Shown in pieces: positions 1 to 64,000 of a DNA stretch of 64,000 nucleotides (the first letter of the stretch is position 1; the number at the start of each line of letters is the position of its first letter). The stretch is from Clostridia bacterium (GTDB lineage: Bacteria > Bacillota > Clostridia > Christensenellales > CAG-917). The notes below the pieces were generated by a model that was given only the letters and a program-made list of their open reading frames with translations, made no database searches and was not told the DNA's origin. Location of the stretch: assembly GCA_017618055.1 (NCBI GenBank), contig JAFZVB010000004.1, forward strand, positions 92,601-156,600, given 5' to 3'. Made by a program: the position numbers and the translations under genes.

Positions 1-741
1 CTACCTTTGATATTATCTAAAAATACATCACGTGAAAAAGTAAAATATCTTTCAGACCTTTTTAGAGAAGTATATTTCAAAGATATTGAAGAACGATATA
101 ATATTACGATGCCAGAAGTTTTGTCTTTGCTTACAGACAATCTTTGCTCATCTATAGGTTCGCTTACAAACTCTACAAAAATCGCCAATACAATGCAATC
201 AGTTAAGAAAGTCAATGTTGATTCACAAACAATATCAACGTATCTTGAATATTTGGAAGATGCGTTTTTGTTTTGTCAAGCCAAACGTTTTGATGTAAAA
301 GGAAAAAAATATTTTTCGTTCCCATCAAAATATTATTGTACTGATTTGGGACTTAGAAATGCACGAACAAATTTTCGTCAACAAGAAGAGTCTCATACTA
401 TGGAAAATATTGTATTTAATGAACTTATCTCACGCGGATATTCAGTTGATGTTGGCATTGTTGAAATAACGGCAAGGGATGAAGAGGGCAAGAGACATCA
501 GAATCAGTGCGAAATAGACTTTGTCATAAATGACGGTATGAAAAAGTACTATATTCAATCTGCACTAAATATTGAAGATGAAGTCAAGGCAAAAATAGAA
601 CTTCGACCACTTCTTGCAACAAAAGATTTTTTCAAAAAAATTATTGTTACAAAATCCAATGAGAAACTATGGCTTGATGATAATGGAATTATACATATTG
701 GCTTGTATGATTTTCTTTTGGAAGATAAACTATTTAATTAG
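1..741 (+). CDS. AAA ATPase / DUF4143 family protein, C-terminal part (5' end outside window)
   Basis: The reading frame is already open at base 1, so the gene begins upstream of the window and the ATPase half with its Walker motifs is missing. About 246 residues are visible. They align by eye, almost end to end, with the last 245 or so residues of the complete protein at 16036-17289: the shared GGLP-like entry (LP at the edge), a V-KDI element, the IGSLTN/VGSFTN stretch, SKYY-TDLGLRN, NFRQ-EE-H and a YDFLL ending. In the family this part is the DUF4143, nuclease-like domain that follows an AAA_14 ATPase. The cellular role of these proteins is not settled. A small acidic ORF follows 19 bases later. 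Confidence is high for the family and low for any function. Confidence 0.85.
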   Translation, partial: LPLILSKNTSREKVKYLSDLFREVYFKDIEERYNITMPEVLSLLTDNLCSSIGSLTNSTKIANTMQSVKKVNVDSQTISTYLEYLEDAFLFCQAKRFDVKGKKYFSFPSKYYCTDLGLRNARTNFRQQEESHTMENIVFNELISRGYSVDVGIVEITARDEEGKRHQNQCEIDFVINDGMKKYYIQSALNIEDEVKAKIELRPLLATKDFFKKIIVTKSNEKLWLDDNGIIHIGLYDFLLEDKLFN

Positions 742-760
742 AAATATGGAGGATTTTATT

Positions 761-940
761 ATGTGTGATGAAATAGGAACCCCAGAATTTGATGCAATTC
801 ATTTTGAAGACGATGTAGATATGGCTCAAAGATTATCTGCACCAAAACCAACAATCTATGATAGTATTATCCCAAATCCATATTTGGGTAATAACAGTTC
901 AAGTGATGATTCAAATGGATCTAGCAGTTCAGATGATTAA
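761..940 (+). CDS. Small acidic hypothetical protein (59 aa)
   Basis: I do not recognise this product. The start at 761 is chosen because GGAGG lies at 748-752, eight bases upstream; a longer in-frame version from 614 would overlap the ATPase gene and has no ribosome site. The peptide is strongly acidic, has no membrane segment or signal peptide, and ends in a low-complexity Ser/Asp/Asn tail. A hairpin terminator follows within 30 bases, so it is the last gene of the transcript that carries the upstream ATPase. It could be a partner of that ATPase, but only position suggests this. It may also be a chance ORF with a good ribosome site. Confidence 0.5.
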   Translation: MCDEIGTPEFDAIHFEDDVDMAQRLSAPKPTIYDSIIPNPYLGNNSSSDDSNGSSSSDD

Positions 941-966
941 TTGAAACAATAGTCAAAATTTTTATG

Positions 967-998
967 AAAAGATCTTAGAAAATTCTAGGGTCTTTTTT
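967..998. terminator. Bidirectional terminator between convergent genes
   Basis: GATCTTAGAA (971-980) pairs with TTCTAGGGTC (983-992) with two wobble pairs. Six T follow on the plus strand and an A-run precedes it, so it can also serve the minus-strand antitoxin gene, whose stop codon overlaps the T-run. Confidence 0.75.
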
Positions 999-1347
999 AT
1001 TTGAGTTTGGAAACAATAGAGTGATCTTCGCTTATGAGAAACATTAATTTCTTTGCTGTAGGGGATGGGGTTACCCTTCCTGCTTCCCAAGCCTCAACTG
1101 TTCTTGTAGATACGCCCAAGATGGCTGCAAAACTTTTTTGAGACATATTAAGGCTTTTGCGTATTTCTGCCACTTGTACATCTGGCAAGCTACGCTTTCT
1201 AGCAATAGTTGCAGCCTTGGCAGAGCCTTTTTCATAAGCTAAAGCTTCTCCTAAACCGGCCATAATTCCAGAGAATACATCCACATTCTCAAAGTTTTTT
1301 TCAATTTCTTCTTGGCTTAACGAACTTTGCATTTTGATTTCTTCCAT
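997..1347 (-). CDS. Xre-type helix-turn-helix antitoxin (HigA/NadS-like)
   Basis: This 116-residue protein has a C-terminal Xre helix-turn-helix (about residues 55-110), with the typical order of a NMSQKSFAAILGVS helix pair, a T-R-TVEAWE recognition helix and a G-R-P turn. Its N-terminal half is variable and is the likely toxin-binding part. It starts two bases after the toxin stop codon, and its AGGAGG ribosome site lies inside the end of the toxin gene, so the two are translationally coupled. Toxin-first order is the HigBA arrangement. In this family the antitoxin neutralises the toxin and represses the shared promoter. The palindrome at 1705-1719 is the obvious candidate operator. Confidence 0.85.
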   Translation of the reverse strand: MEEIKMQSSLSQEEIEKNFENVDVFSGIMAGLGEALAYEKGSAKAATIARKRSLPDVQVAEIRKSLNMSQKSFAAILGVSTRTVEAWEAGRVTPSPTAKKLMFLISEDHSIVSKLK

Positions 1348-1349
1348 AT

Positions 1350-1685
1350 CTATGCCTCCTTTTTTATTGCTTCTATTACTTTTTTAATAGCTTTCTTTTG
1401 TTCTGGCGTTAAATCCTTCTGGATATTTTTAGGATAGGCAAATAAGAAATAAGTCTTTTCTTTATCAAAAATATCCACATATATGACTCTTCCACCACCA
1501 CTTTTACCCCGATTGTCGGAGAGAGAAATGCGCAATTTCCTTGCCCCACCTGTACCCGGTATAACACTACCTTCTTCTGGGTCTGCTAATAATATGTTTT
1601 CTAGAGTCCTTAAATTGTCATCATTTAATCCCATTGCTTTCCAACAGTTTAAGAATGGCTCTGTATATACAAATATTCTATTCAT
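1350..1685 (-). CDS. RelE/ParE-superfamily toxin (HigB-like)
   Basis: The 111-residue protein has the hallmarks of the RelE/HigB2 branch: a central G-TGGARKLRISL segment, then GKSGGGRVIYVDI, a hydrophobic TYFLFAYPKN strand and a charged L-P-E-KKAIKKVI helix at the end. Members of this family are usually ribosome-dependent mRNA interferases, and the basic and aromatic residues in these segments are consistent with that; the activity itself is inferred. It is the first gene of a two-gene minus-strand operon with an Xre antitoxin. The start is the only ATG close to the promoter, and the length is normal for the family. Confidence 0.85.
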   Translation of the reverse strand: MNRIFVYTEPFLNCWKAMGLNDDNLRTLENILLADPEEGSVIPGTGGARKLRISLSDNRGKSGGGRVIYVDIFDKEKTYFLFAYPKNIQKDLTPEQKKAIKKVIEAIKKEA

Positions 1686-1700
1686 ATAATACTCCTATAT

Positions 1701-1728
1701 TTTATACGATTTTATCGTAGTTTGTCAA
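1701..1728 (-). promoter_or_regulatory. Toxin-antitoxin promoter with embedded palindromic operator
   Basis: On the minus strand there is a TTGACA -35 (plus-strand 1723-1728) and a TATAAA -10 (1701-1706), 16 bases apart. Between them, and touching the -10, is the perfect palindrome TACGAT-TTT-ATCGTA (1705-1719). A repressor bound there would block polymerase, as expected for autoregulation by an Xre antitoxin. The site is seen; the binding is inferred. Confidence 0.65.
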
Positions 1729-1802
1729 ATGTTAAAAATCATTGAGTTTTAGACATCAATAAAAAATTTTATCCATTTCATCTTTAATTTTAAAATAAGT
1801 TA

Positions 1803-1820
1803 TGGTACAATTTTGGTACA
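1803..1820 (+). promoter_or_regulatory. Direct repeat upstream of WYL regulator
   Basis: TGGTACA occurs at 1803-1809 and 1814-1820, so the copies are 11 bases apart, one helical turn, and end 21 bases before the WYL gene. It may be an autoregulatory binding site. The spacing is suggestive but two 7-mers are weak evidence. Confidence 0.35.
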
Positions 1821-1841
1821 TTGAGATAAGGGGGCATAGGT

Positions 1842-2861
1842 ATGGCAGAGTCAAATAAACTAGCATTATTGTATACTTTAAAAATACTAAAAGAAGAGAC
1901 AGACGATAAGCACGCTTTAACACAACAAGAAATAATTAATCAACTAGACACTAAATACGGAATTACAACAGATAGAAAGAAGGTATCAAGAGATATTGAT
2001 GCATTAATAGAATATGGTTATGATATCGAAAAAACCCATAATGGAACAAAACTAATATCTAGAACTTTTGATGATACAGAGTTACATATCATAATAGACG
2101 CTCTTCTTGCTAGTAAGTATATAACAGCAAAACAAACAGAAGATTTAATAGACAAATTACTAACTCTTACAAGCAATTTCTTTAAGAGCCATGTAAATAG
2201 AAGATTCTTTGCAAACGATTGGGAAAAAACAGACAACAAACGTTTCTTCTATAATATTTATAGCATTGTAGATGCCATAGATAGAGGTAGACAAATTTCA
2301 TTTGAATTCTATAAATATAAATACAATAATGATAGCAACAAGCTAGAACTTGCTTTATCTAGCTCACATACAGTTTCTGCGTATCAATTAATCGTTCATA
2401 ATCAAAGATATTATTTAATGTCATATGATCCAAATATGCCAAATTATAATGGAGGATTAGGGAAGATTTTCTATTGTAGAGTAGATAGAATAAGAAAAGT
2501 TGAAATTTTAGAAGATCAACCTGCTTTGGATATCCACAAAATACCAGGATACACAAGAGGAATAGATTTTAGTAAATTCTCAAAACAAATGCCATATATG
2601 TTCTCGGATGATCCTGAAACCATAGTATTTAAAGCAGACGCACCTTTGGTAGACCAAGTAGTAGATTGGTTTGGGAAAGATGTTCAAATTGATCCTATTC
2701 CAGGAGAAGATAAAGTTTTAATAACATTAGAAGCTTGTCCTAATGGAATGGAGGTTTGGTTGCTTCAATTTGCAAAGTCTACAGAGGTAATAAAGCCAGA
2801 TTCACTTAGACAAAAGATTATACAAGACCTTAGAGATATTACCAATAGATACGGAATTTAA
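1842..2861 (+). CDS. WYL-domain transcriptional regulator
   Basis: This 339-residue protein starts with a winged helix-turn-helix of the HTH_11/DeoR kind (residues ~5-65, with ALTQQEIINQL and a KVSRDIDALIEYGYDI recognition region). A linker follows, then a WYL domain (~130-230) where the core appears as YQLIVHNQRYYLMSYD, and a C-terminal WCX-like extension that ends in a run of basic and acidic residues. WYL proteins are ligand-responsive regulators linked to nucleic-acid stress, phage defence and metabolism. The ligand and target here are unknown. It stands alone, with a direct repeat just upstream that may be its own operator. An inverted repeat after the stop could end its transcript. Confidence 0.85.
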   Translation: MAESNKLALLYTLKILKEETDDKHALTQQEIINQLDTKYGITTDRKKVSRDIDALIEYGYDIEKTHNGTKLISRTFDDTELHIIIDALLASKYITAKQTEDLIDKLLTLTSNFFKSHVNRRFFANDWEKTDNKRFFYNIYSIVDAIDRGRQISFEFYKYKYNNDSNKLELALSSSHTVSAYQLIVHNQRYYLMSYDPNMPNYNGGLGKIFYCRVDRIRKVEILEDQPALDIHKIPGYTRGIDFSKFSKQMPYMFSDDPETIVFKADAPLVDQVVDWFGKDVQIDPIPGEDKVLITLEACPNGMEVWLLQFAKSTEVIKPDSLRQKIIQDLRDITNRYGI

Positions 2862-2894
2862 GCCAAAAATAACCTAAATCAAGATAAAACCCTG

Positions 2895-2932
2895 TGCCCA
2901 GTTTGTTAAAAAATTGGGCATAGTGTTATAAT
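2895..2932 (+). promoter_or_regulatory. Promoter of lipoprotein gene overlapping an inverted repeat
   Basis: TTGTTA (2903-2908) and TATAAT (2927-2932) are 18 bases apart. The inverted repeat TGCCCA (2895-2900) and TGGGCA (2915-2920) flanks the -35 region. It could be an operator, or the 3' hairpin of the WYL transcript. Confidence 0.6.
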
Positions 2933-2966
2933 TAAGGCACTAAACAAAGAAAGGAGGTATTGATTT

Positions 2967-3977
2967 ATGAAGAAGAAAATAGTTTCACTTTGTTTGTGTA
3001 TTTGTATCGCATTAATGATATGTGCAGTATTTGTTGGATGTAACAACAAGTATATTAAAACATATTCAGTAACATATGATTTAAACGGTGGTTCTTGGAC
3101 AGAAGAATTCAAACAATCCAAGAGCATGGAATCTAACAACCTAATTTCTATTATCAATGCATTGTACTATGAAGGTGCAACAAGATCCCTTCCAAAGTAT
3201 GGAGACATAAATGCCCCATCTGGAAAGATATTTGCAGGTTGGTATATAGATGATGACACATTTAAAAAACCTTGGACAGAAGGGAACTTCAATGCTTATA
3301 TGGCAGAATTCCCAGACACAACCACTATTAGAGTTCATGCAAAATGGATTAATGCGGGTTCATTGGATGTAGTTTACTATGCAAAAAATAGTAATTCTTA
3401 TTTCACAAGCGACAATTTACTTTGTAGAGTAGTAAACGTTTCTCACTCTGCAACAGCAGACCAAGTATTATCTACAGCACCATCTGTATCTCAAATGGCT
3501 CCAATAGATGGATATGAATTTAAAGGTTGGGTAGAATCTCCAGAAGCACTCCAAACACAATTAAGTGAAGTAGAATCCAATAACGGACAAATTATGCTTA
3601 GTGCAAACTGGAAGGCAATACCAATGGTAACACTTTCCTATGACTGTGCTTCGCGTATAGATGAAAATGGTGATTTTCAAACAATAGAGAATTGCCCAGT
3701 ATGGTTTGATGGTCCAACTTACACTTATCCAACTGTTAGAAGAGATCAAATAACAGCAGACACTTTAACACAAGCAACAACAGAATTTGAGTCTTACTTA
3801 AAGCTTAATGAAGGATACACATCATATACCATCACAAAGTGGATGATAGCAGAGTACAATATGAATACTGGAAAGTATGAATATAAAGATTATACAGTAT
3901 CTAATATCGTAGAATATTTAGAAGGATATGATTATCTAACATCTTGGACATTCACACTTCTTCCAATATATGCATAA
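2967..3977 (+). CDS. Secreted lipoprotein with InlB-type (Listeria-Bacteroides) repeats
   Basis: The first 26 residues are a lipoprotein signal peptide: a KKK start, a hydrophobic core and the lipobox FVGC, so Cys26 should be lipidated and hold the protein on the outer face of the membrane. The mature part begins with Y-VTYDLNGGSW and reaches a F-AGWYIDDDTFKKPW segment, the InlB B-repeat pattern. A second, weaker repeat (VVYYAKNSN ... YEFKGWVES) follows, and a third starts with VTLSYDCASR. Repeats of this type are adhesive or spacer modules; no catalytic domain is seen. Its own promoter lies just upstream. It shares the repeat type with the three giant proteins further on, but it is lipid-anchored, not TM-anchored. 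Confidence 0.8.
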   Translation: MKKKIVSLCLCICIALMICAVFVGCNNKYIKTYSVTYDLNGGSWTEEFKQSKSMESNNLISIINALYYEGATRSLPKYGDINAPSGKIFAGWYIDDDTFKKPWTEGNFNAYMAEFPDTTTIRVHAKWINAGSLDVVYYAKNSNSYFTSDNLLCRVVNVSHSATADQVLSTAPSVSQMAPIDGYEFKGWVESPEALQTQLSEVESNNGQIMLSANWKAIPMVTLSYDCASRIDENGDFQTIENCPVWFDGPTYTYPTVRRDQITADTLTQATTEFESYLKLNEGYTSYTITKWMIAEYNMNTGKYEYKDYTVSNIVEYLEGYDYLTSWTFTLLPIYA

Positions 3978-4045
3978 AGACTCTTTAAAAAGATAGTCTA
4001 ATTTTGTATAATAAGTTATCAAATAACAAAAAGGAGTGAAAAATT

Positions 4046-4153
4046 ATGACATTTATTTGTAATATTTGTGGTGTTGAATTTGAAGCAGACGATGCAGAAT
4101 CCGCAATCTGCCCAGTATGTGGAGCAAGCGGTGACGATGTACAACCAGCATAA
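4046..4153 (+). CDS. Rubredoxin-like mini-protein (35 aa)
   Basis: A 35-residue ORF with an AAGGAG ribosome site at 4031-4036. It carries two Cys pairs, CNICG near the start and CPVCG near residue 22-26, which is the iron-binding pattern of a rubredoxin knuckle pair. It is much shorter than a normal rubredoxin (about 52 residues) and closely resembles the C-terminal rubredoxin-like domain of the rubrerythrin encoded 11 bases downstream. It is therefore probably a separate small Fe(Cys)4 protein that donates electrons to rubrerythrin during peroxide reduction. Pairing and metal binding are inferred from motif and position. Confidence 0.7.
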
Positions 4154-4164
4154 GGAGATCTAGT

Positions 4165-4704
4165 ATGGGAAACAAATACGAAGGAACTCAAACAGAGAAG
4201 AACCTCCAAGCAGCATTTGCAGGAGAGTCTCAAGCAAGAAACAAATACACATATTTTGCTTCTAAAGCAAAAAAAGAAGGATATGAGCAAATAGCAGCTC
4301 TCTTCCTTAAGACTGCAGACAACGAGAAAGAACATGCTAAACTCTGGTTCAAAGAATTAAACGGAATTGGAGATACAGCAGAGAATTTACAAGCAGCAGC
4401 AGAAGGCGAAAACTATGAATGGACAGATATGTATGAAGAATTCGCAAAGACAGCTGAAGCAGAAGGATTCCCAGAACTTGCTGCAAAGTTTAGAGGAGTT
4501 GCAGCTATTGAAAAGAACCATGAAGAAAGATATCGTGCACTCTTAAAGAATGTGGAAGCACAAGAAGTATTTAAGAAGAGCGAAATTAAAGTATGGGAAT
4601 GCAGAAACTGTGGACATATCGTTGTTGGACCAACAGCTCCAGATGTATGCCCAGTATGTAACCATCCTCAAGCATATTTCGAAGTAGAAGCAAAGAACTA
4701 TTAA
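4165..4704 (+). CDS. rbr: Rubrerythrin
   Basis: The 179-residue protein has two parts. Residues 1-135 form a ferritin-like four-helix bundle with the diiron ligands in the expected places: [11 protein letters not shown], then [10 protein letters not shown], then IEKNHEERY. Residues 140-179 are a rubredoxin-like domain with CRNCGHIV and CPVCNHPQ. Rubrerythrin reduces hydrogen peroxide to water in anaerobes, using electrons passed through the Cys4 iron. The full length and all motifs argue for an active enzyme. It is co-transcribed with the rubredoxin-like mini-protein and is followed by a hairpin that probably ends the message. Confidence 0.95.
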
Positions 4705-4726
4705 TATCAAAGATATTAAATTCACT

Positions 4727-4760
4727 ATTGCCTGCACAATACGTGTGGGCAATTTATCTA
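4727..4760 (+). terminator. Hairpin after rubrerythrin
   Basis: ATTGCCTGCAC (4727-4737) pairs with GTGTGGGCAAT (4743-4753) with two wobble pairs and a five-base loop. Only a short T-rich stretch follows, so termination may be partial and ispE may be read through. Confidence 0.55.
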
Positions 4761-4781
4761 CACTAGCAAGGAGAATTACTG

Positions 4782-5609
4782 GTGGTTATAAGAGTATACG
4801 GAAAGATTAATCTAGCATTGAACGTAACAGGGAAGATGCAAGGACTTCACACATTGGACATGGTGGAGACTAGTATTTCTTTATATGATGAGATAGAGCT
4901 TAATAAATCCGAAGAAAGCCATATAGAATTTATCTTTGACGAAAATAACTTTGTGCAAGAAGTTAATGATGATTACTATGTAAAACTCTGCCAGGCAATT
5001 TCTTCTTTCTATGCTAAATACGGAAAAGAAACGATATCTATTAAGATTAAGAAAGGAATACCATTTGGTGCCGGACTTGGTGGTGGTAGTGCTCCTATTG
5101 TTGGAATTATTAAAGCATTAGCTTTAATGAAGGGCGTAGAACCAGACAAATGGTTCTTATTATCTCTTGGCAGCGATGTCCCATATATGTACGAAGGTGG
5201 ATTGTGTAGGGTAAGCAGTCTAGGACAGGTTGTAGAGAAACTTGAGTATAAGCCAATGAAATTATTGCTATCGATCCCAGAAAGCATTATAGACACCAAA
5301 GAGTGCTTCTTAACCTATGATAAGATAAATATTGAAAATATTTTAAAAACAAGAGAGATTGAAAACATAATCGAGGAAATAACCTCAGAAAATCTATTTA
5401 ATGATTTAGAATCTTCTGCATTTTTATTAAACGAAGAAATAGAAAAGACCATGTTAGAATTGCGAAAAAGAGGATTTAGTCCACACATGAGTGGTAGTGG
5501 TAGCGCAGTTTTCTCTATCTTAGAACCAGATGTAGAAATAGATGAAGAGGTTGATATTATTTGCGACACTATGTCAAAAGGTGTCGAAATTTTAGATTAT
5601 AAAATTTAA
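4782..5609 (+). CDS. ispE: 4-diphosphocytidyl-2-C-methyl-D-erythritol kinase (IspE)
   Basis: This is a GHMP kinase of 275 residues that fits IspE of the non-mevalonate (MEP) isoprenoid pathway, which phosphorylates CDP-methylerythritol. Visible landmarks are the N-terminal KIN-L with Lys8, the glycine-rich ATP loop FGAGLGGGSA (residues 95-104), the GSDVPY segment with Asp132 as the likely catalytic base, and the C-terminal MSGSGSAVF motif. The start is GTG at 4782, with AAGGAG ten bases upstream; no better ATG exists. The usual DGYHEL substrate motif reads as MQGLHTLDM, so the protein is somewhat divergent. Another GHMP kinase is possible but less likely. Confidence 0.8.
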   Translation: MVIRVYGKINLALNVTGKMQGLHTLDMVETSISLYDEIELNKSEESHIEFIFDENNFVQEVNDDYYVKLCQAISSFYAKYGKETISIKIKKGIPFGAGLGGGSAPIVGIIKALALMKGVEPDKWFLLSLGSDVPYMYEGGLCRVSSLGQVVEKLEYKPMKLLLSIPESIIDTKECFLTYDKINIENILKTREIENIIEEITSENLFNDLESSAFLLNEEIEKTMLELRKRGFSPHMSGSGSAVFSILEPDVEIDEEVDIICDTMSKGVEILDYKI

Positions 5610-5734
5610 AAATTTTAAACACAACATCTAGACAAAAATATTTTAAGCAATACAATTTGTGGATTTTTAGGCCATTTTTTAACAATTTTTATTATTTTGC
5701 AAGAAAGAAAAATGCTTTTTTGTAAATTTTGATA

Positions 5735-5764
5735 TTGAAGTATTATGTATAACTTTGTTATAAT
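5735..5764 (+). promoter_or_regulatory. Promoter of the glycogen operon
   Basis: TTGAAG (5735-5740) and TATAAT (5759-5764), spacer 18, about 35 bases before glgB. The rest of 5610-5798 is very AT-rich; I see no other defined element in it. Confidence 0.65.
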
Positions 5765-5798
5765 AATAAAACCAAATGTTAGGGAGAAACTTTTATAA

Positions 5799-7688
5799 AT
5801 GGCTATATTAGATAGTTATGCTACATATCTTTTCCATGAAGGGACCAACTATCAAGCATACAAATTACTATCTCCAAGTCGCTGTTTTGAAAACGGTGTA
5901 GAGGGATGGTCTTTTAAATGTTGGGCACCTAATGCAAAAAGTGTGTCTGTAGTAGGAGATTTTAATCAATGGCAACCAGGACTCAATCCAATGGATAGGA
6001 GTGCAGATGGTATTTGGACTTGTTTCATTCCAGGGTTAAAACAATATGATACTTATAAGTATGCTGTAGAAACATCCACAGGCAAAACCGTACTTAAATG
6101 TGACCCATTTGGATTACACTTTGAAACAGCTCCAGCAAATGCTTCCAAACTTTATGATATTACTGGTTACAGATGGAAAGACAAAAAGTGGATGACAGAT
6201 CGTCAAAACTTTGTTCCATATGGTGAACCAATTAATATCTATGAAATGCATTTTGGAAGTTGGAAGAAGTATAAAGATGGTAATTTCTTAAATTACGAGG
6301 CAATGGCAGATGAACTTATTCCATATGTAAAGAAGATGGGATATACACACATCGAGTTAATGCCAATGACAGAATTCCCATTTGAAGGAAGCTGGGGATA
6401 CCAAGTAACAGGTCTATATGCACCAACATCTCGTTATGGAACTCCAAAGGGCTTTATGGAATTTATAGATAGATGCCATAGAGCAGGAATTGGTGTTATT
6501 TTAGACTGGGTTCTAGCACACTTCCCAAAAGATGAGCATGGACTTGCTAAGTTTGATGGTACACCATTATATGAATATTCAGATCCAAGAAAAGGCGAGC
6601 ACAAAGAATGGGGAACATTAATTTATGACTTCGGAAAGAACGAAGTAAAATCATTCCTTATCTCTGCAGCAATGTTCTGGTTTGAAGAATACCATATAGA
6701 TGGTATACGTTGCGATGCAGTTGCAAGTATGCTTTATCTAGACTATGGCAGAAAGAGTGGAGAATGGGTTCCAAATCAATATGGTGGAAACTATAATCTC
6801 GAAGCACAAGATTTCTTAAAGCAAATGAATACTGCTATCTTAACAAGATATCAAGGTGCTTTAACTATTGCAGAAGAAAGTACTGCATTCCCACTTATTA
6901 CAAAACCAGCATATACAGGTGGTCTTGGATTTAACTTCAAGTGGAATATGGGATGGATGAATGATGCACTTCATTATCTCTCATTAGATCCATTCTTTAG
7001 AAAAGACAATCATAATGATTTAACATTCTCAATTACATATGCATATTCAGAGAACTATGTATTACCAATTTCGCATGACGAAGTAGTACATGGCAAATGT
7101 TCTATGATTAATAAAGTTCCTGGAGAATATAATGACAAGTTTGAAGGTCTAAAAGCTTTCTATGGTTATATGTTTGGACATCCAGGAAAGAAGCTTACAT
7201 TCATGGGCAATGAATTTGCACAATTTATTGAATGGAATTACAAGCAGGAATTAGATTGGTTCTTGTTAGATTATCCACGTCATAAGGCTTTCCAAAAATT
7301 CATGAAGGATCTAAACCAATTCTATTTGGATAATAAAGCATTATGGCAATTAGACTGTTCAATGGAAGGATTTAAGTGGATTGTTGTAGATGACAATTCT
7401 CAAAACATTGTCTCCTTCTTAAGAAGAGCAGCAGATGGAGAATATGTAATAGTAGTTGTTAACTTCTCACCAGTGGAAAGACTCAAGTACGTCATGGGTG
7501 TTCCAGAGAATGTAACATATAGGACAGAACTCATTTCTTCTTTGAAGAAATACGGAGGAGATGAAGAGAGACGTCCATCATTTAGAGCAACAGCAAAACC
7601 AGCACATGGGCAACCATGTTCAATCAAGATTAACATACCAAAAAATACAGTTATGTTCTTGAAACCAGAATATAAGGAGGAAAGATAA
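5799..7688 (+). CDS. glgB: 1,4-alpha-glucan branching enzyme (GlgB)
   Basis: GlgB cuts alpha-1,4 glucan chains and rejoins them through alpha-1,6 links in cytoplasmic glycogen synthesis. The 629-residue protein has a CBM48 module (about 25-120), a GH13 catalytic barrel and an all-beta C-terminal domain. Catalytic residues are visible: Asp306 in DGIRCDAV (nucleophile), Glu359 in IAEEST (acid/base) and Asp427 in PISHDEVVHGK. Region I reads DWVLAHFP, where most members have DWVPAHFP. It heads a tight operon; glgC follows after three bases, with its ribosome site inside the end of glgB. The length matches the shorter GlgB type that lacks the extra N-terminal module. Confidence 0.96.
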   Translation: MAILDSYATYLFHEGTNYQAYKLLSPSRCFENGVEGWSFKCWAPNAKSVSVVGDFNQWQPGLNPMDRSADGIWTCFIPGLKQYDTYKYAVETSTGKTVLKCDPFGLHFETAPANASKLYDITGYRWKDKKWMTDRQNFVPYGEPINIYEMHFGSWKKYKDGNFLNYEAMADELIPYVKKMGYTHIELMPMTEFPFEGSWGYQVTGLYAPTSRYGTPKGFMEFIDRCHRAGIGVILDWVLAHFPKDEHGLAKFDGTPLYEYSDPRKGEHKEWGTLIYDFGKNEVKSFLISAAMFWFEEYHIDGIRCDAVASMLYLDYGRKSGEWVPNQYGGNYNLEAQDFLKQMNTAILTRYQGALTIAEESTAFPLITKPAYTGGLGFNFKWNMGWMNDALHYLSLDPFFRKDNHNDLTFSITYAYSENYVLPISHDEVVHGKCSMINKVPGEYNDKFEGLKAFYGYMFGHPGKKLTFMGNEFAQFIEWNYKQELDWFLLDYPRHKAFQKFMKDLNQFYLDNKALWQLDCSMEGFKWIVVDDNSQNIVSFLRRAADGEYVIVVVNFSPVERLKYVMGVPENVTYRTELISSLKKYGGDEERRPSFRATAKPAHGQPCSIKINIPKNTVMFLKPEYKEER

Positions 7689-7691
7689 AAA

Positions 7692-8885
7692 ATGGGTAAC
7701 AACAAAAAAGAATGCATCGCAATGCTTCTTGCTGGTGGACAAGGAACTCGTCTTGGCGTTTTAACAACAGACGTAGCTAAACCTGCAGTTCCATTTGGAG
7801 CAAAGTACCGCATCATCGACTTCACATTATCAAATTGTGTAAACAGTGGAATTGATACAGTTGGTGTATTAACACAATATCGTCCATTTGAATTACACCA
7901 GTACATCGGAAACGGACAACCTTGGGATTTAGACAGATTAAACGGTGGCGTTTATGTTCTACCACCATTCATGAGAGCAAAATCAGGTGAGTGGTATAAA
8001 GGAACAGCTAATGCTATTTGCCAAAACATAGACTTTATTGACAACTATGATCCAGAGTATGTAGTAATACTTTCTGGAGACCACATCTATAAGATGGACT
8101 ATGCAAAGATGGTAGAAGCACACAAAGCAAATAAAGCACAATGTACAATCGCAGTTCGTAAGGTTCCAATGACCGAGGCACACAGATTCGGTATTATGAA
8201 CATGAAGTCAGATGGAACTATCTATGAATTCGAAGAAAAACCAAAGCAACCAAAATCCAATAATGCTTCTATGGGTATTTATGTATTCACATGGAAAACA
8301 TTAAGAAAATACTTATTAGATGATGACGCAGATCCAAATTCAGAAAACGACTTTGGTAAGAACATCATTCCTAATATGTTAAAAGATGGAAACAAGATGT
8401 ATGGTTATGACTTTGAAGGATACTGGAAAGACGTTGGAACAATTTCTTCCCTTTGGGAAGCAAATATGGATATCCTTCATGAAACAGAGGGATTAAACCT
8501 TGAAGACGAATCTTGGAAAGTATATGCAAGAAACCAAGCAGAACCACCACAGTTCGTTGGAGAAACTGGAAAGATAGTAGATTCACTTGTTAGTGAAGGT
8601 ACAATCATTGAAGGTTCATGTAGAAACAGTATCATCTCACATAGTTGTAAGATTGGCAAAGGTGCAAACGTAGAAGGTTCTATCATTATGCCAGGTGCAG
8701 TTATTGAAGATGGCGCAGATGTTAGATATTCAATAGTTGGTTGGAATGCAACAATTAAGAAGGGTGCAAAAGTTGGTGAAACATTGCCACCTTCAAACCC
8801 AGGTGAATGGGAAATTGCAGTTGTTGGTCCAGCAGTAACTATTAAAGAAAATGGTGTAGTCGCCAAAGGCGAAATGATTGGATAA
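7692..8885 (+). CDS. glgC: Glucose-1-phosphate adenylyltransferase, catalytic subunit (GlgC)
   Basis: GlgC makes ADP-glucose from ATP and glucose-1-phosphate, the committed step of glycogen synthesis. The 397-residue protein begins with the intact nucleotidyltransferase loop AGGQGTRL (14-21), followed by [16 protein letters not shown] and the FEEKPKQP substrate segment. Its C-terminal third is a left-handed beta-helix with short hexapeptide repeats. It lies directly before glgD, a degenerate paralogue. In Bacillota such GlgC/GlgD pairs form a hetero-oligomer in which GlgC carries the activity and GlgD modulates it. Confidence 0.96.
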
Positions 8886-8898
8886 GGAGGAATGAATT

Positions 8899-10014
8899 AT
8901 GAAAAATAAGACAATGGGTATTTTGTTTGCCTCCAATAGCGGATGTCAACTTAATGATTTAACAATACATCGTACAGCATCATCTCTTCCATTTGCAGGA
9001 AGATATCGTTTAATAGACTTCATTCTTTCAGATATGGTTGGGGCAGGTGTTACAAACATCGGTATTGTTACACAAAGCAACTACAACTCTTTAATGGATC
9101 ACCTTAGAAATGGTAGAGACTGGGACTTAAATAGAAAGAGTGGTGGTATTTCTATATATCCTCCATTTGTTCTTAATGCATCTCACGATGTATATCGTGG
9201 CAAGATTGAAGCATTAAAGACAGTCCGTGGATTCATGATGGAAGCAAAGGAAGAATATGTTTTGTTATCTAACACAAACATTGCAGCAAACATCAACTTT
9301 GATGAAGTAGAGAAATCTCATTTAGAAAAGAAAGCAGACATCACAATGCTTACTTATGACACAGAGCAAGTAAATGCTGTTCGTGAAGTTATCACATCTA
9401 ACAAAGATGGCAGAGTAATAGATATGAGAGCACCAATTGCAGCAGATGTAGGCAAGAAGAATGTTAACCTCCAAATTTATTTCGTCAAGAAAGATTTGCT
9501 TATCTCCTTAATAGATGAAGCATATGCACACGGATTCTTAGATTTTGAGAAAGATATAATTCAACCAAAGCTCAACAACTTAGTAGTTAACAACTTTGTT
9601 GTTAAAGATTACGTTGCAGTTATAGATAGAATCGCAACATACTTCTCGCATTCAATGGAAGTATTAGATCCAAAGGTAAGAGATGAATTATTCTACAAGA
9701 ACTGTACAATCTTAACAAAAGTTAAGGACTCAGTACCAACAAAGTATTTAGAGAATGCAAATGTTAAGAATTCCATTATTGCTGACGGTTGTGTAATAGA
9801 TGGAACAGTAGAGAACTCAATCTTATTCCGTTCTGTAAAAGTTCAAAAGGGTGCAGTTATTCGTAACTCAATCGTTATGGAAAACAACATCATTATGGAA
9901 AATTCCACACTAGACTATGCAATAACAGATAAGGATGTAATTATCCAAGCAAACAGACACTTAAGTGGATATGATACATATCCAATGGTAGTAGTAAAAG
10001 GCAAGATTATCTAA
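8899..10014 (+). CDS. glgD: GlgD, regulatory subunit of ADP-glucose pyrophosphorylase
   Basis: This 371-residue protein is a clear paralogue of GlgC (GRYRLIDFILSDMV, W-LNRKSGGI, C-terminal hexapeptide repeats), but the catalytic loop is lost: where GlgC has GGQGTRL, GlgD has ASNSGCQL. That is the usual state of GlgD, which is inactive or nearly so alone and raises the activity of GlgC in the complex. It starts 13 bases after glgC with a GGAGG site. Identity as GlgD rather than a second enzyme follows from the broken loop and the gene order. Confidence 0.94.
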   Translation: MKNKTMGILFASNSGCQLNDLTIHRTASSLPFAGRYRLIDFILSDMVGAGVTNIGIVTQSNYNSLMDHLRNGRDWDLNRKSGGISIYPPFVLNASHDVYRGKIEALKTVRGFMMEAKEEYVLLSNTNIAANINFDEVEKSHLEKKADITMLTYDTEQVNAVREVITSNKDGRVIDMRAPIAADVGKKNVNLQIYFVKKDLLISLIDEAYAHGFLDFEKDIIQPKLNNLVVNNFVVKDYVAVIDRIATYFSHSMEVLDPKVRDELFYKNCTILTKVKDSVPTKYLENANVKNSIIADGCVIDGTVENSILFRSVKVQKGAVIRNSIVMENNIIMENSTLDYAITDKDVIIQANRHLSGYDTYPMVVVKGKII

Positions 10015-10053
10015 TACTAAAAACAAATACAAAAAACTAACTAGAGGTGTAAC

Positions 10054-11478
10054 ATGAAAATATTATACGTAGCTAGCGAAGCAGGTCCATTCGTAAGAAC
10101 GGGTGGACTTGGCGATGTAGCAGGTGCTCTTCCAAAAGATTTAAATGCTTTAGGAAATGACACAAGAGTAGTTATTCCTTTTTACAAAGAGGAAATAAAA
10201 GAAGAATTTAGAAACAACCTAAAATATATCGGTTCCACTTATGTAGATTTAAGTTGGAGAAGACAATATTGTGGTGTATTCCAAGGTGTTATTGACGGAG
10301 TTATCTATTATTTAATAGATAATGAGTACTATTTCAAGAGACACGGTTTATATGGCCATTTTGACGATGCAGAAAGATTTGCATTCTTCTCAAAAGCTGT
10401 TCTTGAAATTATGCCTTTAATTGAATTCTATCCAGATATTTTACATTGTAACGACTGGCAATGTGCTTTAACACCAGTATTTTTGGATGTATTCTATCGT
10501 TTCGGAAGAGAATATCAAAACATTCGTACAGTTTTCACAATTCATAACATTGAATTCCAAGGCAAGTATGGAAAGGAATTACTTGGAGACATTTTAGGAT
10601 TACCAGAATGGGCCCAACAACTTGTTTTATATCAAGATTGTGTAAACTTTATGAAAGGTGGTATTGAAAGTTCTTCTGCAGTCACAACAGTTTCTGAAAC
10701 TTATGCTCACGAGATTATGGATCCATTCTATAGTTATGGACTCCAAAGCATCTTGGGAGAAAGAAGTTATAAGATTCATGGCGTTGTAAATGGTATTGAT
10801 ACAAAACTTTACAATCCAAAGACAGATAAAGCATTATTTGCAAACTTTGATGCCAAGTCTGTAAAGAAGAGAGTTGAAAACAAGAAAGGGCTTTGCCAAA
10901 TGTTAGATTTACCATTTGATGAAGACAGACCAATGGTTGCAATGATCTCCAGACTCACAGAACAAAAGGGTATAGATTTAGTACTTGCAGTATTAGATGA
11001 AATCCTTGCAGCAGATCTTCAAGTTGTAATACTTGGAACAGGAGATTGGAAGTATGAAAACGCTTTAGCAACATACCAAGACAGATATCCTAATAAGTTT
11101 AGACTTATTAGAGCATTCTCACTAGACCTTGCTTCCAAGATTTATGCTGCATCAGATATGTTCTTAATGCCAAGCAAGTTTGAACCATGTGGATTAAGCC
11201 AAATTATTGCTATGAGATATGGTTCAGTACCAATTGTTAGAGAAACTGGTGGATTGAAAGATACAGTAGAACCATACAATCCAGAGACAAAGACAGGTGT
11301 TGGATTTACATTCAAAACATACAATTCTTATGATATGTTAGATGCAGTATGGAGAGCATTTGGAACATTCAAGAATTTCAAGGATGATTGGAAGATAGTT
11401 CAACAAAATGGACTTGGAAAAGACTTCGGTTGGCAAAATTCAGCAAAAAAATACATGGATATATACAAAAGTCTATGA
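10054..11478 (+). CDS. glgA: Glycogen synthase, GT5 family (GlgA)
   Basis: GlgA transfers glucose from ADP-glucose to the growing alpha-1,4 glucan. The 474 residues show the two Rossmann-like halves of a GT-B glycosyltransferase: the N-terminal ASEAGPFVRTGGLGDV, HCNDWQ and FTIHNIEFQG, and the C-terminal SRLTEQKG, FEPCGLSQI and RETGGLKD. The classical ADP-glucose motif K-T-G-G-L reads R15-T-G-G-L here, a conservative change of the lysine that contacts the nucleotide sugar. The other conserved residues are present, so an active enzyme is likely. It is the last gene before an internal promoter. Confidence 0.95.
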   Translation: MKILYVASEAGPFVRTGGLGDVAGALPKDLNALGNDTRVVIPFYKEEIKEEFRNNLKYIGSTYVDLSWRRQYCGVFQGVIDGVIYYLIDNEYYFKRHGLYGHFDDAERFAFFSKAVLEIMPLIEFYPDILHCNDWQCALTPVFLDVFYRFGREYQNIRTVFTIHNIEFQGKYGKELLGDILGLPEWAQQLVLYQDCVNFMKGGIESSSAVTTVSETYAHEIMDPFYSYGLQSILGERSYKIHGVVNGIDTKLYNPKTDKALFANFDAKSVKKRVENKKGLCQMLDLPFDEDRPMVAMISRLTEQKGIDLVLAVLDEILAADLQVVILGTGDWKYENALATYQDRYPNKFRLIRAFSLDLASKIYAASDMFLMPSKFEPCGLSQIIAMRYGSVPIVRETGGLKDTVEPYNPETKTGVGFTFKTYNSYDMLDAVWRAFGTFKNFKDDWKIVQQNGLGKDFGWQNSAKKYMDIYKSL

Positions 11479-11503
11479 CAAATAGTATATTATCTTGTAT
11501 AAT
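11475..11503 (+). promoter_or_regulatory. Internal promoter for glgP
   Basis: ATGACA (11475-11480), which overlaps the glgA stop codon, and TATAAT (11498-11503) are separated by 17 bases. This would give glgP and the GH13 gene a transcript separate from the biosynthetic genes. Confidence 0.7.
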
Positions 11504-11536
11504 ATAAGCCTATGATAACAATTATTTAACAAAACC

Positions 11537-11566
11537 TTTCTTTCGTACGGGGGAAAACGTAAGAAA
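11537..11566 (+). other. Possible hairpin in glgP leader
   Basis: TTTCTT (11537-11542) can pair with AAGAAA (11561-11566), and inside it CGT (11544-11546) with ACG (11557-11559), around a GGGGGAAA loop. It lies in the leader between the promoter and glgP, with no T-run after it. It may affect translation or mRNA stability; no known riboswitch class was recognised. Confidence 0.35.
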
Positions 11567-11585
11567 AAAGGGAGTATTTTAAGAT

Positions 11586-14018
11586 ATGAGTTACGACATC
11601 ACATCAAAACAGTTTTATGAACGTATGGCTGCTTCTTTAAAACGTTACTTTGGTGTTAAACCAGAGGATGCTAGCAAGGAGCAAATATACAAAGCAATTT
11701 GTTTTACAGTTAGAGATATTCTTACAGAAACACGTGTTGAATTTAAACATCAAATCGTAGAACAAAAGACAAAACAAGTTTATTACATGTCAATGGAATT
11801 CTTACTTGGTCGTTCTTTAAGAAACCATTTATACAATATGGGACTTACAAACCAAGTAAAAGATGCATTAGATCAACTCAAGATAGACATTAATGACATT
11901 TATGCATTTGAACCAGACGCAGGACTTGGAAATGGTGGTTTAGGAAGACTTGCCGCAGCATATATGGATGCATTAACATCTGAGAACTATGCTGTATCTG
12001 GATTCTCCATTCTTTATGACTATGGTATCTTCAAACAAAGAATAGTAGATGGATTCCAATTAGAACAACCAGACGAATGGTTGAAGATGGGATCTGTTTG
12101 GTGTTTACCAAGACCAGAAGAAACTTATGAAATTAAGTTCGGCGGAAGAGTTGAAGAGAAGTGGATAGATGGAAAACTTACCGTTGAACAACATGACTAT
12201 ATGACAGTTCTTGCTGTTCCTTATGATATGGAAATCTCTGGATATAATACAAAGGCAGTTAACCACATTAGATTATGGTCTTCCAAAGCTCCTGTAGACT
12301 TCGATATGGAATCTTTCTCAAGAGGTGAATATGTCAAAGCCATGACAGCTAAAGCAATGGCAGAGAGTATTTCAAAGGTTCTATACCCAGCAGATAATCA
12401 CATTGAAGGTAAGTCTTTAAGACTTAAACAACAATATTTCTTCGTTTCTGCTTCTATTCAAAGTATTATTCGTTCACACTTAAGACGTTATAAGAACTTG
12501 GACAATTTTGCAGAAAAAGTTGCAATTCACATCAACGATACACATCCAACACTTTGTATACCAGAATTAATGAGAATATTCTTAGATGTATATGGAATGA
12601 GTTGGGAAAAGGCTTGGGATATTGTTAAGGAATGTATTTCATATACAAACCACACAGTTATGTCTGAGGCTCTAGAAAAATGGCCAGAAGATTTAATTAA
12701 GATGCAACTTCCAAGAATTTATCAAATCATTGCTGAAATTAACAGAAGATTCTGCCAAGAATTATGGGACGCATTTCCAAACAATTGGGATGCAGTACAA
12801 AGAAATGCAATTATTAGTAATGGTGAGATTAAGATGGCAAACCTTTGCTTAGCAACATCTCATACAATTAATGGTGTTTCTGAATTACATAGCGATATCT
12901 TAAAGAATGATGTATTTAGAGAATATTACACAATACACCCAGACAAGTTCACTAACGTAACAAATGGTATTACACACAGACGTTGGACAGACCAAGCAAA
13001 TCCAAAACTTGGTGCATTCATTACAGAATGTATTGGAGACAAATGGTTAACAAAACCAGAGAAGTTAGAAAAACTTTTAGCTTTCCAAGGCAACAAAGCA
13101 GCATTAGACAAACTTGCACAAATCAAATATGAAAACAAGGTAGACCTTGCTAAGTATATTAAAGAAGCAAATGGAGTTATTGTTGATCCAGCTTCTATGT
13201 TTGACGTACAAGTTAAGAGAATACACGAGTACAAGAGACAATTACTTAATGCTCTTCATATTATGGACTTATACTTCCGTCTTAAAGACAATCCAGACTT
13301 AGATATAGTACCAAAGGTATATATCTTTGGAGGAAAAGCAGCAAGTGCATACTATATGGCAAAACAAGTTATCCGTTTAATTTGTGCTCTTGGAAATGTT
13401 ATTAACAATGATCCAACCATAAAAGGAAAACTCAAGGTTGTATTCTTAGAGAACTACAGAGTATCTCTTGCAGAAATCATTATGCCAGGTGCAGAAGTTA
13501 GCGAACAAATTTCTCTTGCTGGAAAAGAAGCAAGCGGAACTGGCAATATGAAGTTCATGATTAACGGTGCTTTAACTATTGGTACATTAGATGGTGCAAA
13601 CGTTGAAATGTCTCAAATGGTTGGAGATGAAAACATATTCATCTTTGGACTTAGAGCAAACGAAGTAGAAGAAAAGTGGAGATACGGATACAATCCAACA
13701 TGGTATTACAATTCAGACTTTAGAATTAAGAGAATCATAGATGCACTTCGTACAGGTATTGGCGGAGTAACATTCCCAGAACTTGCAGATTCTCTAACAG
13801 TTGGATACCACGGCACAGCAGATGGATTCATGGTTCTTGCAGACTTTGCTGCATATGCAGACATGCAACAAAAGGTTAATGATACATATAAAGACAAGGA
13901 GAAATGGAATAGAATGTCCTTGAACAATATTGCAAAAGCAGGATTCTTCGCAGCAGACAGAGCAGTTAAAGAATATGCAGATAGAATTTGGGGACTTAAG
14001 CCATTAAAGCTTAAATAA
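11586..14018 (+). CDS. glgP: Glycogen/starch phosphorylase (GlgP)
   Basis: GlgP releases glucose-1-phosphate from glycogen with phosphate and pyridoxal phosphate. The 810-residue length is normal for the family. Landmarks are SMEFLLGRSL, GLGNGGLGRLAA, HINDTHP, VQVKRIHEYKRQ and the cofactor site EASGTGNMKFMING, where Lys656 should bind PLP. The gene has its own promoter inside the end of glgA and overlaps the following hydrolase gene by one base (TAATG), so breakdown enzymes are coupled to each other and can be expressed apart from the synthesis genes. Confidence 0.96.
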   Translation: MSYDITSKQFYERMAASLKRYFGVKPEDASKEQIYKAICFTVRDILTETRVEFKHQIVEQKTKQVYYMSMEFLLGRSLRNHLYNMGLTNQVKDALDQLKIDINDIYAFEPDAGLGNGGLGRLAAAYMDALTSENYAVSGFSILYDYGIFKQRIVDGFQLEQPDEWLKMGSVWCLPRPEETYEIKFGGRVEEKWIDGKLTVEQHDYMTVLAVPYDMEISGYNTKAVNHIRLWSSKAPVDFDMESFSRGEYVKAMTAKAMAESISKVLYPADNHIEGKSLRLKQQYFFVSASIQSIIRSHLRRYKNLDNFAEKVAIHINDTHPTLCIPELMRIFLDVYGMSWEKAWDIVKECISYTNHTVMSEALEKWPEDLIKMQLPRIYQIIAEINRRFCQELWDAFPNNWDAVQRNAIISNGEIKMANLCLATSHTINGVSELHSDILKNDVFREYYTIHPDKFTNVTNGITHRRWTDQANPKLGAFITECIGDKWLTKPEKLEKLLAFQGNKAALDKLAQIKYENKVDLAKYIKEANGVIVDPASMFDVQVKRIHEYKRQLLNALHIMDLYFRLKDNPDLDIVPKVYIFGGKAASAYYMAKQVIRLICALGNVINNDPTIKGKLKVVFLENYRVSLAEIIMPGAEVSEQISLAGKEASGTGNMKFMINGALTIGTLDGANVEMSQMVGDENIFIFGLRANEVEEKWRYGYNPTWYYNSDFRIKRIIDALRTGIGGVTFPELADSLTVGYHGTADGFMVLADFAAYADMQQKVNDTYKDKEKWNRMSLNNIAKAGFFAADRAVKEYADRIWGLKPLKLK

Positions 14019-15877
14019 TGTACAATCCTCTTGTAGACAAATTTCCATATGGTGCCACTAGGATAGGCATTAAAAACATAATGAGATTTACTCTTGATGC
14101 TCGCACGAGCATTAAGAGTATTTTTGTTATACTAAGGAAAAACGAACACCACGAGAGATTTGAATTACAAGAAAAAAGTTTAATGGATGGCAACATAGTA
14201 TTCTCTGGTTCCTTTATGTTAGACGATCCAGGTATATGGTTCTATAGATTTGAAGGAGTGCTTTATGATGGTTCCATTGCATTCTTTGGATCCGATGCAC
14301 AAGGCAATGCCATAAGAGGAGATTGGCTCCCAGAATGGCAGTTAACTGTATCTAAAAAGAACATTAAAACTCCACTTTGGGCAAAAAACGGCGTTGTATA
14401 TCATATCTTTGCAGACAGGTTTTACGGTGTAAATAGAGAGAAGAATTGGAAGAAAGCAGGTAAGGATGGCATCTTCCATAAGGGTTGGGATGAACCACTT
14501 GTATACCAACAAGAAGGAATAGACTACAAGGCAGATGATTACTATGGAGGCAATGCAAAGGGTATTATAGAGAAGTTGCCATATTTGCAATCTCTTGGTG
14601 TAACACAGCTTTATTTAAGCCCAATATTTGAAGCTCATTCAAACCACAGATATGATACTGCAGACTATCTCAAGATAGATTCACTCTTTGGAACCGAGGA
14701 AGAGTTTAAGGAACTTGTATATAAAGCCAAAAATGCTGGAATAAAAGTTATTTTGGATGGGGTATTTAATCATACTGGTTCAGACTCAATATATTTCAAC
14801 AAGAATGGAAGATACAAAGAGCTGGGAGCATATCAATCCAAGTCATCTAAATATTATGACTGGTATAACTTCACATCATATCCAGATGAATATGAATGTT
14901 GGTGGGGATGTACAGTTGTTCCAACAGTCAATAAAGCAGCACCATCTTGGAGAGAGTTAATACTTGGAGAAGATGGAGTTATAGAGAAGTGGTTCAAGTA
15001 TGGAATTAAAGGTTGGAGATTAGATGTTATAGACGAACTACCAACCGAGTTCATGCAAACACTTTATAAAAAGATTAAGAAGATAGACATAGACTCCTTA
15101 GTTATTGGTGAAGTTTGGGAAGATGCTTCAACCAAGATTAGTTATGGTAGTTGGAGACCATACATGATGGGTGGCGAGATAGATGGAACTATGAACTATC
15201 CTTTTAGAAAAGCAATTCTAGACTTTACATTATATGGAGATGCTAAAGCCTTTGAGACAGCAATTTACACTATTTGCAACAATTATCCAAAGGAAGTTTT
15301 AGATGTTTGCTACAACAACATAGGAACCCATGACACGGTTCGTGTGTTAACTGCTCTTGCAAATCTTCCAATGCCAGAAACAAAAAAGGAAAGAGCAGAG
15401 TTTAAATTAGACAAAGAGCAATATAATTTTGCAAAACAAAGATTAATGTTTGCATCTTGGTTACAATATTTGCTTCCAGGCATACCTTGCATTTTCTATG
15501 GAGACGAAGCAGGGCAAGAAGGATATGAAGATCCATTAAATAGAGGAACATATCCATGGGGAAAAGAAGATAAGGAATTAATTACACATTATAGAAATCT
15601 TGGTGCATTTAGAAAGAAATATGAAAAGTTCTTAAACGGTGAAACATCCTTTACATTTGCAGAAGATGGACTCATTGAATTTAGAAGAAAGAGTGGTGTT
15701 GGAGAATTATTAATTATTGCAAACTCTTCAAATGAAATTAAAGTTAGAGAAGTAAATGGTGTTTGGTTTGAAACAGAAAGCGAGAAAGTTGCAGGAAAGG
15801 AAATCAATATTGCACCATTGGAAGTAGAAATTTTATATAAAGAAGCACCATTTCAAACGGATGCCAGATTAGAATAA
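14018..15877 (+). CDS. GH13 alpha-glucosidase/neopullulanase-type glycoside hydrolase
   Basis: The 619-residue cytoplasmic enzyme (no signal peptide) has an N-terminal beta domain (about 1-105, CBM34-like), a GH13 barrel and a C-terminal beta domain. Catalytic motifs are complete: DGVFNHTG (region I), GWRLDV with Asp336 as nucleophile, IGEVWE with Glu365 as acid/base and NIGTHDT with Asp439. VYHIFADRF and the overall order resemble the GH13_20 neopullulanase, cyclomaltodextrinase and maltogenic amylase group. The start codon overlaps the glgP stop. Its likely job is to trim the limit dextrins that phosphorylase leaves; no separate GlgX-type debranching gene is seen here. Exact substrate is uncertain. 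Confidence 0.88.
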   Translation: MYNPLVDKFPYGATRIGIKNIMRFTLDARTSIKSIFVILRKNEHHERFELQEKSLMDGNIVFSGSFMLDDPGIWFYRFEGVLYDGSIAFFGSDAQGNAIRGDWLPEWQLTVSKKNIKTPLWAKNGVVYHIFADRFYGVNREKNWKKAGKDGIFHKGWDEPLVYQQEGIDYKADDYYGGNAKGIIEKLPYLQSLGVTQLYLSPIFEAHSNHRYDTADYLKIDSLFGTEEEFKELVYKAKNAGIKVILDGVFNHTGSDSIYFNKNGRYKELGAYQSKSSKYYDWYNFTSYPDEYECWWGCTVVPTVNKAAPSWRELILGEDGVIEKWFKYGIKGWRLDVIDELPTEFMQTLYKKIKKIDIDSLVIGEVWEDASTKISYGSWRPYMMGGEIDGTMNYPFRKAILDFTLYGDAKAFETAIYTICNNYPKEVLDVCYNNIGTHDTVRVLTALANLPMPETKKERAEFKLDKEQYNFAKQRLMFASWLQYLLPGIPCIFYGDEAGQEGYEDPLNRGTYPWGKEDKELITHYRNLGAFRKKYEKFLNGETSFTFAEDGLIEFRRKSGVGELLIIANSSNEIKVREVNGVWFETESEKVAGKEINIAPLEVEILYKEAPFQTDARLE

Positions 15878-15924
15878 TTTAACACTTTTAAAATAAAAAC
15901 ACATCTTCTAGTGAAAATTTTTCA

Positions 15925-16010
15925 GGTCTACCCAACTTTTTTACAATATATGACTTGATTTTATAGGGATTATAATATAAAATGTTAATGAAAATATTTT
16001 GGGTATACCC
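15925..16010 (+). promoter_or_regulatory. Control region of the second AAA/DUF4143 gene with related repeats
   Basis: TATAAT lies at 15971-15976 without a convincing -35. It is flanked by GGTCTACCCA (15925-15934) and by GGTATACCCA at 16002-16011, part of the perfect palindrome GGGTATACCC (16001-16010). The two sites share GGT-TACCCA and could bind one regulator. Confidence 0.35.
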
Positions 16011-16035
16011 AGAAAATTTCGGATAGGAGTAATGT

Positions 16036-17289
16036 ATGGTAATTAAACGTGATTTTTATTTAAACAAACTTATACGACATAAAAACAATGGTCTTATCAA
16101 AGTTATCACAGGAATTCGCAGATGTGGTAAATCATATTTGTTATTTGAATTGTTTTATGAGTATCTTCTTGAAAGTGGTATAAAAAAAGATCATATTTTA
16201 AAGCTTGCTTTAGATGATAGACAAAATAAGAAATATAGAGATCCAGATGTTCTTTGTGAATATGTTCATAACTTCATAAAAGATGACAAAGAATATTATA
16301 TTCTCTTAGATGAAGTACAATTTGTTGATGAGTTTGAAGATGTTCTAAATAGTTTTTTGCATATAAAAAACGTAGATACTTATGTAACAGGTAGCAATGC
16401 AAAATTCTTGTCAAAAGATATTATAACAGAGTTTCGTGGACGTGGAGATCAAATACATATTTCTCCATTATCATTTGAAGAATTTGTTTCCGCATATAAG
16501 GGCAATATTGAAGACGCATGGAAACAATACATTAATTTTGGAGGATTGCCAAAATTGTTTGAATTTGAAACAGATGAGGATAAGGCCAATTACCTAAAAA
16601 ATATTTTTGATGAAACTTATGTAAAAGATATAAAAGAAAAAAATCTAATCCGTTCAGATATTGAGTTGGAAGAATTGCTAAATGTTCTTGCATCTGATGT
16701 GGGTTCCTTTACTAATCCCAAAAAACTATCCGATACTTTTAAAAGTGTAAAACAATCCACTTTGCATCCAGAAACAATAAAAACATATCTTGATTACTTT
16801 GTAGATTCATTCTTAATTGATCAAGCAAAAAAATATAATATAAAAGGTAAAAAATATATTAATACTCCATCTAAATATTATTTTACAGACATAGGATTAC
16901 GCAATGTTAGGTTAAACTTCCGTCAATCGGAAGAAACCCACGCATTAGAAAATGTTGTTTTTAATGAATTAAAAAATCGTGGATTTAATGTAGATATCGG
17001 CATTGTTGATTATTATTCTTCGGACAATGGTTCCAAAAGTGTGCTCAAACAAGCAGAGGTCGATTTTGTATGTAATATGATAGATAAACGATATTATATT
17101 CAAGTTGCATTGTCGATTCCTTCTCAAGAAAAACTTAATCAAGAACAAAACTCCTTGATGCATATAAATGATTCATTTAAAAAAGTAATAATTGTTAAAG
17201 ATTTAACAAGATCACATTATAATGAAGATGGCATTTATATGATGAATCTATATGATTTTCTTTTGAATATAGACTGTTTTAATTTTTAG
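16036..17289 (+). CDS. AAA_14 ATPase with DUF4143 domain
   Basis: Complete 417-residue member of the family whose C-terminal part opens the window. The ATPase half has a Walker A of GIRRCGKS (26-33), a Walker B of YYILLDEVQ near residue 95 and a VTGSNAKFLS sensor segment. The C-terminal half (about 200-417) is DUF4143, with SKYYFTDIGLRN, NFRQSEETHALEN, and an EVDFVC element that resembles the D/E-x-K core of restriction-endonuclease-like folds. These proteins are common, often in several copies, in gut anaerobes; their role is unknown. It ends 14 bases before the first sensory gene, so it may be on the same transcript. Confidence 0.88.
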   Translation: MVIKRDFYLNKLIRHKNNGLIKVITGIRRCGKSYLLFELFYEYLLESGIKKDHILKLALDDRQNKKYRDPDVLCEYVHNFIKDDKEYYILLDEVQFVDEFEDVLNSFLHIKNVDTYVTGSNAKFLSKDIITEFRGRGDQIHISPLSFEEFVSAYKGNIEDAWKQYINFGGLPKLFEFETDEDKANYLKNIFDETYVKDIKEKNLIRSDIELEELLNVLASDVGSFTNPKKLSDTFKSVKQSTLHPETIKTYLDYFVDSFLIDQAKKYNIKGKKYINTPSKYYFTDIGLRNVRLNFRQSEETHALENVVFNELKNRGFNVDIGIVDYYSSDNGSKSVLKQAEVDFVCNMIDKRYYIQVALSIPSQEKLNQEQNSLMHINDSFKKVIIVKDLTRSHYNEDGIYMMNLYDFLLNIDCFNF

Positions 17290-17303
17290 GTGAGATTTTA
17301 AAT

Positions 17304-18968
17304 ATGACAGAAGTAAAGACATCAATAAAGAGAATGACGATTTACTATTTGCTTTTTGCAATTAGCATTATTCCTTGTGCGGTCATTCCAGATATTTTTC
17401 CTTTACGTAATTTATCTGCAATCTATTTGTTAGTGTTATCTTTCTGTCTAGTTTTATATTATTCCCATAGAGTTTCTCCAACAGGCAACATTTCAATTAT
17501 GATGAAAGCTCTTTCTTGGATGGGACTTTTAATGATATTGTTAAGAGGTATTAAATATGGCGCAGTATCTGAGGTGGATGTATTAGCAAGACATACTTGG
17601 TATTTATACTATGTCCCAATGCTATTATTGCCACTATTTTTGTTTTATATATCCTTATTTATATCTTCAAAAGAGAAGAAACTCACATATATTATTTGGC
17701 ATATAGTATTAGCATTAACGATAGTTTTTATAGTATTGGTATTAACAAACGATCTACACCAACAAGCCTTTATTTTTAATGAAAATTTTGCAAATTGGGA
17801 CACAGATTATACGCATGGATGGCTATTTTATGTAGTAACCGCATGGCAATACATTTTCTATATAGCAGCAGTTATTATTTTGTTGATAAAATGTCGTGTA
17901 ACTTCTTCCAAAAAGAATGCATGGATTATACTTATTCCATTTACCATTGGTGTAGTACTTAATATTCTTTTGTTAACAGGAACGATGCCAAAAATAAATG
18001 GAACAAATATTTTTGAGTTCCCAGAGACATTAATATTTACAGCAGCTATAGTATTAGAGTGTTGTATATGTTTAGGACTTATCCCAACAAATACAAAATA
18101 TAAAGACCTATTTAATAGTTTTACTATTACAGCACAAATTACAGACAAAAAAGGAACGCCGATATTTTCATCTAATTCAGCAGTTCCACTAACACAGAAA
18201 CAGTTTGTATTAGAGAGTGGTTCTAGAATAGGAGAACACACCATTCTTCATAAGATGGTTATTCCTGGAGGATATGGATTCTGGCAAGAAGATATGTCCG
18301 AATTAGATCGTTTAAATAATGAGCTTGCAGAAGCGAAAGAAGGATTATCTCAAGAGGTTGAATTAACCCTTTTAAGAAACGAATTAAAAGAAAAACAAGC
18401 AAAAATAGAACAAAGAACAATGATGTATGATACCATTGCAAAGCATACACAAAAGCAATCTCAAACAATATCCAGTTTGGCAGAACAAGCTCGCAAGTCC
18501 AAAGATTTAAAAGTTAAAGAAGATAATAGGCGTAGGATTACATTATTGGGTGCATATATAAAACGTTATGCAAACTTAATGCTTATGTCTGAAGAAGGTG
18601 ATGTTATAGAAGTTGGAGAACTCGGATTATCTTTTTCTGAGGTTTTGAGATATCTCAATTACTGTGGCATACCAGGAGAGTTTATAAATAATGCAAGTGG
18701 TACAATCTCATCCAATGTTGCACTTGTTGTTTTTGAAACATTTGAGACTTTATTAGAGGACAATTATTCCACATTAAAAGGTGTATTTATAAACTTATCT
18801 AAAAAGGAAAAAGTAATATGTAAATTGTCTTTTGAGAATTTAACAAAAGGATTATCTGAAGAAATGATAACATCTTTAAAAGATACTGGGGTTAGATATG
18901 AGGCAACAAGCGAAGACGAGGTAACATATCTATCTCTTACTATACCAAACGGGAGGGAAGAATTATGA
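17304..18968 (+). CDS. Seven-TM sensor protein with degenerate kinase-like C-terminus (system 1)
   Basis: 554 residues. The first 260 or so hold seven hydrophobic segments arranged like the N-terminal 7TM region of some histidine kinases. A short PAS-like stretch (FTITAQITDKKGTPIFSSN) follows, then a charged coiled coil (about 330-400) and a C-terminal domain of about 150 residues. That last domain should correspond to a kinase core, but I see no H-box histidine in a D/E context and no N- or G-box of an ATPase. The protein at 48985-50631 has the same architecture and alignable C-terminus. It overlaps the next gene by four bases. Most likely it is a receptor subunit that works with that kinase; this is inference. 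Confidence 0.75.
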   Translation: MTEVKTSIKRMTIYYLLFAISIIPCAVIPDIFPLRNLSAIYLLVLSFCLVLYYSHRVSPTGNISIMMKALSWMGLLMILLRGIKYGAVSEVDVLARHTWYLYYVPMLLLPLFLFYISLFISSKEKKLTYIIWHIVLALTIVFIVLVLTNDLHQQAFIFNENFANWDTDYTHGWLFYVVTAWQYIFYIAAVIILLIKCRVTSSKKNAWIILIPFTIGVVLNILLLTGTMPKINGTNIFEFPETLIFTAAIVLECCICLGLIPTNTKYKDLFNSFTITAQITDKKGTPIFSSNSAVPLTQKQFVLESGSRIGEHTILHKMVIPGGYGFWQEDMSELDRLNNELAEAKEGLSQEVELTLLRNELKEKQAKIEQRTMMYDTIAKHTQKQSQTISSLAEQARKSKDLKVKEDNRRRITLLGAYIKRYANLMLMSEEGDVIEVGELGLSFSEVLRYLNYCGIPGEFINNASGTISSNVALVVFETFETLLEDNYSTLKGVFINLSKKEKVICKLSFENLTKGLSEEMITSLKDTGVRYEATSEDEVTYLSLTIPNGREEL

Positions 18969-20197
18969 TGGCATTTAATTTGATATCTGCTCTCCCACGT
19001 GCTTTCTTCGCCCTTTGGGGATTATTGCTTTGTTTGGTGAACATTTCTTGTGGTCTTCTTGCTATAGTTAATAAGAGATGGCATTTTTCCATCTTTGCTG
19101 TGCTATTATTTGCACCATCTTATTTTATGTGGCAAGTAGCCTTTGACCTATCTTTATTACCTAAGACTGGAGATTTAACTTCAGTTACGCAAGCAGTTTG
19201 TGGTATAGACTGGATTTGGTGGTTCGTAATATTTATAGGATTAACAGCAGGATCCATTATTTTGCTTGTATATAATGTTCGTTACGATAATTCTCATATA
19301 ACTCCAAGTGCGATTAAACTATATTTAGATAAGATTCCCTGTGGCGTATGTTGTTATATAGACAACGGAAGAGTATTGTTCTCCAATATTTGTATGAACG
19401 AACTTTGTTTAGAAATAACTAAAACACCATTACAAAACGGGAATGTCTTCAAGGATGCTATACAAGAAGGAATTATAATAGCAAAAGATAGAGTTTGGCG
19501 TTTCACTTGCAGAGATATTGGTTCTGGTACAGAAACATTGCATGAAATAGTTGCTTCAGATATAACAACAGAGTATGCCGAAACACAAGCGTTGGAAAAA
19601 GACAAGATAGAACTCTCTAAACTTAATGAGGAACTTAGAGATTATTATTTGAGTATAGACGAAACAGTTAGAAGACAAGAGATATTACAGGCAAAGGTTA
19701 ATATCCATGACGAGATGAATAAGCTTATGCTTTCTACAATGGCGGTTGAAAATGATAATCCATCTGAATTAGACAATATATTCTCCCTTTGGGAACAAAA
19801 TGCACTCTTGCTATGTATGGAAGCAGAGAAGACATCTGAAACAAAAGAAGGAACAAGTTTAGAAAATCTTGCAAAAGCCTTAAAGATTAATTTGATTTGG
19901 GAAGAAAATATTCCAGATGAAATATCTAAAGAACAAAAGGAGTTATTCTATTCTGCAGCACAAGAGGCAATTATTAATGCGGTTAAGCACGCAGGAGCAA
20001 AAACAATGGAAATTTCCTTTGCTAAAGAAAAAGACAGGATTTGTTGTAATTTCACCAATGACGGAAAGATAGAAAATAAGAATATATCATTTAGTGGTGG
20101 ACTTGGAAATTTGGCAAGATTAGGAGAGCAACAAAATGCCACATTATCTGTTAATGTAGAGAATGAATTTATTCTATCTTTATGTTTTAAAAAATAA
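18965..20197 (+). CDS. Sensor histidine kinase (system 1)
   Basis: 410 residues: three N-terminal membrane segments (to about residue 105), a PAS-like domain (about 115-205, ending in the typical SDITTEYAE junction), a coiled coil and a kinase core. The likely phospho-acceptor is His248 in NIHDEMNK, the HisKA_3-like pattern of NarX/DegS kinases. The ATPase N-box reads EAIINAVKHAGA, and a G-rich SGGLGNLARLGE segment follows. These kinases partner with LuxR-type regulators, and one is encoded 63 bases downstream. The start overlaps the 7TM gene by four bases (ATGA), which suggests coupled synthesis of two membrane partners. Confidence 0.85.
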   Translation: MMAFNLISALPRAFFALWGLLLCLVNISCGLLAIVNKRWHFSIFAVLLFAPSYFMWQVAFDLSLLPKTGDLTSVTQAVCGIDWIWWFVIFIGLTAGSIILLVYNVRYDNSHITPSAIKLYLDKIPCGVCCYIDNGRVLFSNICMNELCLEITKTPLQNGNVFKDAIQEGIIIAKDRVWRFTCRDIGSGTETLHEIVASDITTEYAETQALEKDKIELSKLNEELRDYYLSIDETVRRQEILQAKVNIHDEMNKLMLSTMAVENDNPSELDNIFSLWEQNALLLCMEAEKTSETKEGTSLENLAKALKINLIWEENIPDEISKEQKELFYSAAQEAIINAVKHAGAKTMEISFAKEKDRICCNFTNDGKIENKNISFSGGLGNLARLGEQQNATLSVNVENEFILSLCFKK

Positions 20198-20203
20198 GCC
20201 AAA

Positions 20204-20238
20204 TGGATGATGTTTATAACAAAGAGAAAAAATATAAT
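20204..20238 (+). promoter_or_regulatory. Promoter of response-regulator gene with operator half-site
   Basis: TATAAT lies at 20233-20238 with no good -35. The 8-mer TGGATGAT (20204-20211) covers the -35 area and equals one arm of the palindrome at 20965-20982; 12 of 14 bases match when flanks are included. This suggests that the regulator controls its own gene. Confidence 0.5.
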
Positions 20239-20260
20239 AAAATAAAGAAGGAGGTGTTAT

Positions 20261-20893
20261 ATGGCTTACAAAGTATTGATTGTAGAAGATCAAGACATAC
20301 CAAGACAATTGTTTGAAATATACATAAAAGCCAGTGAGAATTTTGAGCACCTTCTTTCTATTTCAAATGCTTCTGCAGCCATTGAAATATGTAGGAATAA
20401 TGATGTAGATCTTATACTTATGGATGTTATGACAGAATTAGAACATAGTGGGTTAGATGCTGCAAAAGAAATAAAAGAGCAATTCCCAAATATTAAAATT
20501 ATTATAGTAACCTCTATGCCAGAATATTCATGGTTAAATCGTGCTAGAGAGATTGGTGTAGACTCATTTTGGTATAAAGATGGACAGAAAAATAGCATAT
20601 TAGATGTTATGGAAAGAACAATGGCTGGAGAACACATATATCCAGACGAAACGCCATTAATTAGAATAGGAAATACAACCAACCACAATTTCACAGAGAG
20701 AGAATTAGATATCTTAAAAGAGCTTACAACAGGAGACTCCAATGCAGAGATAGCAAAGAGGCTATTTATATCTGTGGCTACGGTAAAGTCTCACATTCAA
20801 CATCTAATGGACAAAACAGGATTCAAGACAAGAACAGAGCTTGTTTCAGAGGCTAGAGGATTAGGTATTGTTATAAAAGCCAAGAAAGACTAA
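20261..20893 (+). CDS. LuxR/NarL-type response regulator (system 1)
   Basis: 210 residues in two domains. The receiver (1-~125) has the acidic pair ED at 9-10, the phosphorylation site Asp55 in LILMDVM, and the conserved T-S pair position (VTSMPEY) and lysine (WYKDG). The C-terminal part (~145-205) is a GerE/LuxR helix-turn-helix with FTERELDILKELTTGDSNAEIAKRLFISVATVKSHIQHL. It lies directly downstream of the kinase and upstream of the 2081-residue surface protein, so that protein is the most likely target. A strong ribosome site (AAGGAGG) precedes the ATG, and a terminator follows the gene. Confidence 0.92.
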   Translation: MAYKVLIVEDQDIPRQLFEIYIKASENFEHLLSISNASAAIEICRNNDVDLILMDVMTELEHSGLDAAKEIKEQFPNIKIIIVTSMPEYSWLNRAREIGVDSFWYKDGQKNSILDVMERTMAGEHIYPDETPLIRIGNTTNHNFTERELDILKELTTGDSNAEIAKRLFISVATVKSHIQHLMDKTGFKTRTELVSEARGLGIVIKAKKD

Positions 20894-20919
20894 AAGAAGA
20901 ATAAGTCTAGACATTTTAT

Positions 20920-20947
20920 AACTGGGCAAAAGCCTGGTTATTTTTTT
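20920..20947 (+). terminator. Terminator of sensory operon 1
   Basis: AACTGGGC (20920-20927) pairs with GCCTGGTT (20932-20939) with two wobbles and an AAAA loop; seven T follow. It separates the sensory genes from the surface-protein gene. Confidence 0.85.
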
Positions 20948-20964
20948 ATTAATATTGGGATAAT

Positions 20965-20982
20965 ATCATCCATTTGGATGAT
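20965..20982 (+). promoter_or_regulatory. Perfect palindrome, candidate operator of the 2081-aa surface protein gene
   Basis: ATCATCCA-TT-TGGATGAT is an exact 8+2+8 inverted repeat. A TAAAAT -10 candidate at 21005-21010 starts 22 bases after it. Before the regulator gene the matching half-site ends 21 bases before its TATAAT. Similar geometry at both promoters is consistent with activation by the adjacent LuxR-type regulator, which binds as a dimer. Confidence 0.55.
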
Positions 20983-21082
20983 GTGGAGACAATATGATGA
21001 ATAGTAAAATTAATATGGTATGTTATATTCAAACATATCTAAATTAAGGTATAAAAAAAATATATAAAAAGGAGAGAGATAT

Positions 21083-24000
21083 ATGAAACGCACACAGAAA
21101 TTGTATATAGCATCCTTTGTATTCTTAGCGATGGCATTTTTAATGGCAATAGCTTTCGTTATAAATACAAGTGATGTTGCATATGCAGATAATGGTTTAG
21201 AAATCGTATCTGTTGGCGGAAATGCTGTAAAAGCAGATTATGAAGCAGAAGACATTGTTCTTGGTGCTTTTCCAGTTGGACATGTGGGCCAAGCCTATTC
21301 AGCAACACTTGTTGCGGATGGTGGTTCTGGTAATTATACTTGGTCCATTCAAGTTGGTTCGCTTGCAACTGGATTGACACTTAATCCAGTTACGGGTGAA
21401 GTAAGTGGAACGCCAACAACAACCGCAACCGGTTATATTAATTTTAAAGTAACAGATAATGTGACTGAAAAAACTGATACCGCAAACTTGACATTTAATA
21501 TAGGCGCAGATGATTGGGTTCCTACTATAACAACCGCAACCGCACAAAATGCAGTGAATGGCGAATCATATTATGAAGAATTTGAAGTGAGTTCTGCTAT
21601 AAGTGACGATATTGATTGGACTGTTATTAGTGGCACTTTGCCAACAGGTCTTTCTATGGGCAAATCTGGAAGATGGAACGGTACTTTGTCTGGAACACCA
21701 ACAGCAACCGGTTCTTTCAACTTTACTTTAAAGGCAGAAAACCAATATGGCTCTGATACAAAAGCATATACCGTTGTTGTAGATGATCCTTTTGAATTAA
21801 CTTATGATGATAAAACAAAATATTATCTTGGAGATACAATTCAGATTACAGCAAGTATAGGTAATGAAAATGTAATTTGGGAAATATCTAATAATACATC
21901 AGCAAATACCACTATTTCTGAAAGTGGGTTATTAACCCTTGGAAATGATGAAACACATGATTCTGTTACGGTTTATGCAACATCAAAAACGAACTCGAAC
22001 AACGCAACACATGTTGAGGTTGATTTTGTTGCTGGTATAGCATATACAATTACTGTTATAAGCGGAGCATCAACAGATTCTTCTGAAAATCCAATTGCAA
22101 AGGCAGCAGCAGGTGAGTCGGTCTCAATTATTGCTTCAGAAATATCAGGAAAACAATTTAGAGAGTGGACTGTTGAAGAAGGTAGTGCTGCCGTAACGAT
22201 TGCAAGCACAACCGATAATTCCACCAGTTTTACAATGCCTGCGGGAAATGTAATCGTAAAAGCAAATTATAATAACTATTTTGAAACAGTATATGCATAT
22301 TTTGATTTGCCAGTAGCTGGTCAACATATAGACCAAACTTTAACAACTGGAGATGCAGGATATTCGGCCTCCATATATCGTGTTTGGTATCAAAATAATC
22401 CGATAGATTTAGATGATACTGTTTATGTTGCTGATGGAGACTATACATTCCATATTAGATTTGCAGCCAACGAGGGCAGTGTTTTGCCAATGAATAATAG
22501 TTTGACTGTTTACATCAATGGATATGAATTAGATTTTGATGAAGATTATGTAGGATCAGCTTCTTCTTGGGGCGTAACTTATACTGCTTCAACTCTTTTA
22601 CCAATTACTAATATTCAATTGTCCGAAGCAGGTATTCTCACTTGGGATGCATTTGCAAGCGCAGATGATTATGAGGTAAGAGTAACTTATGATATTGGTG
22701 GTGGTTCTAGAACAACAGATGGTGCTACAACATATGATTTAAAAACATTATGTAGACAATGGCATATGCCATCACAAAAAATAGTATACGAAATAAGCGC
22801 TATAGATTCTGGAGACAATAAAATTAGTGCGACTGTTAGAGGAACATATAATTATGTAACCGAACAAGAGGCTTTAGCAAGTCCAGCAAATCTTGCTTGG
22901 TCTCATGCAACCGCAACTTGGGACGCAGTTTCAGGGGCTTATTATTATAGAGTTAGTTTCTATAGAGCATCCGATGATGAATATGTAACTAGCAATGATG
23001 TATATGGTGAAACATCATATCTTTCAAGTTCACTTGATGCAGATGTTGAGTATTATTTTACAGTTTATGCTATGCCACAAATTGCCGACTTAGATCATTA
23101 TCGTAGTGCAACAATAAAAAGTGCAGGAAAAACTTTTGAACACGTTGTAGCAACTCTTACGAATGTTTCTATAACGGACGGAATGCTTACATGGGATGCT
23201 GTTGAAGGAGAGTACGAATTTGATATCTCAATCTCAAGTGGCGGTGGCACATTTAATGCAAAACCAATAAATTTATATAGAATGTGTGAGGGTTTATATC
23301 CAAATGGAACATATGATGTAAAGATTAAAGTCTTTAATGAATATGGCGAGCCACTCGCACCTGTATATGTTAAATCTGGTTTTGTTTGGGATACTTCTTA
23401 TGGAAGATCTCAAATAAGTGGGACAGCTGTAGTAAGCAACAATTCACCAAAATTTGGAGATACTCTTTCGGTAAACATTGAAGGATTAACTTATGAGGGA
23501 ACACTAGATTATATTTGGTATATTAGAAATGCACACGATGAAGATATTCTGGCTTCAGGACATACTCCAACATATACTGTTGCCGGTTTCTTGGGATTCC
23601 CAATATTTGTTCGTATAGAAAGTACAGGCAATTATGGAATCATCTATACCGCCTTAACAAACCCAATTGCCCCATCCGATGCACAACTTACTGGTACAGT
23701 AACTTTCTCTGAACCTTTTGAGTATAGCGTAGGAATTATAGCAACCTTAACAGAAACAAATAACCCAGGACAAAGTTATTTGCATTATCAATGGAAGAAG
23801 AATGGTGTAGATATTGTTGGTGCAACCAATGCAGATTATTTCCCTACTGCTGAAGATATTGGTAGCACATTAACAGTTGTTATCACAAGTGAGTGTTTCC
23901 AAGGAAGTGTTACTAGTGGAGCAACAGGAACAATAACAAAATTAAGTCCATCAGCTCCAGGTGGAATAGATGCGACAGATTGTACAACATATGAAAATAA

Positions 24001-27000
24001 TGATGGAACAATTACTGGCGTTAACTCCACAATGGAATATCAACTAGATGGAGCAAGTGGTTGGACAGCAATAGCAGGTACCACAATTGAGAATCTTGTT
24101 CCAGGAACATATCATGTTCGTTATAAGGAATCTGCTACATCATTTGCTAGTGCAGCAAGCGATGTAACAATTTATGAGGCAAACACTAACGATGTTGATG
24201 TTTATATGGGAGAAGCCCAATTGGGTGGAAAACTTGTAACAAAAGCTCCAGAAGGTGCAACAGTTACAGTTATTGCAGATGAGCCAGATGTTGGATATCT
24301 CTTTGATCAATGGACAGAAACATACGATCAAGTCACTTTTGCAGATAAGTATAGTTCAACAACAACATTTGTAATGGTAAACAACAATGTTTGGATTAGA
24401 GCCACATACAAAGGTGCTCCATTGACAGGAAATGTTTTAATTACTGGCAACTTAATATTTGAGCAAACATTAACAGCAAACAACGACACAAATAGTTATT
24501 CATATAATTTGTCTTATCAATGGATGAGAAATGGTGTTGCTATAGAAGGAGCAACAAAATCTACATATTCATTAGTTGCAGCAGACGTAGGACAAAGAAT
24601 AAGTGTTCGTGTTACTAGCAGTATACAAACTGGTTATTTAGATAGTGCACAAACAGATCCTATTTCTAAAAAGGCTAATGCAAATTATCCAGTAGGATTG
24701 GATTACACTAATTGTACAACTTATTTAAATAATGATGGAACAATTACCAATGTAGATACCACAATGGAATATAGACTTGGCACCTCAGGAGATTGGACTG
24801 CTGTTGGTGGTGATACTATATATGGTTTGGTTCCTGGCACATATTATCTCCGTTTCAAAGAAACAGCAACACATTTTGCAAGTGATACAAACTATGTTGT
24901 TATAGCTGAAGCAACACAATATCATATTAATGTAAATTCTTATTGTGTGGCAAAATTTAATGGAAATCCAGTTCAATATGCCGCAAAAGGCGCAACAATT
25001 GAAGTAGTTGCACAAGATAGACCAGGTTATTTATTTGTTGAATGGTCAGAGGAATACGATGCAGTAGTATTTGCAGATGCAAGCAGTCAAACTACAACAT
25101 TTACAATGGTCGCGGATAATGTTTGGATTGAAGCAAATTATACAGGTGCACCATTGGCTGGAACAGTTACTATTACTGGATCATTTAAATACAATGAAAC
25201 ATTAACAGCAAATGCCAATACAAATACTACTGGTCAATTGTATTATCAATGGAAGAGAAATGGTACAAATATAGATGGTTATACAACAGCAACATACACT
25301 ACAGTGGCAGATGATATTGGACAAATTATTAGTGTTGAAATTAGCAGTATCATTCAAACAGGCACTTTAAGTGCAGCTACAACAGCAATAGCTAAAGCTG
25401 ATCAAGACGTTCCAAGCATATCAATGTTCACAATACATCATTGTTCAGAATCTAATGATGATGGTTATATTAACTATATATATGATACTATGGAATATAA
25501 AGCTGAATCAGAGTTAGATTGGACACCAGGGGCAAATACAATTATAGAAAATCTAATTCCAGGAAATTATTATATTCGTTATAAAGAAACATCAACATTT
25601 AATGCAAGTTCAAGCATTATGATTCACATTAATGCATATGGAGAGAACTTCTATTCTATAAATGTTGTTAATGGTTCAGCTACACCATCATCTACTGATG
25701 CAGGAGAAACTATTACAATTACAGCAAATACTCCAGATGAATATTATGAATTTAATTGCTGGACAACAGAATCCGAAGGCGTTGTATTTGCTAATGCAAA
25801 TAGCGCAACAACAACATTTGTATTGCCAGAACATAATGTAACAGTTACTGCTACATATAAACTTGTAAAACACACAGTCTCATTCAACGCAAACGAGGGT
25901 GGCACAGGTTCAAAAGATCCAGTACAAGTAGAACATGGTACTGCATATGCATTACCAGAAAACCCATTCACAGCAAATGTTGGTAAAGGATTCGTTGGCT
26001 GGGCATATACATCAGATGGTGCAGTTATTGGTGGTACAGAAATAGTAGTAAATGAAAACAAGACATTATATGCAATTTGGGAAGATGTTCATGTTCATAC
26101 TTTAGTAGCACATGAAGCTCACGCTGCAACTTGTACAACGGCTGGTAATACTGCATATTGGAAATGTAGTGAATGTAATGAATGTTATTCAGATGAATTA
26201 GGAGTGAACTTCATTTATGAAGCAAGCACAGTTATTGCTGCTTTAGGACATGATTATAATGCAGTAGTTACAGATCCAACCTGTACGGTAGCAGGATACA
26301 CAACACATACATGTTCAAGATGTTCAGACAGTTATCAAGATACAGAAGTTGCTGCTCTTGGACATCAAGAAGTTATAGATACAGCAGTTGCTCCAACATG
26401 TACAGAAACTGGTCTTACAGCAGGAAAACATTGTTCAAGATGCAACACCGTTCTTGTTGCACAAACAGAAGTCCCAGCATTAGGTCATGATTGGAGTTCT
26501 TGGACAGTTGTAACCCCAGCAGATTATGGTGTTGAAGGATTAGAAAGAAGAGTATGTTCAAGAAATAATACTCATGTTGAAACAAGACCAATTGCTGCTC
26601 TTCCATATCCACACAAAGAAGAGGGCGGAGTAAATGTTTACGAAGCAACTGTAACTGCAAATGTCGCAAAAGATGTTAAGACATTATTTGAACAAGCAAA
26701 AGCAGACAATGGTAAAGTTGAAGTTTCTGTTGGAACAATGAAGATTGTATTCAATGAAAATGCTGTTAATGCTATTGGAGGAGCAAATGCATCTCTTACA
26801 GCAAACGTATTAACAACCAACCTAGACATAGAGGGTGCGCAACTTGTAGTTGAGGTAACTTTAACAGGTGCAACATTTGCAAATGGTAAAGCAACAATCG
26901 TTGTTCCATTCACAACAGCAGTTCCAGAAGGAAAGGTCGCAAAAGTTTACTATGTAAACGGAACAGAAAAGACAGACATGAATGCAACATTCGCAGATGG

Positions 27001-27328
27001 CAAAGCAAGCTTTGATACAAACCACTTCAGCAAGTTTGCTATAGTCTTTGAAGATAAGGCACAAGAACAATCATCAGAACCAGGAACAAAGAAAGGTCTT
27101 GGTGGTGGTGCAATTGCAGGCATTGTTATAGCAATCCTTGTAGCTCTTGGTGCTGCTGGATTCTGTGTATATTGGTTTGTATTCAGAAAGAAGAAAGGGA
27201 ACGCTCCAAAGGTTGAAGAAAAGAAAGAAGACGAGAAAGTTGAGGAAACACAAGAAGAACCTCAAGAAGAAAAAGTCGAAGAGCAACCAGAAGAGGAAAC
27301 TCCTGAAGAAGAGAATAAGGACGAATAA
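21083..27328 (+). CDS. Giant TM-anchored surface protein with Ig-like, InlB and Cys-pair repeats (2081 aa)
   Basis: A signal peptide (1-36, ending AYA) is followed by two He_PIG-type Ig domains (about 55-230; SGTPT motifs), a Big2-like domain, a divergent InlB repeat, fibronectin-like modules (about 500-800), then alternating Ig-like units (YQWMRNG type) and InlB units (F--W---Y type) up to about residue 1600. A classical InlB repeat ends at 1667. Residues 1668-1846 hold Cys-pair repeats (CSECNEC, CSRCSDS, CSRCNTV) each introduced by LGH. The end has a GGGAIAGI start of a TM helix (2009-2032), a KKK stop-transfer and a Glu-rich cytoplasmic tail. No LPXTG motif is seen. It is probably an adhesin or surface-layer-like protein, controlled by the upstream regulator. 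Confidence 0.85.
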   Translation: MKRTQKLYIASFVFLAMAFLMAIAFVINTSDVAYADNGLEIVSVGGNAVKADYEAEDIVLGAFPVGHVGQAYSATLVADGGSGNYTWSIQVGSLATGLTLNPVTGEVSGTPTTTATGYINFKVTDNVTEKTDTANLTFNIGADDWVPTITTATAQNAVNGESYYEEFEVSSAISDDIDWTVISGTLPTGLSMGKSGRWNGTLSGTPTATGSFNFTLKAENQYGSDTKAYTVVVDDPFELTYDDKTKYYLGDTIQITASIGNENVIWEISNNTSANTTISESGLLTLGNDETHDSVTVYATSKTNSNNATHVEVDFVAGIAYTITVISGASTDSSENPIAKAAAGESVSIIASEISGKQFREWTVEEGSAAVTIASTTDNSTSFTMPAGNVIVKANYNNYFETVYAYFDLPVAGQHIDQTLTTGDAGYSASIYRVWYQNNPIDLDDTVYVADGDYTFHIRFAANEGSVLPMNNSLTVYINGYELDFDEDYVGSASSWGVTYTASTLLPITNIQLSEAGILTWDAFASADDYEVRVTYDIGGGSRTTDGATTYDLKTLCRQWHMPSQKIVYEISAIDSGDNKISATVRGTYNYVTEQEALASPANLAWSHATATWDAVSGAYYYRVSFYRASDDEYVTSNDVYGETSYLSSSLDADVEYYFTVYAMPQIADLDHYRSATIKSAGKTFEHVVATLTNVSITDGMLTWDAVEGEYEFDISISSGGGTFNAKPINLYRMCEGLYPNGTYDVKIKVFNEYGEPLAPVYVKSGFVWDTSYGRSQISGTAVVSNNSPKFGDTLSVNIEGLTYEGTLDYIWYIRNAHDEDILASGHTPTYTVAGFLGFPIFVRIESTGNYGIIYTALTNPIAPSDAQLTGTVTFSEPFEYSVGIIATLTETNNPGQSYLHYQWKKNGVDIVGATNADYFPTAEDIGSTLTVVITSECFQGSVTSGATGTITKLSPSAPGGIDATDCTTYENNDGTITGVNSTMEYQLDGASGWTAIAGTTIENLVPGTYHVRYKESATSFASAASDVTIYEANTNDVDVYMGEAQLGGKLVTKAPEGATVTVIADEPDVGYLFDQWTETYDQVTFADKYSSTTTFVMVNNNVWIRATYKGAPLTGNVLITGNLIFEQTLTANNDTNSYSYNLSYQWMRNGVAIEGATKSTYSLVAADVGQRISVRVTSSIQTGYLDSAQTDPISKKANANYPVGLDYTNCTTYLNNDGTITNVDTTMEYRLGTSGDWTAVGGDTIYGLVPGTYYLRFKETATHFASDTNYVVIAEATQYHINVNSYCVAKFNGNPVQYAAKGATIEVVAQDRPGYLFVEWSEEYDAVVFADASSQTTTFTMVADNVWIEANYTGAPLAGTVTITGSFKYNETLTANANTNTTGQLYYQWKRNGTNIDGYTTATYTTVADDIGQIISVEISSIIQTGTLSAATTAIAKADQDVPSISMFTIHHCSESNDDGYINYIYDTMEYKAESELDWTPGANTIIENLIPGNYYIRYKETSTFNASSSIMIHINAYGENFYSINVVNGSATPSSTDAGETITITANTPDEYYEFNCWTTESEGVVFANANSATTTFVLPEHNVTVTATYKLVKHTVSFNANEGGTGSKDPVQVEHGTAYALPENPFTANVGKGFVGWAYTSDGAVIGGTEIVVNENKTLYAIWEDVHVHTLVAHEAHAATCTTAGNTAYWKCSECNECYSDELGVNFIYEASTVIAALGHDYNAVVTDPTCTVAGYTTHTCSRCSDSYQDTEVAALGHQEVIDTAVAPTCTETGLTAGKHCSRCNTVLVAQTEVPALGHDWSSWTVVTPADYGVEGLERRVCSRNNTHVETRPIAALPYPHKEEGGVNVYEATVTANVAKDVKTLFEQAKADNGKVEVSVGTMKIVFNENAVNAIGGANASLTANVLTTNLDIEGAQLVVEVTLTGATFANGKATIVVPFTTAVPEGKVAKVYYVNGTEKTDMNATFADGKASFDTNHFSKFAIVFEDKAQEQSSEPGTKKGLGGGAIAGIVIAILVALGAAGFCVYWFVFRKKKGNAPKVEEKKEDEKVEETQEEPQEEKVEEQPEEETPEEENKDE

Positions 27329-27350
27329 GCCTTATAATCCATAATAACAA

Positions 27351-27383
27351 AAATAGGGGGCATCGTTTGGTGCTCCCTTATTT
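27351..27383 (+). terminator. Hairpin after the 2081-aa protein gene
   Basis: AAATAGGGGGCA (27351-27362) pairs with TGCTCCCTTATTT (27371-27383) with one bulged base. The tail after it is AT-rich but not a clean T-run. The convergent TetR gene ends nearby. Confidence 0.55.
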
Positions 27384-27407
27384 ATATATAAATAATAATA
27401 GTGAGAT

Positions 27408-28007
27408 TTATTTAAATAGACTTTCAATAATGTTAATAACTATTTCTCTCATCTTTACATAGTCTATATATGTGTGGTTGTCAAAAACAGCCTCATGAGC
27501 ATATGCTTGGAATATGTTAATAGATGTATGAACTCTTTCTAATAAATAATCATTAGAATAACCATGCTTAATAAGAGTGTCTGTAATCTTGTTCGTCATT
27601 TCTCCTTCAAGTGCTCTAAACTTTGTGTCTACAATTTTATCTGTAGATGTTAAAGAGTGGAGAGCTTCATGTATTGCTGCATTTTTTTTATGTGTCTCAA
27701 CAACCTTATCTAAAATCTCAGAGGCAAGAGCCTTTATATCTAAATCTCCTTCTACATTATCAAATAGGGCAATAATAGGACCAAAAACATTTCCAATATA
27801 AATGTCTAAGACATCAAGCATAATGTCTCTCTTGTCATGGAAATAACCATAAACTATACCAGTTGATACTCCAGCACGTTTTGCTATTTCTGCAGTATTA
27901 GTGTTGAAATAACCTTTTTCTGCAAATAACTCATAGCCAGCTTCGGTTATTTTTCTCTTCTTTTCAATAGATCTTTGTTGTTTTGGTTCTCTAATATTTT
28001 CTGCCAT
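27408..28007 (-). CDS. TetR-family transcriptional regulator
   Basis: 199 residues with the N-terminal TetR helix-turn-helix (about 10-58): RKITEAGYELFAEKGYFNTNTAEIAKRAGVSTGIVYGYFHDKRDIMLDVL is the family pattern in full order. The C-terminal helical domain is variable and should bind a small ligand. It is divergent from feoA with 182 bases between the starts, so it may control the iron operon as well as itself, although TetR proteins are not the usual regulators of feo (Fur or DtxR types are). No clear symmetric operator was found beyond GATTT-5-AAATC at 28109-28123, inside the feo promoter. Target assignment is therefore open. Confidence 0.85.
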   Translation of the reverse strand: MAENIREPKQQRSIEKKRKITEAGYELFAEKGYFNTNTAEIAKRAGVSTGIVYGYFHDKRDIMLDVLDIYIGNVFGPIIALFDNVEGDLDIKALASEILDKVVETHKKNAAIHEALHSLTSTDKIVDTKFRALEGEMTNKITDTLIKHGYSNDYLLERVHTSINIFQAYAHEAVFDNHTYIDYVKMREIVINIIESLFK

Positions 28008-28106
28008 ATTTACCTCTAATTAAACATTATTATATATAAAAAACGACAAAAATACAACAAGATAAATATAATGTGAAAAATATTTCAACTTTTTTAATGA
28101 AAACCG

Positions 28107-28135
28107 TTGATTTCCGAAAAATCGCTCTATATAAT
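28107..28135 (+). promoter_or_regulatory. Promoter of feo operon
   Basis: TTGATT (28107-28112) and TATAAT (28130-28135) are 17 bases apart. The interval holds a weak inverted repeat, GATTT and AAATC, that could be an operator. Confidence 0.75.
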
Positions 28136-28189
28136 AAAGATACGAAACAAATGTGAAATAAAGTTCATATTCATATTAGGAGAGGGTTT

Positions 28190-28402
28190 ATGCCAATAGC
28201 AATAGCACCAATTGGAAGGGAAATGAAGATCGTCAGAATACTTGTAGACGAGAAAACAAAGAAGCATTTATTTAATTTAGGGATAACAATAGATGCAAAA
28301 ATTACAGTACTTTCTGCGCAGAATGGTGGAATTATTTGTCTAGTAAAAGATGGAAGATTGGCACTAGACAGAGATGTATCAACAAAAATATTAGTAGCAT
28401 AA
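28190..28402 (+). CDS. feoA: FeoA-like ferrous iron transport protein A (first copy)
   Basis: A 70-residue SH3-like small protein: MPIAIAPIGREMKIVRI, then the family's hydrophobic LFNLGITIDAKITVLS strand pair and a G-IICLVKDGRLALD segment. FeoA proteins are cytoplasmic partners that assist the FeoB iron channel. The ATG is preceded by AGGAGAGGG. It is followed after 12 bases by a second FeoA of different sequence, then feoB. Such tandem FeoA genes are common in Clostridia. Confidence 0.88.
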   Translation: MPIAIAPIGREMKIVRILVDEKTKKHLFNLGITIDAKITVLSAQNGGIICLVKDGRLALDRDVSTKILVA

Positions 28403-28414
28403 AAGGAGATTATT

Positions 28415-28648
28415 ATGGAAAAGAAATTGAGCGAGTTTAACGTTGGTGAAGAAGGCGTTATTCGCAAGGTTGGTGGAGACGGACGAATTCGTAGACGTTT
28501 GTTTGATATGGGTGTAACACCTGGAGCAAATGTTTATCTTAGAAAGAAAGCCCCACTAGGAGATCCTCTTGAAGTAACAATTAGAGGATATGAGCTTACA
28601 CTCCGTAAATCCGAAGCCGAAGTTGTAATAATGGAGGTGAAAGGATGA
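28415..28648 (+). CDS. feoA: FeoA-like ferrous iron transport protein A (second copy)
   Basis: 77 residues, with the FeoA signature in order: LSEFNVGEEGVIRKV, then RIRRRLFDMGVTPGANVYLRKKAPLGDP and ITIRG-type ending LTLRKSEAEVVIM. It matches the canonical FeoA better than the first copy does. The stop overlaps the feoB start by four bases (ATGA), which suggests fixed stoichiometry with FeoB. Its expected role is to bind or tune the G domain of FeoB. Confidence 0.92.
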   Translation: MEKKLSEFNVGEEGVIRKVGGDGRIRRRLFDMGVTPGANVYLRKKAPLGDPLEVTIRGYELTLRKSEAEVVIMEVKG

Positions 28649-30975
28649 AAAAAGTTGCATTAGCAGGAAATCCAAACTGTGGTAAAACCACTTTGTTTAA
28701 CAGTTTAACTGGCGCAACAGCCCACGTAGGCAACTGGCCAGGTGTAACTGTAGATAAATTGGAAGGTGTTTACAAGAAGACTAAAGAACCTTTAGATATT
28801 GTAGACCTCCCAGGTATTTATTCTTTATCTCCATACACATCTGAAGAAGTTATTTCTAGAAATTATATTCTGGATGAAAAACCAGATTGCGTTATCAATA
28901 TTGTAGATGCAACAAACTTGGAAAGAAATCTATATCTCACAACACAAATTATGGAAATAGATGTTCCGGTTGTTATTGCTCTTAATATGATGGACGAAGT
29001 TGAAAAGAGTGGAGATAAGATAGATGCAAAAGAATTGCAAGAAAAAATAGGTTTGCCAGTATGTCCTATCTCGGCATTAAAACAAACAGGGCTAGAGGAA
29101 TTAATGAATACTGTTTATGAGGAATGCCAAAAAGAAAGAAAAGGTACAACAGTATTAAAAGGTTCCAAACTTGCACACCTAATTCAAGATTGCCAAATAG
29201 CTCTTGAAGGACAAGGAGTAGGAAATAGTTTATTCCATGCTGTTAAACTTGTTGAACTAGATGAACTTGAAGTAAAAGATCATCCATCATCTACAGAAAT
29301 GGTAGAGAAATTCAAAGCAACATTTGAAGATGATACCTTTGGAGATGACTTCGAAGCAATCATAGCAGATGAGCGTTATAAGTACATTTCCTCATATTAT
29401 TCACAAGCTGTCACAAAGAAGGCTAAAAGTGAAAAAGAGAAGTTAAACAAGTCAGATAAGACAGATAAAGTGCTTACTCATAAGATTTGGGGTATTCCTA
29501 TCTTCTTAATAATCTTGTTCTTTGTGTTCCACTTAACGTTCTCAGAAGACCTATTATTCTTAGGTGCAGGTGGTGTATTTGATAAAGAAGAAGCTGCCAT
29601 TGAAGAAGTCGTTGAAGAAGAAGTTGAATACGATAATCTCATAGATGAATTTAGAGCAGGTATTACTGTTAACACATTCTTTGGATATGAAGAAGGAGTA
29701 TACTCGCCAGGTGTTATTCTTCAAAATTGTATGACAACCTTTACAGATTTCTTGACAGTATGTGTTGAACAAGGCTTGTCTATGACATCGGCACCGGAAT
29801 GGGTTGTTGGATTCATTTGTGATGGTGTTCTTGGAGGATTATTTGCAGTAGCTTCGTTCATACCACAGATACTCTTGCTGTTCCTATTCTTCTCAATATT
29901 AGAGAATAGTGGATATATGGCTCGTGTTGCCTTCATCTTAGATAGAATCTTTAGAAGATTTGGTTTATCTGGGCGTGCATTCATGCCAATGATAATGGGC
30001 TTCGGATGTTCAGTACCAGCAACAATCAATACAAGAACACTTGCAGATGAGAAAGAAAAGATTGCAACAATTAGAGTAATACCATTCTTTAGTTGTGGTG
30101 CAAAGCTTCCAATCTTAACAGCAGTAGCAGGTGCAATTATATCTGCATTCAAAGTTGGAAATACAGATCTAATCACATATGGAATGTATGTTCTTGGTGT
30201 AGCAGTTGCAATATGTGCAGTATTGTTAATGAGAGGTACAACTCTTAAAGGCGAAACCCCTCCGTTCATAATGGAGTTACCACAATACCGTTGGCCACAG
30301 TTGAAGAGTCTAGCGGCACTAACTTGGGATAAGTTGCAACACTTTATAAAGAAAGCATTTACTATCATCTTGTTATCAACAATAGCAATATGGGTAATAA
30401 GCCACTTCAGTTGGGGATGGAATTATCTTTCAGACGAATTAATCAATGATAGTATTCTTGCTGGAATAGGTAAGTTAATACAACCACTATTCACACCACT
30501 AGGATTTGGTAGCCAACTTGGTGCATTCGGATGGGTATTTGCAGTAGCAGCAATCACTGGTCTCATTGCAAAAGAAAACGTTATTGCAACATTTGGTACG
30601 CTTGCAGCTTGTATAGTAGGTGCAGCAATAGATGTAGAAGCAGATGGTGGTATTGGTGCAGTTGCACAAATGATCTCTGCAACAGGAGTAAATGTTCCAG
30701 GACTTATAGCATTCATAGCATTTAATATGCTAACAATCCCTTGCTTTGCAGCCGTTGCAACAGCAAAAGCAGAATTGCCAAGCAAGAAAGCATTTGCAGG
30801 AACATTATTGTTCTGGGTAGCAACATCATACATAGTATCCACAATGATTTATCTTATTGGATCATGGTGGTGGACAGTCTTCATCTTCGCTGCAGTATGG
30901 GCATGTGTAATTACACTCATAGTTCTTACAAACAAAGGCAAGATGGACTGGAGCAAATTAAAATTAAAGAAATAA
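28645..30975 (+). CDS. feoB: Ferrous iron transporter FeoB
   Basis: 776 residues. The N-terminal G domain shows G1 GNPNCGKT (8-15), G3 DLPG and G4 NMMD, followed by the helical GDI region (about 170-270). The membrane part holds two Gate motifs in which Cys is conserved (MGFGCSVPA and FFSCGAKLP) and eight or so helices. An unusual, very acidic loop (about residues 310-345, many Glu) lies just after the first TM helix and probably faces outside. FeoB imports Fe(II) across the cytoplasmic membrane, as expected for an anaerobe. The downstream Cys-rich gene is the usual clostridial partner. Confidence 0.96.
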   Translation: MKKVALAGNPNCGKTTLFNSLTGATAHVGNWPGVTVDKLEGVYKKTKEPLDIVDLPGIYSLSPYTSEEVISRNYILDEKPDCVINIVDATNLERNLYLTTQIMEIDVPVVIALNMMDEVEKSGDKIDAKELQEKIGLPVCPISALKQTGLEELMNTVYEECQKERKGTTVLKGSKLAHLIQDCQIALEGQGVGNSLFHAVKLVELDELEVKDHPSSTEMVEKFKATFEDDTFGDDFEAIIADERYKYISSYYSQAVTKKAKSEKEKLNKSDKTDKVLTHKIWGIPIFLIILFFVFHLTFSEDLLFLGAGGVFDKEEAAIEEVVEEEVEYDNLIDEFRAGITVNTFFGYEEGVYSPGVILQNCMTTFTDFLTVCVEQGLSMTSAPEWVVGFICDGVLGGLFAVASFIPQILLLFLFFSILENSGYMARVAFILDRIFRRFGLSGRAFMPMIMGFGCSVPATINTRTLADEKEKIATIRVIPFFSCGAKLPILTAVAGAIISAFKVGNTDLITYGMYVLGVAVAICAVLLMRGTTLKGETPPFIMELPQYRWPQLKSLAALTWDKLQHFIKKAFTIILLSTIAIWVISHFSWGWNYLSDELINDSILAGIGKLIQPLFTPLGFGSQLGAFGWVFAVAAITGLIAKENVIATFGTLAACIVGAAIDVEADGGIGAVAQMISATGVNVPGLIAFIAFNMLTIPCFAAVATAKAELPSKKAFAGTLLFWVATSYIVSTMIYLIGSWWWTVFIFAAVWACVITLIVLTNKGKMDWSKLKLKK

Positions 30976-30985
30976 GGAGGCATAT

Positions 30986-31186
30986 ATGAGCTCAGGAGCA
31001 TGGACTGGATTAATAATAGGCATAACAGTTGCTGTAGTAGTGGCAATAGTCGTTGGTCTTATCTTAAAGAAACGCAAAGATAAGAAAAATGGAACTACTT
31101 GTTGCTGTGGATGTTCTGGATGTAGTGGTTGTTCTTGTTGCTCAGAGTATCTCAAAAAAACAGATAATCAAACTACAAATAGATAG
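30986..31186 (+). CDS. FeoB-associated Cys-rich membrane protein
   Basis: 66 residues: one N-terminal membrane helix (about 7-28), a basic KKRKDKK stop-transfer and a cluster of nine Cys in a Gly/Ser background (CCCGCSGCSGCSCC, about residues 40-53). This is the pattern of the small proteins that follow feoB in many Bacillota (PF12669-type). The cluster faces the cytoplasm by the positive-inside rule and could receive the incoming iron; that role is inferred. It starts 10 bases after feoB with an AAGGAGG site. Confidence 0.85.
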   Translation: MSSGAWTGLIIGITVAVVVAIVVGLILKKRKDKKNGTTCCCGCSGCSGCSCCSEYLKKTDNQTTNR

Positions 31187-31219
31187 TAACCCTTAAATCC
31201 TTTTTGTTTTCGGAAGTAG

Positions 31220-31247
31220 AAGGTGCCATATGGTGCCTTTTACTTTA
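31220..31247 (+). terminator. Terminator of feo operon
   Basis: AAGGTGCC (31220-31227) pairs with GGTGCCTT (31232-31239) with two wobbles and an ATAT loop, followed by TTACTTTA. Confidence 0.65.
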
Positions 31248-31344
31248 TATTGTATCTTTACATCCGGCAGACAAAAGTTGTAAAATAGATTAGTATTTAA
31301 AATATGTTCATTTTAAATAATTTTGGATTTAAAAGGGGATTATT

Positions 31345-33345
31345 ATGTCTAAAAAATCAAAGGAATTACAACCTGAAATGTTGGATGAAAATGGAAGAAA
31401 ACCATTAAAACTTAATTATCCTATTACTTTCAGAGTTGGATTTGCATTTGCAATCGTAATGATATTCTGGACTGCATATGACTTTGTAGTACCACTCTTA
31501 CTTGAAAATGCATACGGTTTACCAAACTGGGCAAGAGGTCTCATTATGGGATTAGATAATATCTTATCCTTATTCATGCTTCCAATCTTTGGTAAGTTAT
31601 CAGACAATGCAAAAGGCAAAATTGTTCATAAGTTCGGAAGAAGAACACCATTCATCGTTCTTGGTACACTTGCATCCGTAGTTCTTATGGTATTCGTTCC
31701 AGTTGTAACACTCAACCAACAAAAACTTGCAGACCAATTGGTCTATGATAAGGTTGAGAGCAAGATCACAATTGAATACGAAATGGAAACTGGGGACAAT
31801 TATCTTGGTGGATTATTAACAGAATGGTATGACAAAGCAGAAAAGGGAGAACAAATTAATGGTGAAGGTGCAGCAAACTATGTAGACCTTCAATACCTTA
31901 ATATGAACAATATCTCTAGAGAAGAATTCATTAATATTCGTTATTATCCAAAGATGACATCCAAAAAAGCAATCCTAGGTATGCTAGGGGCAACCACATA
32001 TTATTATGATGGTGTGGCTGTAGAAGATCTAAGTGCTAAACCAGATGGAATTAATGCTACATACCAAGAGATGTTGGATAGTAATGACTTATTCAAGAAA
32101 TTCGTTCAACCTGGTATTAATACATATGAAAGCCATTTAAGATATACAGAAATTACTATGTCCAATAGTGTTTCTGGTATGGCAGGTGTAAAGAGCTTAG
32201 CAGTTTATATGGTTATTCTCTTACTTGTTCTTATTGCAATGGCTACATTCAGAAGTCCAGCCGTTGCTCTCATGCCAGACGTTACACCAAAGCCATTACG
32301 TTCTCAAGCAAATGCTATTATTAACCTCATGGGAGGTATGGGCGGTGCCCTAGCATTTATTATCTATACAGTTGTCCTATTCGGACAAAGATTAGAGAAC
32401 TATGTAATCATATTCGCTTCAGTTGCAGCTGGTATGCTCATCTTACTTGCCGCATTCTTAGCATTAGTAAAAGAGAAGAAACTCGTTGCTCGCTGCCAAG
32501 AAATCTGTAAGGAATATGGTATTGATGACTTTGATGAAGAAGAGAATTCCGAAACCCATAAGTTTGCAGAAGAACTTATTGAAGAAGGTGAAGGTGGAGG
32601 TGCTCTAGAAAGAGAAGAACCAAAAGCAGAAAAGAAGAAGAGACTCGCACCAAAGGAATGGTGGGGATCTAAGAGCAAAGAAGAAAAAGGCAAACTCACA
32701 TCCTTCTTGCTCATTCTTGCATCTATCTTTATGTGGTTCATGGGATATAATGCAATTTCAAGTAACCTTTCTGTTTATACAACAAAGGCTCTAAACCTTT
32801 CTGCAGGTATTGCATCTATTATCTCAGGTGTTTCAATGGGTGTTAGTGCTATAGCATTTATTCCTGTTGGATTCCTAGCAGCAAAGATTGGTAGAAGAAA
32901 ATCAATTATTATTGGTTATGGATTAGCAGTTATATCATTCATATTAATCTGCTTTGCTATTAACCAAGGCCAAGCAGGAATGCTTAAAGCTGTATTGTTC
33001 GCACTCTTCTACTTAATTGCAGGATTCGGTTTAATTATTGCTAACGTTAACACATTCCCAATGGTTACAGAGTTATCTACAGCCGAAACTGTTGGACAAT
33101 ACACAGGTTACTATTATGCAGCAACAATGTCTGCACAAGCAATAACTCCAATGCTTGGTGGTCTTGTTATGGACTATGTTGCAGACAGATACATCTTCTT
33201 ATATTCAGCAATCTGTATTGTAATAGCAATAGTCTTAATGGTCTTTGTAAAACACGGAGACAGCAAGCCAGTTGGAAAGGGTAAGAAGTTATCTAAAGAA
33301 GAGAAAAAGCAAATCATGTTGGATTCAATGGATTCAGCAGACTAA
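31345..33345 (+). CDS. MFS/GPH-type sugar transporter with large insertion
   Basis: 666 residues with about 12 membrane helices. The first helices carry the MFS loop motif GKLSDNAKGKIVHKFGRRTP. RSPAVALMPDVTPKPLRSQANA matches the sucrose/SLC45-like and GPH branch. Two extra segments stand out: a hydrophilic stretch of about 160 residues (about 120-280), between early helices and so probably outside, and an acidic and basic cytoplasmic linker (about 385-450) between the two halves. The length is thus some 200 residues above the family norm. Substrate is probably a disaccharide or oligosaccharide, which would fit the glycogen genes, but it is not linked to them. Confidence 0.8.
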   Translation: MSKKSKELQPEMLDENGRKPLKLNYPITFRVGFAFAIVMIFWTAYDFVVPLLLENAYGLPNWARGLIMGLDNILSLFMLPIFGKLSDNAKGKIVHKFGRRTPFIVLGTLASVVLMVFVPVVTLNQQKLADQLVYDKVESKITIEYEMETGDNYLGGLLTEWYDKAEKGEQINGEGAANYVDLQYLNMNNISREEFINIRYYPKMTSKKAILGMLGATTYYYDGVAVEDLSAKPDGINATYQEMLDSNDLFKKFVQPGINTYESHLRYTEITMSNSVSGMAGVKSLAVYMVILLLVLIAMATFRSPAVALMPDVTPKPLRSQANAIINLMGGMGGALAFIIYTVVLFGQRLENYVIIFASVAAGMLILLAAFLALVKEKKLVARCQEICKEYGIDDFDEEENSETHKFAEELIEEGEGGGALEREEPKAEKKKRLAPKEWWGSKSKEEKGKLTSFLLILASIFMWFMGYNAISSNLSVYTTKALNLSAGIASIISGVSMGVSAIAFIPVGFLAAKIGRRKSIIIGYGLAVISFILICFAINQGQAGMLKAVLFALFYLIAGFGLIIANVNTFPMVTELSTAETVGQYTGYYYAATMSAQAITPMLGGLVMDYVADRYIFLYSAICIVIAIVLMVFVKHGDSKPVGKGKKLSKEEKKQIMLDSMDSAD

Positions 33346-33356
33346 TACTTAACATA

Positions 33357-33383
33357 TACGTGCACACACAAGTGCACGTATTT
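33357..33383 (+). terminator. Perfect hairpin between transporter and MBL gene
   Basis: TACGTGCAC (33357-33365) pairs exactly with GTGCACGTA (33372-33380) around a six-base loop; only TTT follows. It is either a weak terminator or an RNA processing or stability hairpin, just before the ribosome site of the next gene. Confidence 0.5.
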
Positions 33384-33396
33384 AAAAGGAATAATT

Positions 33397-34626
33397 ATGG
33401 CAAAGAAAAAAGGTAAAAAATCTAATAATACCGCTCTGTTTGTTATTCTTGCTATTATAGCAATAATAGTAATAGTTGCTATCATAGTTATTTTCGTTGT
33501 TAATCCAGGTGGGATTAAAGATAAGATAATGAATGTTATCAACGGACAAAAGAGCAATACGAATACAAATAGTGGTGGTTCACAAAATCAAAGTACATTG
33601 GCACATGGAGAAGGAGAACTTCAATTTCATATGTTAAATGTGGGTCAAGGAGATTGGCTATTAATTTTATTACCTGATGGGAAAGAGATGTTAATCGATT
33701 CTGGCAATGTTTCAGGAAGTCAATCAAAATATGCAGATTATAAAACATATATGGATACATATATCACAGATGGGACAATTGATTATGTTATGTTGACCCA
33801 TTCGGATAAAGACCATGTAACTTATATGGATGAAATTTTTAGAGACTATACTGTATTAAATTTATATATGCCTGCATTATATTCTACCAATTCGGCAATA
33901 ACCGAAGAAACTGTACCTTCATCTAAACTGAAAATTCTTGATGATAGTGGTGTGGACAAAACAAAAGCACACATCAATTCGGGAGAATATGCAAATTTCT
34001 TTATCAAGGCATTTGAAGAAAATTGTAATATTTACTTAAATCTTGAGTTGGATACGGATAATGATCCAACGACATTAGATTCTCATAGCAAAATAACAAG
34101 TTCAGATAATACCTATTCTATCACATTCTTCTTTGAAAATTTGGATTTTTACAATAGTGTGGATTTTGAGACAAGCAATAGTAGCAAATCAAGTCATATG
34201 AAAAATGGTGTCTCTCCAACAACTATAATAGAATATAATGGGAAAAGAATAGTATTAACTGGAGACTCAAACCAAGACAACGAACCATACATGGTTCAGA
34301 GAATGAAAGATTATTATGGTGGTGTAATTGATTGTGATGTATTAAAAGTTGCTCACCATGGCTCTCATGAAGGATCTAGCAATGCATATTTAGATGAGAT
34401 TACATGTGAATATGCGATGATAAGTTGTAATACTTCAGGAAATACATTTAATCATCCAAGACAAGCCACATTAGATAGACTACATAATCATAATATTACA
34501 TTGTATAGAACAGACTTGCATGGAACAATAGTTTGTAAGATAGACAAAGATGGGAACATTACTGTAACTCCAACAAATACAAATGTTTCAGATGAAGCTT
34601 TGTGGAAAGGAGCAGATGCAGAATAA
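33397..34626 (+). CDS. Membrane-anchored ComEC/Rec2-type metallo-beta-lactamase domain protein
   Basis: 409 residues. A lysine-rich start and one TM helix (about 12-36) are followed by a Ser/Asn/Thr-rich linker, so the rest is probably outside the membrane. The globular part is the metallo-beta-lactamase domain found at the C-terminus of ComEC: HMLNVGQGDWLLI, IDSGN, the metal motif HSDKDH (135-140, the HxDxDH form), LTGDSN and VAHHGSHEGSSN. The channel (Competence) domain of ComEC is absent. In the family the domain is proposed to degrade one DNA strand during uptake. Stand-alone forms are widespread and their role is not known; an extracellular nuclease or phosphodiesterase is the best guess. 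Confidence 0.82.
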   Translation: MAKKKGKKSNNTALFVILAIIAIIVIVAIIVIFVVNPGGIKDKIMNVINGQKSNTNTNSGGSQNQSTLAHGEGELQFHMLNVGQGDWLLILLPDGKEMLIDSGNVSGSQSKYADYKTYMDTYITDGTIDYVMLTHSDKDHVTYMDEIFRDYTVLNLYMPALYSTNSAITEETVPSSKLKILDDSGVDKTKAHINSGEYANFFIKAFEENCNIYLNLELDTDNDPTTLDSHSKITSSDNTYSITFFFENLDFYNSVDFETSNSSKSSHMKNGVSPTTIIEYNGKRIVLTGDSNQDNEPYMVQRMKDYYGGVIDCDVLKVAHHGSHEGSSNAYLDEITCEYAMISCNTSGNTFNHPRQATLDRLHNHNITLYRTDLHGTIVCKIDKDGNITVTPTNTNVSDEALWKGADAE

Positions 34627-34649
34627 TTAAGTTATTATGTAATAATAAA

Positions 34650-34688
34650 ATCGAGGGCCGTTCTTGCGAATAGTCCTCGATATTTTTA
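34650..34688. terminator. Bidirectional terminator between MBL gene and proS
   Basis: ATCGAGG (34650-34656) pairs with CCTCGAT (34675-34681), with AAAA before and ATTTTT after, so it can serve both convergent genes. Confidence 0.8.
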
Positions 34689-34704
34689 TATAGTGTATTT
34701 AGTA

Positions 34705-36147
34705 TTAATATGCTTTTGCGAAGTAAATACGCTTAATACCTTTTCTGCCACAGTATACACACTTGTCTCCACATGGTGTTTGATCAAATGGCATTACTCT
34801 AGATGTTGCTGCTGTTTGTTCTTTAATCTTGTTTTCGCATTCTTCGTCTCCACACCACATTGTCTCTACGAACTTGCCATTGTTTACAGCTTCTGTGAAT
34901 TCATCCATATTGCTGCAACGTACTATATTGGCGTATAAGTGCTCTGAGGATTGCTTAAACATTGTCTCTGTAATGTTATCTAAGAGAGCAGGGATGCCGG
35001 ACTCAAGCTCTGCAATTGGCATAGCAAACTTTTTATGTGTATCTCTTCTTGCAAGCATTACTTGTCCGTTCTCAATATCTCTTGGTCCAATCTCTAAACG
35101 AACTGGTACACCTTTCATTTCCCATTGGTTGAATTTCCAGCCTGTGGATTGCTCTGTATCATCTATAAATACACGTACTCCAGCCTTAGTTAATACTTCT
35201 TTAATTTCGGCTGCTTTTTCCATAACGCCACCTTTATGTGCTGCAATTGGTACTATAACTACCTGAATTGGTGCAACTTTAGGTGGAAGTCTTAATCCAC
35301 GTTGGTCTCCGTGTGCCATGATCATAGCACCTATTAATCTGGTACTTGTACCCCAGCTTGTTTGGTATGGATTCTTTAATTGTCCATCACTATCTAAGAA
35401 CTTAACTTCAAAGGATGAAGAGAAGTTTTGTCCAAGATAATGGGATGTTCCAGATTGAAGTGCTTTGCCATCTAACATCATTGCTTCCATAGAATATGTA
35501 TCTACAGCACCTGCAAATCTTTCCTTAGGTGTCTTTGTTCCAGAGAGAACATCTATAGCAAGAACATTCTTCATGAACTCAACATATACACCAAGCATCT
35601 TTAGTGCTTCTTCTTGTGCATCTTCTTCTGTTCTATGAAGTGTGTGTCCTTCTTGCCAAAGGAATTCAGAAGTTCTTAAGAATGGACGAGTTGTCTTTTC
35701 CCATCTAACAACGTTACACCATTGGTTAATAAGGAGTGGGAGATCTCTATAAGATTGAACCCATTTGGAGTACATATTAATAATAATTGTCTCGGATGTA
35801 GGACGAACTACTAAAGGTTCTTCTAATTTTTCTCCACCTGCATGTGTAACTATTGCAACTTCTGGTGCAAAGCCTTCTACGTGTTCTGCTTCCTTTGTTA
35901 GGAAACTGTATGGGATAAAGAGAGGGAAGTATGCATTCTTGTGTCCTGTTGCCTTAAAACGAGCATCCATTTCTTGTTGAATGTGTTCCCAAATTTCATA
36001 TCCGTATGGGCGAATAACCATTGTTCCTTTTACTGGGCCATAGTCTACAAGTTCTGTTTTAAGAACCACGTCTGTGTACCATTGTGGGAAATCTTTGGTC
36101 ATGTCTGCTATTTCTTTTACAAATTGTTGGTCTTTTACTTCTTTCAT
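34705..36147 (-). CDS. proS: Prolyl-tRNA synthetase (ProS, archaeal/eukaryote-like short type)
   Basis: Class II synthetase of 480 residues that charges tRNA-Pro. Motif 1 and 2 regions are visible (GTMVIRPYGYEIWEHIQ, the RPTSETIIINMYSKWV segment and WRxGHT-like WQEGHTLHRTEEDA), and the motif 3 region reads MIMAHGDQRGLRLPP. The C-terminal extension ends in a Cys-rich, zinc-ribbon-like part (MWCGDEEC, CGDKCVYCG) and a terminal Tyr, which is the hallmark of the ProRS type found in archaea, eukaryotes and some bacteria. The editing (INS) domain of the long bacterial type is absent. It follows ricT after 56 bases. Confidence 0.95.
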   Translation of the reverse strand: MKEVKDQQFVKEIADMTKDFPQWYTDVVLKTELVDYGPVKGTMVIRPYGYEIWEHIQQEMDARFKATGHKNAYFPLFIPYSFLTKEAEHVEGFAPEVAIVTHAGGEKLEEPLVVRPTSETIIINMYSKWVQSYRDLPLLINQWCNVVRWEKTTRPFLRTSEFLWQEGHTLHRTEEDAQEEALKMLGVYVEFMKNVLAIDVLSGTKTPKERFAGAVDTYSMEAMMLDGKALQSGTSHYLGQNFSSSFEVKFLDSDGQLKNPYQTSWGTSTRLIGAMIMAHGDQRGLRLPPKVAPIQVVIVPIAAHKGGVMEKAAEIKEVLTKAGVRVFIDDTEQSTGWKFNQWEMKGVPVRLEIGPRDIENGQVMLARRDTHKKFAMPIAELESGIPALLDNITETMFKQSSEHLYANIVRCSNMDEFTEAVNNGKFVETMWCGDEECENKIKEQTAATSRVMPFDQTPCGDKCVYCGRKGIKRIYFAKAY

Positions 36148-36203
36148 AAAGAGCCTCTTTAATTTTTTCTATGTATTATATTTTTTTATTTCGGTTAAAT
36201 CAA

Positions 36204-37085
36204 TCAATATGAATCACCATTGGATGGTGGGATGATATCATCGTCATCTCCAGCAGATTCTTCAATTGTTTGTTTTTCTTTAATTCCAAGATCTTCTAAG
36301 TTGTATTGTTTAATATCAAAGTCTCCATCTTTTGTTTGAACTTTAATACTACTAATTTTCTTAAGTATGTCATTAGACATAACAGTTCCTTCTCCATCTG
36401 GAGTTTGTACTGTGCTTCCAACCTTTGGCATAAGCTTAAATACTTCGTTGTAGTAATCGTTTTCAAACTTCAAGCAACACATTAATCTTCCACATACGCC
36501 ACTAATCTTTTGTGGATTAAGAGAAAGCCCTTGTATCTTAGCCATCTTAATAGAAACTTTTGCAAAGTCTGGCAAGAATGAGGTACAACAACACGCTCTG
36601 CCACAAGGTCCAAATGAACCACGTAGTTTTACATCGTCTCTTTCATAGATCTGTCTAAGTTCAATACGTGTCTTGTATATACCAGCTAAAATCTTTACAA
36701 GTTCTCTGAAGTCAACTCTTCCTGGAGCAGTGAAGAAGAATAGAAGTTTATGTCTATCAAATGTAAATTGTGCGTCAACAATCTTCATATCAAGACCGAG
36801 ATCTTGGGCTTTAACTTTTATGGTTTCAATTGCTTCATTTTTGTCTTTAAGATTTTGTTCGTTCTTAGCCTTATCTGAATCGGTTGCCTTTCTTGTAATT
36901 TTCTTAAGTGGTGCAACTAGTTCTTCGTCTGGTACGTCTTTGTTTGGTACTACAACTTCGCCAAATTCAACACCGTGTATAGTTTCTACTATAACGTTGT
37001 CGTGTTCGTCAAAAGGAACTCCATCTGGATCGAAGTAATATATCTTTTGTGCTGTTCTAAATTTAACACCAATAATTATCGCCAT
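36204..37085 (-). CDS. ricT: PSP1-domain protein RicT (YaaT)
   Basis: 293 residues. The PSP1 domain spans about 55-220, with the conserved GSFGPCGRACCCTSFLPDF and SGVCGRLMCCLKFE segments, whose Cys residues hold iron-sulfur clusters in the Bacillus RicA-RicF-RicT complex. That complex assists RNase Y in maturing mRNAs. A short acidic tail follows and may be disordered. The start overlaps the end of holB by 10 bases, and the tmk-holB-ricT order is typical of Bacillota, which supports the call. Confidence 0.93.
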   Translation of the reverse strand: MAIIIGVKFRTAQKIYYFDPDGVPFDEHDNVIVETIHGVEFGEVVVPNKDVPDEELVAPLKKITRKATDSDKAKNEQNLKDKNEAIETIKVKAQDLGLDMKIVDAQFTFDRHKLLFFFTAPGRVDFRELVKILAGIYKTRIELRQIYERDDVKLRGSFGPCGRACCCTSFLPDFAKVSIKMAKIQGLSLNPQKISGVCGRLMCCLKFENDYYNEVFKLMPKVGSTVQTPDGEGTVMSNDILKKISSIKVQTKDGDFDIKQYNLEDLGIKEKQTIEESAGDDDDIIPPSNGDSY

Positions 37086-38071
37086 GTATGTTTTGCCTCC
37101 AATATTGAGAAAAGAAGAGAGTCTGCAATTGCTTGAGGGTTACAAGCAGGGGAATAAAGTTTTCTCTTTGCTTCGTTTACTGCCAAAATACAATGTTCAG
37201 CAGCTGAAGCAGAGAAGGACTCGGCTATCTTCTTAATATCTTCTTTAATAGGTCCATCTCTTAGTTCGGATGGGTTGTTTTTATATACCATAACATCTCT
37301 AAGTAATATGCTCATGATGTTTAATACTTCTACGTTACTTTCGTTCTTCTTATCATTTCTGTCAAAAATGTTAGACATAAAAACGATATCAGCACTCTTC
37401 TTCATTTTGGTTAATAACTCTACAACCAAGTTGTAGGATTTTGCATAGTCCTCAGAAAGAGCAATACGTCTTGCCTTACCAAGTTGTCCATCTGCACAAG
37501 CAACAGCAATCTCAGCTGTTTCATCTGGTACATTTAAAGCCTTTAATTCTTCTAGAATTACATCGTCTGGGAATATGTCTAAATATACCTTTCTACATCT
37601 AGACTTAATTGTTTCCAAAACACCATTCTCATTAGCAGTGCCAATGAAGAAGGAAACACCTTTGGGTGGCTCCTCAAGAGACTTAAGTAAGAAGTTCATT
37701 ACTCGTTCGGATGTTAGGTCTAATCTTTCTATAAAGATTAACAGATTGCCTGAGAATGATTTCTTACGGGATTCATCTAGATAGGCTCTCATATTATCTG
37801 CCTTAATTGCAGTTTTTTCTACGTTGAAGAACTTAATGTCTGGATGGTTGTAGTGAAGAACTTGTAAACAGGTATCGCATTCCAAGCAAGCAGAGTGATG
37901 TTGCTCACAAAATACGGCACAACCAATTAATCTAAAGAAAGATTGTACTGCCTCGTCATCTTGGGAAATGATTAAATAAGCATTTCCAAGTCCAAGACTG
38001 AAATCGTTCTTTATAAGATTAAAAGCTTTTGAGCTTTTTAAAGCATTGGCAAATAATAGTTCTTCGCTCAC
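37076..38071 (-). CDS. holB: DNA polymerase III delta' subunit (HolB)
   Basis: 331-residue clamp-loader subunit. The AAA+ fold is visible but the Walker A is degenerate, as usual for delta'. The zinc module is present as C-EQHHSACLECDTC (about residues 53-67), and the arginine-finger (SRC) motif appears as KSRCRKVYLD with FLLKSLEEPPKGVSFF before it. It opens the sliding clamp together with delta and tau/gamma. The start codon is GTG and overlaps the tmk stop by four bases (GTGA), so the two are translationally coupled. Confidence 0.92.
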   Translation of the reverse strand: MSEELLFANALKSSKAFNLIKNDFSLGLGNAYLIISQDDEAVQSFFRLIGCAVFCEQHHSACLECDTCLQVLHYNHPDIKFFNVEKTAIKADNMRAYLDESRKKSFSGNLLIFIERLDLTSERVMNFLLKSLEEPPKGVSFFIGTANENGVLETIKSRCRKVYLDIFPDDVILEELKALNVPDETAEIAVACADGQLGKARRIALSEDYAKSYNLVVELLTKMKKSADIVFMSNIFDRNDKKNESNVEVLNIMSILLRDVMVYKNNPSELRDGPIKEDIKKIAESFSASAAEHCILAVNEAKRKLYSPACNPQAIADSLLFSILEAKHTWR

Positions 38072-38679
38072 TTAATGATTCCTCTTTCTCTTAGTGCATT
38101 TAATATCTTTTCATGTGTTTCTGCTTTCTCTTGGCAAGGAGTTATTAGGATGTATCTCTTTGGATCTTTTGCTGCTATGTCTAGGAATCCATTGTATACC
38201 TTTTCATAGAACTCAGCCTTTTGTAATTCCATTCTGTCATTTTCAACAACTTTGTGTCTAAATGAATTCTTTGGATGGAGGTTAAGGAAGATAGTGTAGT
38301 CTGGCATGCAGTTGTCTACAGCAGGCTTGTTTATATTCCATATAAAGTCTGGTCCTAAATCCCTTCCATATCCTTGATATGCAACAGAACTGTCTACGAA
38401 TCTGTCACAGAATATAAGTTCACCTTTTTCTTGTGCTGGCTTAATAACTTCTTGTACAAGTTGTGCTCTTGCAGAGGCAAATAGAAGAGCTTCTGTTATA
38501 TAAGACATTTCGGTATTATCTGGATTGGTTATAATATCTCTAATACTTTCAGAGATCTTTGTGCCACCTGGTTCTCTAATAAATAAAGCTTTTTGGTTTG
38601 TATTTTCCAAATATTCCTTCAAAAATCTGATTTGTACGGATTTGCCTACACCTTCAGTTCCTTCAAATGTTATAAACAT
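38068..38679 (-). CDS. tmk: Thymidylate kinase (Tmk)
   Basis: Tmk converts dTMP to dTDP. I place the start at the ATG at 38679, with GGAGG five bases upstream, and not at 38721: the P-loop FEGTEGVGKS then sits at residues 5-14, as in other Tmk proteins, and the extra 14 residues are unlike the family. Other marks are the DR-motif FCDRFVDSSVAYQGYGR (Asp-Arg pair) and IREPGGT. The 203-residue length is normal. It heads the tmk-holB-ricT-proS minus-strand operon. Confidence 0.93.
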   Translation of the reverse strand: MFITFEGTEGVGKSVQIRFLKEYLENTNQKALFIREPGGTKISESIRDIITNPDNTEMSYITEALLFASARAQLVQEVIKPAQEKGELIFCDRFVDSSVAYQGYGRDLGPDFIWNINKPAVDNCMPDYTIFLNLHPKNSFRHKVVENDRMELQKAEFYEKVYNGFLDIAAKDPKRYILITPCQEKAETHEKILNALRERGIIK

Positions 38680-38781
38680 TATTGCCTCCACGAATGTAAT
38701 CTCAATTATTATAACATACAAGTCATATGTTATAAAGAATTATTTCAACATTTGCTAAAAGTGGTTAAAAATAGATTTTTT

Positions 38782-38810
38782 TTGCAAAATGGTTGTGAAG
38801 AGATTATAAT
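38782..38810 (+). promoter_or_regulatory. Promoter of the 84-aa acidic protein gene
   Basis: TTGCAA (38782-38787) and TATAAT (38805-38810), spacer 17. Transcription would start near 38817, which rules out the ATG at 38811 as start codon. Confidence 0.7.
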
Positions 38811-38828
38811 ATGATAAATGGAGGAGTT

Positions 38829-39083
38829 ATGGAAGATATAAATGACCTTTTCAAGTCTCTATTAAATAACAATACCGAAGGCGATGTTCTTGCAGATTTA
38901 GAAAGCGCCTTAAATAGTATGCTCAAGACTGAGAAGAAAGAAGAAAAGAAAAAGCAAAACGAAATAGAGCAGTTAAGTGAAGAGGTTAATGAAATTAAAA
39001 AAGAAGAAAATGTAGATGAACTTCCTCCAGAAATAGATCCAGTTGCAATGGTTCTAAAGAGCATCAAAGATATGTCTAAATAA
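38829..39083 (+). CDS. Small acidic coiled-coil hypothetical protein (84 aa)
   Basis: I do not recognise the family. The start at 38829 has GGAGGAG immediately upstream, while the in-frame ATG at 38811 would lie at the transcription start. The protein has an acidic N-terminal helix (MEDINDLFKSLL), a highly charged Lys/Glu middle (about 33-60) that should form a coiled coil, and a short conserved-looking PPEIDPVAMVLKSI end. No signal peptide or membrane helix is present. It has its own promoter and terminator, so it is a single-gene unit next to, but divergent from, the tmk operon. Confidence 0.65.
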   Translation: MEDINDLFKSLLNNNTEGDVLADLESALNSMLKTEKKEEKKKQNEIEQLSEEVNEIKKEENVDELPPEIDPVAMVLKSIKDMSK

Positions 39084-39108
39084 GATACAAAAACATAAAA
39101 GGGGAAGG

Positions 39109-39136
39109 TACAGGACGAAAAATCCTGTATTTTTTT
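39109..39136 (+). terminator. Terminator of the 84-aa protein gene
   Basis: TACAGGA (39109-39115) and TCCTGTA (39123-39129) form an exact seven-base stem, followed by seven T. Confidence 0.88.
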
Positions 39137-39186
39137 GTAAAAAAGTATTGCATGTACCATTTTTGGAACATTGCATATTGTAATAT

Positions 39187-39384
39187 AAGAGTGTAGTCAA
39201 TGCGAGTGGTGTGTGAGCTAGCCGTTTGCCCGTCCCTTTCGTAGGTTGGTTTATACACTGCTCCATCGCACAACAAAAAGCGTGTTACATTTTGTGTTGC
39301 TTCATTAACATGATTTGTTTTCATAGTTATAGTTACCTCCTTTGTGAAAGAGATAGGATTTGCTCGGTCCTATCTTTTTCTTTT
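39187..39384 (+). ncRNA. Unexplained structured region, possible small RNA
   Basis: About 200 bases without a credible gene. TGCGA at about 39200-39204 can pair with TCGCA near 39265-39269, and the adjacent GTGGTGT with ACACTGC, which gives a long imperfect stem; CTAGCC and GGTTGG can extend it. A perfect terminator lies at its 3' end: AGATAGGA (39351-39358) and TCCTATCT (39368-39375) then TTTTCTTTT. A weak promoter candidate is TTGGAA (39163-39168) with TATAAG (39184-39189). The local base composition is richer in G and C than the flanks. It does not resemble 6S, SRP, tmRNA or RNase P RNA. A minus-strand ORF crosses it but runs into the upstream terminator. Confidence 0.35.
39351..39384 (+). 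terminator. Strong terminator upstream of the aro promoter
   Basis: Eight-base perfect stem AGATAGGA / TCCTATCT around a nine-base loop, followed by TTTTCTTTT. There is no plausible plus-strand gene just upstream of it, which is the main reason to suspect a non-coding transcript. Confidence 0.85.
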
Positions 39385-39397
39385 ATTAAGAAAAATG

Positions 39398-39426
39398 TTG
39401 ACTAAATAAAATACGAATAATAAAAT
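39398..39426 (+). promoter_or_regulatory. Promoter of the aro operon
   Basis: TTGACT (39398-39403) and TAAAAT (39421-39426), spacer 17, just before the leader peptide. The same boxes and spacer occur upstream of leuS. Confidence 0.8.
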
Positions 39427-39447
39427 GTTAATCACTAGGAGATAGTA

Positions 39448-39531
39448 ATGATGTTAGTTAATAAGGTTTACTACTACGGATATTTTTACGGCTACTTCTT
39501 TACGAAGCTATTTTCCGGTGCAGTAAAATAA
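39448..39531 (+). CDS. Tyr/Phe-rich leader peptide of the aro operon (27 aa)
   Basis: A 27-codon ORF with AGGAG (39437-39441) six bases before the ATG. Residues 8-18 read YYYGYFYGYFF, six Tyr and three Phe among eleven residues; a further Phe is at 22. It lies between a strong promoter and an intrinsic terminator, ahead of genes that make tyrosine and phenylalanine. This is the design of amino-acid leader peptides (PheL type): when charged tRNA-Tyr or tRNA-Phe is scarce the ribosome stalls in this run and transcription continues. A second in-frame ATG at 39451 could also start it. The sequence is direct; the regulation is inferred from the known mechanism. Confidence 0.88.
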   Translation: MMLVNKVYYYGYFYGYFFTKLFSGAVK

Positions 39532-39598
39532 TTGATATCATTATGAGAGTTAGATAGAAAGAATTAACCGCATCGGACAAATCCCGGTGCGATTTTTA
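39484..39598 (+). promoter_or_regulatory. Transcription attenuator of the aro operon
   Basis: Three alternative pairings are visible. Region 1 TTTTACGG (39484-39491, within the Tyr/Phe codons) can pair with region 2, using GTAAAA (39523-39528) and CC (39515-39516), with an inner CTTC/GAAG stem. Region 2 CCGGTGC (39515-39521) can instead pair with GCATCGG (39570-39576). The terminator is CGCATCGG (39569-39576) with CCGGTGCG (39584-39591) and then ATTTTTATT. Region 2 and the terminator's right arm share the same CCGGTGC, so the antiterminator and terminator exclude each other. Confidence 0.82.
39569..39598 (+). terminator. Attenuator terminator hairpin
   Basis: Eight-base stem with one wobble pair and a seven-base loop, then five T, 37 bases before the first aro structural gene. 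Confidence 0.85.
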
Positions 39599-39634
39599 TT
39601 CTAAAAAGGTAATAATAAAAGGTAGGACATAAAT

Positions 39635-40648
39635 ATGATTATCACAATTAAAAGAGATCAGGACAAAAAGCAACTTAACAATTTATTGTTATGGATCAAA
39701 GATTTAGGTCTTCAAGCAGACATTTCTGAAGGTGAACACAGTACAGTCGTTGGCTTAGTTGGAGACACTTCTAAGGTAGATATAGACCTAGTTAAATCTT
39801 TAGATATCGTTGAAAACGTTACAAGAATTTCCGAACCATATAAAAAGGCAAATAGAAAATTCCATCCACAAGATACCATTATTAATGTTGGTGGATATAA
39901 AATTGGCGGAAATCATTTCCAAATTATGGCTGGACCATGTTCTGTAGAAAGCGAAAAGCAAGTAACCGCAATTGCAAAGGCAGTTAGAGAATCTGGTGCA
40001 ACTATTTTAAGAGGTGGTGCTTTTAAGCCAAGAACATCTCCATATGCTTTCCAAGGATTAGGATTAGATGGTCTTAAAATTTTACTTAAAGTAAAAGAAG
40101 AGACAGGAATGCCTATTGTTACCGAATTAATGAACGAAAAATACCTAGACGAATTTGCAGATGTAGATATCATCCAAATTGGTGCTAGAAATATGCAAAA
40201 CTTTGACCTTCTTAAAGCAGTTGGAAAGATAAAGAAACCAGTTCTATTAAAGAGAGGACTTGCTGCAACTATGGAAGAATGGTTAATGAGTGCAGAATAT
40301 ATAATGGCAAACGGAAACAACAATGTTATTCTTTGTGAAAGAGGAATTAGAACATACGAGACTTATACAAGAAATACTTTAGACCTTTCTGCAATACCTC
40401 TTATGAAAGAAAAGACACACTTGCCAATCATAGTAGATCCAAGCCATGCATCTGGTATCTCTAGATTAGTAAGACCTATGTCCCTTGCAGCAGTTGGTGC
40501 AGGTGCAGATGGGTTGATTATTGAAGTACACAATGATCCACCACATGCTTTATGTGATGGCGCACAATCTTTAAGACCAGAGCAATTTGACGAAGTTGTA
40601 AAGGCAATAGACGTAATGCTTCCAGTAGTAAATAAAGTAAGAGGATAA
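39635..40648 (+). CDS. aroF: 3-deoxy-7-phosphoheptulonate synthase (DAHP synthase)
   Basis: First enzyme of the shikimate pathway; it joins phosphoenolpyruvate and erythrose-4-phosphate. The 337-residue protein is the type I-beta kind: an N-terminal ferredoxin/ACT-like regulatory domain (about 1-70, MIITIKRDQDKKQL onward) fused to the barrel with MAGPCSVES, RGGAFKPRTSPYAFQG, IGARNMQNFDLL and DPSHASG. That N-terminal domain binds Tyr or another end product in relatives, so activity may be feedback-controlled in addition to attenuation. It is the first structural gene after the leader. Confidence 0.95.
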   Translation: MIITIKRDQDKKQLNNLLLWIKDLGLQADISEGEHSTVVGLVGDTSKVDIDLVKSLDIVENVTRISEPYKKANRKFHPQDTIINVGGYKIGGNHFQIMAGPCSVESEKQVTAIAKAVRESGATILRGGAFKPRTSPYAFQGLGLDGLKILLKVKEETGMPIVTELMNEKYLDEFADVDIIQIGARNMQNFDLLKAVGKIKKPVLLKRGLAATMEEWLMSAEYIMANGNNNVILCERGIRTYETYTRNTLDLSAIPLMKEKTHLPIIVDPSHASGISRLVRPMSLAAVGAGADGLIIEVHNDPPHALCDGAQSLRPEQFDEVVKAIDVMLPVVNKVRG

Positions 40649-40649
40649 T

Positions 40650-41516
40650 ATGAAAATTTCTATCATAGGATTAGGACTTATAGGTGGTTCAATAGGTAGA
40701 GCTACTCTAGCAAAAACAGAACATACTGTTTATGGTTTTGATATTTCCGAATCCGTATTATTAAAAGCAGAATTAATGAATGCTATAACAGAAAGAGGAA
40801 CAGACAATTCTCTTGCTCAATCAGATGTTGTAATTATAGCGTTATCCCCAGAATTAACTATGGAAAAGATGGAAGAAATATGTCCTAAGTTAAAGAAGGG
40901 CACAATTATCATAGATACTTGTGGTATTAAGAGACAAGTAATAGATAAGATGAATGAATTGCTTGAAAAATACCCAGAATTACACTTTGCTGGAGTTCAT
41001 CCAATGGCAGGTAGAGAATTTAGTGGTATTGAACATTCAACGGTTGGATTATATGAACATGCTTTTATTATCGTTGTTCCTGTACACCCAGATATGAAAT
41101 CTTTAACAATCTTAAAAGATTATTTCTTAGAATTAGGTGCAGAGGGATTACAAATCTCTACAGCAGAAGAGCATGACAAGATTATTGCATACACATCTCA
41201 ACTTGCTCACGTTGTTTCTTCATCCTATGTAAAGAACCCACTTTCTAAAATATATGCAGGATATTCCGCAGGCAGTTTTAGAGATATGACAAGAGTTGCT
41301 AAATTAAATGCAGATCTTTGGACAGAATTATTCTTAGATAACAAAGATAATTTGGTTGTAGCCATAGAGGATTTGCAAAAACACTTAGAAGAATACAAAG
41401 AAGCAATTCAAAACAATGACGAAGAAAAGCTCCATTCTTTATTAGAAGAAGGAACTAAGATTAAAGCAGAAGCAGATGCATTGCTAGTTGCAAGGAGAAA
41501 AAATGGCCAAAAATAA
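40650..41516 (+). CDS. tyrA: Prephenate dehydrogenase (TyrA)
   Basis: TyrA oxidatively decarboxylates prephenate to 4-hydroxyphenylpyruvate on the tyrosine branch. The 288 residues include an N-terminal Rossmann loop GLGLIGGSIGRA (7-18), HPMAGREFSG (the substrate-binding segment) and the helical dimer domain with AYTSQLAHVVSSS. No chorismate mutase or ACT domain is attached; the mutase is fused to PheA in this operon. The gene starts one base after aroF. A C-terminal charged tail overlaps the ribosome site of aroB. Confidence 0.94.
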   Translation: MKISIIGLGLIGGSIGRATLAKTEHTVYGFDISESVLLKAELMNAITERGTDNSLAQSDVVIIALSPELTMEKMEEICPKLKKGTIIIDTCGIKRQVIDKMNELLEKYPELHFAGVHPMAGREFSGIEHSTVGLYEHAFIIVVPVHPDMKSLTILKDYFLELGAEGLQISTAEEHDKIIAYTSQLAHVVSSSYVKNPLSKIYAGYSAGSFRDMTRVAKLNADLWTELFLDNKDNLVVAIEDLQKHLEEYKEAIQNNDEEKLHSLLEEGTKIKAEADALLVARRKNGQK

Positions 41517-42531
41517 CGTTATTATTAAAAACGGAGTAAGATTTGAGGTTGCAAAATACTTAAAGAAAGTTGCTCCAAAATGCACAAAGGTAGTTATTAT
41601 CACAGATAACAATGTATTCATGCTCTATGAAGCAGACATATCTGCATCCCTTAAGAATGCAGGAATAAATGTTTGCACATTTGTAATGGAAGCAGGAGAA
41701 CAACACAAGAATATACAAACGTATGAAGCCATGATTAACTTTGTTGCAGATGCAAAACTAACAAGAGAAGATGTAATAATTGCTCTTGGTGGTGGTGTTG
41801 TTGGAGACCTCGCTGGATTCGTTGCTGCAACATATATGAGAGGCATAAAGGTTATCCAAATGCCAACAACTTTGCTTGCTTGCATAGATTCTTCAATAGG
41901 AGGAAAGACAGGTTTTGACCTCCCACAAGGCAAGAATTTAATAGGTGCTTTCCATCAACCAAGTGCTATTTTAATAGACCTTGAAACATTAAAAACATTG
42001 CCAAAAGAGGAGTTCCAAAACGGCTTAGGAGAGGGTATAAAATACGCTTTCTTAATTGGAAATGAAATGATTGAATTATTGAAGGAAGGCCTAGAAGATG
42101 GCAATCTATTAGACTTTGTAACACGCTGTGTAGACTATAAATTAGACATAGTTAACAAGGATGAAAAAGAGTCTGGATTAAGAAAATTATTAAACCTTGG
42201 ACACACCTTAGGACACGCAATTGAGAAGGAATCCAATTACACAATCCCACACGGACTTGCTGTAACAAAAGGAACTTTATGTGTCGCAAATGCATCAGTA
42301 AACTATGGCAAGTTGCAAAAACAAGCATATTTAGATGCAATTGAAATATGTAAAAAATATGACCTAGATTACACCATTTCTTATGATATCAAGAGCCTAA
42401 TAAAGAACATCCAAATGGATAAGAAAATGCATGCAGATGGAGATATCTCTTTTGTAGATATTGAAGACTTAGGCAAATGTGTAATAAGAACAGTTAGCAT
42501 AAAAGAATTAGAGGAGTACTTAACAAAATGA
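41503..42531 (+). CDS. aroB: 3-dehydroquinate synthase (AroB)
   Basis: AroB closes DAHP to 3-dehydroquinate, using NAD and a divalent metal. I prefer the ATG at 41503 with AAGGAG at 41492-41497; a TTG at 41488 would start inside that ribosome site. The 342-residue protein shows GGGVVGDLAGFVAATYMRG, the LLACIDSSIGGKTG NAD/substrate segment, and metal ligands in NLGHTLGHAIE and IPHGLAV. It overlaps tyrA by 14 bases and aroA by four. Confidence 0.95.
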   Translation: MAKNNVIIKNGVRFEVAKYLKKVAPKCTKVVIITDNNVFMLYEADISASLKNAGINVCTFVMEAGEQHKNIQTYEAMINFVADAKLTREDVIIALGGGVVGDLAGFVAATYMRGIKVIQMPTTLLACIDSSIGGKTGFDLPQGKNLIGAFHQPSAILIDLETLKTLPKEEFQNGLGEGIKYAFLIGNEMIELLKEGLEDGNLLDFVTRCVDYKLDIVNKDEKESGLRKLLNLGHTLGHAIEKESNYTIPHGLAVTKGTLCVANASVNYGKLQKQAYLDAIEICKKYDLDYTISYDIKSLIKNIQMDKKMHADGDISFVDIEDLGKCVIRTVSIKELEEYLTK

Positions 42532-43784
42532 TAGTAAAAGTTAGCAAGTCTAGAATATGTGGCAACGTTGTAATACCATCTTCAAAGTCTGAAATGCACA
42601 GAGCTTTAATCTGTGCTGCACTTGGAGATGCTGCTAAAACTATCTTAGGAGACTTGAGTGGAGATGATGTATTAGTAACCAAGAGATGTCTTGAGGCATT
42701 AGGTTCTAACATTACTATTAAGGACAACACTATTATTGTCACTCCAATAAACAGAAACATAAAAGAAGTAAGTATGAATGCAGAGTCTAGTGGTTCCACA
42801 TTAAGATTCATGCTTTGTATCTGTGCTATGCTTGGTATCACAGTTAATATGGATGGATCAGCAAGACTTAGAGAGAGACCTTTGGATGATTTAATAGATA
42901 CTCTTTCTAAAAACGGAATCACATTCTCTAGTACGAAACTTCCTTTCACAATGTCTGGCAAAGTAAATACAGACAAGATTGAAGTTAGTGCAAAGGTTAG
43001 TTCTCAATATGCAACAGGATTAATGCTTGGCGCTGTAGCACTAAAACAAACAACAATAATCTCTATTCTTGCAGGCATTGCTTCTAAGGATTATATCAAG
43101 CTCACAGCAAAAGTAATGGCAGATGCTGGAGTAAGAATAGAAAATAGAGGACAAACATACATTATATTCCCAGATAGGAAACCAGTTAGCTCTATAAAAG
43201 TTAGTGGAGACTGGTCTAGTGCGGCATTCTTTGCAGTATTAGGAGCACTAAATGGGAACATTAGTTTGCTTGGAGTAGATAAAACCTCTACACAAGGAGA
43301 CAAACAAATCATAAACATTATAAGAAGTGCTGGTGGAAACATAGAGTATAACAAGGGAGTTTATACATTAAGTGAATCCAAATTACACGGAATAACCTTT
43401 GATGCCAAAAACTACCCAGATTTAGTGCCAGTTGTATCCATTCTTCTTGCTAATGCAGAAGGTACTAGCACCATTACTAATGTAGATAGATTAAAAGTGA
43501 AGGAATCAGATAGATTAAGTGAAACCATTAAATTGTTATCACAATTTGGTATAAATAGTGAGACAGATGGTTCAACACTAACCATTTATGGTGGCAAATT
43601 GGTTGGAGGAAAGGAGATAGTTCTTCCAGATGATCACAGAATGGCTATGAGTGCAGCAGTGGCTGGGGTATGCTTGGATGAACCAACAACCTTAGTTAAT
43701 GCAGAATGTGTCTCTAAATCATATCCAAGATTCTTTGAGGATTTAAAGAGCATAGGAGGAAATGTAGATGTACTCAGCGTTTAA
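42528..43784 (+). CDS. aroA: 3-phosphoshikimate 1-carboxyvinyltransferase (EPSP synthase, AroA)
   Basis: AroA adds enolpyruvate to shikimate-3-phosphate. The 418 residues have the two-domain fold marks PSSKSEMHRALICAAL, ESSGSTLRFML, GSARLRERPLDDL, SSQYATGLMLGA and, near the end, DDHRMAMSAAVAG. All are in family order. AroA is the glyphosate target in general; the SGSTLRFM variant of the glycine loop places it away from the classical E. coli sequence (usual NAGTA-RPL), but I cannot judge sensitivity. It begins with a four-base overlap on aroB and itself overlaps aroC by 17 bases. Confidence 0.94.
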   Translation: MIVKVSKSRICGNVVIPSSKSEMHRALICAALGDAAKTILGDLSGDDVLVTKRCLEALGSNITIKDNTIIVTPINRNIKEVSMNAESSGSTLRFMLCICAMLGITVNMDGSARLRERPLDDLIDTLSKNGITFSSTKLPFTMSGKVNTDKIEVSAKVSSQYATGLMLGAVALKQTTIISILAGIASKDYIKLTAKVMADAGVRIENRGQTYIIFPDRKPVSSIKVSGDWSSAAFFAVLGALNGNISLLGVDKTSTQGDKQIINIIRSAGGNIEYNKGVYTLSESKLHGITFDAKNYPDLVPVVSILLANAEGTSTITNVDRLKVKESDRLSETIKLLSQFGINSETDGSTLTIYGGKLVGGKEIVLPDDHRMAMSAAVAGVCLDEPTTLVNAECVSKSYPRFFEDLKSIGGNVDVLSV

Positions 43785-44847
43785 TAATATTAAAGTAGAA
43801 ATATTTGGGGAATCTCATGCACCAGAAATAGGTGTAAGACTTTCTGGTATACCTAAGGGTATAAAGATAGATGAAGATAAGATCCAAATATTGGTTGATA
43901 GAAGAAAAGCATCTCAAAATCCTTGGTCCACAAGAAGAAACGAAGATGATAACGTTGAAATCTTATCTGGATTAGACAATGGTTATACGGATGGAAGCGA
44001 GATCTATGCAAGAATATTAAACACAGATATTCGTTCTAAGGATTATGAATCCATTAGAAACATTCCAAGACCATCTCATGCAGATTATAGTGCTCATCTT
44101 AAAAACAATTCACCAGTACCTATTCCTGGAAGTGGAAGGTATTCTGGACGTATGACAGCAGCATTATGTATTGCTGGAAGTATTGCAAAACAAATTCTAG
44201 AGCAAGAAGGAATTAGTATATATGCATATGTTTCCTCAATTGCAGGAATTAAAGCAAAAGGATACATAGATGGAGATATTTCAAAAGACAATTTAGAGAA
44301 AGCAAGATCATATTCTATATGTAATATAGAAAGCCAAGACAAGGCAGACATCTGGACAAAAGCAATCTTACTAGAAAAAGAAGATGGGAATAGTGTTGGT
44401 GGTATCGTAGAATGTGTTGTTCTCAATATGAAGAAAGGTGTTGGAGATGCACTCTTTGAAGGATTAGAGGGAAGAATAGCCCAATCTGTATATGCCATTC
44501 CGGCAGTAAAGGGTGTTGAGTTTGGTGCAGGTTTTGATATTGCAAACAAACTTGGTAGCGAAGCTAATGACCAATTCACAGTTAAAGATGGAGAAGTGTC
44601 ATTATTAAGCAATAATGCAGGTGGAATTAATGGTGGTATATCTAACGGAGCACCTATTCTTTTAAGAGCAGCTTTTAGACCAACACCAAGTATCTCCAAG
44701 ACACAACAATCTGTAAACATAGAAACAAAAGAAATAAAACAAATAAATATAGAGGGCAGACATGATGCTTGTATTGTTCCAAGAGCAGTACCAGTTGTAG
44801 AGTCTGCAGTAGCATTAGCAATATTAGATGCAATTTTGGACAAATAG
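43768..44847 (+). CDS. aroC: Chorismate synthase (AroC)
   Basis: AroC eliminates phosphate from EPSP to give chorismate, using reduced FMN. The 359 residues contain GESHAPEIGVRLSGIPKG near the start, RPSHADY, GGRYSGR-like GSGRYSGRMTA, and the C-terminal GRHDACIVPRAVPVVE, all typical signatures. The first bases overlap the aroA reading frame by 17, which is unusual but tolerable for a coupled start. No flavin reductase is in the operon, so reduced FMN must come from elsewhere, as for other monofunctional AroC. Confidence 0.95.
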   Translation: MYSAFNNIKVEIFGESHAPEIGVRLSGIPKGIKIDEDKIQILVDRRKASQNPWSTRRNEDDNVEILSGLDNGYTDGSEIYARILNTDIRSKDYESIRNIPRPSHADYSAHLKNNSPVPIPGSGRYSGRMTAALCIAGSIAKQILEQEGISIYAYVSSIAGIKAKGYIDGDISKDNLEKARSYSICNIESQDKADIWTKAILLEKEDGNSVGGIVECVVLNMKKGVGDALFEGLEGRIAQSVYAIPAVKGVEFGAGFDIANKLGSEANDQFTVKDGEVSLLSNNAGGINGGISNGAPILLRAAFRPTPSISKTQQSVNIETKEIKQINIEGRHDACIVPRAVPVVESAVALAILDAILDK

Positions 44848-44856
44848 GAGACAGCA

Positions 44857-45996
44857 ATGAAATTAGAAGACTTGAGAAACCAAATTGATGCAATTGATAA
44901 CCAAATAGCAGAGCTTTATGTTCAAAGAATGGACGTGGCTCGTGAAATCGGTGTTGTAAAAGAGATAGATAAGATTAATCTTCAAAATACAACACGTGAA
45001 AAGGAAATTATTAGTAGAGTTACTGCTGGTATGCCAGAAGAAATTAAGCTTTATGGAAAGCAAGTCTTCGAAACATTATTCAGTACTTCCAAGGCATACC
45101 AATCTAGATTATTAAGCATTAACTCAGACACTAAAAACCAAATAGAAAATGCTCTAAAAGATGGTACACCAGCATTCCCAATAGATGCTACAGTAGCTTG
45201 TCAAGGTGTTCCTGGAGCATATTCTCAGATAGCAGCAGATAGGATGATTGAGATACCAAATACTATGTTCTTTAAGGACTGGGAATCCGTATTTAATGCC
45301 GTTGAAAAAGGGCTTTGTAAGTATGGAGTACTACCTATTGAAAATAGTTCAGTTGGCTCAGTAAACGGGGTTTATGATCTCATTTCGTTACATAAATGCT
45401 TTATTGTGCGAAGTGCAAAGATTAGAATACAACATTTCTTCCTTGCTAAAAAGGGCACATGTTTAGAGGATATAAAAGAGATATTCTCACACGAACAAGC
45501 AATAGGACAATGCTCTAAATTCTTAAAGCAATTCGCTAATGCAAAGATAACAATAGTAAACAATACTGCTATTGCCGCAAAGTCTGTAATGGAATCAGAT
45601 AGAAATGATGTTGCCTGCGTTGCTTCTCATGAGTGTGCAGGAATATATGGATTAAATATCCTAGAACCAAACATCCAAGATAACGAAAATAACTACACAA
45701 GATTCATCGCTATTTCTAAGGATCTCAAAATCTATGATGGAGCAAACAAGATTAGTATCACTTGCAACCTCGCACATGAACCTGGTAGTTTAAATAAGAT
45801 GTTGAATAGTTTCTCAACATTAGGATTAAACTTAACAAAACTAGAGTCTAGACCAGTAGCAAATTCTTCATTTGAATTTAACTTCTACTTTGACTTTGAT
45901 GCAGATATAAAGAGACCTGAAGTGAAGAACCTTATTGCAGAGCTAGATAATAGTTGTGATAGATTTACATTCTTAGGAGCATATCAAGAAATATAA
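44857..45996 (+). CDS. pheA: Bifunctional chorismate mutase / prephenate dehydratase (PheA)
   Basis: This 379-residue fusion makes phenylpyruvate from chorismate. Residues 1-90 are a helical AroQ-type chorismate mutase (LRNQIDAIDNQIAELYVQRMDVAREI). Residues ~105-285 are prephenate dehydratase, with QGVPGAYSQIA, PIENSSVGSVNGVYDL and NYTRFIAI. The last ~90 residues are an ACT domain (EPGSLNKMLNSF, LNLTKLESRP), the usual site for phenylalanine feedback. It supplies the mutase that TyrA also needs. Its stop overlaps the next start in TAATG. Confidence 0.95.
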   Translation: MKLEDLRNQIDAIDNQIAELYVQRMDVAREIGVVKEIDKINLQNTTREKEIISRVTAGMPEEIKLYGKQVFETLFSTSKAYQSRLLSINSDTKNQIENALKDGTPAFPIDATVACQGVPGAYSQIAADRMIEIPNTMFFKDWESVFNAVEKGLCKYGVLPIENSSVGSVNGVYDLISLHKCFIVRSAKIRIQHFFLAKKGTCLEDIKEIFSHEQAIGQCSKFLKQFANAKITIVNNTAIAAKSVMESDRNDVACVASHECAGIYGLNILEPNIQDNENNYTRFIAISKDLKIYDGANKISITCNLAHEPGSLNKMLNSFSTLGLNLTKLESRPVANSSFEFNFYFDFDADIKRPEVKNLIAELDNSCDRFTFLGAYQEI

Positions 45997-47216
45997 TGGC
46001 TGATAAAAAGTTTTGCGTAATAGGGCAATCATTGCCACACACTTTCTCTCCAGAGATACATTCTTTCTTTGGGCTAGATTATCGTATTGAAGAATTAAGG
46101 AATGTTGAGGCTTTGGAGAATTTCTTAAGGACCACAAATTATGATGGTTTCAATGTAACTATCCCTTATAAAAGGGATATAATCCCACTTTTAAATCATG
46201 TTTCCAAAGAAGCATTAGAGATGGGGGCAGTTAATACTGTTGTTAGAAAAGATGGAGAGTGGTATGGATACAACACAGACATTTATGGTATAAAATATGC
46301 ACTTAAGCAAGCAGGAATAGAAGTTAAAGGAAAGAAGGTTGCAATACTTGGAAGTGGTGGTACATCTCATATGGCAAGTTATGCTCTAAAAGATGAAGCC
46401 AGAGAAGTAATTGTTGTTAGCAGAATTGGAGAAATTAATTACAATAATATCTATGATATTAAAGACATAGATGTAATTATAAATGCAACTCCAGTTGGAA
46501 TGTATCCAAACAATGAACCAACACCAATAGATCTAGAGAAGATGCCTTCTGTTAAGGGTGTGTTTGATGCCATTTATAATCCACTTAGAACAACATTATT
46601 GCTCAAGGCTGAAGAATTAGGCATTGCCAGAGCTAACGGCCTTGGTATGCTTGTAGAACAAGCAAGAGTGGCAAGAGATATATTTACTGGCGAAGAATCA
46701 GATGAGAGTTTATCAGATAGAGTTCTAAACGAATTATACAAGAGAAAGAGAAACATAGTATTCATTGGTATGCCAGGATCTGGAAAAACTACCTTTGGTA
46801 GAGCTATTGCAAAAGAGCTTGGAAAAGAGTTTGTAGATACAGATGATGAGATAGTAAAGAGAGAGGGCATGAGTATCCCAAAGATCTTTGAAGAGAAAGG
46901 TGAAGAGTACTTTAGACAACTTGAAATTAATGTTATTGCAGAAGTGTCTGCAAAGTTTAACCAAGTTATATCCACAGGTGGAGGAGTTCCTCTAAATGTA
47001 GACAATAGAAGAAATATAAGACATAATGGATTTGTTATCTTTGTAGATAGACCTGTTGAAACGTTAGAAACAGATGGAAGGCCTTTATCTCTATCTATGG
47101 ACTTAAGAGTTATGTTTGATAGACGTATGCCAATCTATCTAAAATCCAAAGATGCACAGATATTCTGTGATGGCAATATAGAAAGAACATTAGAAAGAAT
47201 TAGGAGTGTATTATGA
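45996..47216 (+). CDS. Shikimate dehydrogenase - shikimate kinase fusion (AroE-AroK)
   Basis: A 406-residue fusion of two consecutive shikimate-pathway activities. Residues 1-~235 are AroE: SLPHTFSPEIHSFF (usual S-SPxxHN), NVTIPYKR with the catalytic Lys, GAVNTVV, the GSGGTSHMA nucleotide loop and GLGMLVEQA. Residues ~250-406 are shikimate kinase, with the P-loop GMPGSGKT (258-265), FVDTDDEI and STGGGVPL. The join is a short charged linker. Separate aroE and aroK genes are the rule, so the fusion is a neat local feature; it would pass shikimate from one site to the next. It overlaps aroQ by four bases. Confidence 0.94.
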   Translation: MADKKFCVIGQSLPHTFSPEIHSFFGLDYRIEELRNVEALENFLRTTNYDGFNVTIPYKRDIIPLLNHVSKEALEMGAVNTVVRKDGEWYGYNTDIYGIKYALKQAGIEVKGKKVAILGSGGTSHMASYALKDEAREVIVVSRIGEINYNNIYDIKDIDVIINATPVGMYPNNEPTPIDLEKMPSVKGVFDAIYNPLRTTLLLKAEELGIARANGLGMLVEQARVARDIFTGEESDESLSDRVLNELYKRKRNIVFIGMPGSGKTTFGRAIAKELGKEFVDTDDEIVKREGMSIPKIFEEKGEEYFRQLEINVIAEVSAKFNQVISTGGGVPLNVDNRRNIRHNGFVIFVDRPVETLETDGRPLSLSMDLRVMFDRRMPIYLKSKDAQIFCDGNIERTLERIRSVL

Positions 47217-47641
47217 AGAAGATACTTGTAATTAATGGCGTTAACCTCAACATGTTAGGAATTCGTGAAAAAGAAATATATGGTAACCAATCATACCAAG
47301 ATTTAATGTTTTACATTAAAACAGAGTCTAGCAGAATGGGATTGGATGTAACATGTGTACAATCTAACTATGAAGGCAAGATAGTTGAATACATCCAAGA
47401 AGCATATCAAAAGTATGAAGGTATCATTATTAATGCAGGTGCATATACGCATACATCCATAGCTATTTTAGATGCATTAAAAGCTGTTCAAATTCCAACA
47501 GTTGAAGTACATCTTTCAGACATAAACAATAGAGATGAGTTTAGAAAATTTTCATATATTGGACTTTATGCAGAAAAACAAATCGTTGGCAAAGGGTTTG
47601 CAGGATACAAAGAAGCTTTAGAATATTTAAAAAATAAATAA
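47213..47641 (+). CDS. aroQ: Type II 3-dehydroquinate dehydratase (AroQ)
   Basis: AroQ removes water from 3-dehydroquinate to give dehydroshikimate. The 142-residue protein carries INGVNLNMLGIRE (family INGPNLNLLGxRE, here Val for Pro), INAGAYTHTSIAILDAL, and EVHLSDINNRDEFR, which keeps the catalytic His and the Arg seven residues later. Length is normal. It is the last gene of the aro operon; an AT-only inverted repeat spans its stop codon. Confidence 0.95.
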   Translation: MKKILVINGVNLNMLGIREKEIYGNQSYQDLMFYIKTESSRMGLDVTCVQSNYEGKIVEYIQEAYQKYEGIIINAGAYTHTSIAILDALKAVQIPTVEVHLSDINNRDEFRKFSYIGLYAEKQIVGKGFAGYKEALEYLKNK

Positions 47642-47654
47642 TAAATTATTTATT
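47633..47654. terminator. AT-only inverted repeat over two convergent stop codons
   Basis: AATAAATAA (47633-47641) and TTATTTATT (47646-47654) form a perfect nine-base stem with a four-base loop; it contains the aroQ stop and the kinase stop on the opposite strand. It may be a weak bidirectional terminator. Confidence 0.45.
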
Positions 47655-48992
47655 AATTGTAGCAATAATTGTAAATTGAGGTTCGGATTTTATAGATAAC
47701 GAGCCTCTTATTTTATTAAGTTCATTTGTAATACTAGATAAGCCATTGCCGTATATAATGTTGGTTGGAATAATTCCATTATTAGTTATAGATATAGTAG
47801 TGGTCTCATCCGATGTTTCGATATTAACATCTATCTTGTTTGCTTTCCCATGACGTATAGCATTCGTTGTGGTCTCTTTAATTAGTTTATTTATAAATAC
47901 TTTAATCTCATTGTCGTTTGGCGCTGTGCCGTGAATTACAAGGTCTACACCAATAATCTTTAATAGTTTTTGAAGTTCTATCTCACTTTGTTCATTACTG
48001 CTTTTAATATTTAAAGATGAATCTATGTTAGAAAGCATTTTTTTAACTTCTACAAGATCTGTGGAATTATCATTAAGAATGAACATATGAAGAATAGATA
48101 GTTGTTGTGCAAGACTATCATGAATATTACCTTTAATAGAGAGTATCTCGTTATATTCTTGGATACTATCAATGGTGTCCAAAGTTTTGTTTAATTCTTG
48201 GTTTGCTTTTGAAAGATTTTCTTTGTTGTTTTCAATCTCACTCATCAACGTTTCTTCTTCTGTTACATTTGTACAAGTTATTTGAGTTAAAGGATTATCC
48301 ATACTAAATTTGTATGAAGAGTCATCAATATTAACAATGTAAGTATTATTTGAAACAATGCGCCCATTTTCTTGTGCTTTAGTTCTAACTAAAGAAAGAA
48401 TTTCATGAGACTTGTTATATGATGAAATTCCAAGTTTAGACAATATGGTTTTAAGGGAAGTATTGATGTATCTAACTTGTCCGAATATATCTATATATGC
48501 AATGCCATCATCCTGTTGATCCAGAGCATATTTAACACTAAATCTTCCTGGCAAGTCTTTTAGAACAGACAAACTACTTGTTAAGAAGAAGATAACTCTA
48601 ACAATTATATAAACGAAAGTTGCTGAAACAATATATTCATAGTATGGGATTACTTCAAGAAGAGTAATATTGAATACACACCATATAAAGTCTGCTATTA
48701 GATACCATTTCTTGGTAGTTATCATAAGAATTATGCTTAATATTGCAGGTATAATAAATGTTAGGCTTACATAATTAGCAGTGCTTATATTCATTCCTTC
48801 TATAAGAGGTGTTCTTGTTATTATAGCAATAACAATACATACAAATAATGAAGTATAATAGGCAATTTGTAATTTTTTAGCTCTACAAATAATATTATAT
48901 ATTATTCCGAATAGAAGAGCAGATGCTGTCAGTGTTTCAAATACGAACATAGCTATACGTAAAGACGCAGGGAGATTTAACAAACTAATCAT
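47646..48992 (-). CDS. Sensor histidine kinase (system 2)
   Basis: 448 residues: five or so membrane segments in the first 150, a PAS-like domain (about 160-245, DGIAYIDIFGQVRYIN), a coiled coil, and a kinase core. The likely phospho-acceptor is His291 in NIHDSLAQQLS, very close to NIHDEMNK of the system 1 kinase. The N-box reads ETTTNAIRHGKA and the G-box YGNGLSSI. These are NarX/DegS-like features. The start overlaps the 7TM partner gene by eight bases, with GGAGGTGAAAC as ribosome site. It ends the three-gene minus-strand operon. Confidence 0.87.
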   Translation of the reverse strand: MISLLNLPASLRIAMFVFETLTASALLFGIIYNIICRAKKLQIAYYTSLFVCIVIAIITRTPLIEGMNISTANYVSLTFIIPAILSIILMITTKKWYLIADFIWCVFNITLLEVIPYYEYIVSATFVYIIVRVIFFLTSSLSVLKDLPGRFSVKYALDQQDDGIAYIDIFGQVRYINTSLKTILSKLGISSYNKSHEILSLVRTKAQENGRIVSNNTYIVNIDDSSYKFSMDNPLTQITCTNVTEEETLMSEIENNKENLSKANQELNKTLDTIDSIQEYNEILSIKGNIHDSLAQQLSILHMFILNDNSTDLVEVKKMLSNIDSSLNIKSSNEQSEIELQKLLKIIGVDLVIHGTAPNDNEIKVFINKLIKETTTNAIRHGKANKIDVNIETSDETTTISITNNGIIPTNIIYGNGLSSITNELNKIRGSLSIKSEPQFTIIATINK

Positions 48993-50631
48993 GTTTCACC
49001 TCCATTTCAATGCGGATAGCACCATCTTGTTCTTTTATTGTAGTGTTTGGTTTAGAAGATAATTCTTTGCTAATATTCAAATCATCACCTTCTAGGTTTG
49101 CAACACATGTGCCTTTACTCGCATCTAATATTAAAAACATAGTTACATTTTTAAATGCATATGCTCTTGAAATATTATAGATTAGGTCATTAATTGCTAA
49201 GGCAAAATCAAATGGGACATCATCTCCTTTGGAAAGAATGGTGAAGCCAACGTTTACAAATCCTATACTTTGGACATCATGGGATATCACATCTAATAAC
49301 AATGAGAAGGCTTCTTCTGTAATATTCTTTTGTTCCTTTGCATTTAAAAGGAGCATACACTTTTGTTTCATATATCCTAATAAGAAAGCAATTGTGCCAA
49401 GTTTTTGTTTGCATTCAACATTGTTTTCTTCTGTTATTTTGTCTGGAATTTTGGAAAGAATTGAAAGCATTTCTTCTTTTGTCTTTCCGATACTTTGTTC
49501 TATTTCATTTGTGATTTCTAACTTGTAAGTTAGAGATGCTTGTTGAGAATAGATATCTATCATATTAGAGAGAAGAGCATTTGTTTCTTCTAACTCTTTT
49601 GTTTCGTTTGTAAGTTTCTTTCTGAGTTCGAGCAATTCGGAAAGATCTTCCTCTACAACAACATAATATTTCCCAATGTCTTTTCGTATGTATTTCTTTT
49701 CTGGATTGTTGTTAATATATGAGGCTTTATTAAAACTTTCACTCCTATATATAGGAATGTTGTTTTCATTATAAATACACATAGGAAGGGAAGACTTCCT
49801 AAATTTTTGAATATATCTTCCATCATTTTGTAGAATACCAGAGTCCAGCATAGCTTCTAACATTGCATGAATGAATATAACAAACATTAAAGCAAAGTCT
49901 CTCAGTATTACTGTGTCTCGTACAAAATCTATTTTGAGGGCATATATAACGCCATATACAATACCAAGTAATAATACAAAAACAGGGAAGATAATTTGTT
50001 TTATGCTTATCTGTTTACTAGTACCAATAAACAGAATAGAAATAGCTGCAATTGCAGTAGAACCAATGTATGCCATTGAGACATAATGAGCATAATTATA
50101 ACTATAACGCACGGTTAGAATGCTAGAATCTGGCGCAACTGGTACAAACTTTATGTTCTTATATATTAAGTTATGGAAGTCATTTGTGAGTGCAAAAACT
50201 ATTAGTATTGTGATTATAGAAATAAGGATTATGTATAGTGTATATTTGCCTTTAAATTTAGGGTAAAAAGTTTCAATAGCTAATACCAAGAACAAGGCAG
50301 GGATTGTGTTCATTGGAATATAATAGAGATACTCCATGTATATTTGAATTTCTGCAATGTAGATAAGCCATTTCATAAATCTTAAAATAATCCAAAGAAG
50401 ACACAAAAGAATCATGGCAAAAAGGATATATTTCTGTTTGTTATATTGTGTTCTATATATCATGGTTGTGCCCCAAATTAGAATTACAAATTCTAATAAT
50501 AGAGCAATAATATTATAAATGCCGCCACCACTAAGAATACCATTAGGGAAAACAAGACATAAAACGAAGCTGAGCGCAAAAAGAATGCACATAGCCACGG
50601 ATATGAACAATGGTTTTCTTAATGAAGACAT
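48985..50631 (-). CDS. Seven-TM sensor protein with degenerate kinase-like C-terminus (system 2)
   Basis: 548 residues with the same plan as the protein at 17304-18968: seven N-terminal hydrophobic segments, a short PAS-like region (LPMCIYNENNIPIYRSESF), a coiled coil (about 320-380) and a C-terminal domain. Corresponding positions align by eye: LTNDFHN matches LTNDLHQ after the same helix, and AFLLGYMKQKCMLLL matches GAYIKRYANLMLM. No convincing H-box or ATPase N-box is seen, so it is probably a receptor or pseudokinase subunit and not a kinase by itself. It lies between the regulator and the kinase and is separated from the regulator by one base. Confidence 0.75.
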   Translation of the reverse strand: MSSLRKPLFISVAMCILFALSFVLCLVFPNGILSGGGIYNIIALLLEFVILIWGTTMIYRTQYNKQKYILFAMILLCLLWIILRFMKWLIYIAEIQIYMEYLYYIPMNTIPALFLVLAIETFYPKFKGKYTLYIILISIITILIVFALTNDFHNLIYKNIKFVPVAPDSSILTVRYSYNYAHYVSMAYIGSTAIAAISILFIGTSKQISIKQIIFPVFVLLLGIVYGVIYALKIDFVRDTVILRDFALMFVIFIHAMLEAMLDSGILQNDGRYIQKFRKSSLPMCIYNENNIPIYRSESFNKASYINNNPEKKYIRKDIGKYYVVVEEDLSELLELRKKLTNETKELEETNALLSNMIDIYSQQASLTYKLEITNEIEQSIGKTKEEMLSILSKIPDKITEENNVECKQKLGTIAFLLGYMKQKCMLLLNAKEQKNITEEAFSLLLDVISHDVQSIGFVNVGFTILSKGDDVPFDFALAINDLIYNISRAYAFKNVTMFLILDASKGTCVANLEGDDLNISKELSSKPNTTIKEQDGAIRIEMEVKHD

Positions 50632-50632
50632 A

Positions 50633-51241
50633 TTATTTTGTAAAAATTAATCCTGTTGAAACCGCATAAATAGCAACTCTTGCCATAGATGAAAATCCTG
50701 TCTTTTGAAGTATGGATGAAATATGTGCTTTTACAGAAGATTGAGACATAAACAATTCTTTTGCAATATCATCCCTATCTTTACCACTGCAATATAGACG
50801 AAGTATCACTGATTCTGTATCTGTAAGGGTTGAGAGAATCATGTTTTTTGTCTTATCCGTATTAGGGAATACGCTGTATCCGGAATAAGTGTTCTTAATA
50901 ACGCTAATAAGCTCTTCTGTGGAAATGTTTTTATAAACAAAAGAATTAACACCAACCTTCTTTGCTTTTTCCATAAAGGTGATATCTGGGAAACCAGTTA
51001 TTGCAACAATTTTTAAGTTAGGGAATTCCTTTAATACATCTTGAATGATATCTAGTGCATTATTTTTATCTTTTGTAATAATATCTGTTAAAAGCAGATC
51101 TGCTTTTGTGCTTCGAATTGAAGGGAGTATATCTAAAGAATTAGATATTGAACCAACAATTTTAAAATCTGGTTCTTTTGAAAGAGAAACTGTTAAACCA
51201 TCTAACAATATTTGCTGATCTTCACAAATAATAATTTTCAT
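50633..51241 (-). CDS. LuxR/NarL-type response regulator (system 2)
   Basis: 202 residues. The receiver has ED at 7-8, the phosphorylation site Asp53 in LLLTDII, the T of AITGFPD and the Lys of FVYKNIS. The LuxR helix-turn-helix (about 138-195) reads LTDTESVILRLYCSGKDRDDIAKELFMSQSSVKAHISSIL. It is the first gene of the minus-strand sensory operon and is divergent from the two surface-protein genes; the shared 213-base control region contains ACTTTTG repeats. It is paralogous to the regulator at 20261-20893, but its recognition helix differs, in keeping with a different DNA site. Confidence 0.92.
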   Translation of the reverse strand: MKIIICEDQQILLDGLTVSLSKEPDFKIVGSISNSLDILPSIRSTKADLLLTDIITKDKNNALDIIQDVLKEFPNLKIVAITGFPDITFMEKAKKVGVNSFVYKNISTEELISVIKNTYSGYSVFPNTDKTKNMILSTLTDTESVILRLYCSGKDRDDIAKELFMSQSSVKAHISSILQKTGFSSMARVAIYAVSTGLIFTK

Positions 51242-51258
51242 ACAATAACCTCGTTTGC

Positions 51259-51393
51259 ACTTTTGTCCTTAAAAATTATACATAAATAAACCTATACATA
51301 CAAGAAAGACGAGCTTTTTAGACGCAATCCTGTACTTTTGTCTAGTATAATTTAGACTTTTGGCTATAAATTGAGTCAAAAGTATAGACTCAA
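51259..51393. promoter_or_regulatory. Divergent control region with ACTTTTG repeats and inverted repeat
   Basis: ACTTTTG occurs at 51259-51265, 51334-51340 and 51356-51362, and inverted (CAAAAGT) at 51377-51383. The exact inverted repeat TTGAGTC (51371-51377) and GACTCAA (51387-51393) overlaps the last copy. A TATAAT at 51346-51351 has no good -35, as expected for an activator-dependent promoter. The spacing between the second and third boxes is 22 bases, two helical turns. This is the most likely target of the divergent response regulator. Confidence 0.5.
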
Positions 51394-51454
51394 TGCCAAC
51401 TTTAACTATGTTAAAATTAAATTAGTATTTTTTTACATAAATTGGAGAGAAATT

Positions 51455-54400
51455 ATGAAGGCAACAAATCTGTTTTTAAGTAGTTTATTGGTTATTGCTC
51501 TTGTGCTAGTTTTAGCTCTTGCAGTAGGATTTAATACAAATAAAGAAAACCAAGTTGCTTATGCTTCTAATGATTCACAAACATCAGTGTGCTTTGATGA
51601 AGGCAATACGCTTTGGTTTAACATGCCTGACGATAATATCTATTGCCATGGTGCCGAATCATTTGATGAAGATTCTACAGGTGCATTTGCAAAAATAGAT
51701 TATAGTACAGATAGCATACATTTTTATAAACCAAGCACAAATCCAATAAAATCTATTACTGGTACATGTGAACAGTTAAAACTTATATTTGATGAAGCAG
51801 GTACATATAACCTTGATGCAATAGATTTTAATGGTACAGGCGAAGGCTTAAGTTTATATAGTACATTAACTCTAACAGCAAGTGTACCGGGCGTTGTTGT
51901 CAATTTGCATAAGATAGATTGTCAAGGTTCTATATTGTATATAGAAGGATATATCACGGTTAATGTAATTGGAACAGATAATGTTCACTTAGATCATGCC
52001 ATCGTAGAATGTGATTCATTGGGTCTCTTTGATCACGCCTCATTGCACGTTTCTGCAGACTCAAGATTAGGAAATCATTTGGTTGCGTATATTTTTTGTT
52101 ATGTAAATATTAATGTACTTTTTATGACAGATGGGGATCTTTCTGTAGATACAACAAAAGAGGATTCAAATGATGAAATATATTGTATTAAATGTGAAGG
52201 TAGATTCGGAAGAGGTCCTAGTTTTAAGTTTGGAGAAATAGAATCAATATCATTGAAGGCAAAAAACCAAGATTATTTTATAGAGTGTGCAGAAAAATCC
52301 CTATTTTTAGCTGGTGTAAGCGGAAAAATGTTAGAGAACAACACTGGCAAGTTTAATTCCTATATTATAGATAGAGTCTATTATTACGAACTTGTTATCA
52401 GTAAAATGTATACCTACACAGTCTCTTTCCATCCAAATGGAGATGTAACGAGTGGAGAAATGCCTCCAGTTGATGGAATTAAGGGCGAATATGTAATTCC
52501 AGAATGTCAATTCGTAAAGGAAGGACAAAAATTTTTACGTTGGAATGGCGATGGTAATAATTATTACCCAGGCAAGACAATAAATGTTAATAAAGACATT
52601 GTGCTTTATGCAATTTGGGAAAATGTTGCCTTCCCAATAGAGTTTCAAGCAAATGGTGGAACAGGTACTATGGAATCATTTATGGGTTACATAGGCCAAT
52701 CAATCACTTTACCAAAATGCACATTTGAAGCTCCAATAGATTATGAGTTTAAATGTTGGTCCATAGGTGGTGTAGAAAAGGCAGTAGGTGCAGCATATAC
52801 AATTCAAGACAACACGCCAATAATAGCAGTTTGGAAGGCTCTTCCAACTTATAACATCACTTTTAATTCAAATGGTGGTACCGGGACAATGACTCCAGAT
52901 TCATCACATCCTAAATACACGTTGCCAACTTGCGATTTTACTGCTCCTGCAGGATATGATTTTTATGGTTGGGCAGTAAACTCAGTAGATGGAGAAACAT
53001 ACTATGCAAATGATGAAATAGTTTTAACTGGTGATACAATTTTATATGCATATTGGGCAGAAAATGATCCAATGGTTGTCACATATGATGATGGAGAAGG
53101 TAATGCCTATATGTTTTTAATTCCAGAAGGAGGAGAGGTTACTGTAAAATCTTTTGCAGAGTTAGGATTTGTCGCACCACTTGGGAAGACATTCTCCCAA
53201 TGGAGAAAGCATTTTGGTACACATACATTGTATGCTCCTAATGATAAATTCACAATTACCGAGGATGTTTATTTAATGGCGCAATTCAATGATACCGGCG
53301 AAACAGTATGCACAATCTCTTTCTCTGCTGGTGAAGGTTCTGGCGAAATGACAGAAGTTAAGGTTCTAGAGGGTACAGAATATTCTATTCCATTATGTGG
53401 CTTTACACCTCCATCCGGTAAGACATTTAAATGTTGGGACATACTAAGTGTAGAATATCAACCATTACAAAAAATCACAGTTGCTGGGGATGTAATATTA
53501 AATGCTAATTTCCGCAAACCAGAATCAATTGCTTTTGACTATAGATCATTTGCATTACTTAATGGAAAGTTAAACACTCAATACTTAGATGTAAGACTTG
53601 TTTATGATGATCAATCAGAAGAACCAATAGATTATGAGGCCTGTGAATTCTATGTAGGAATAGATATTATTCCTGCAAACTTAATTGCAGATATAGCAAA
53701 TCATGTTTTCACAGAAAAAGGAAATAACACTATAAGTGTTACATATTCAACTTATGAATTTGCAAGTTCATTCGTAATGGTAAAGGAACAATTCACAGTT
53801 TCATTCAATAGTAACGGTGGAGTTGGTTCAATAGATGATGTATATCGTTTTGAAAATACTACATTTGTGTTGCCAGAAAATTCATTTACAGCACCAGCAA
53901 ATAAAGAATTTAAGTGTTGGTCTGTTGGTGGTGTAGAAAAACAACCAGATGATGAATTAACAATTACAGCAGATGTTGAAGTTAAAGCAGTTTGGCAAGA
54001 TGAAACATTTGTTGTTGCTTTTGAAGCAAATGGTGGAAAGGGCAATATGGATATGGTTGAGAATGTTCGTGGAGCATATAATCTCCCAGCAAATTCATTC
54101 ACAGCACCATCTGGCAAACAATTTAAAGGATGGTCTCTTGCAGCAGATGGAGATAAAATCTCCACGAGTTTAATTAATGTAACACAAAATACATTATTGT
54201 ATGCTCTATGGGAACCATTACCAACATACACAGTTTCATTTAGTGCTAATGGCGGCACAGGAACCATGAGTCCAGTAAATGGTGTAAGTGGCAACTATAC
54301 ATTGCCTGCAAACACTTTCACAGCTCCACAAGGCAAACAATTTAAGTGTTGGTCTGTTGGCGGTGTAGAAAAAGCAGCAGGTACTCAAATAACTGTTAGC

Positions 54401-54694
54401 GAAAATACAACAGTAACTGCAGTTTGGGAAGATGTTCCAGCACAAAACCCACAGAACCCAGATCCAGGTAGTCAAAATCCTGAGACTCCAGATCCAGAGC
54501 AAGGTGGAAGTGGAGAAAACGGAAATAATAACTCCAATTCAAACAGTGGCAACATCGAAAGCAATAGTGCAAAGAAGCCATTAAGTAGTGGTGGAATTGC
54601 AGGTATTGCAATTGCATGCGTAGTTGTAGTGGCTGGCGCTGGAGTAGGAGTATTCTTCTTATTAAAGAAGAAAGGAATAATTGGTAAAAAATAA
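51455..54694 (+). CDS. TM-anchored surface protein with InlB repeats (1079 aa)
   Basis: I place the start at 51455 (GGAG seven bases upstream), because the longer reading frame from 51371 runs through the promoter region and would hide the signal peptide. The first 36 residues are that signal peptide. Residues ~40-315 are an unassigned beta-rich domain. From ~320 to ~1010 there are about eight InlB B-repeats (pattern F-NGG-G-M ... LP-C-FTAP-GK-FK-W ... LYAIWE) and one unrelated Ig-like domain at ~690-770. A Pro/Asn/Ser spacer, GGIAGI and a TM helix (~1046-1070) with KKKG end the protein. No LPXTG is seen. It shares its C-terminal module with the next gene. Confidence 0.85.
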   Translation: MKATNLFLSSLLVIALVLVLALAVGFNTNKENQVAYASNDSQTSVCFDEGNTLWFNMPDDNIYCHGAESFDEDSTGAFAKIDYSTDSIHFYKPSTNPIKSITGTCEQLKLIFDEAGTYNLDAIDFNGTGEGLSLYSTLTLTASVPGVVVNLHKIDCQGSILYIEGYITVNVIGTDNVHLDHAIVECDSLGLFDHASLHVSADSRLGNHLVAYIFCYVNINVLFMTDGDLSVDTTKEDSNDEIYCIKCEGRFGRGPSFKFGEIESISLKAKNQDYFIECAEKSLFLAGVSGKMLENNTGKFNSYIIDRVYYYELVISKMYTYTVSFHPNGDVTSGEMPPVDGIKGEYVIPECQFVKEGQKFLRWNGDGNNYYPGKTINVNKDIVLYAIWENVAFPIEFQANGGTGTMESFMGYIGQSITLPKCTFEAPIDYEFKCWSIGGVEKAVGAAYTIQDNTPIIAVWKALPTYNITFNSNGGTGTMTPDSSHPKYTLPTCDFTAPAGYDFYGWAVNSVDGETYYANDEIVLTGDTILYAYWAENDPMVVTYDDGEGNAYMFLIPEGGEVTVKSFAELGFVAPLGKTFSQWRKHFGTHTLYAPNDKFTITEDVYLMAQFNDTGETVCTISFSAGEGSGEMTEVKVLEGTEYSIPLCGFTPPSGKTFKCWDILSVEYQPLQKITVAGDVILNANFRKPESIAFDYRSFALLNGKLNTQYLDVRLVYDDQSEEPIDYEACEFYVGIDIIPANLIADIANHVFTEKGNNTISVTYSTYEFASSFVMVKEQFTVSFNSNGGVGSIDDVYRFENTTFVLPENSFTAPANKEFKCWSVGGVEKQPDDELTITADVEVKAVWQDETFVVAFEANGGKGNMDMVENVRGAYNLPANSFTAPSGKQFKGWSLAADGDKISTSLINVTQNTLLYALWEPLPTYTVSFSANGGTGTMSPVNGVSGNYTLPANTFTAPQGKQFKCWSVGGVEKAAGTQITVSENTTVTAVWEDVPAQNPQNPDPGSQNPETPDPEQGGSGENGNNNSNSNSGNIESNSAKKPLSSGGIAGIAIACVVVVAGAGVGVFFLLKKKGIIGKK
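54545..54586 (+). repeat. 42-base stretch identical to 59184-59225
   Basis: The stretch encodes the spacer before the TM helix (SGNIESNSAKKPLS). The surrounding ~110 bases are also nearly identical between the two genes, well above the similarity of the rest of the genes. It points to recent duplication or gene conversion of the anchor module. Confidence 0.9.
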
Positions 54695-54713
54695 TACTAT
54701 AAGGAGATAGATT

Positions 54714-57700
54714 ATGAAGGCAAAAAGAATATCTTTTATAAGCATTATTGTGCTTGCAATTGTGTTTGTGATAGCTCTAACTATTTGTTTTGTCTCACAA
54801 CATAGCAATGCATATGCCTATTCTGGTACAGGAACAGAAGGTGATCCTTATGTTGTCACAACATATTCGGAATTAAAAGACCTTATGGCGAATGCACCAA
54901 CAAATGCAGTTCGTTACATAAAACTTGGTGGCAATATTACTTCAAATGATAGTAATAATGACTATTCTTTGACTTTAACAGATGAACTACAAAACGTAGT
55001 CCTTGATTTGGCTGGATATACAATTACAAGAAATCCAAATGTTACAGTCGATTTCTCAGTTGTTAGAGCAAAAGAAGGAACCCTTACAATCAATGATAGC
55101 GTTGGCTCAGGTGGAATTTATGCGGGAGAATCATTATATGCCCCAATTGGTTTAATTGCAGATGGTATTTATAACGATAGTGGAACAATTATAATCAATG
55201 GTGGAACATATGTCGCCAATAGAGCATCTGGCCTTTCTTATGGTATATATAATCAACGTGGCGATGTTGTAATCACAGGTGGTTCATATACAGGAAAATA
55301 TGGCATAAAAATTGATGCTGGCAGTTTGAATATTTATGGTGGTGAATTTGATGGAACAACATACGAAGATATATTTATCACCGATGGAAGTTCAACAAAT
55401 CTTTATAGATTAAATGCAAATAGTGAAATTGCTTGTTCAAGTGGAAACATTTGGGATTATATTCCAAGCAAAAATGTCACTGTAAATGGTGCTAAAAAGA
55501 CAGTCACATCAACAAAAAGTATAACAGGAACAAACATAGAGATTATTTCAAATGTAGTAGAGGAAATAAATATTTCTATTAATGCTCCTTCAGTCGGCAA
55601 TGATATTCCTACCAGTGCTGTTGCATTAGGTGAAGGATACACAATTTATGAAGAATACGATCATCAAGTATTATCCTGGTTTGTTGGAGATGCCTTAGTT
55701 GACGGACAATTCGCTACAGGAACAACATATAAAGTAAAAATTTATGTTAAAGTTACTGGAGTCGTTAAACCAGGCTTAATTGCAAAGATTAATCAAAATA
55801 TAGCAGTTTTGGAATTTCAATCTGAATCAGATGGAGAAAATTATTATTGGGTTTCATATACATTCCCAGAAACTACAAACAGTAGTTTGAATTTAAACTT
55901 AGATGAGTCAGGAGTTCTTTCATGGAATTCAATTGGTGGCGCAACAGGCTATCGCGTTTTTGTTCAACAAAATGGTATGGAAATAGCATATTGGGATGTA
56001 ACCAATGCATTTATTGCCATAACAACCGAAATGAATGGTATTAAACTAAATTCTGGTTCATATACATTAATAGTTGGAGCAAAAGGTGTGTCAGCATCGG
56101 AATCCATGCCTTATTACTATACAAGTAATGTGGACAGATATGAAGCTCCACAAAATGTTCAATGGATTGGAAATTATGCTGCATGGGAGTATGTTGAGGG
56201 CGCTACAGCATATAAACTAACATTATATGGCTTTGAAGGACGAGTTTTCTCAATTAATACAACTACATCTCCATATGATTTATCCGTATATTCACCACAA
56301 AATGGTTGGACATTCACAGTTCAAACATTAGGAAACGGCACATTATCAGACAAGAGAGACAGTGTTATAGTAGAAAGTTCTGCAAAAGAAATAAGAACCA
56401 GAACACTGCCTACAGTTAACTCAGGCAATTCTTTGAATATGAATATATCAAGCTCAGGGCTTCTTTCTTGGGATAGCGTAACAGGAGCAACAGGATATAA
56501 GGTTGTTGTAAGACAAAATGCTATGGAAGTTGCTCATTGGGATACAACAAATACGGCTATTAGTATTGTAACCGAAATGGATGGAATTAAATTAAATTCT
56601 GGTTCATATATTGTAGAAGTAGGAGCAAAGGGTGTATCAAAGAGTGCATCAGTATCTTATTTCTATACAAGTAATGTGGATCAATTAGAAGTTCCACAAA
56701 ATTTACAATGGATTGGAATTCATGCAGCATGGGATAGCGTAGAAGGTGCAAGTGCATATAAGCTAACTTTATATGGTTTTAATGGACAAGTATTCACAAT
56801 TAATACAGAAAATTGTCTTTATGATTTATCTGCATATTCTCTACAAGATGGTTGGACATTCACAGTTCAAGCATTAGGTAATGGAACATTGGCAGGAAAA
56901 AGAAATAGTGCTGTTGTTGAAAGTCCAAAATTAGAACTTCCTAAACCAGTATACGCAATGGAGATATGTGCTTATAATCTTGTTGGTCAAAATATTGATG
57001 GTGGAATTGTATCCATAACAACAGATAAGGGTACAGTTAATTCAACCGGAGGCAACTTATATCCAAATATAAATGCAACAGAAGGCACAAATGTAACAGT
57101 TGAAGCAAATGCAGCAGCTGGATTTAAGTTTGTTGGATGGAAGAAAGATTCACCTTTTGTTGTAGCGTCAGTTTCTACGGATACAAGTTATACTTTTAAA
57201 GCAACAGAAGAAACATTCTTATATGCTGCTTTCCAAAAAGTTGCCACAGTATCATTTAATTCAAATGGTGGTAGCGGAACAATGGCAGATGTTGGAGAAT
57301 TATATGGAGATTATGCTCTGCCAAATTGTACATTCACAGCTCCAGCAGGACAACATTTTAAGTGTTGGGCAGTAGGTAGTACAACAGGAGAGCAATATGA
57401 AGTAGGATCAAATTATTTTGTAATAGTAGATGCCACTTTGTATGCTATTTGGGAAGACTATGCATTCACTAAACAACCATTAAGTCAAGCTGGAAACACA
57501 ACAGATCATAAAGATATTGCACCAGAGTGGAATGTAAACTTTGCCGCAGAAAAATATGATGTAATGGAAGGAAGCACTCTTATTGAGACCGTAACACATA
57601 AATACTTTGAAATATCTAGTGATTCTGCAGCAACAAGAACATTCACAATTCGTGCATATTATGATTCAACAAATTATATTGAAAGTGAACAATTTACATT

Positions 57701-59381
57701 AACATGGACTCCTTCAATAGCTGTTGTTGGATATTATCCACAGGATCATGGTTCTGGTAGTGGAGACTTATACTATGTTGAAATAGGAGCAAGTACAAAG
57801 CTCTTAGAATATGCTCAAACCGGAATTGTAACAGATGATGGTTATTTATTTGATCATTGGTCTGTAGGCGGAGTTGAAAAGCAAGCTGGTGATAGTATTA
57901 CAATTACTGCAGACACATATATCTATGCAATCTATGCAGAAAAGATAAAAGATCATTTAGTTGCAACATATTCAGAAAGTATTGTTGCTGGAAATGTATT
58001 AGATACCAGCAAAATGACTATCAAGTTGTTCTATAACGATGGTTCATATGATACAAAAGATAAGGCACAAGCTTCATTTAAGATTGGCACAACAGATATA
58101 ACAATAGACACATATCCATTTGAAACGACAGGCAATATTGAAGTAACAGTATCGAGCGAAGAATTATCTGCAACAATGACTGTTGTTGTTACTGGATACC
58201 AAGTTGTCTTTAACGCAAATGGTGGTACTGGTAGTATGGTTGGCGTCAAAGATGCATATGGCACTTATGAATTACCAGCATGCACATTTACTGCTCCAGA
58301 AGGAAAGCAATTCTTGAAGTGGGCAAAAGGTAGCGCAAGTGGAGATCAATATAACGTTGGTGCAAATTATGATGTAACAAGCAATGTTACATTCTATGCA
58401 TTATGGTCTAATAAACAACCACAATCTATTTCAGCAACATATACTGGAAATGTATTAGGTGGAAAATCATTAGATGTTAAAAATATTGATGTCACACTTA
58501 CATTTACAGATAGCACATCAACAGATCTTGGTGTATTAGAAGTAACATACTGGGAAGGAAACAATCAAATTCCAAGTATTGCTTCTTACAAGTTCACACA
58601 AGCAGGAAGCGCATCCATCATTGTTAAGTATAATGAACTACAAACAACAATGAATGTAACTGTTGTTGGTTATACAGTTGCATTTAATGCAAATGGTGGT
58701 AGTGGTACAATGACCGCACAACAAAACAAGTATGGTAATTATATCTTACCTGCATCTACATTTACAGCTCCAACAGATAAACAATTCAAGGGCTGGGCAT
58801 TAACAAGTAATGGTGAAACTATTACATCCATTAATGTAACCACCAATGTAGAACTCTATGCAATTTGGGAAGATAAACCAGATGAAACATATAACATCTC
58901 GTTTAACGCTAACGGAGGCACAGGCACAATGGCTCCAGTTCAATACGCCGGAACTTATACATTGCCACAAAGCACCTTCACAGCACCTAATGGCAAGCAA
59001 TTCAAAGGTTGGGCATTAAGTGCTAATGGCAGCAAAATAAATGGAACAACCACGGTTATAAGTGCAGATACAGTTCTTTATGCTATTTGGGAAGACATTC
59101 CAGTTGTCAATCCAGATCCTGAGACACCAGATCCAGAACAAGGTGGAAGCGGAGAAAATGGTAACAACAACTCTAATTCAAATAGTGGCAACATCGAAAG
59201 CAATAGTGCAAAGAAGCCATTAAGTGGTGGTGGAATTGCAGGAATAGTAGTTGCAGTAGTAGTTGTTCTTGCTGGCGCAGGCGTAGCAGTATTCTTTGTT
59301 CTTAAAGCAAAAGGCAAGTTTGGTAAAAAAGAAACACCAAAGACTGAAGAACCAAAAGAAGAAGGAACAAATAACGAATAA
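54714..59381 (+). CDS. TM-anchored surface protein with beta-helix, duplicated FN3-like and InlB repeats (1555 aa)
   Basis: A signal peptide (1-~37, ending AYA) leads to a parallel beta-helix-like domain (about 40-230; TIIINGGTY, DVVITGGSY, SLNIYGGEF rungs). Two nearly identical ~182-residue units follow (about 391-572 and 573-740; each begins S-LN-N and has LSW-S--GATGY). Then come a divergent InlB unit, four or five classical InlB repeats (last ending near 1460), with Ig-like modules between them. A spacer, GGIAGI, TM helix (~1506-1530) and an acidic/basic tail of ~25 residues end it. It starts 19 bases after the previous gene with AAGGAG, so both share one message. Likely surface adhesin or scaffold; no enzyme domain is seen. 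Confidence 0.85.
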   Translation: MKAKRISFISIIVLAIVFVIALTICFVSQHSNAYAYSGTGTEGDPYVVTTYSELKDLMANAPTNAVRYIKLGGNITSNDSNNDYSLTLTDELQNVVLDLAGYTITRNPNVTVDFSVVRAKEGTLTINDSVGSGGIYAGESLYAPIGLIADGIYNDSGTIIINGGTYVANRASGLSYGIYNQRGDVVITGGSYTGKYGIKIDAGSLNIYGGEFDGTTYEDIFITDGSSTNLYRLNANSEIACSSGNIWDYIPSKNVTVNGAKKTVTSTKSITGTNIEIISNVVEEINISINAPSVGNDIPTSAVALGEGYTIYEEYDHQVLSWFVGDALVDGQFATGTTYKVKIYVKVTGVVKPGLIAKINQNIAVLEFQSESDGENYYWVSYTFPETTNSSLNLNLDESGVLSWNSIGGATGYRVFVQQNGMEIAYWDVTNAFIAITTEMNGIKLNSGSYTLIVGAKGVSASESMPYYYTSNVDRYEAPQNVQWIGNYAAWEYVEGATAYKLTLYGFEGRVFSINTTTSPYDLSVYSPQNGWTFTVQTLGNGTLSDKRDSVIVESSAKEIRTRTLPTVNSGNSLNMNISSSGLLSWDSVTGATGYKVVVRQNAMEVAHWDTTNTAISIVTEMDGIKLNSGSYIVEVGAKGVSKSASVSYFYTSNVDQLEVPQNLQWIGIHAAWDSVEGASAYKLTLYGFNGQVFTINTENCLYDLSAYSLQDGWTFTVQALGNGTLAGKRNSAVVESPKLELPKPVYAMEICAYNLVGQNIDGGIVSITTDKGTVNSTGGNLYPNINATEGTNVTVEANAAAGFKFVGWKKDSPFVVASVSTDTSYTFKATEETFLYAAFQKVATVSFNSNGGSGTMADVGELYGDYALPNCTFTAPAGQHFKCWAVGSTTGEQYEVGSNYFVIVDATLYAIWEDYAFTKQPLSQAGNTTDHKDIAPEWNVNFAAEKYDVMEGSTLIETVTHKYFEISSDSAATRTFTIRAYYDSTNYIESEQFTLTWTPSIAVVGYYPQDHGSGSGDLYYVEIGASTKLLEYAQTGIVTDDGYLFDHWSVGGVEKQAGDSITITADTYIYAIYAEKIKDHLVATYSESIVAGNVLDTSKMTIKLFYNDGSYDTKDKAQASFKIGTTDITIDTYPFETTGNIEVTVSSEELSATMTVVVTGYQVVFNANGGTGSMVGVKDAYGTYELPACTFTAPEGKQFLKWAKGSASGDQYNVGANYDVTSNVTFYALWSNKQPQSISATYTGNVLGGKSLDVKNIDVTLTFTDSTSTDLGVLEVTYWEGNNQIPSIASYKFTQAGSASIIVKYNELQTTMNVTVVGYTVAFNANGGSGTMTAQQNKYGNYILPASTFTAPTDKQFKGWALTSNGETITSINVTTNVELYAIWEDKPDETYNISFNANGGTGTMAPVQYAGTYTLPQSTFTAPNGKQFKGWALSANGSKINGTTTVISADTVLYAIWEDIPVVNPDPETPDPEQGGSGENGNNNSNSNSGNIESNSAKKPLSGGGIAGIVVAVVVVLAGAGVAVFFVLKAKGKFGKKETPKTEEPKEEGTNNE
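55884..56935 (+). repeat. Tandem duplication inside the 1555-aa protein gene
   Basis: Two copies of about 546 bases begin near 55884 and 56430. Protein copies share long blocks, such as NGIKLNSGSY/DGIKLNSGSY, YYTSNVD, YKLTLYGF and GWTFTVQ. The duplication is intragenic and in frame. Confidence 0.85.
59184..59225 (+). repeat. 42-base stretch identical to 54545-54586
   Basis: Second copy of the shared C-terminal anchor-module sequence. Confidence 0.9.
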
Positions 59382-59419
59382 TATCTCATAAATAAATCAT
59401 CATTGATTTAAAAGTATAA

Positions 59420-59450
59420 ATAGGAAGGGACAAAATCTCTTCCTATTTTT
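59420..59450 (+). terminator. Terminator of the surface-protein operon
   Basis: ATAGGAAG (59420-59427) and CTTCCTAT (59439-59446) form an exact eight-base stem followed by T-rich sequence. The remaining bases up to 59553 are AT-rich, and hold a TTTATAGGGATATAAT stretch like that before the AAA gene at 15963-15976. Confidence 0.88.
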
Positions 59451-59553
59451 GTTTCAACTACTTCAAAAAATCACTATTTTCACCTCGTACTCTGATTTTT
59501 TCAGAAAATCCGGAGAAAATTAAGTATTTTTATAGGGATATAATAATTAAAAA

Positions 59554-60846
59554 TTACTTTCTTACCACGGCAATTTGTCCGTTTATAAGATTGAAGGAAT
59601 GGTCTTTTGTTTTGAGCAAATATTTAATATGACTCTTTGTAATTTTTTGTCCTTCAAATAATACAGGAACTCCTGGAGGATATGCTCCAACATCTGTTGC
59701 TGAAATATACCCCAAAGAGTCTTCAATGTTTATAAATACTATCTCTGTTTCTGGCTTAAGTTTTTTTGGCAATTTTCTTGGTGCTTTTGGAATAGAAACA
59801 GACTGAACTTTTTTAATTGGTTTTGCCTTTTTTAGAACTTGTTCTAATAATGGCAATTTATCTATGTTAAATGGTGTAATAATAAAGTTGGTCCATCTTC
59901 CAAATGAAGTCTCTGGAATAATACCATTAGCAACAAATAAATCTTCACAAACATTTATGGTAAGCTTGGTTGGATCATCACTTTCTAAATAAGTAAACTT
60001 TGGATTGTTTTGCTTTAATTCAACAATCTTTTTAACTATTGCATCATAGTCCACATCTTTCATCAAAGATAAAGATTCATCAAAGGAAGATAGTGTAACA
60101 TAAGAAGGAGAAGTGGTATGAAGTTTTGCCCTTAACATAGTGCAAACATTTACAATGTTTTCTAACTTGTCATTACATATTTGCAACACGGAGCCACCAG
60201 TGTACACAGGAAGCGTTTTGTGCCAACTTTCACATACTATATCTGCAACTTCCGTTAATGCTTGTAGAAGGGCTTCAGAGAACTTAAAATGGGCACCATG
60301 TGCTGAATCTACAAAGACCAAAATACCTTTATCTCTTATCTTTTTTATTTCCTTTGGATTTATGCAAATTCCAAGATAATCTGGAGATGTTAAAGATATA
60401 ATCTTTATATCTGGGTTATTTGCAATGAAATTATCTAGAGAAGTTAGAGGTTTTGCTATACCTTCTTTGTCATATTCTCTTGGTATAATTGTGACATCAT
60501 AATCCCATAGTCTAGCACCCTCAAAAACAGACTTGTGAGAGAACTGATCTATAGCTATTTTTTTAGAATATTTTCTTAGAGCACCAAGCCCAACAAATAT
60601 AGATGTTGTTGTGCCAGATGTGAATAAAAGTGAGGCATATGTTTTGGATACTTTAGATATATTTTCTTCAAGTTCTTTAAGTGTTCCATTTGGACAGTTT
60701 AGGTTATCATTGAAACCTAATTCTGTAACATCATATGGGGCAGAAGAATAGACATCAGACAAAGTTATACCACTATGTCCTGGCATATGAAAACGCGCTT
60801 TTGTATTAGCATTATTCTTGTTTAAATCATCTACTAATTTGCCCAT
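59554..60846 (-). CDS. Orn/Lys/Arg decarboxylase family protein (PLP-dependent)
   Basis: I place the start at the ATG at 60846 (MGKLV, with GAGG just upstream), which removes 16 odd residues from the longest frame. The 430-residue protein belongs to the short decarboxylase type related to Bacillus YaaO/SpeA: FHMPGHSG, DVTELGFNDNL, FTSGTTTSIF, the DSAHGAH Asp that contacts the PLP ring, SWHKTLP with Lys210 as the PLP-binding residue, and a C-terminal YPPGVPVLFEG-I segment. Family members make agmatine, cadaverine or putrescine; the substrate cannot be told from motifs. It is a single-gene unit and has no link here to other polyamine genes. Confidence 0.88.
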   Translation of the reverse strand: MGKLVDDLNKNNANTKARFHMPGHSGITLSDVYSSAPYDVTELGFNDNLNCPNGTLKELEENISKVSKTYASLLFTSGTTTSIFVGLGALRKYSKKIAIDQFSHKSVFEGARLWDYDVTIIPREYDKEGIAKPLTSLDNFIANNPDIKIISLTSPDYLGICINPKEIKKIRDKGILVFVDSAHGAHFKFSEALLQALTEVADIVCESWHKTLPVYTGGSVLQICNDKLENIVNVCTMLRAKLHTTSPSYVTLSSFDESLSLMKDVDYDAIVKKIVELKQNNPKFTYLESDDPTKLTINVCEDLFVANGIIPETSFGRWTNFIITPFNIDKLPLLEQVLKKAKPIKKVQSVSIPKAPRKLPKKLKPETEIVFINIEDSLGYISATDVGAYPPGVPVLFEGQKITKSHIKYLLKTKDHSFNLINGQIAVVRK

Positions 60847-60981
60847 AAAAACCTCAATCATTATTCTATGATAAAAGGGCAAAAATGGCAACAATCCTAT
60901 CTTTTTTATACAAAATAGTGTATTTTAAGCCCATTTTGAACACAAAATATCTAATTTTGTGATTTTCTTAATAATCAAACA

Positions 60982-61010
60982 TTGACTATTTAATTATATA
61001 ATCTTAAAAT
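60982..61010 (+). promoter_or_regulatory. Promoter of leuS-serS
   Basis: TTGACT (60982-60987) and TAAAAT (61005-61010), spacer 17, the same boxes as the aro promoter. The 55-base leader holds only a short CGCA/TGCG hairpin; no T-box is seen. Confidence 0.72.
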
Positions 61011-61065
61011 GTTTTATATTTTTATTATAAATCTCGCACATATATGCGAATAGAGGAATTTCAAT

Positions 61066-63480
61066 ATGGATATGAAAGAAATTGAAGCAAAATGGCAGAA
61101 GAAATGGGAAGAGACAGGACTCTATAAATTCAACAAAGCAAAAGTTGACAACAAGAAGTATGTTTTGGAAATGTTCTCTTATCCATCTGGAGCACGTTTG
61201 CATGCTGGTCACTGGTTCAACTATGGACCATCTGATACCTATGCAAGATTCAAGAGAATGCAAGGCTACGAAGTATTCCAACCAATGGGATTCGATGCTT
61301 TTGGTTTGCCAGCAGAAAACTATGCAATTAAGACAGGTATTCATCCACAAGATAGTACACTTAAGAATATCGCAACAATGGAAGGCCAATTAAAGAGAAT
61401 TGGTGCTACATATGATTGGGACTATGAAATTAAGACATGTGTTCCAGAATATTATAAGTGGACACAATGGATGTTCCTCCAACTTTATAAACATGGATTA
61501 GCATATCGTAAGAATGCACCAGTAAACTGGTGTCCATCATGTGAGACTGTTCTCGCAAACGAACAAGTTATACAAGGTGTTTGTGAACGTTGTGGTACTC
61601 AAGTTCTTAGAAAGGACATGACACAATGGTTCTTTAAGATTACAGATTATGCAGAAGAATTGCTTCAAGATTTAGATAAATTAGATTGGCCAGAAAAGAC
61701 CAAGATGATGCAAAAGAACTGGATTGGAAAATCCATTGGTGGTGAAGTTGAATTCGAAACAACAATTGGAGAATCCTTTAGAGTATTCACAACAAGAGCA
61801 GACACACTATTTGGTGTAAGCTATGTTGTTATTGCTCCAGAACATCCTTTAGTAGATAAATTAACAACTCCAGAACAAAAGGCAGCTGTTAAGAAATATA
61901 TTGAAGATGCAGCAAAGATAGACGAAATCGAAAGACTATCCACAAACCGCGAAAAGACAGGTTGCTTCACAGGCTCATATGCAACAAACCCAGTAAACGG
62001 AAGACAAGTTCCTATTTATGTAGCAGACTATGTTCTCGCTTCCTACGGAACAGGTGTTGTTATGGGTGTTGCTGCTCATGATGATAGAGACTATATCTTC
62101 GCACAAAAGCATAACCTTTCTATAGAAAGAGTTATAAAGAGCGCAGATGGTTCTCCAGATGAACTTCCATTCACAGATGATGGTGTATTAGTTAACTCTG
62201 GTGAGTTTACAGGTATGACATCTGCTCAAGCAAGAGATGCTATCTTAACTAAACTCCAAGAAATGAACAAAGGTGGATTCAAGACAAACTATAGATTAAG
62301 AGACTGGTTGGTATCACGTCAACGTTACTGGGGAGCACCTATACCTATGGTATACTGCGACAAATGCGGAATGGTCCCAGTACCAGAAAAGGATTTACCA
62401 GTACATCTTCCATATAATGTTGAATTTAAGCCAAGTGGAGAAAGCCCATTAAAGAAATGTGATGAGTTTATGAATTGCACATGTCCACAATGTGGTGGCC
62501 CAGCAAAGAGAGATCCAGATACATTGGATACATTCGTATGCTCAAGCTGGTACTTCTTAAGATACCCAGATCCAAAGAACGACAAAGAACCATTCAATTC
62601 AGAGTGGATTAATAAGATGCTTCCTGTAGATAAGTATATCGGTGGAGCAGAGCATGCTTGTATGCACCTCCTTTATGCTAGATTCTTCACAAAGGCATTA
62701 AGAGATATGGGATACTTAAAGTTTGACGAACCATTCTTATCCTTAGTACATCAAGGAACAATTCTTGGACCAGATGGATTTAAGATGAGTAAGTCTAGAG
62801 GTAATGTTGTATCTCCAGATGATAGTATTCAAAAATATGGCGCAGATATATTCAGAGTATACCTTGAATTCTGCTTCAGCTATATTGAAGGTGGCCCATG
62901 GAATGAAAGCGGTTTGGATGCAATTCAAAGATTCTTTGATAGAATTGAAAGATTAGTAACAAAGTGCTATGAAATTTCTTATGTAGACAAACCATTCGGA
63001 AAGGATGAAAAAGAACTTAACTTTGTTAGAAATAACACAATTAAGATGGTTTCCCAAGACTTAGAAACGTTCTCATTCAATACTGCAGTTGCACGTTTAA
63101 TGGAATTCGTTAACGGTATGATGGTCTATGACCAAGCAGTAAAAGAAAAGAGTGTATTATTCAAAGATTGTGTAGAAGACTTAGTAAAACTCTTGGCTCC
63201 ATTTGCACCACACTTTGCAGAAGAGCTTTGGGAAATGCTTAAGAAACCATATTCAGTATTTAACCAATCATACCCAGTATTCGATCCAGCAGCTCTTGTA
63301 AGAGATGAGATTGAATATGCTATCCAAGTAAATAGCAAGATTAGAAGTAGATTAGTTATTTCAAAGAGTGCTTCTAAAGAAGAAATTGAAGAAGCAGCAA
63401 TTAAGGAACTTGGAGTAGACAAGGCTAGTGTAAAGAAAGTTATTGTTGTTCCAGGAAGATTAGTAAACGTAATTATGTAA
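61066..63480 (+). CDS. leuS: Leucyl-tRNA synthetase (LeuS)
   Basis: Class I synthetase that charges tRNA-Leu; 804 residues, normal length. The HIGH signature appears as HAGH (46-49) within [12 protein letters not shown], the KMSKS signature is intact (573-577), and the CP1 editing domain lies between them ([45 protein letters not shown]). Zinc-binding Cys pairs (CPSCETV, CERCG; later CDKCG, CPQCGG) are present. The C-terminal anticodon domain and a short tail complete it. It is separated from serS by 13 bases. Confidence 0.97.
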
Positions 63481-63493
63481 CGGAGATAGATAT

Positions 63494-64000
63494 ATGTTAG
63501 ATTTAATTCGTATTAGAAATAATCCACAAGAAGTTGTAGACGCATTAGCAAAGAAAGGATGTGTAGTAGATTTTGCAGAAGTTATTGAATGGGACGATTT
63601 AAGAAAAGCAAAGATAACAGAAGTTGAAAGACTAAAAGCAAGAAGAAACGAAGTTTCTAAGTCTGTTCCTATGCTCAAGAAGCAAGGACAAGATGTAGCA
63701 CCAATATTCGCAGAAATGAAAGAGATTGGCGAAACAATAGCAAAGTTAGACGAAGAAGTTGAAGATATCAAGACAAAAATCTTTGATTTCTTAGCAGGAC
63801 TTCCAAATATCCCAGATGCAGACTTATTACCAGGTGAAAAAGAAAACAACCAAGTAGTAAAGATGGGCGGAGAAAAGCCAGTCTTTGATTTCGAAATTAA
63901 GAACCACGTAGACCTTTGTACAGATTTAGGTTTAATAGACTATGAAAGAGGCGCAAAACTCTCTGGCACAGGTTTCTGGATATATAGAGGCAAGGGTGCT
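63494..64000 (+). CDS. serS: Seryl-tRNA synthetase (SerS), N-terminal part (runs off window)
   Basis: The frame is open to the window edge, so 169 residues are visible out of about 425 expected. The ATG has CGGAGA upstream. The start MLDLIRIRNNPQEVVDALAKKG and the long antiparallel coiled coil (about 27-100), which grips the tRNA-Ser variable arm, are typical. LPNIPDADLLPG and the following catalytic-core entry (GLIDYERGAKLSGTGFWIYRG) match the family. It is co-transcribed with leuS. Confidence 0.95.
   Translation, partial: MLDLIRIRNNPQEVVDALAKKGCVVDFAEVIEWDDLRKAKITEVERLKARRNEVSKSVPMLKKQGQDVAPIFAEMKEIGETIAKLDEEVEDIKTKIFDFLAGLPNIPDADLLPGEKENNQVVKMGGEKPVFDFEIKNHVDLCTDLGLIDYERGAKLSGTGFWIYRGKGA

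Follow-up and report, generated by a model that had tools for sequence, protein, structure and literature searches.

How is a complete set of aromatic pathway genes governed when a short reading frame crowded with tyrosine and phenylalanine codons, and then a transcription terminator, stand between its promoter and its first gene? The question is raised by the aroF operon of the window, i.e., the whole 64-kb stretch of DNA analysed here. Our answer, to which we give a probability of about 0.92, is that the element is a ribosome-mediated transcription attenuator sensing charged tRNA-Tyr and tRNA-Phe. An earlier note on this DNA had proposed such attenuation from three parts: the peptide run YYYGYFYGYFF, a terminator with a T-run and a CCGGTGC segment able to pair with the left arm of the terminator. 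All three are present in the sequence, and the reading is supported by the comparison with relatives (leader, terminator, swapped-arm and folding results), from which we infer translation of the leader, ribosome stalling and read-through of the terminator in vivo.

Parts of the leader region and of the operon

The leader region contains a promoter, a ribosome-binding site, a leader reading frame with its control codons and three pairing regions, the last of which runs into a T-rich tail (Table 1). Two adjacent ATGs stand at the start of the leader, the first at 39448, and either may serve as the start codon. The leader is the sole stop-free stretch in the six frames of the window where 11 residues include at least nine Tyr/Phe; shuffling the window 20 times produced none, so the run is not due to chance. 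The leader start also has a 23-bp match at another place in the genome (L002), but as this falls within the coding sequence of an ABC transporter ATPase, we rejected it as a second leader. Directly upstream of the attenuator promoter, a terminator-like hairpin with a T-tail (39346-39380) perhaps ends transcription of a small forward-strand ORF (38811-39083).

Table 1. Coordinates of the attenuator parts and of the operon genes in the window
Feature	Position	Strand	Basis
Promoter of leader transcript, TTGACT-17 nt-TAAAAT	39398..39426	+	10/12 consensus matches
Shine-Dalgarno AGGAGA for leader ORF	39437..39442	+	Sequence
Leader peptide ORF, 27 aa, MMLVNKVYYYGYFYGYFFTKLFSGAVK	39448..39531	+	Tyr/Phe richness conserved among aroF upstream regions
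Control codons YYYGYFYGYFF (6 Tyr, 3 Phe, 2 Gly)	39469..39501	+	
Region 2, CCGGTGC, antiterminator left arm, within leader ORF	39515..39521	+	Duplex with region 3
Region 3, CGCATCGG, shared arm, partner of region 2 or region 4	39569..39576	+	Terminator and swapped-arm folding
Region 4, CCGGTGCG, terminator right arm	39584..39591	+	Hairpin call
Terminator hairpin, CGCATCGG-ACAAATC-CCGGTGCG	39569..39591 (tail to 39597)	+	8 bp, -12.0 kcal/mol
Intrinsic terminator tail, ATTTTT	39592..39597	+	Sequence
aroF, DAHP synthase with ferredoxin-like regulatory domain	39635..40648	+	NCBIfam NF006421, Pfam PF00793 + PF18152
tyrA, prephenate dehydrogenase	40650..41516	+	Best match NF006307, below equivalog cut-off
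aroB, 3-dehydroquinate synthase	41488..42531	+	TIGR01357 above cut-off
aroA, EPSP synthase	42528..43784	+	TIGR01356 above cut-off
aroC, chorismate synthase	43768..44847	+	TIGR00033 above cut-off
pheA, chorismate mutase-prephenate dehydratase	44857..45996	+	PF01817 + PF00800
aroE-aroK fusion, shikimate dehydrogenase + shikimate kinase	45996..47216	+	PF08501 + PF01202; TIGR00507 below cut-off
aroQ, type II dehydroquinase, last gene of the operon	47213..47641	+	TIGR01088 above cut-off

The eight genes of the operon overlap their neighbours or lie at most nine bases from them, and the forward strand of the operon interior holds no further good terminator, only a single weak 5-bp hit at 46174. The family matches of tyrA, pheA and aroE/K are partly below equivalog cut-offs, yet they are the best ones, and Pfam agrees for pheA and aroE/K. 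The listed start of aroB is a TTG, with an in-frame ATG a few codons downstream.

Conservation and alternative pairing in relatives

The source genome of the window (1.58 Mb, 28 contigs) is that of a gut bacterium and has uncultured Clostridia MAGs as its near relatives. Our sample comprised 126 stretches upstream of aroF (genus, family and order, plus ten loci from a named genome collection), in which leaders were defined as frames of 8–60 codons with at least six Tyr/Phe in 12. Such a leader is found in 97 of the 126, nearly all from the same order; the reverse complements of these stretches yield 12, and shuffles 1.6 on average. At seven Tyr/Phe in 12, the figures are 82 leaders vs. 2 on the reverse complement. 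In 56 dereplicated leaders, Tyr accounts for 235 codons, Phe for 231 and Trp for 5, in keeping with the products of the operon in genomes that lack TrpE-type enzymes; these counts are partly circular, as leaders were chosen by Tyr/Phe richness. A promoter scoring at least 9/12 lies upstream of 93 of the 97 leaders, while a hairpin resembling a terminator follows all 97, reaching -9 kcal/mol or better in 99% of cases vs. 5% of shuffled stretches.

The peptides themselves (13 to 41 aa) vary in sequence and length beyond the genus, so that MKKNIIANAFYYFYFYGFNKS, MRQAFVYYYYYFTFTKTV and MNKNYAYYYFAYFFVNHI are dissimilar leaders occupying the equivalent position before aroF. This variation bears on the possibility that the reading frame encodes a functional small protein, for instance a membrane protein, with the terminator acting as a constitutive down-tuner. 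Aromatic-rich peptides can be membrane-active, and the peptide is nearly identical in two of the three congeners; beyond the genus, however, only the density of Tyr/Phe, the distance from the run to region 2 and the complementarity of regions 2 and 3 are conserved, which makes a small-protein function very improbable.

Among the 29 upstream regions without a leader by our definition, four have aroQ directly upstream, aroF not being the first gene, and one lies at a contig end. Weaker Tyr/Phe frames, below the threshold, can be seen by eye at L101, L176, L186, L200 and L204. Genomes of the Caccalectryoclostridium type (L019, L020 and L153) are without a leader, the first two also lacking tyrA after aroF, and the related genome that contains L153 (G046) encodes a chorismate-binding enzyme. 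No comparable leader precedes pheS or hisG in the family, apart from one weak TTG-start hit upstream of pheS in G019; in the window's genome, hisG lies inside an operon and is thus a poor test. Separately, six loci of Deltaproteobacterial MAGs (L024, L028, L031, L034, L035 and L039) carry Phe-rich leaders (e.g., GRFFFFCFFR) about 220-230 nt upstream of aroF, which probably represent a separate Phe attenuator.

Alternative pairing was studied by a swap test, in which the stretch following the control codons was paired with either its own or a swapped terminator left arm plus loop (56 dereplicated leaders). The median duplex energy is -13.8 kcal/mol with the own arm vs. -9.4 with swapped arms, and the own arm is the stronger partner in 52 of the 56 leaders (Wilcoxon p=2.7e-10); for the window, the duplex of regions 2 and 3 reaches -14.1 kcal/mol (rank 0.036 vs. 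swapped arms). Region 2 begins at a median of 17 nt (IQR 14-20) past the last control codon, and at 9-15 nt in most of the better cases, i.e., about where the edge of a ribosome would sit on stalling within the run. Within the genera g8, g3 and g47, respectively, 99, 86 and 99% of the cells of the 3:4 stem are paired, with 1, 6 and 1 two-sided compensatory pairs; in the 2:3 stem, pairing extends to 100, 91 and 83% of cells, and such pairs number 1, 1 and 0. Covariation in relatives, through which the earlier note had proposed to check its reading, is therefore observed as own-versus-swapped 2:3 pairing and as changes in the 3:4 stem, but two-sided changes within genera are sparse in the 2:3 stem. 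The Tyr/Phe codons and the alternative pairing, on whose conservation the earlier note had staked that reading, are both conserved across the order despite unrelated nucleotides.

These results also speak to a second alternative, namely that the ribosome exerts its control mainly via translation or Rho rather than via an intrinsic terminator. Leader peptides without clear terminators have been reported in Actinobacteria (PMC1262725). Here, however, a hairpin with a U-run follows the leader in practically all relatives, far above the shuffled background, and the left arm of the terminator is the very segment that covaries with region 2; we regard control mainly by translation or Rho as scarcely probable.

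Ribosome position and the predicted switch

For an intrinsic attenuator, the order of events would be as follows. RNA polymerase would start at about 39433, with a ribosome trailing it through the 27 codons of the leader. Scarcity of either Tyr-tRNA or Phe-tRNA would stall the ribosome at codons 8-18 (YYYGYFYGYFF), with its leading edge halted just before region 2 (CCGGTGC), which could pair with GCATCGG of region 3 once the latter is made; region 4 would then remain single-stranded, no terminator would form and the complete aroF-tyrA-aroBAC-pheA-aroEK-aroQ operon would be transcribed. If both tRNAs were charged, the ribosome would reach the stop codon and mask region 2, regions 3 and 4 would pair, and transcription would end in the U-run.

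Co-transcriptional folding, in which the RNA was cut immediately before region 4 and a ribosome was placed codon by codon with an assumed footprint of 13 nt from the A-site codon, fits this order of events. In the window and both congeners, the probability of 2:3 pairing is 1.00 with the A site anywhere in the run or one codon beyond (region 4 not yet being made); one codon further it drops to 0.48, 0.50 and 0.21, respectively, and thereafter to 0. In a set of 55 leaders, region 3 is engaged upstream at 0.72 with the ribosome at the control codons and at 0.33 once it has reached the stop codon (p=9e-11), although only 20 of the 55 switch fully during transcription, with less than 0.25 remaining when the ribosome is at the stop codon. 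At equilibrium, with the ribosome modelled as a mask, a clear switch appears in only 36 of 97 leaders. In the window, once region 4 is included, the probability of 3:4 pairing is 0.62 with the ribosome at the run's final Phe codon and 0.76-0.99 at the earlier control codons. Since equilibrium favours the terminator even with a stalled ribosome, switching must be kinetic, and the mechanism is best read as one in which a stalled ribosome would let the 2:3 pairing form first. The folding likewise suggests that ribosome-free RNA would also terminate. When the window RNA is folded to minimum energy without translation, a 12-bp stem joins the start and stop regions of the leader (39449-39460 with 39529-39540); this candidate protector hairpin would bury the leader start codons.

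Among sensors that dispense with a ribosome, a T-box, in which the leader RNA itself would bind uncharged tRNA-Tyr or tRNA-Phe without the need for a peptide, is the obvious candidate. The earlier note had named T-boxes as the better-known Gram-positive solution, and they do precede aroF in more distant Bacillota (above the gathering score and at most 840 nt upstream at ten loci: L023, L026, L030, L036, L040-L044 and L047), while the window's genome has two T-boxes elsewhere. Yet the window and the vicinity of the leader yield no match to RF00230, either at the gathering score or at E-values up to 5, and what the relatives have in common is a Tyr/Phe-rich reading frame and no RNA fold; a T-box is thus largely refuted for the window leader, and is the least probable of the three alternatives weighed here. 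TRAP-type control would call for a tight series of about 11 (G/U)AG triplets; the leader region has nine, scattered across 202 nt as two small clusters and without a regular array, and a profile search finds no trpE-type gene in the genome. More generally, an Rfam search at the leader returned no matching element and no leader family above threshold.

The missing tryptophan branch, leader types and known systems

The earlier note had judged the coupling of all common-pathway genes with tyrA and pheA unusual. That coupling is present, and its unusual character has a simple reason, namely that TrpE-type enzymes are missing. Of the 43 family genomes, 42 lack the N domain of TrpE/PabB (PF04715); at the level of the order, 363 of 395 genomes, the window's included, have no PF00425 (TrpE, PabB, MenF and kin), whereas all 14 control genomes of the search were positive. 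Known enzymes thus provide no way from chorismate to tryptophan, PABA or isochorismate, and Tyr and Phe, as the only products of chorismate, can alone govern the common pathway. Genomes with chorismate-binding enzymes have leaders somewhat less often: such an enzyme occurs in 4 of 86 leader-bearing genomes vs. 5 of the 27 leader-lacking ones (Fisher p=0.03 before any correction, with genomes that are not independent and only part of which the PF00425 search covered). Upstream of a TrpB-like gene (TIGR01415), the window's genome carries one of its two T-boxes (L141:1438-1678, i.e., G000:C1:321937-322177; 86 bits, below the gathering score of 93, E=2e-19), the specifier position of which aligns with UGG. 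Such an arrangement is expected if tryptophan is made from scavenged indole, and in a genome without TrpE it probably corresponds to Trp-controlled indole salvage, the indole route being itself conjectural. The second T-box (L114:1501-1736, i.e., G000:C25:125950-126185) precedes a sodium:solute symporter gene related to PutP.

No aroF T-box was found at the scanned leader-lacking loci of the order. A simple reading is that T-box and peptide attenuator were exchanged near the origin of the order; the direction of the change would follow from the spread of T-boxes in Bacillota.

The leaders also differ in how they begin. For 93 of them, we measured how far the nearest in-frame ATG lies behind the last base of the -10 hexamer, and the distribution is two-peaked: 28 leaders lie at exactly 6 nt, seven at 7-9 nt and none at 10-12 nt, while the remaining ones lie 13-61 nt past the -10, mostly with a Shine-Dalgarno-like motif, except two at 1-2 nt that are probably wrong promoter picks. 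After dereplication, 15 of 54 leaders are still at exactly 6 nt. The 6-9 nt class (35 of 93 leaders; f1.g3, f1.g4, f21.g47, f5.g50 and others) is devoid of Shine-Dalgarno motifs and includes L008, L014, L060, L086, L089-L091, L093, L094, L097-L099, L104, L106, L109, L123-L129, L131, L138, L149 and L192-L194, among others; the genus of the window falls in the Shine-Dalgarno class. Transcription usually begins about 7 nt after the -10 box, and with a spacing of 6 nt the first transcript base would therefore be at or beside the AUG. Judging from this spacing, the class probably consists of leaderless leader peptides.

Taken together, we lean towards a broader reading, held with clearly less confidence than the attenuator itself: Tyr/Phe attenuators would be found throughout the order (Clostridia, most likely Christensenellales), would replace the aroF T-box in the absence of a Trp branch, and would be leaderless in several genera, with the AUG as first codon and an initiation unlike the textbook one, Shine-Dalgarno and leaderless forms alternating between related genera. 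In the leaderless genera, the spacing between polymerase and ribosome perhaps also differs from textbook attenuation.

Leader-peptide attenuation is sparsely reported in Bacillota, where T-boxes dominate, but here it is the standard aromatic amino acid device across many families. In an order of mostly uncultured bacteria, one regulatory logic has been rebuilt repeatedly with unrelated nucleotides, and its codon choice receives a metabolic reason (Tyr and Phe as sole products, without a Trp branch), while pairs of Shine-Dalgarno and leaderless leaders offer a natural test of the effect of initiation on transcription-translation coupling. The family behind the window attenuator is unusually wide and well supported. 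Ribosome-mediated attenuation itself is already known; the more novel parts are the leaderless class and the alternation of T-box and peptide, and the novelty is provisional, a Tyr/Phe attenuator for this order not being found in the full text of the open-licence literature.

In the proteobacterial pheA and pheST systems, a short leader peptide with runs of end-product codons is followed by a terminator and a mutually exclusive antiterminator. The window leader likewise has control codons, a terminator and an exclusive antiterminator, but the leaders described here mix Tyr and Phe equally, belong to Clostridia, control the whole common pathway with both branches and correspond to no Rfam leader family above threshold. 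The pheST attenuators are mentioned in a survey of Actinobacteria that reports no RNA element before the Phe or Tyr operons of that group (PMC1262725). Outside Proteobacteria, the uORFC-13-1 motif resembles the window in having a uORF and an apparent terminator upstream of aroF, and attenuation has been proposed for it; its 24 examples come only from Acholeplasma and unassigned environmental sequences (PMC8632094). Compared by description only, its uORF has at least one Phe codon and no mention of Tyr, whereas the window leader uses both. In Firmicutes, the His-leader attenuators sit where other Firmicutes have T-boxes; they concern histidine genes in few lineages, with no Tyr/Phe or aro cases in the parts of these sources that we consulted (PMC2965389, PMC9413887). 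For the leaderless leaders of the window's relatives, a precedent exists in trpL of Sinorhizobium meliloti, the transcript of which starts at the AUG of the leader peptide (PMC7298713), albeit for Trp and in an alphaproteobacterium, and unlike the window leader, which has a Shine-Dalgarno motif. Finally, the T-box leaders of aroF in distant Bacillota share with the window the gene, the position and the tRNA-charging signal, but sense that signal by RNA only, without a peptide.
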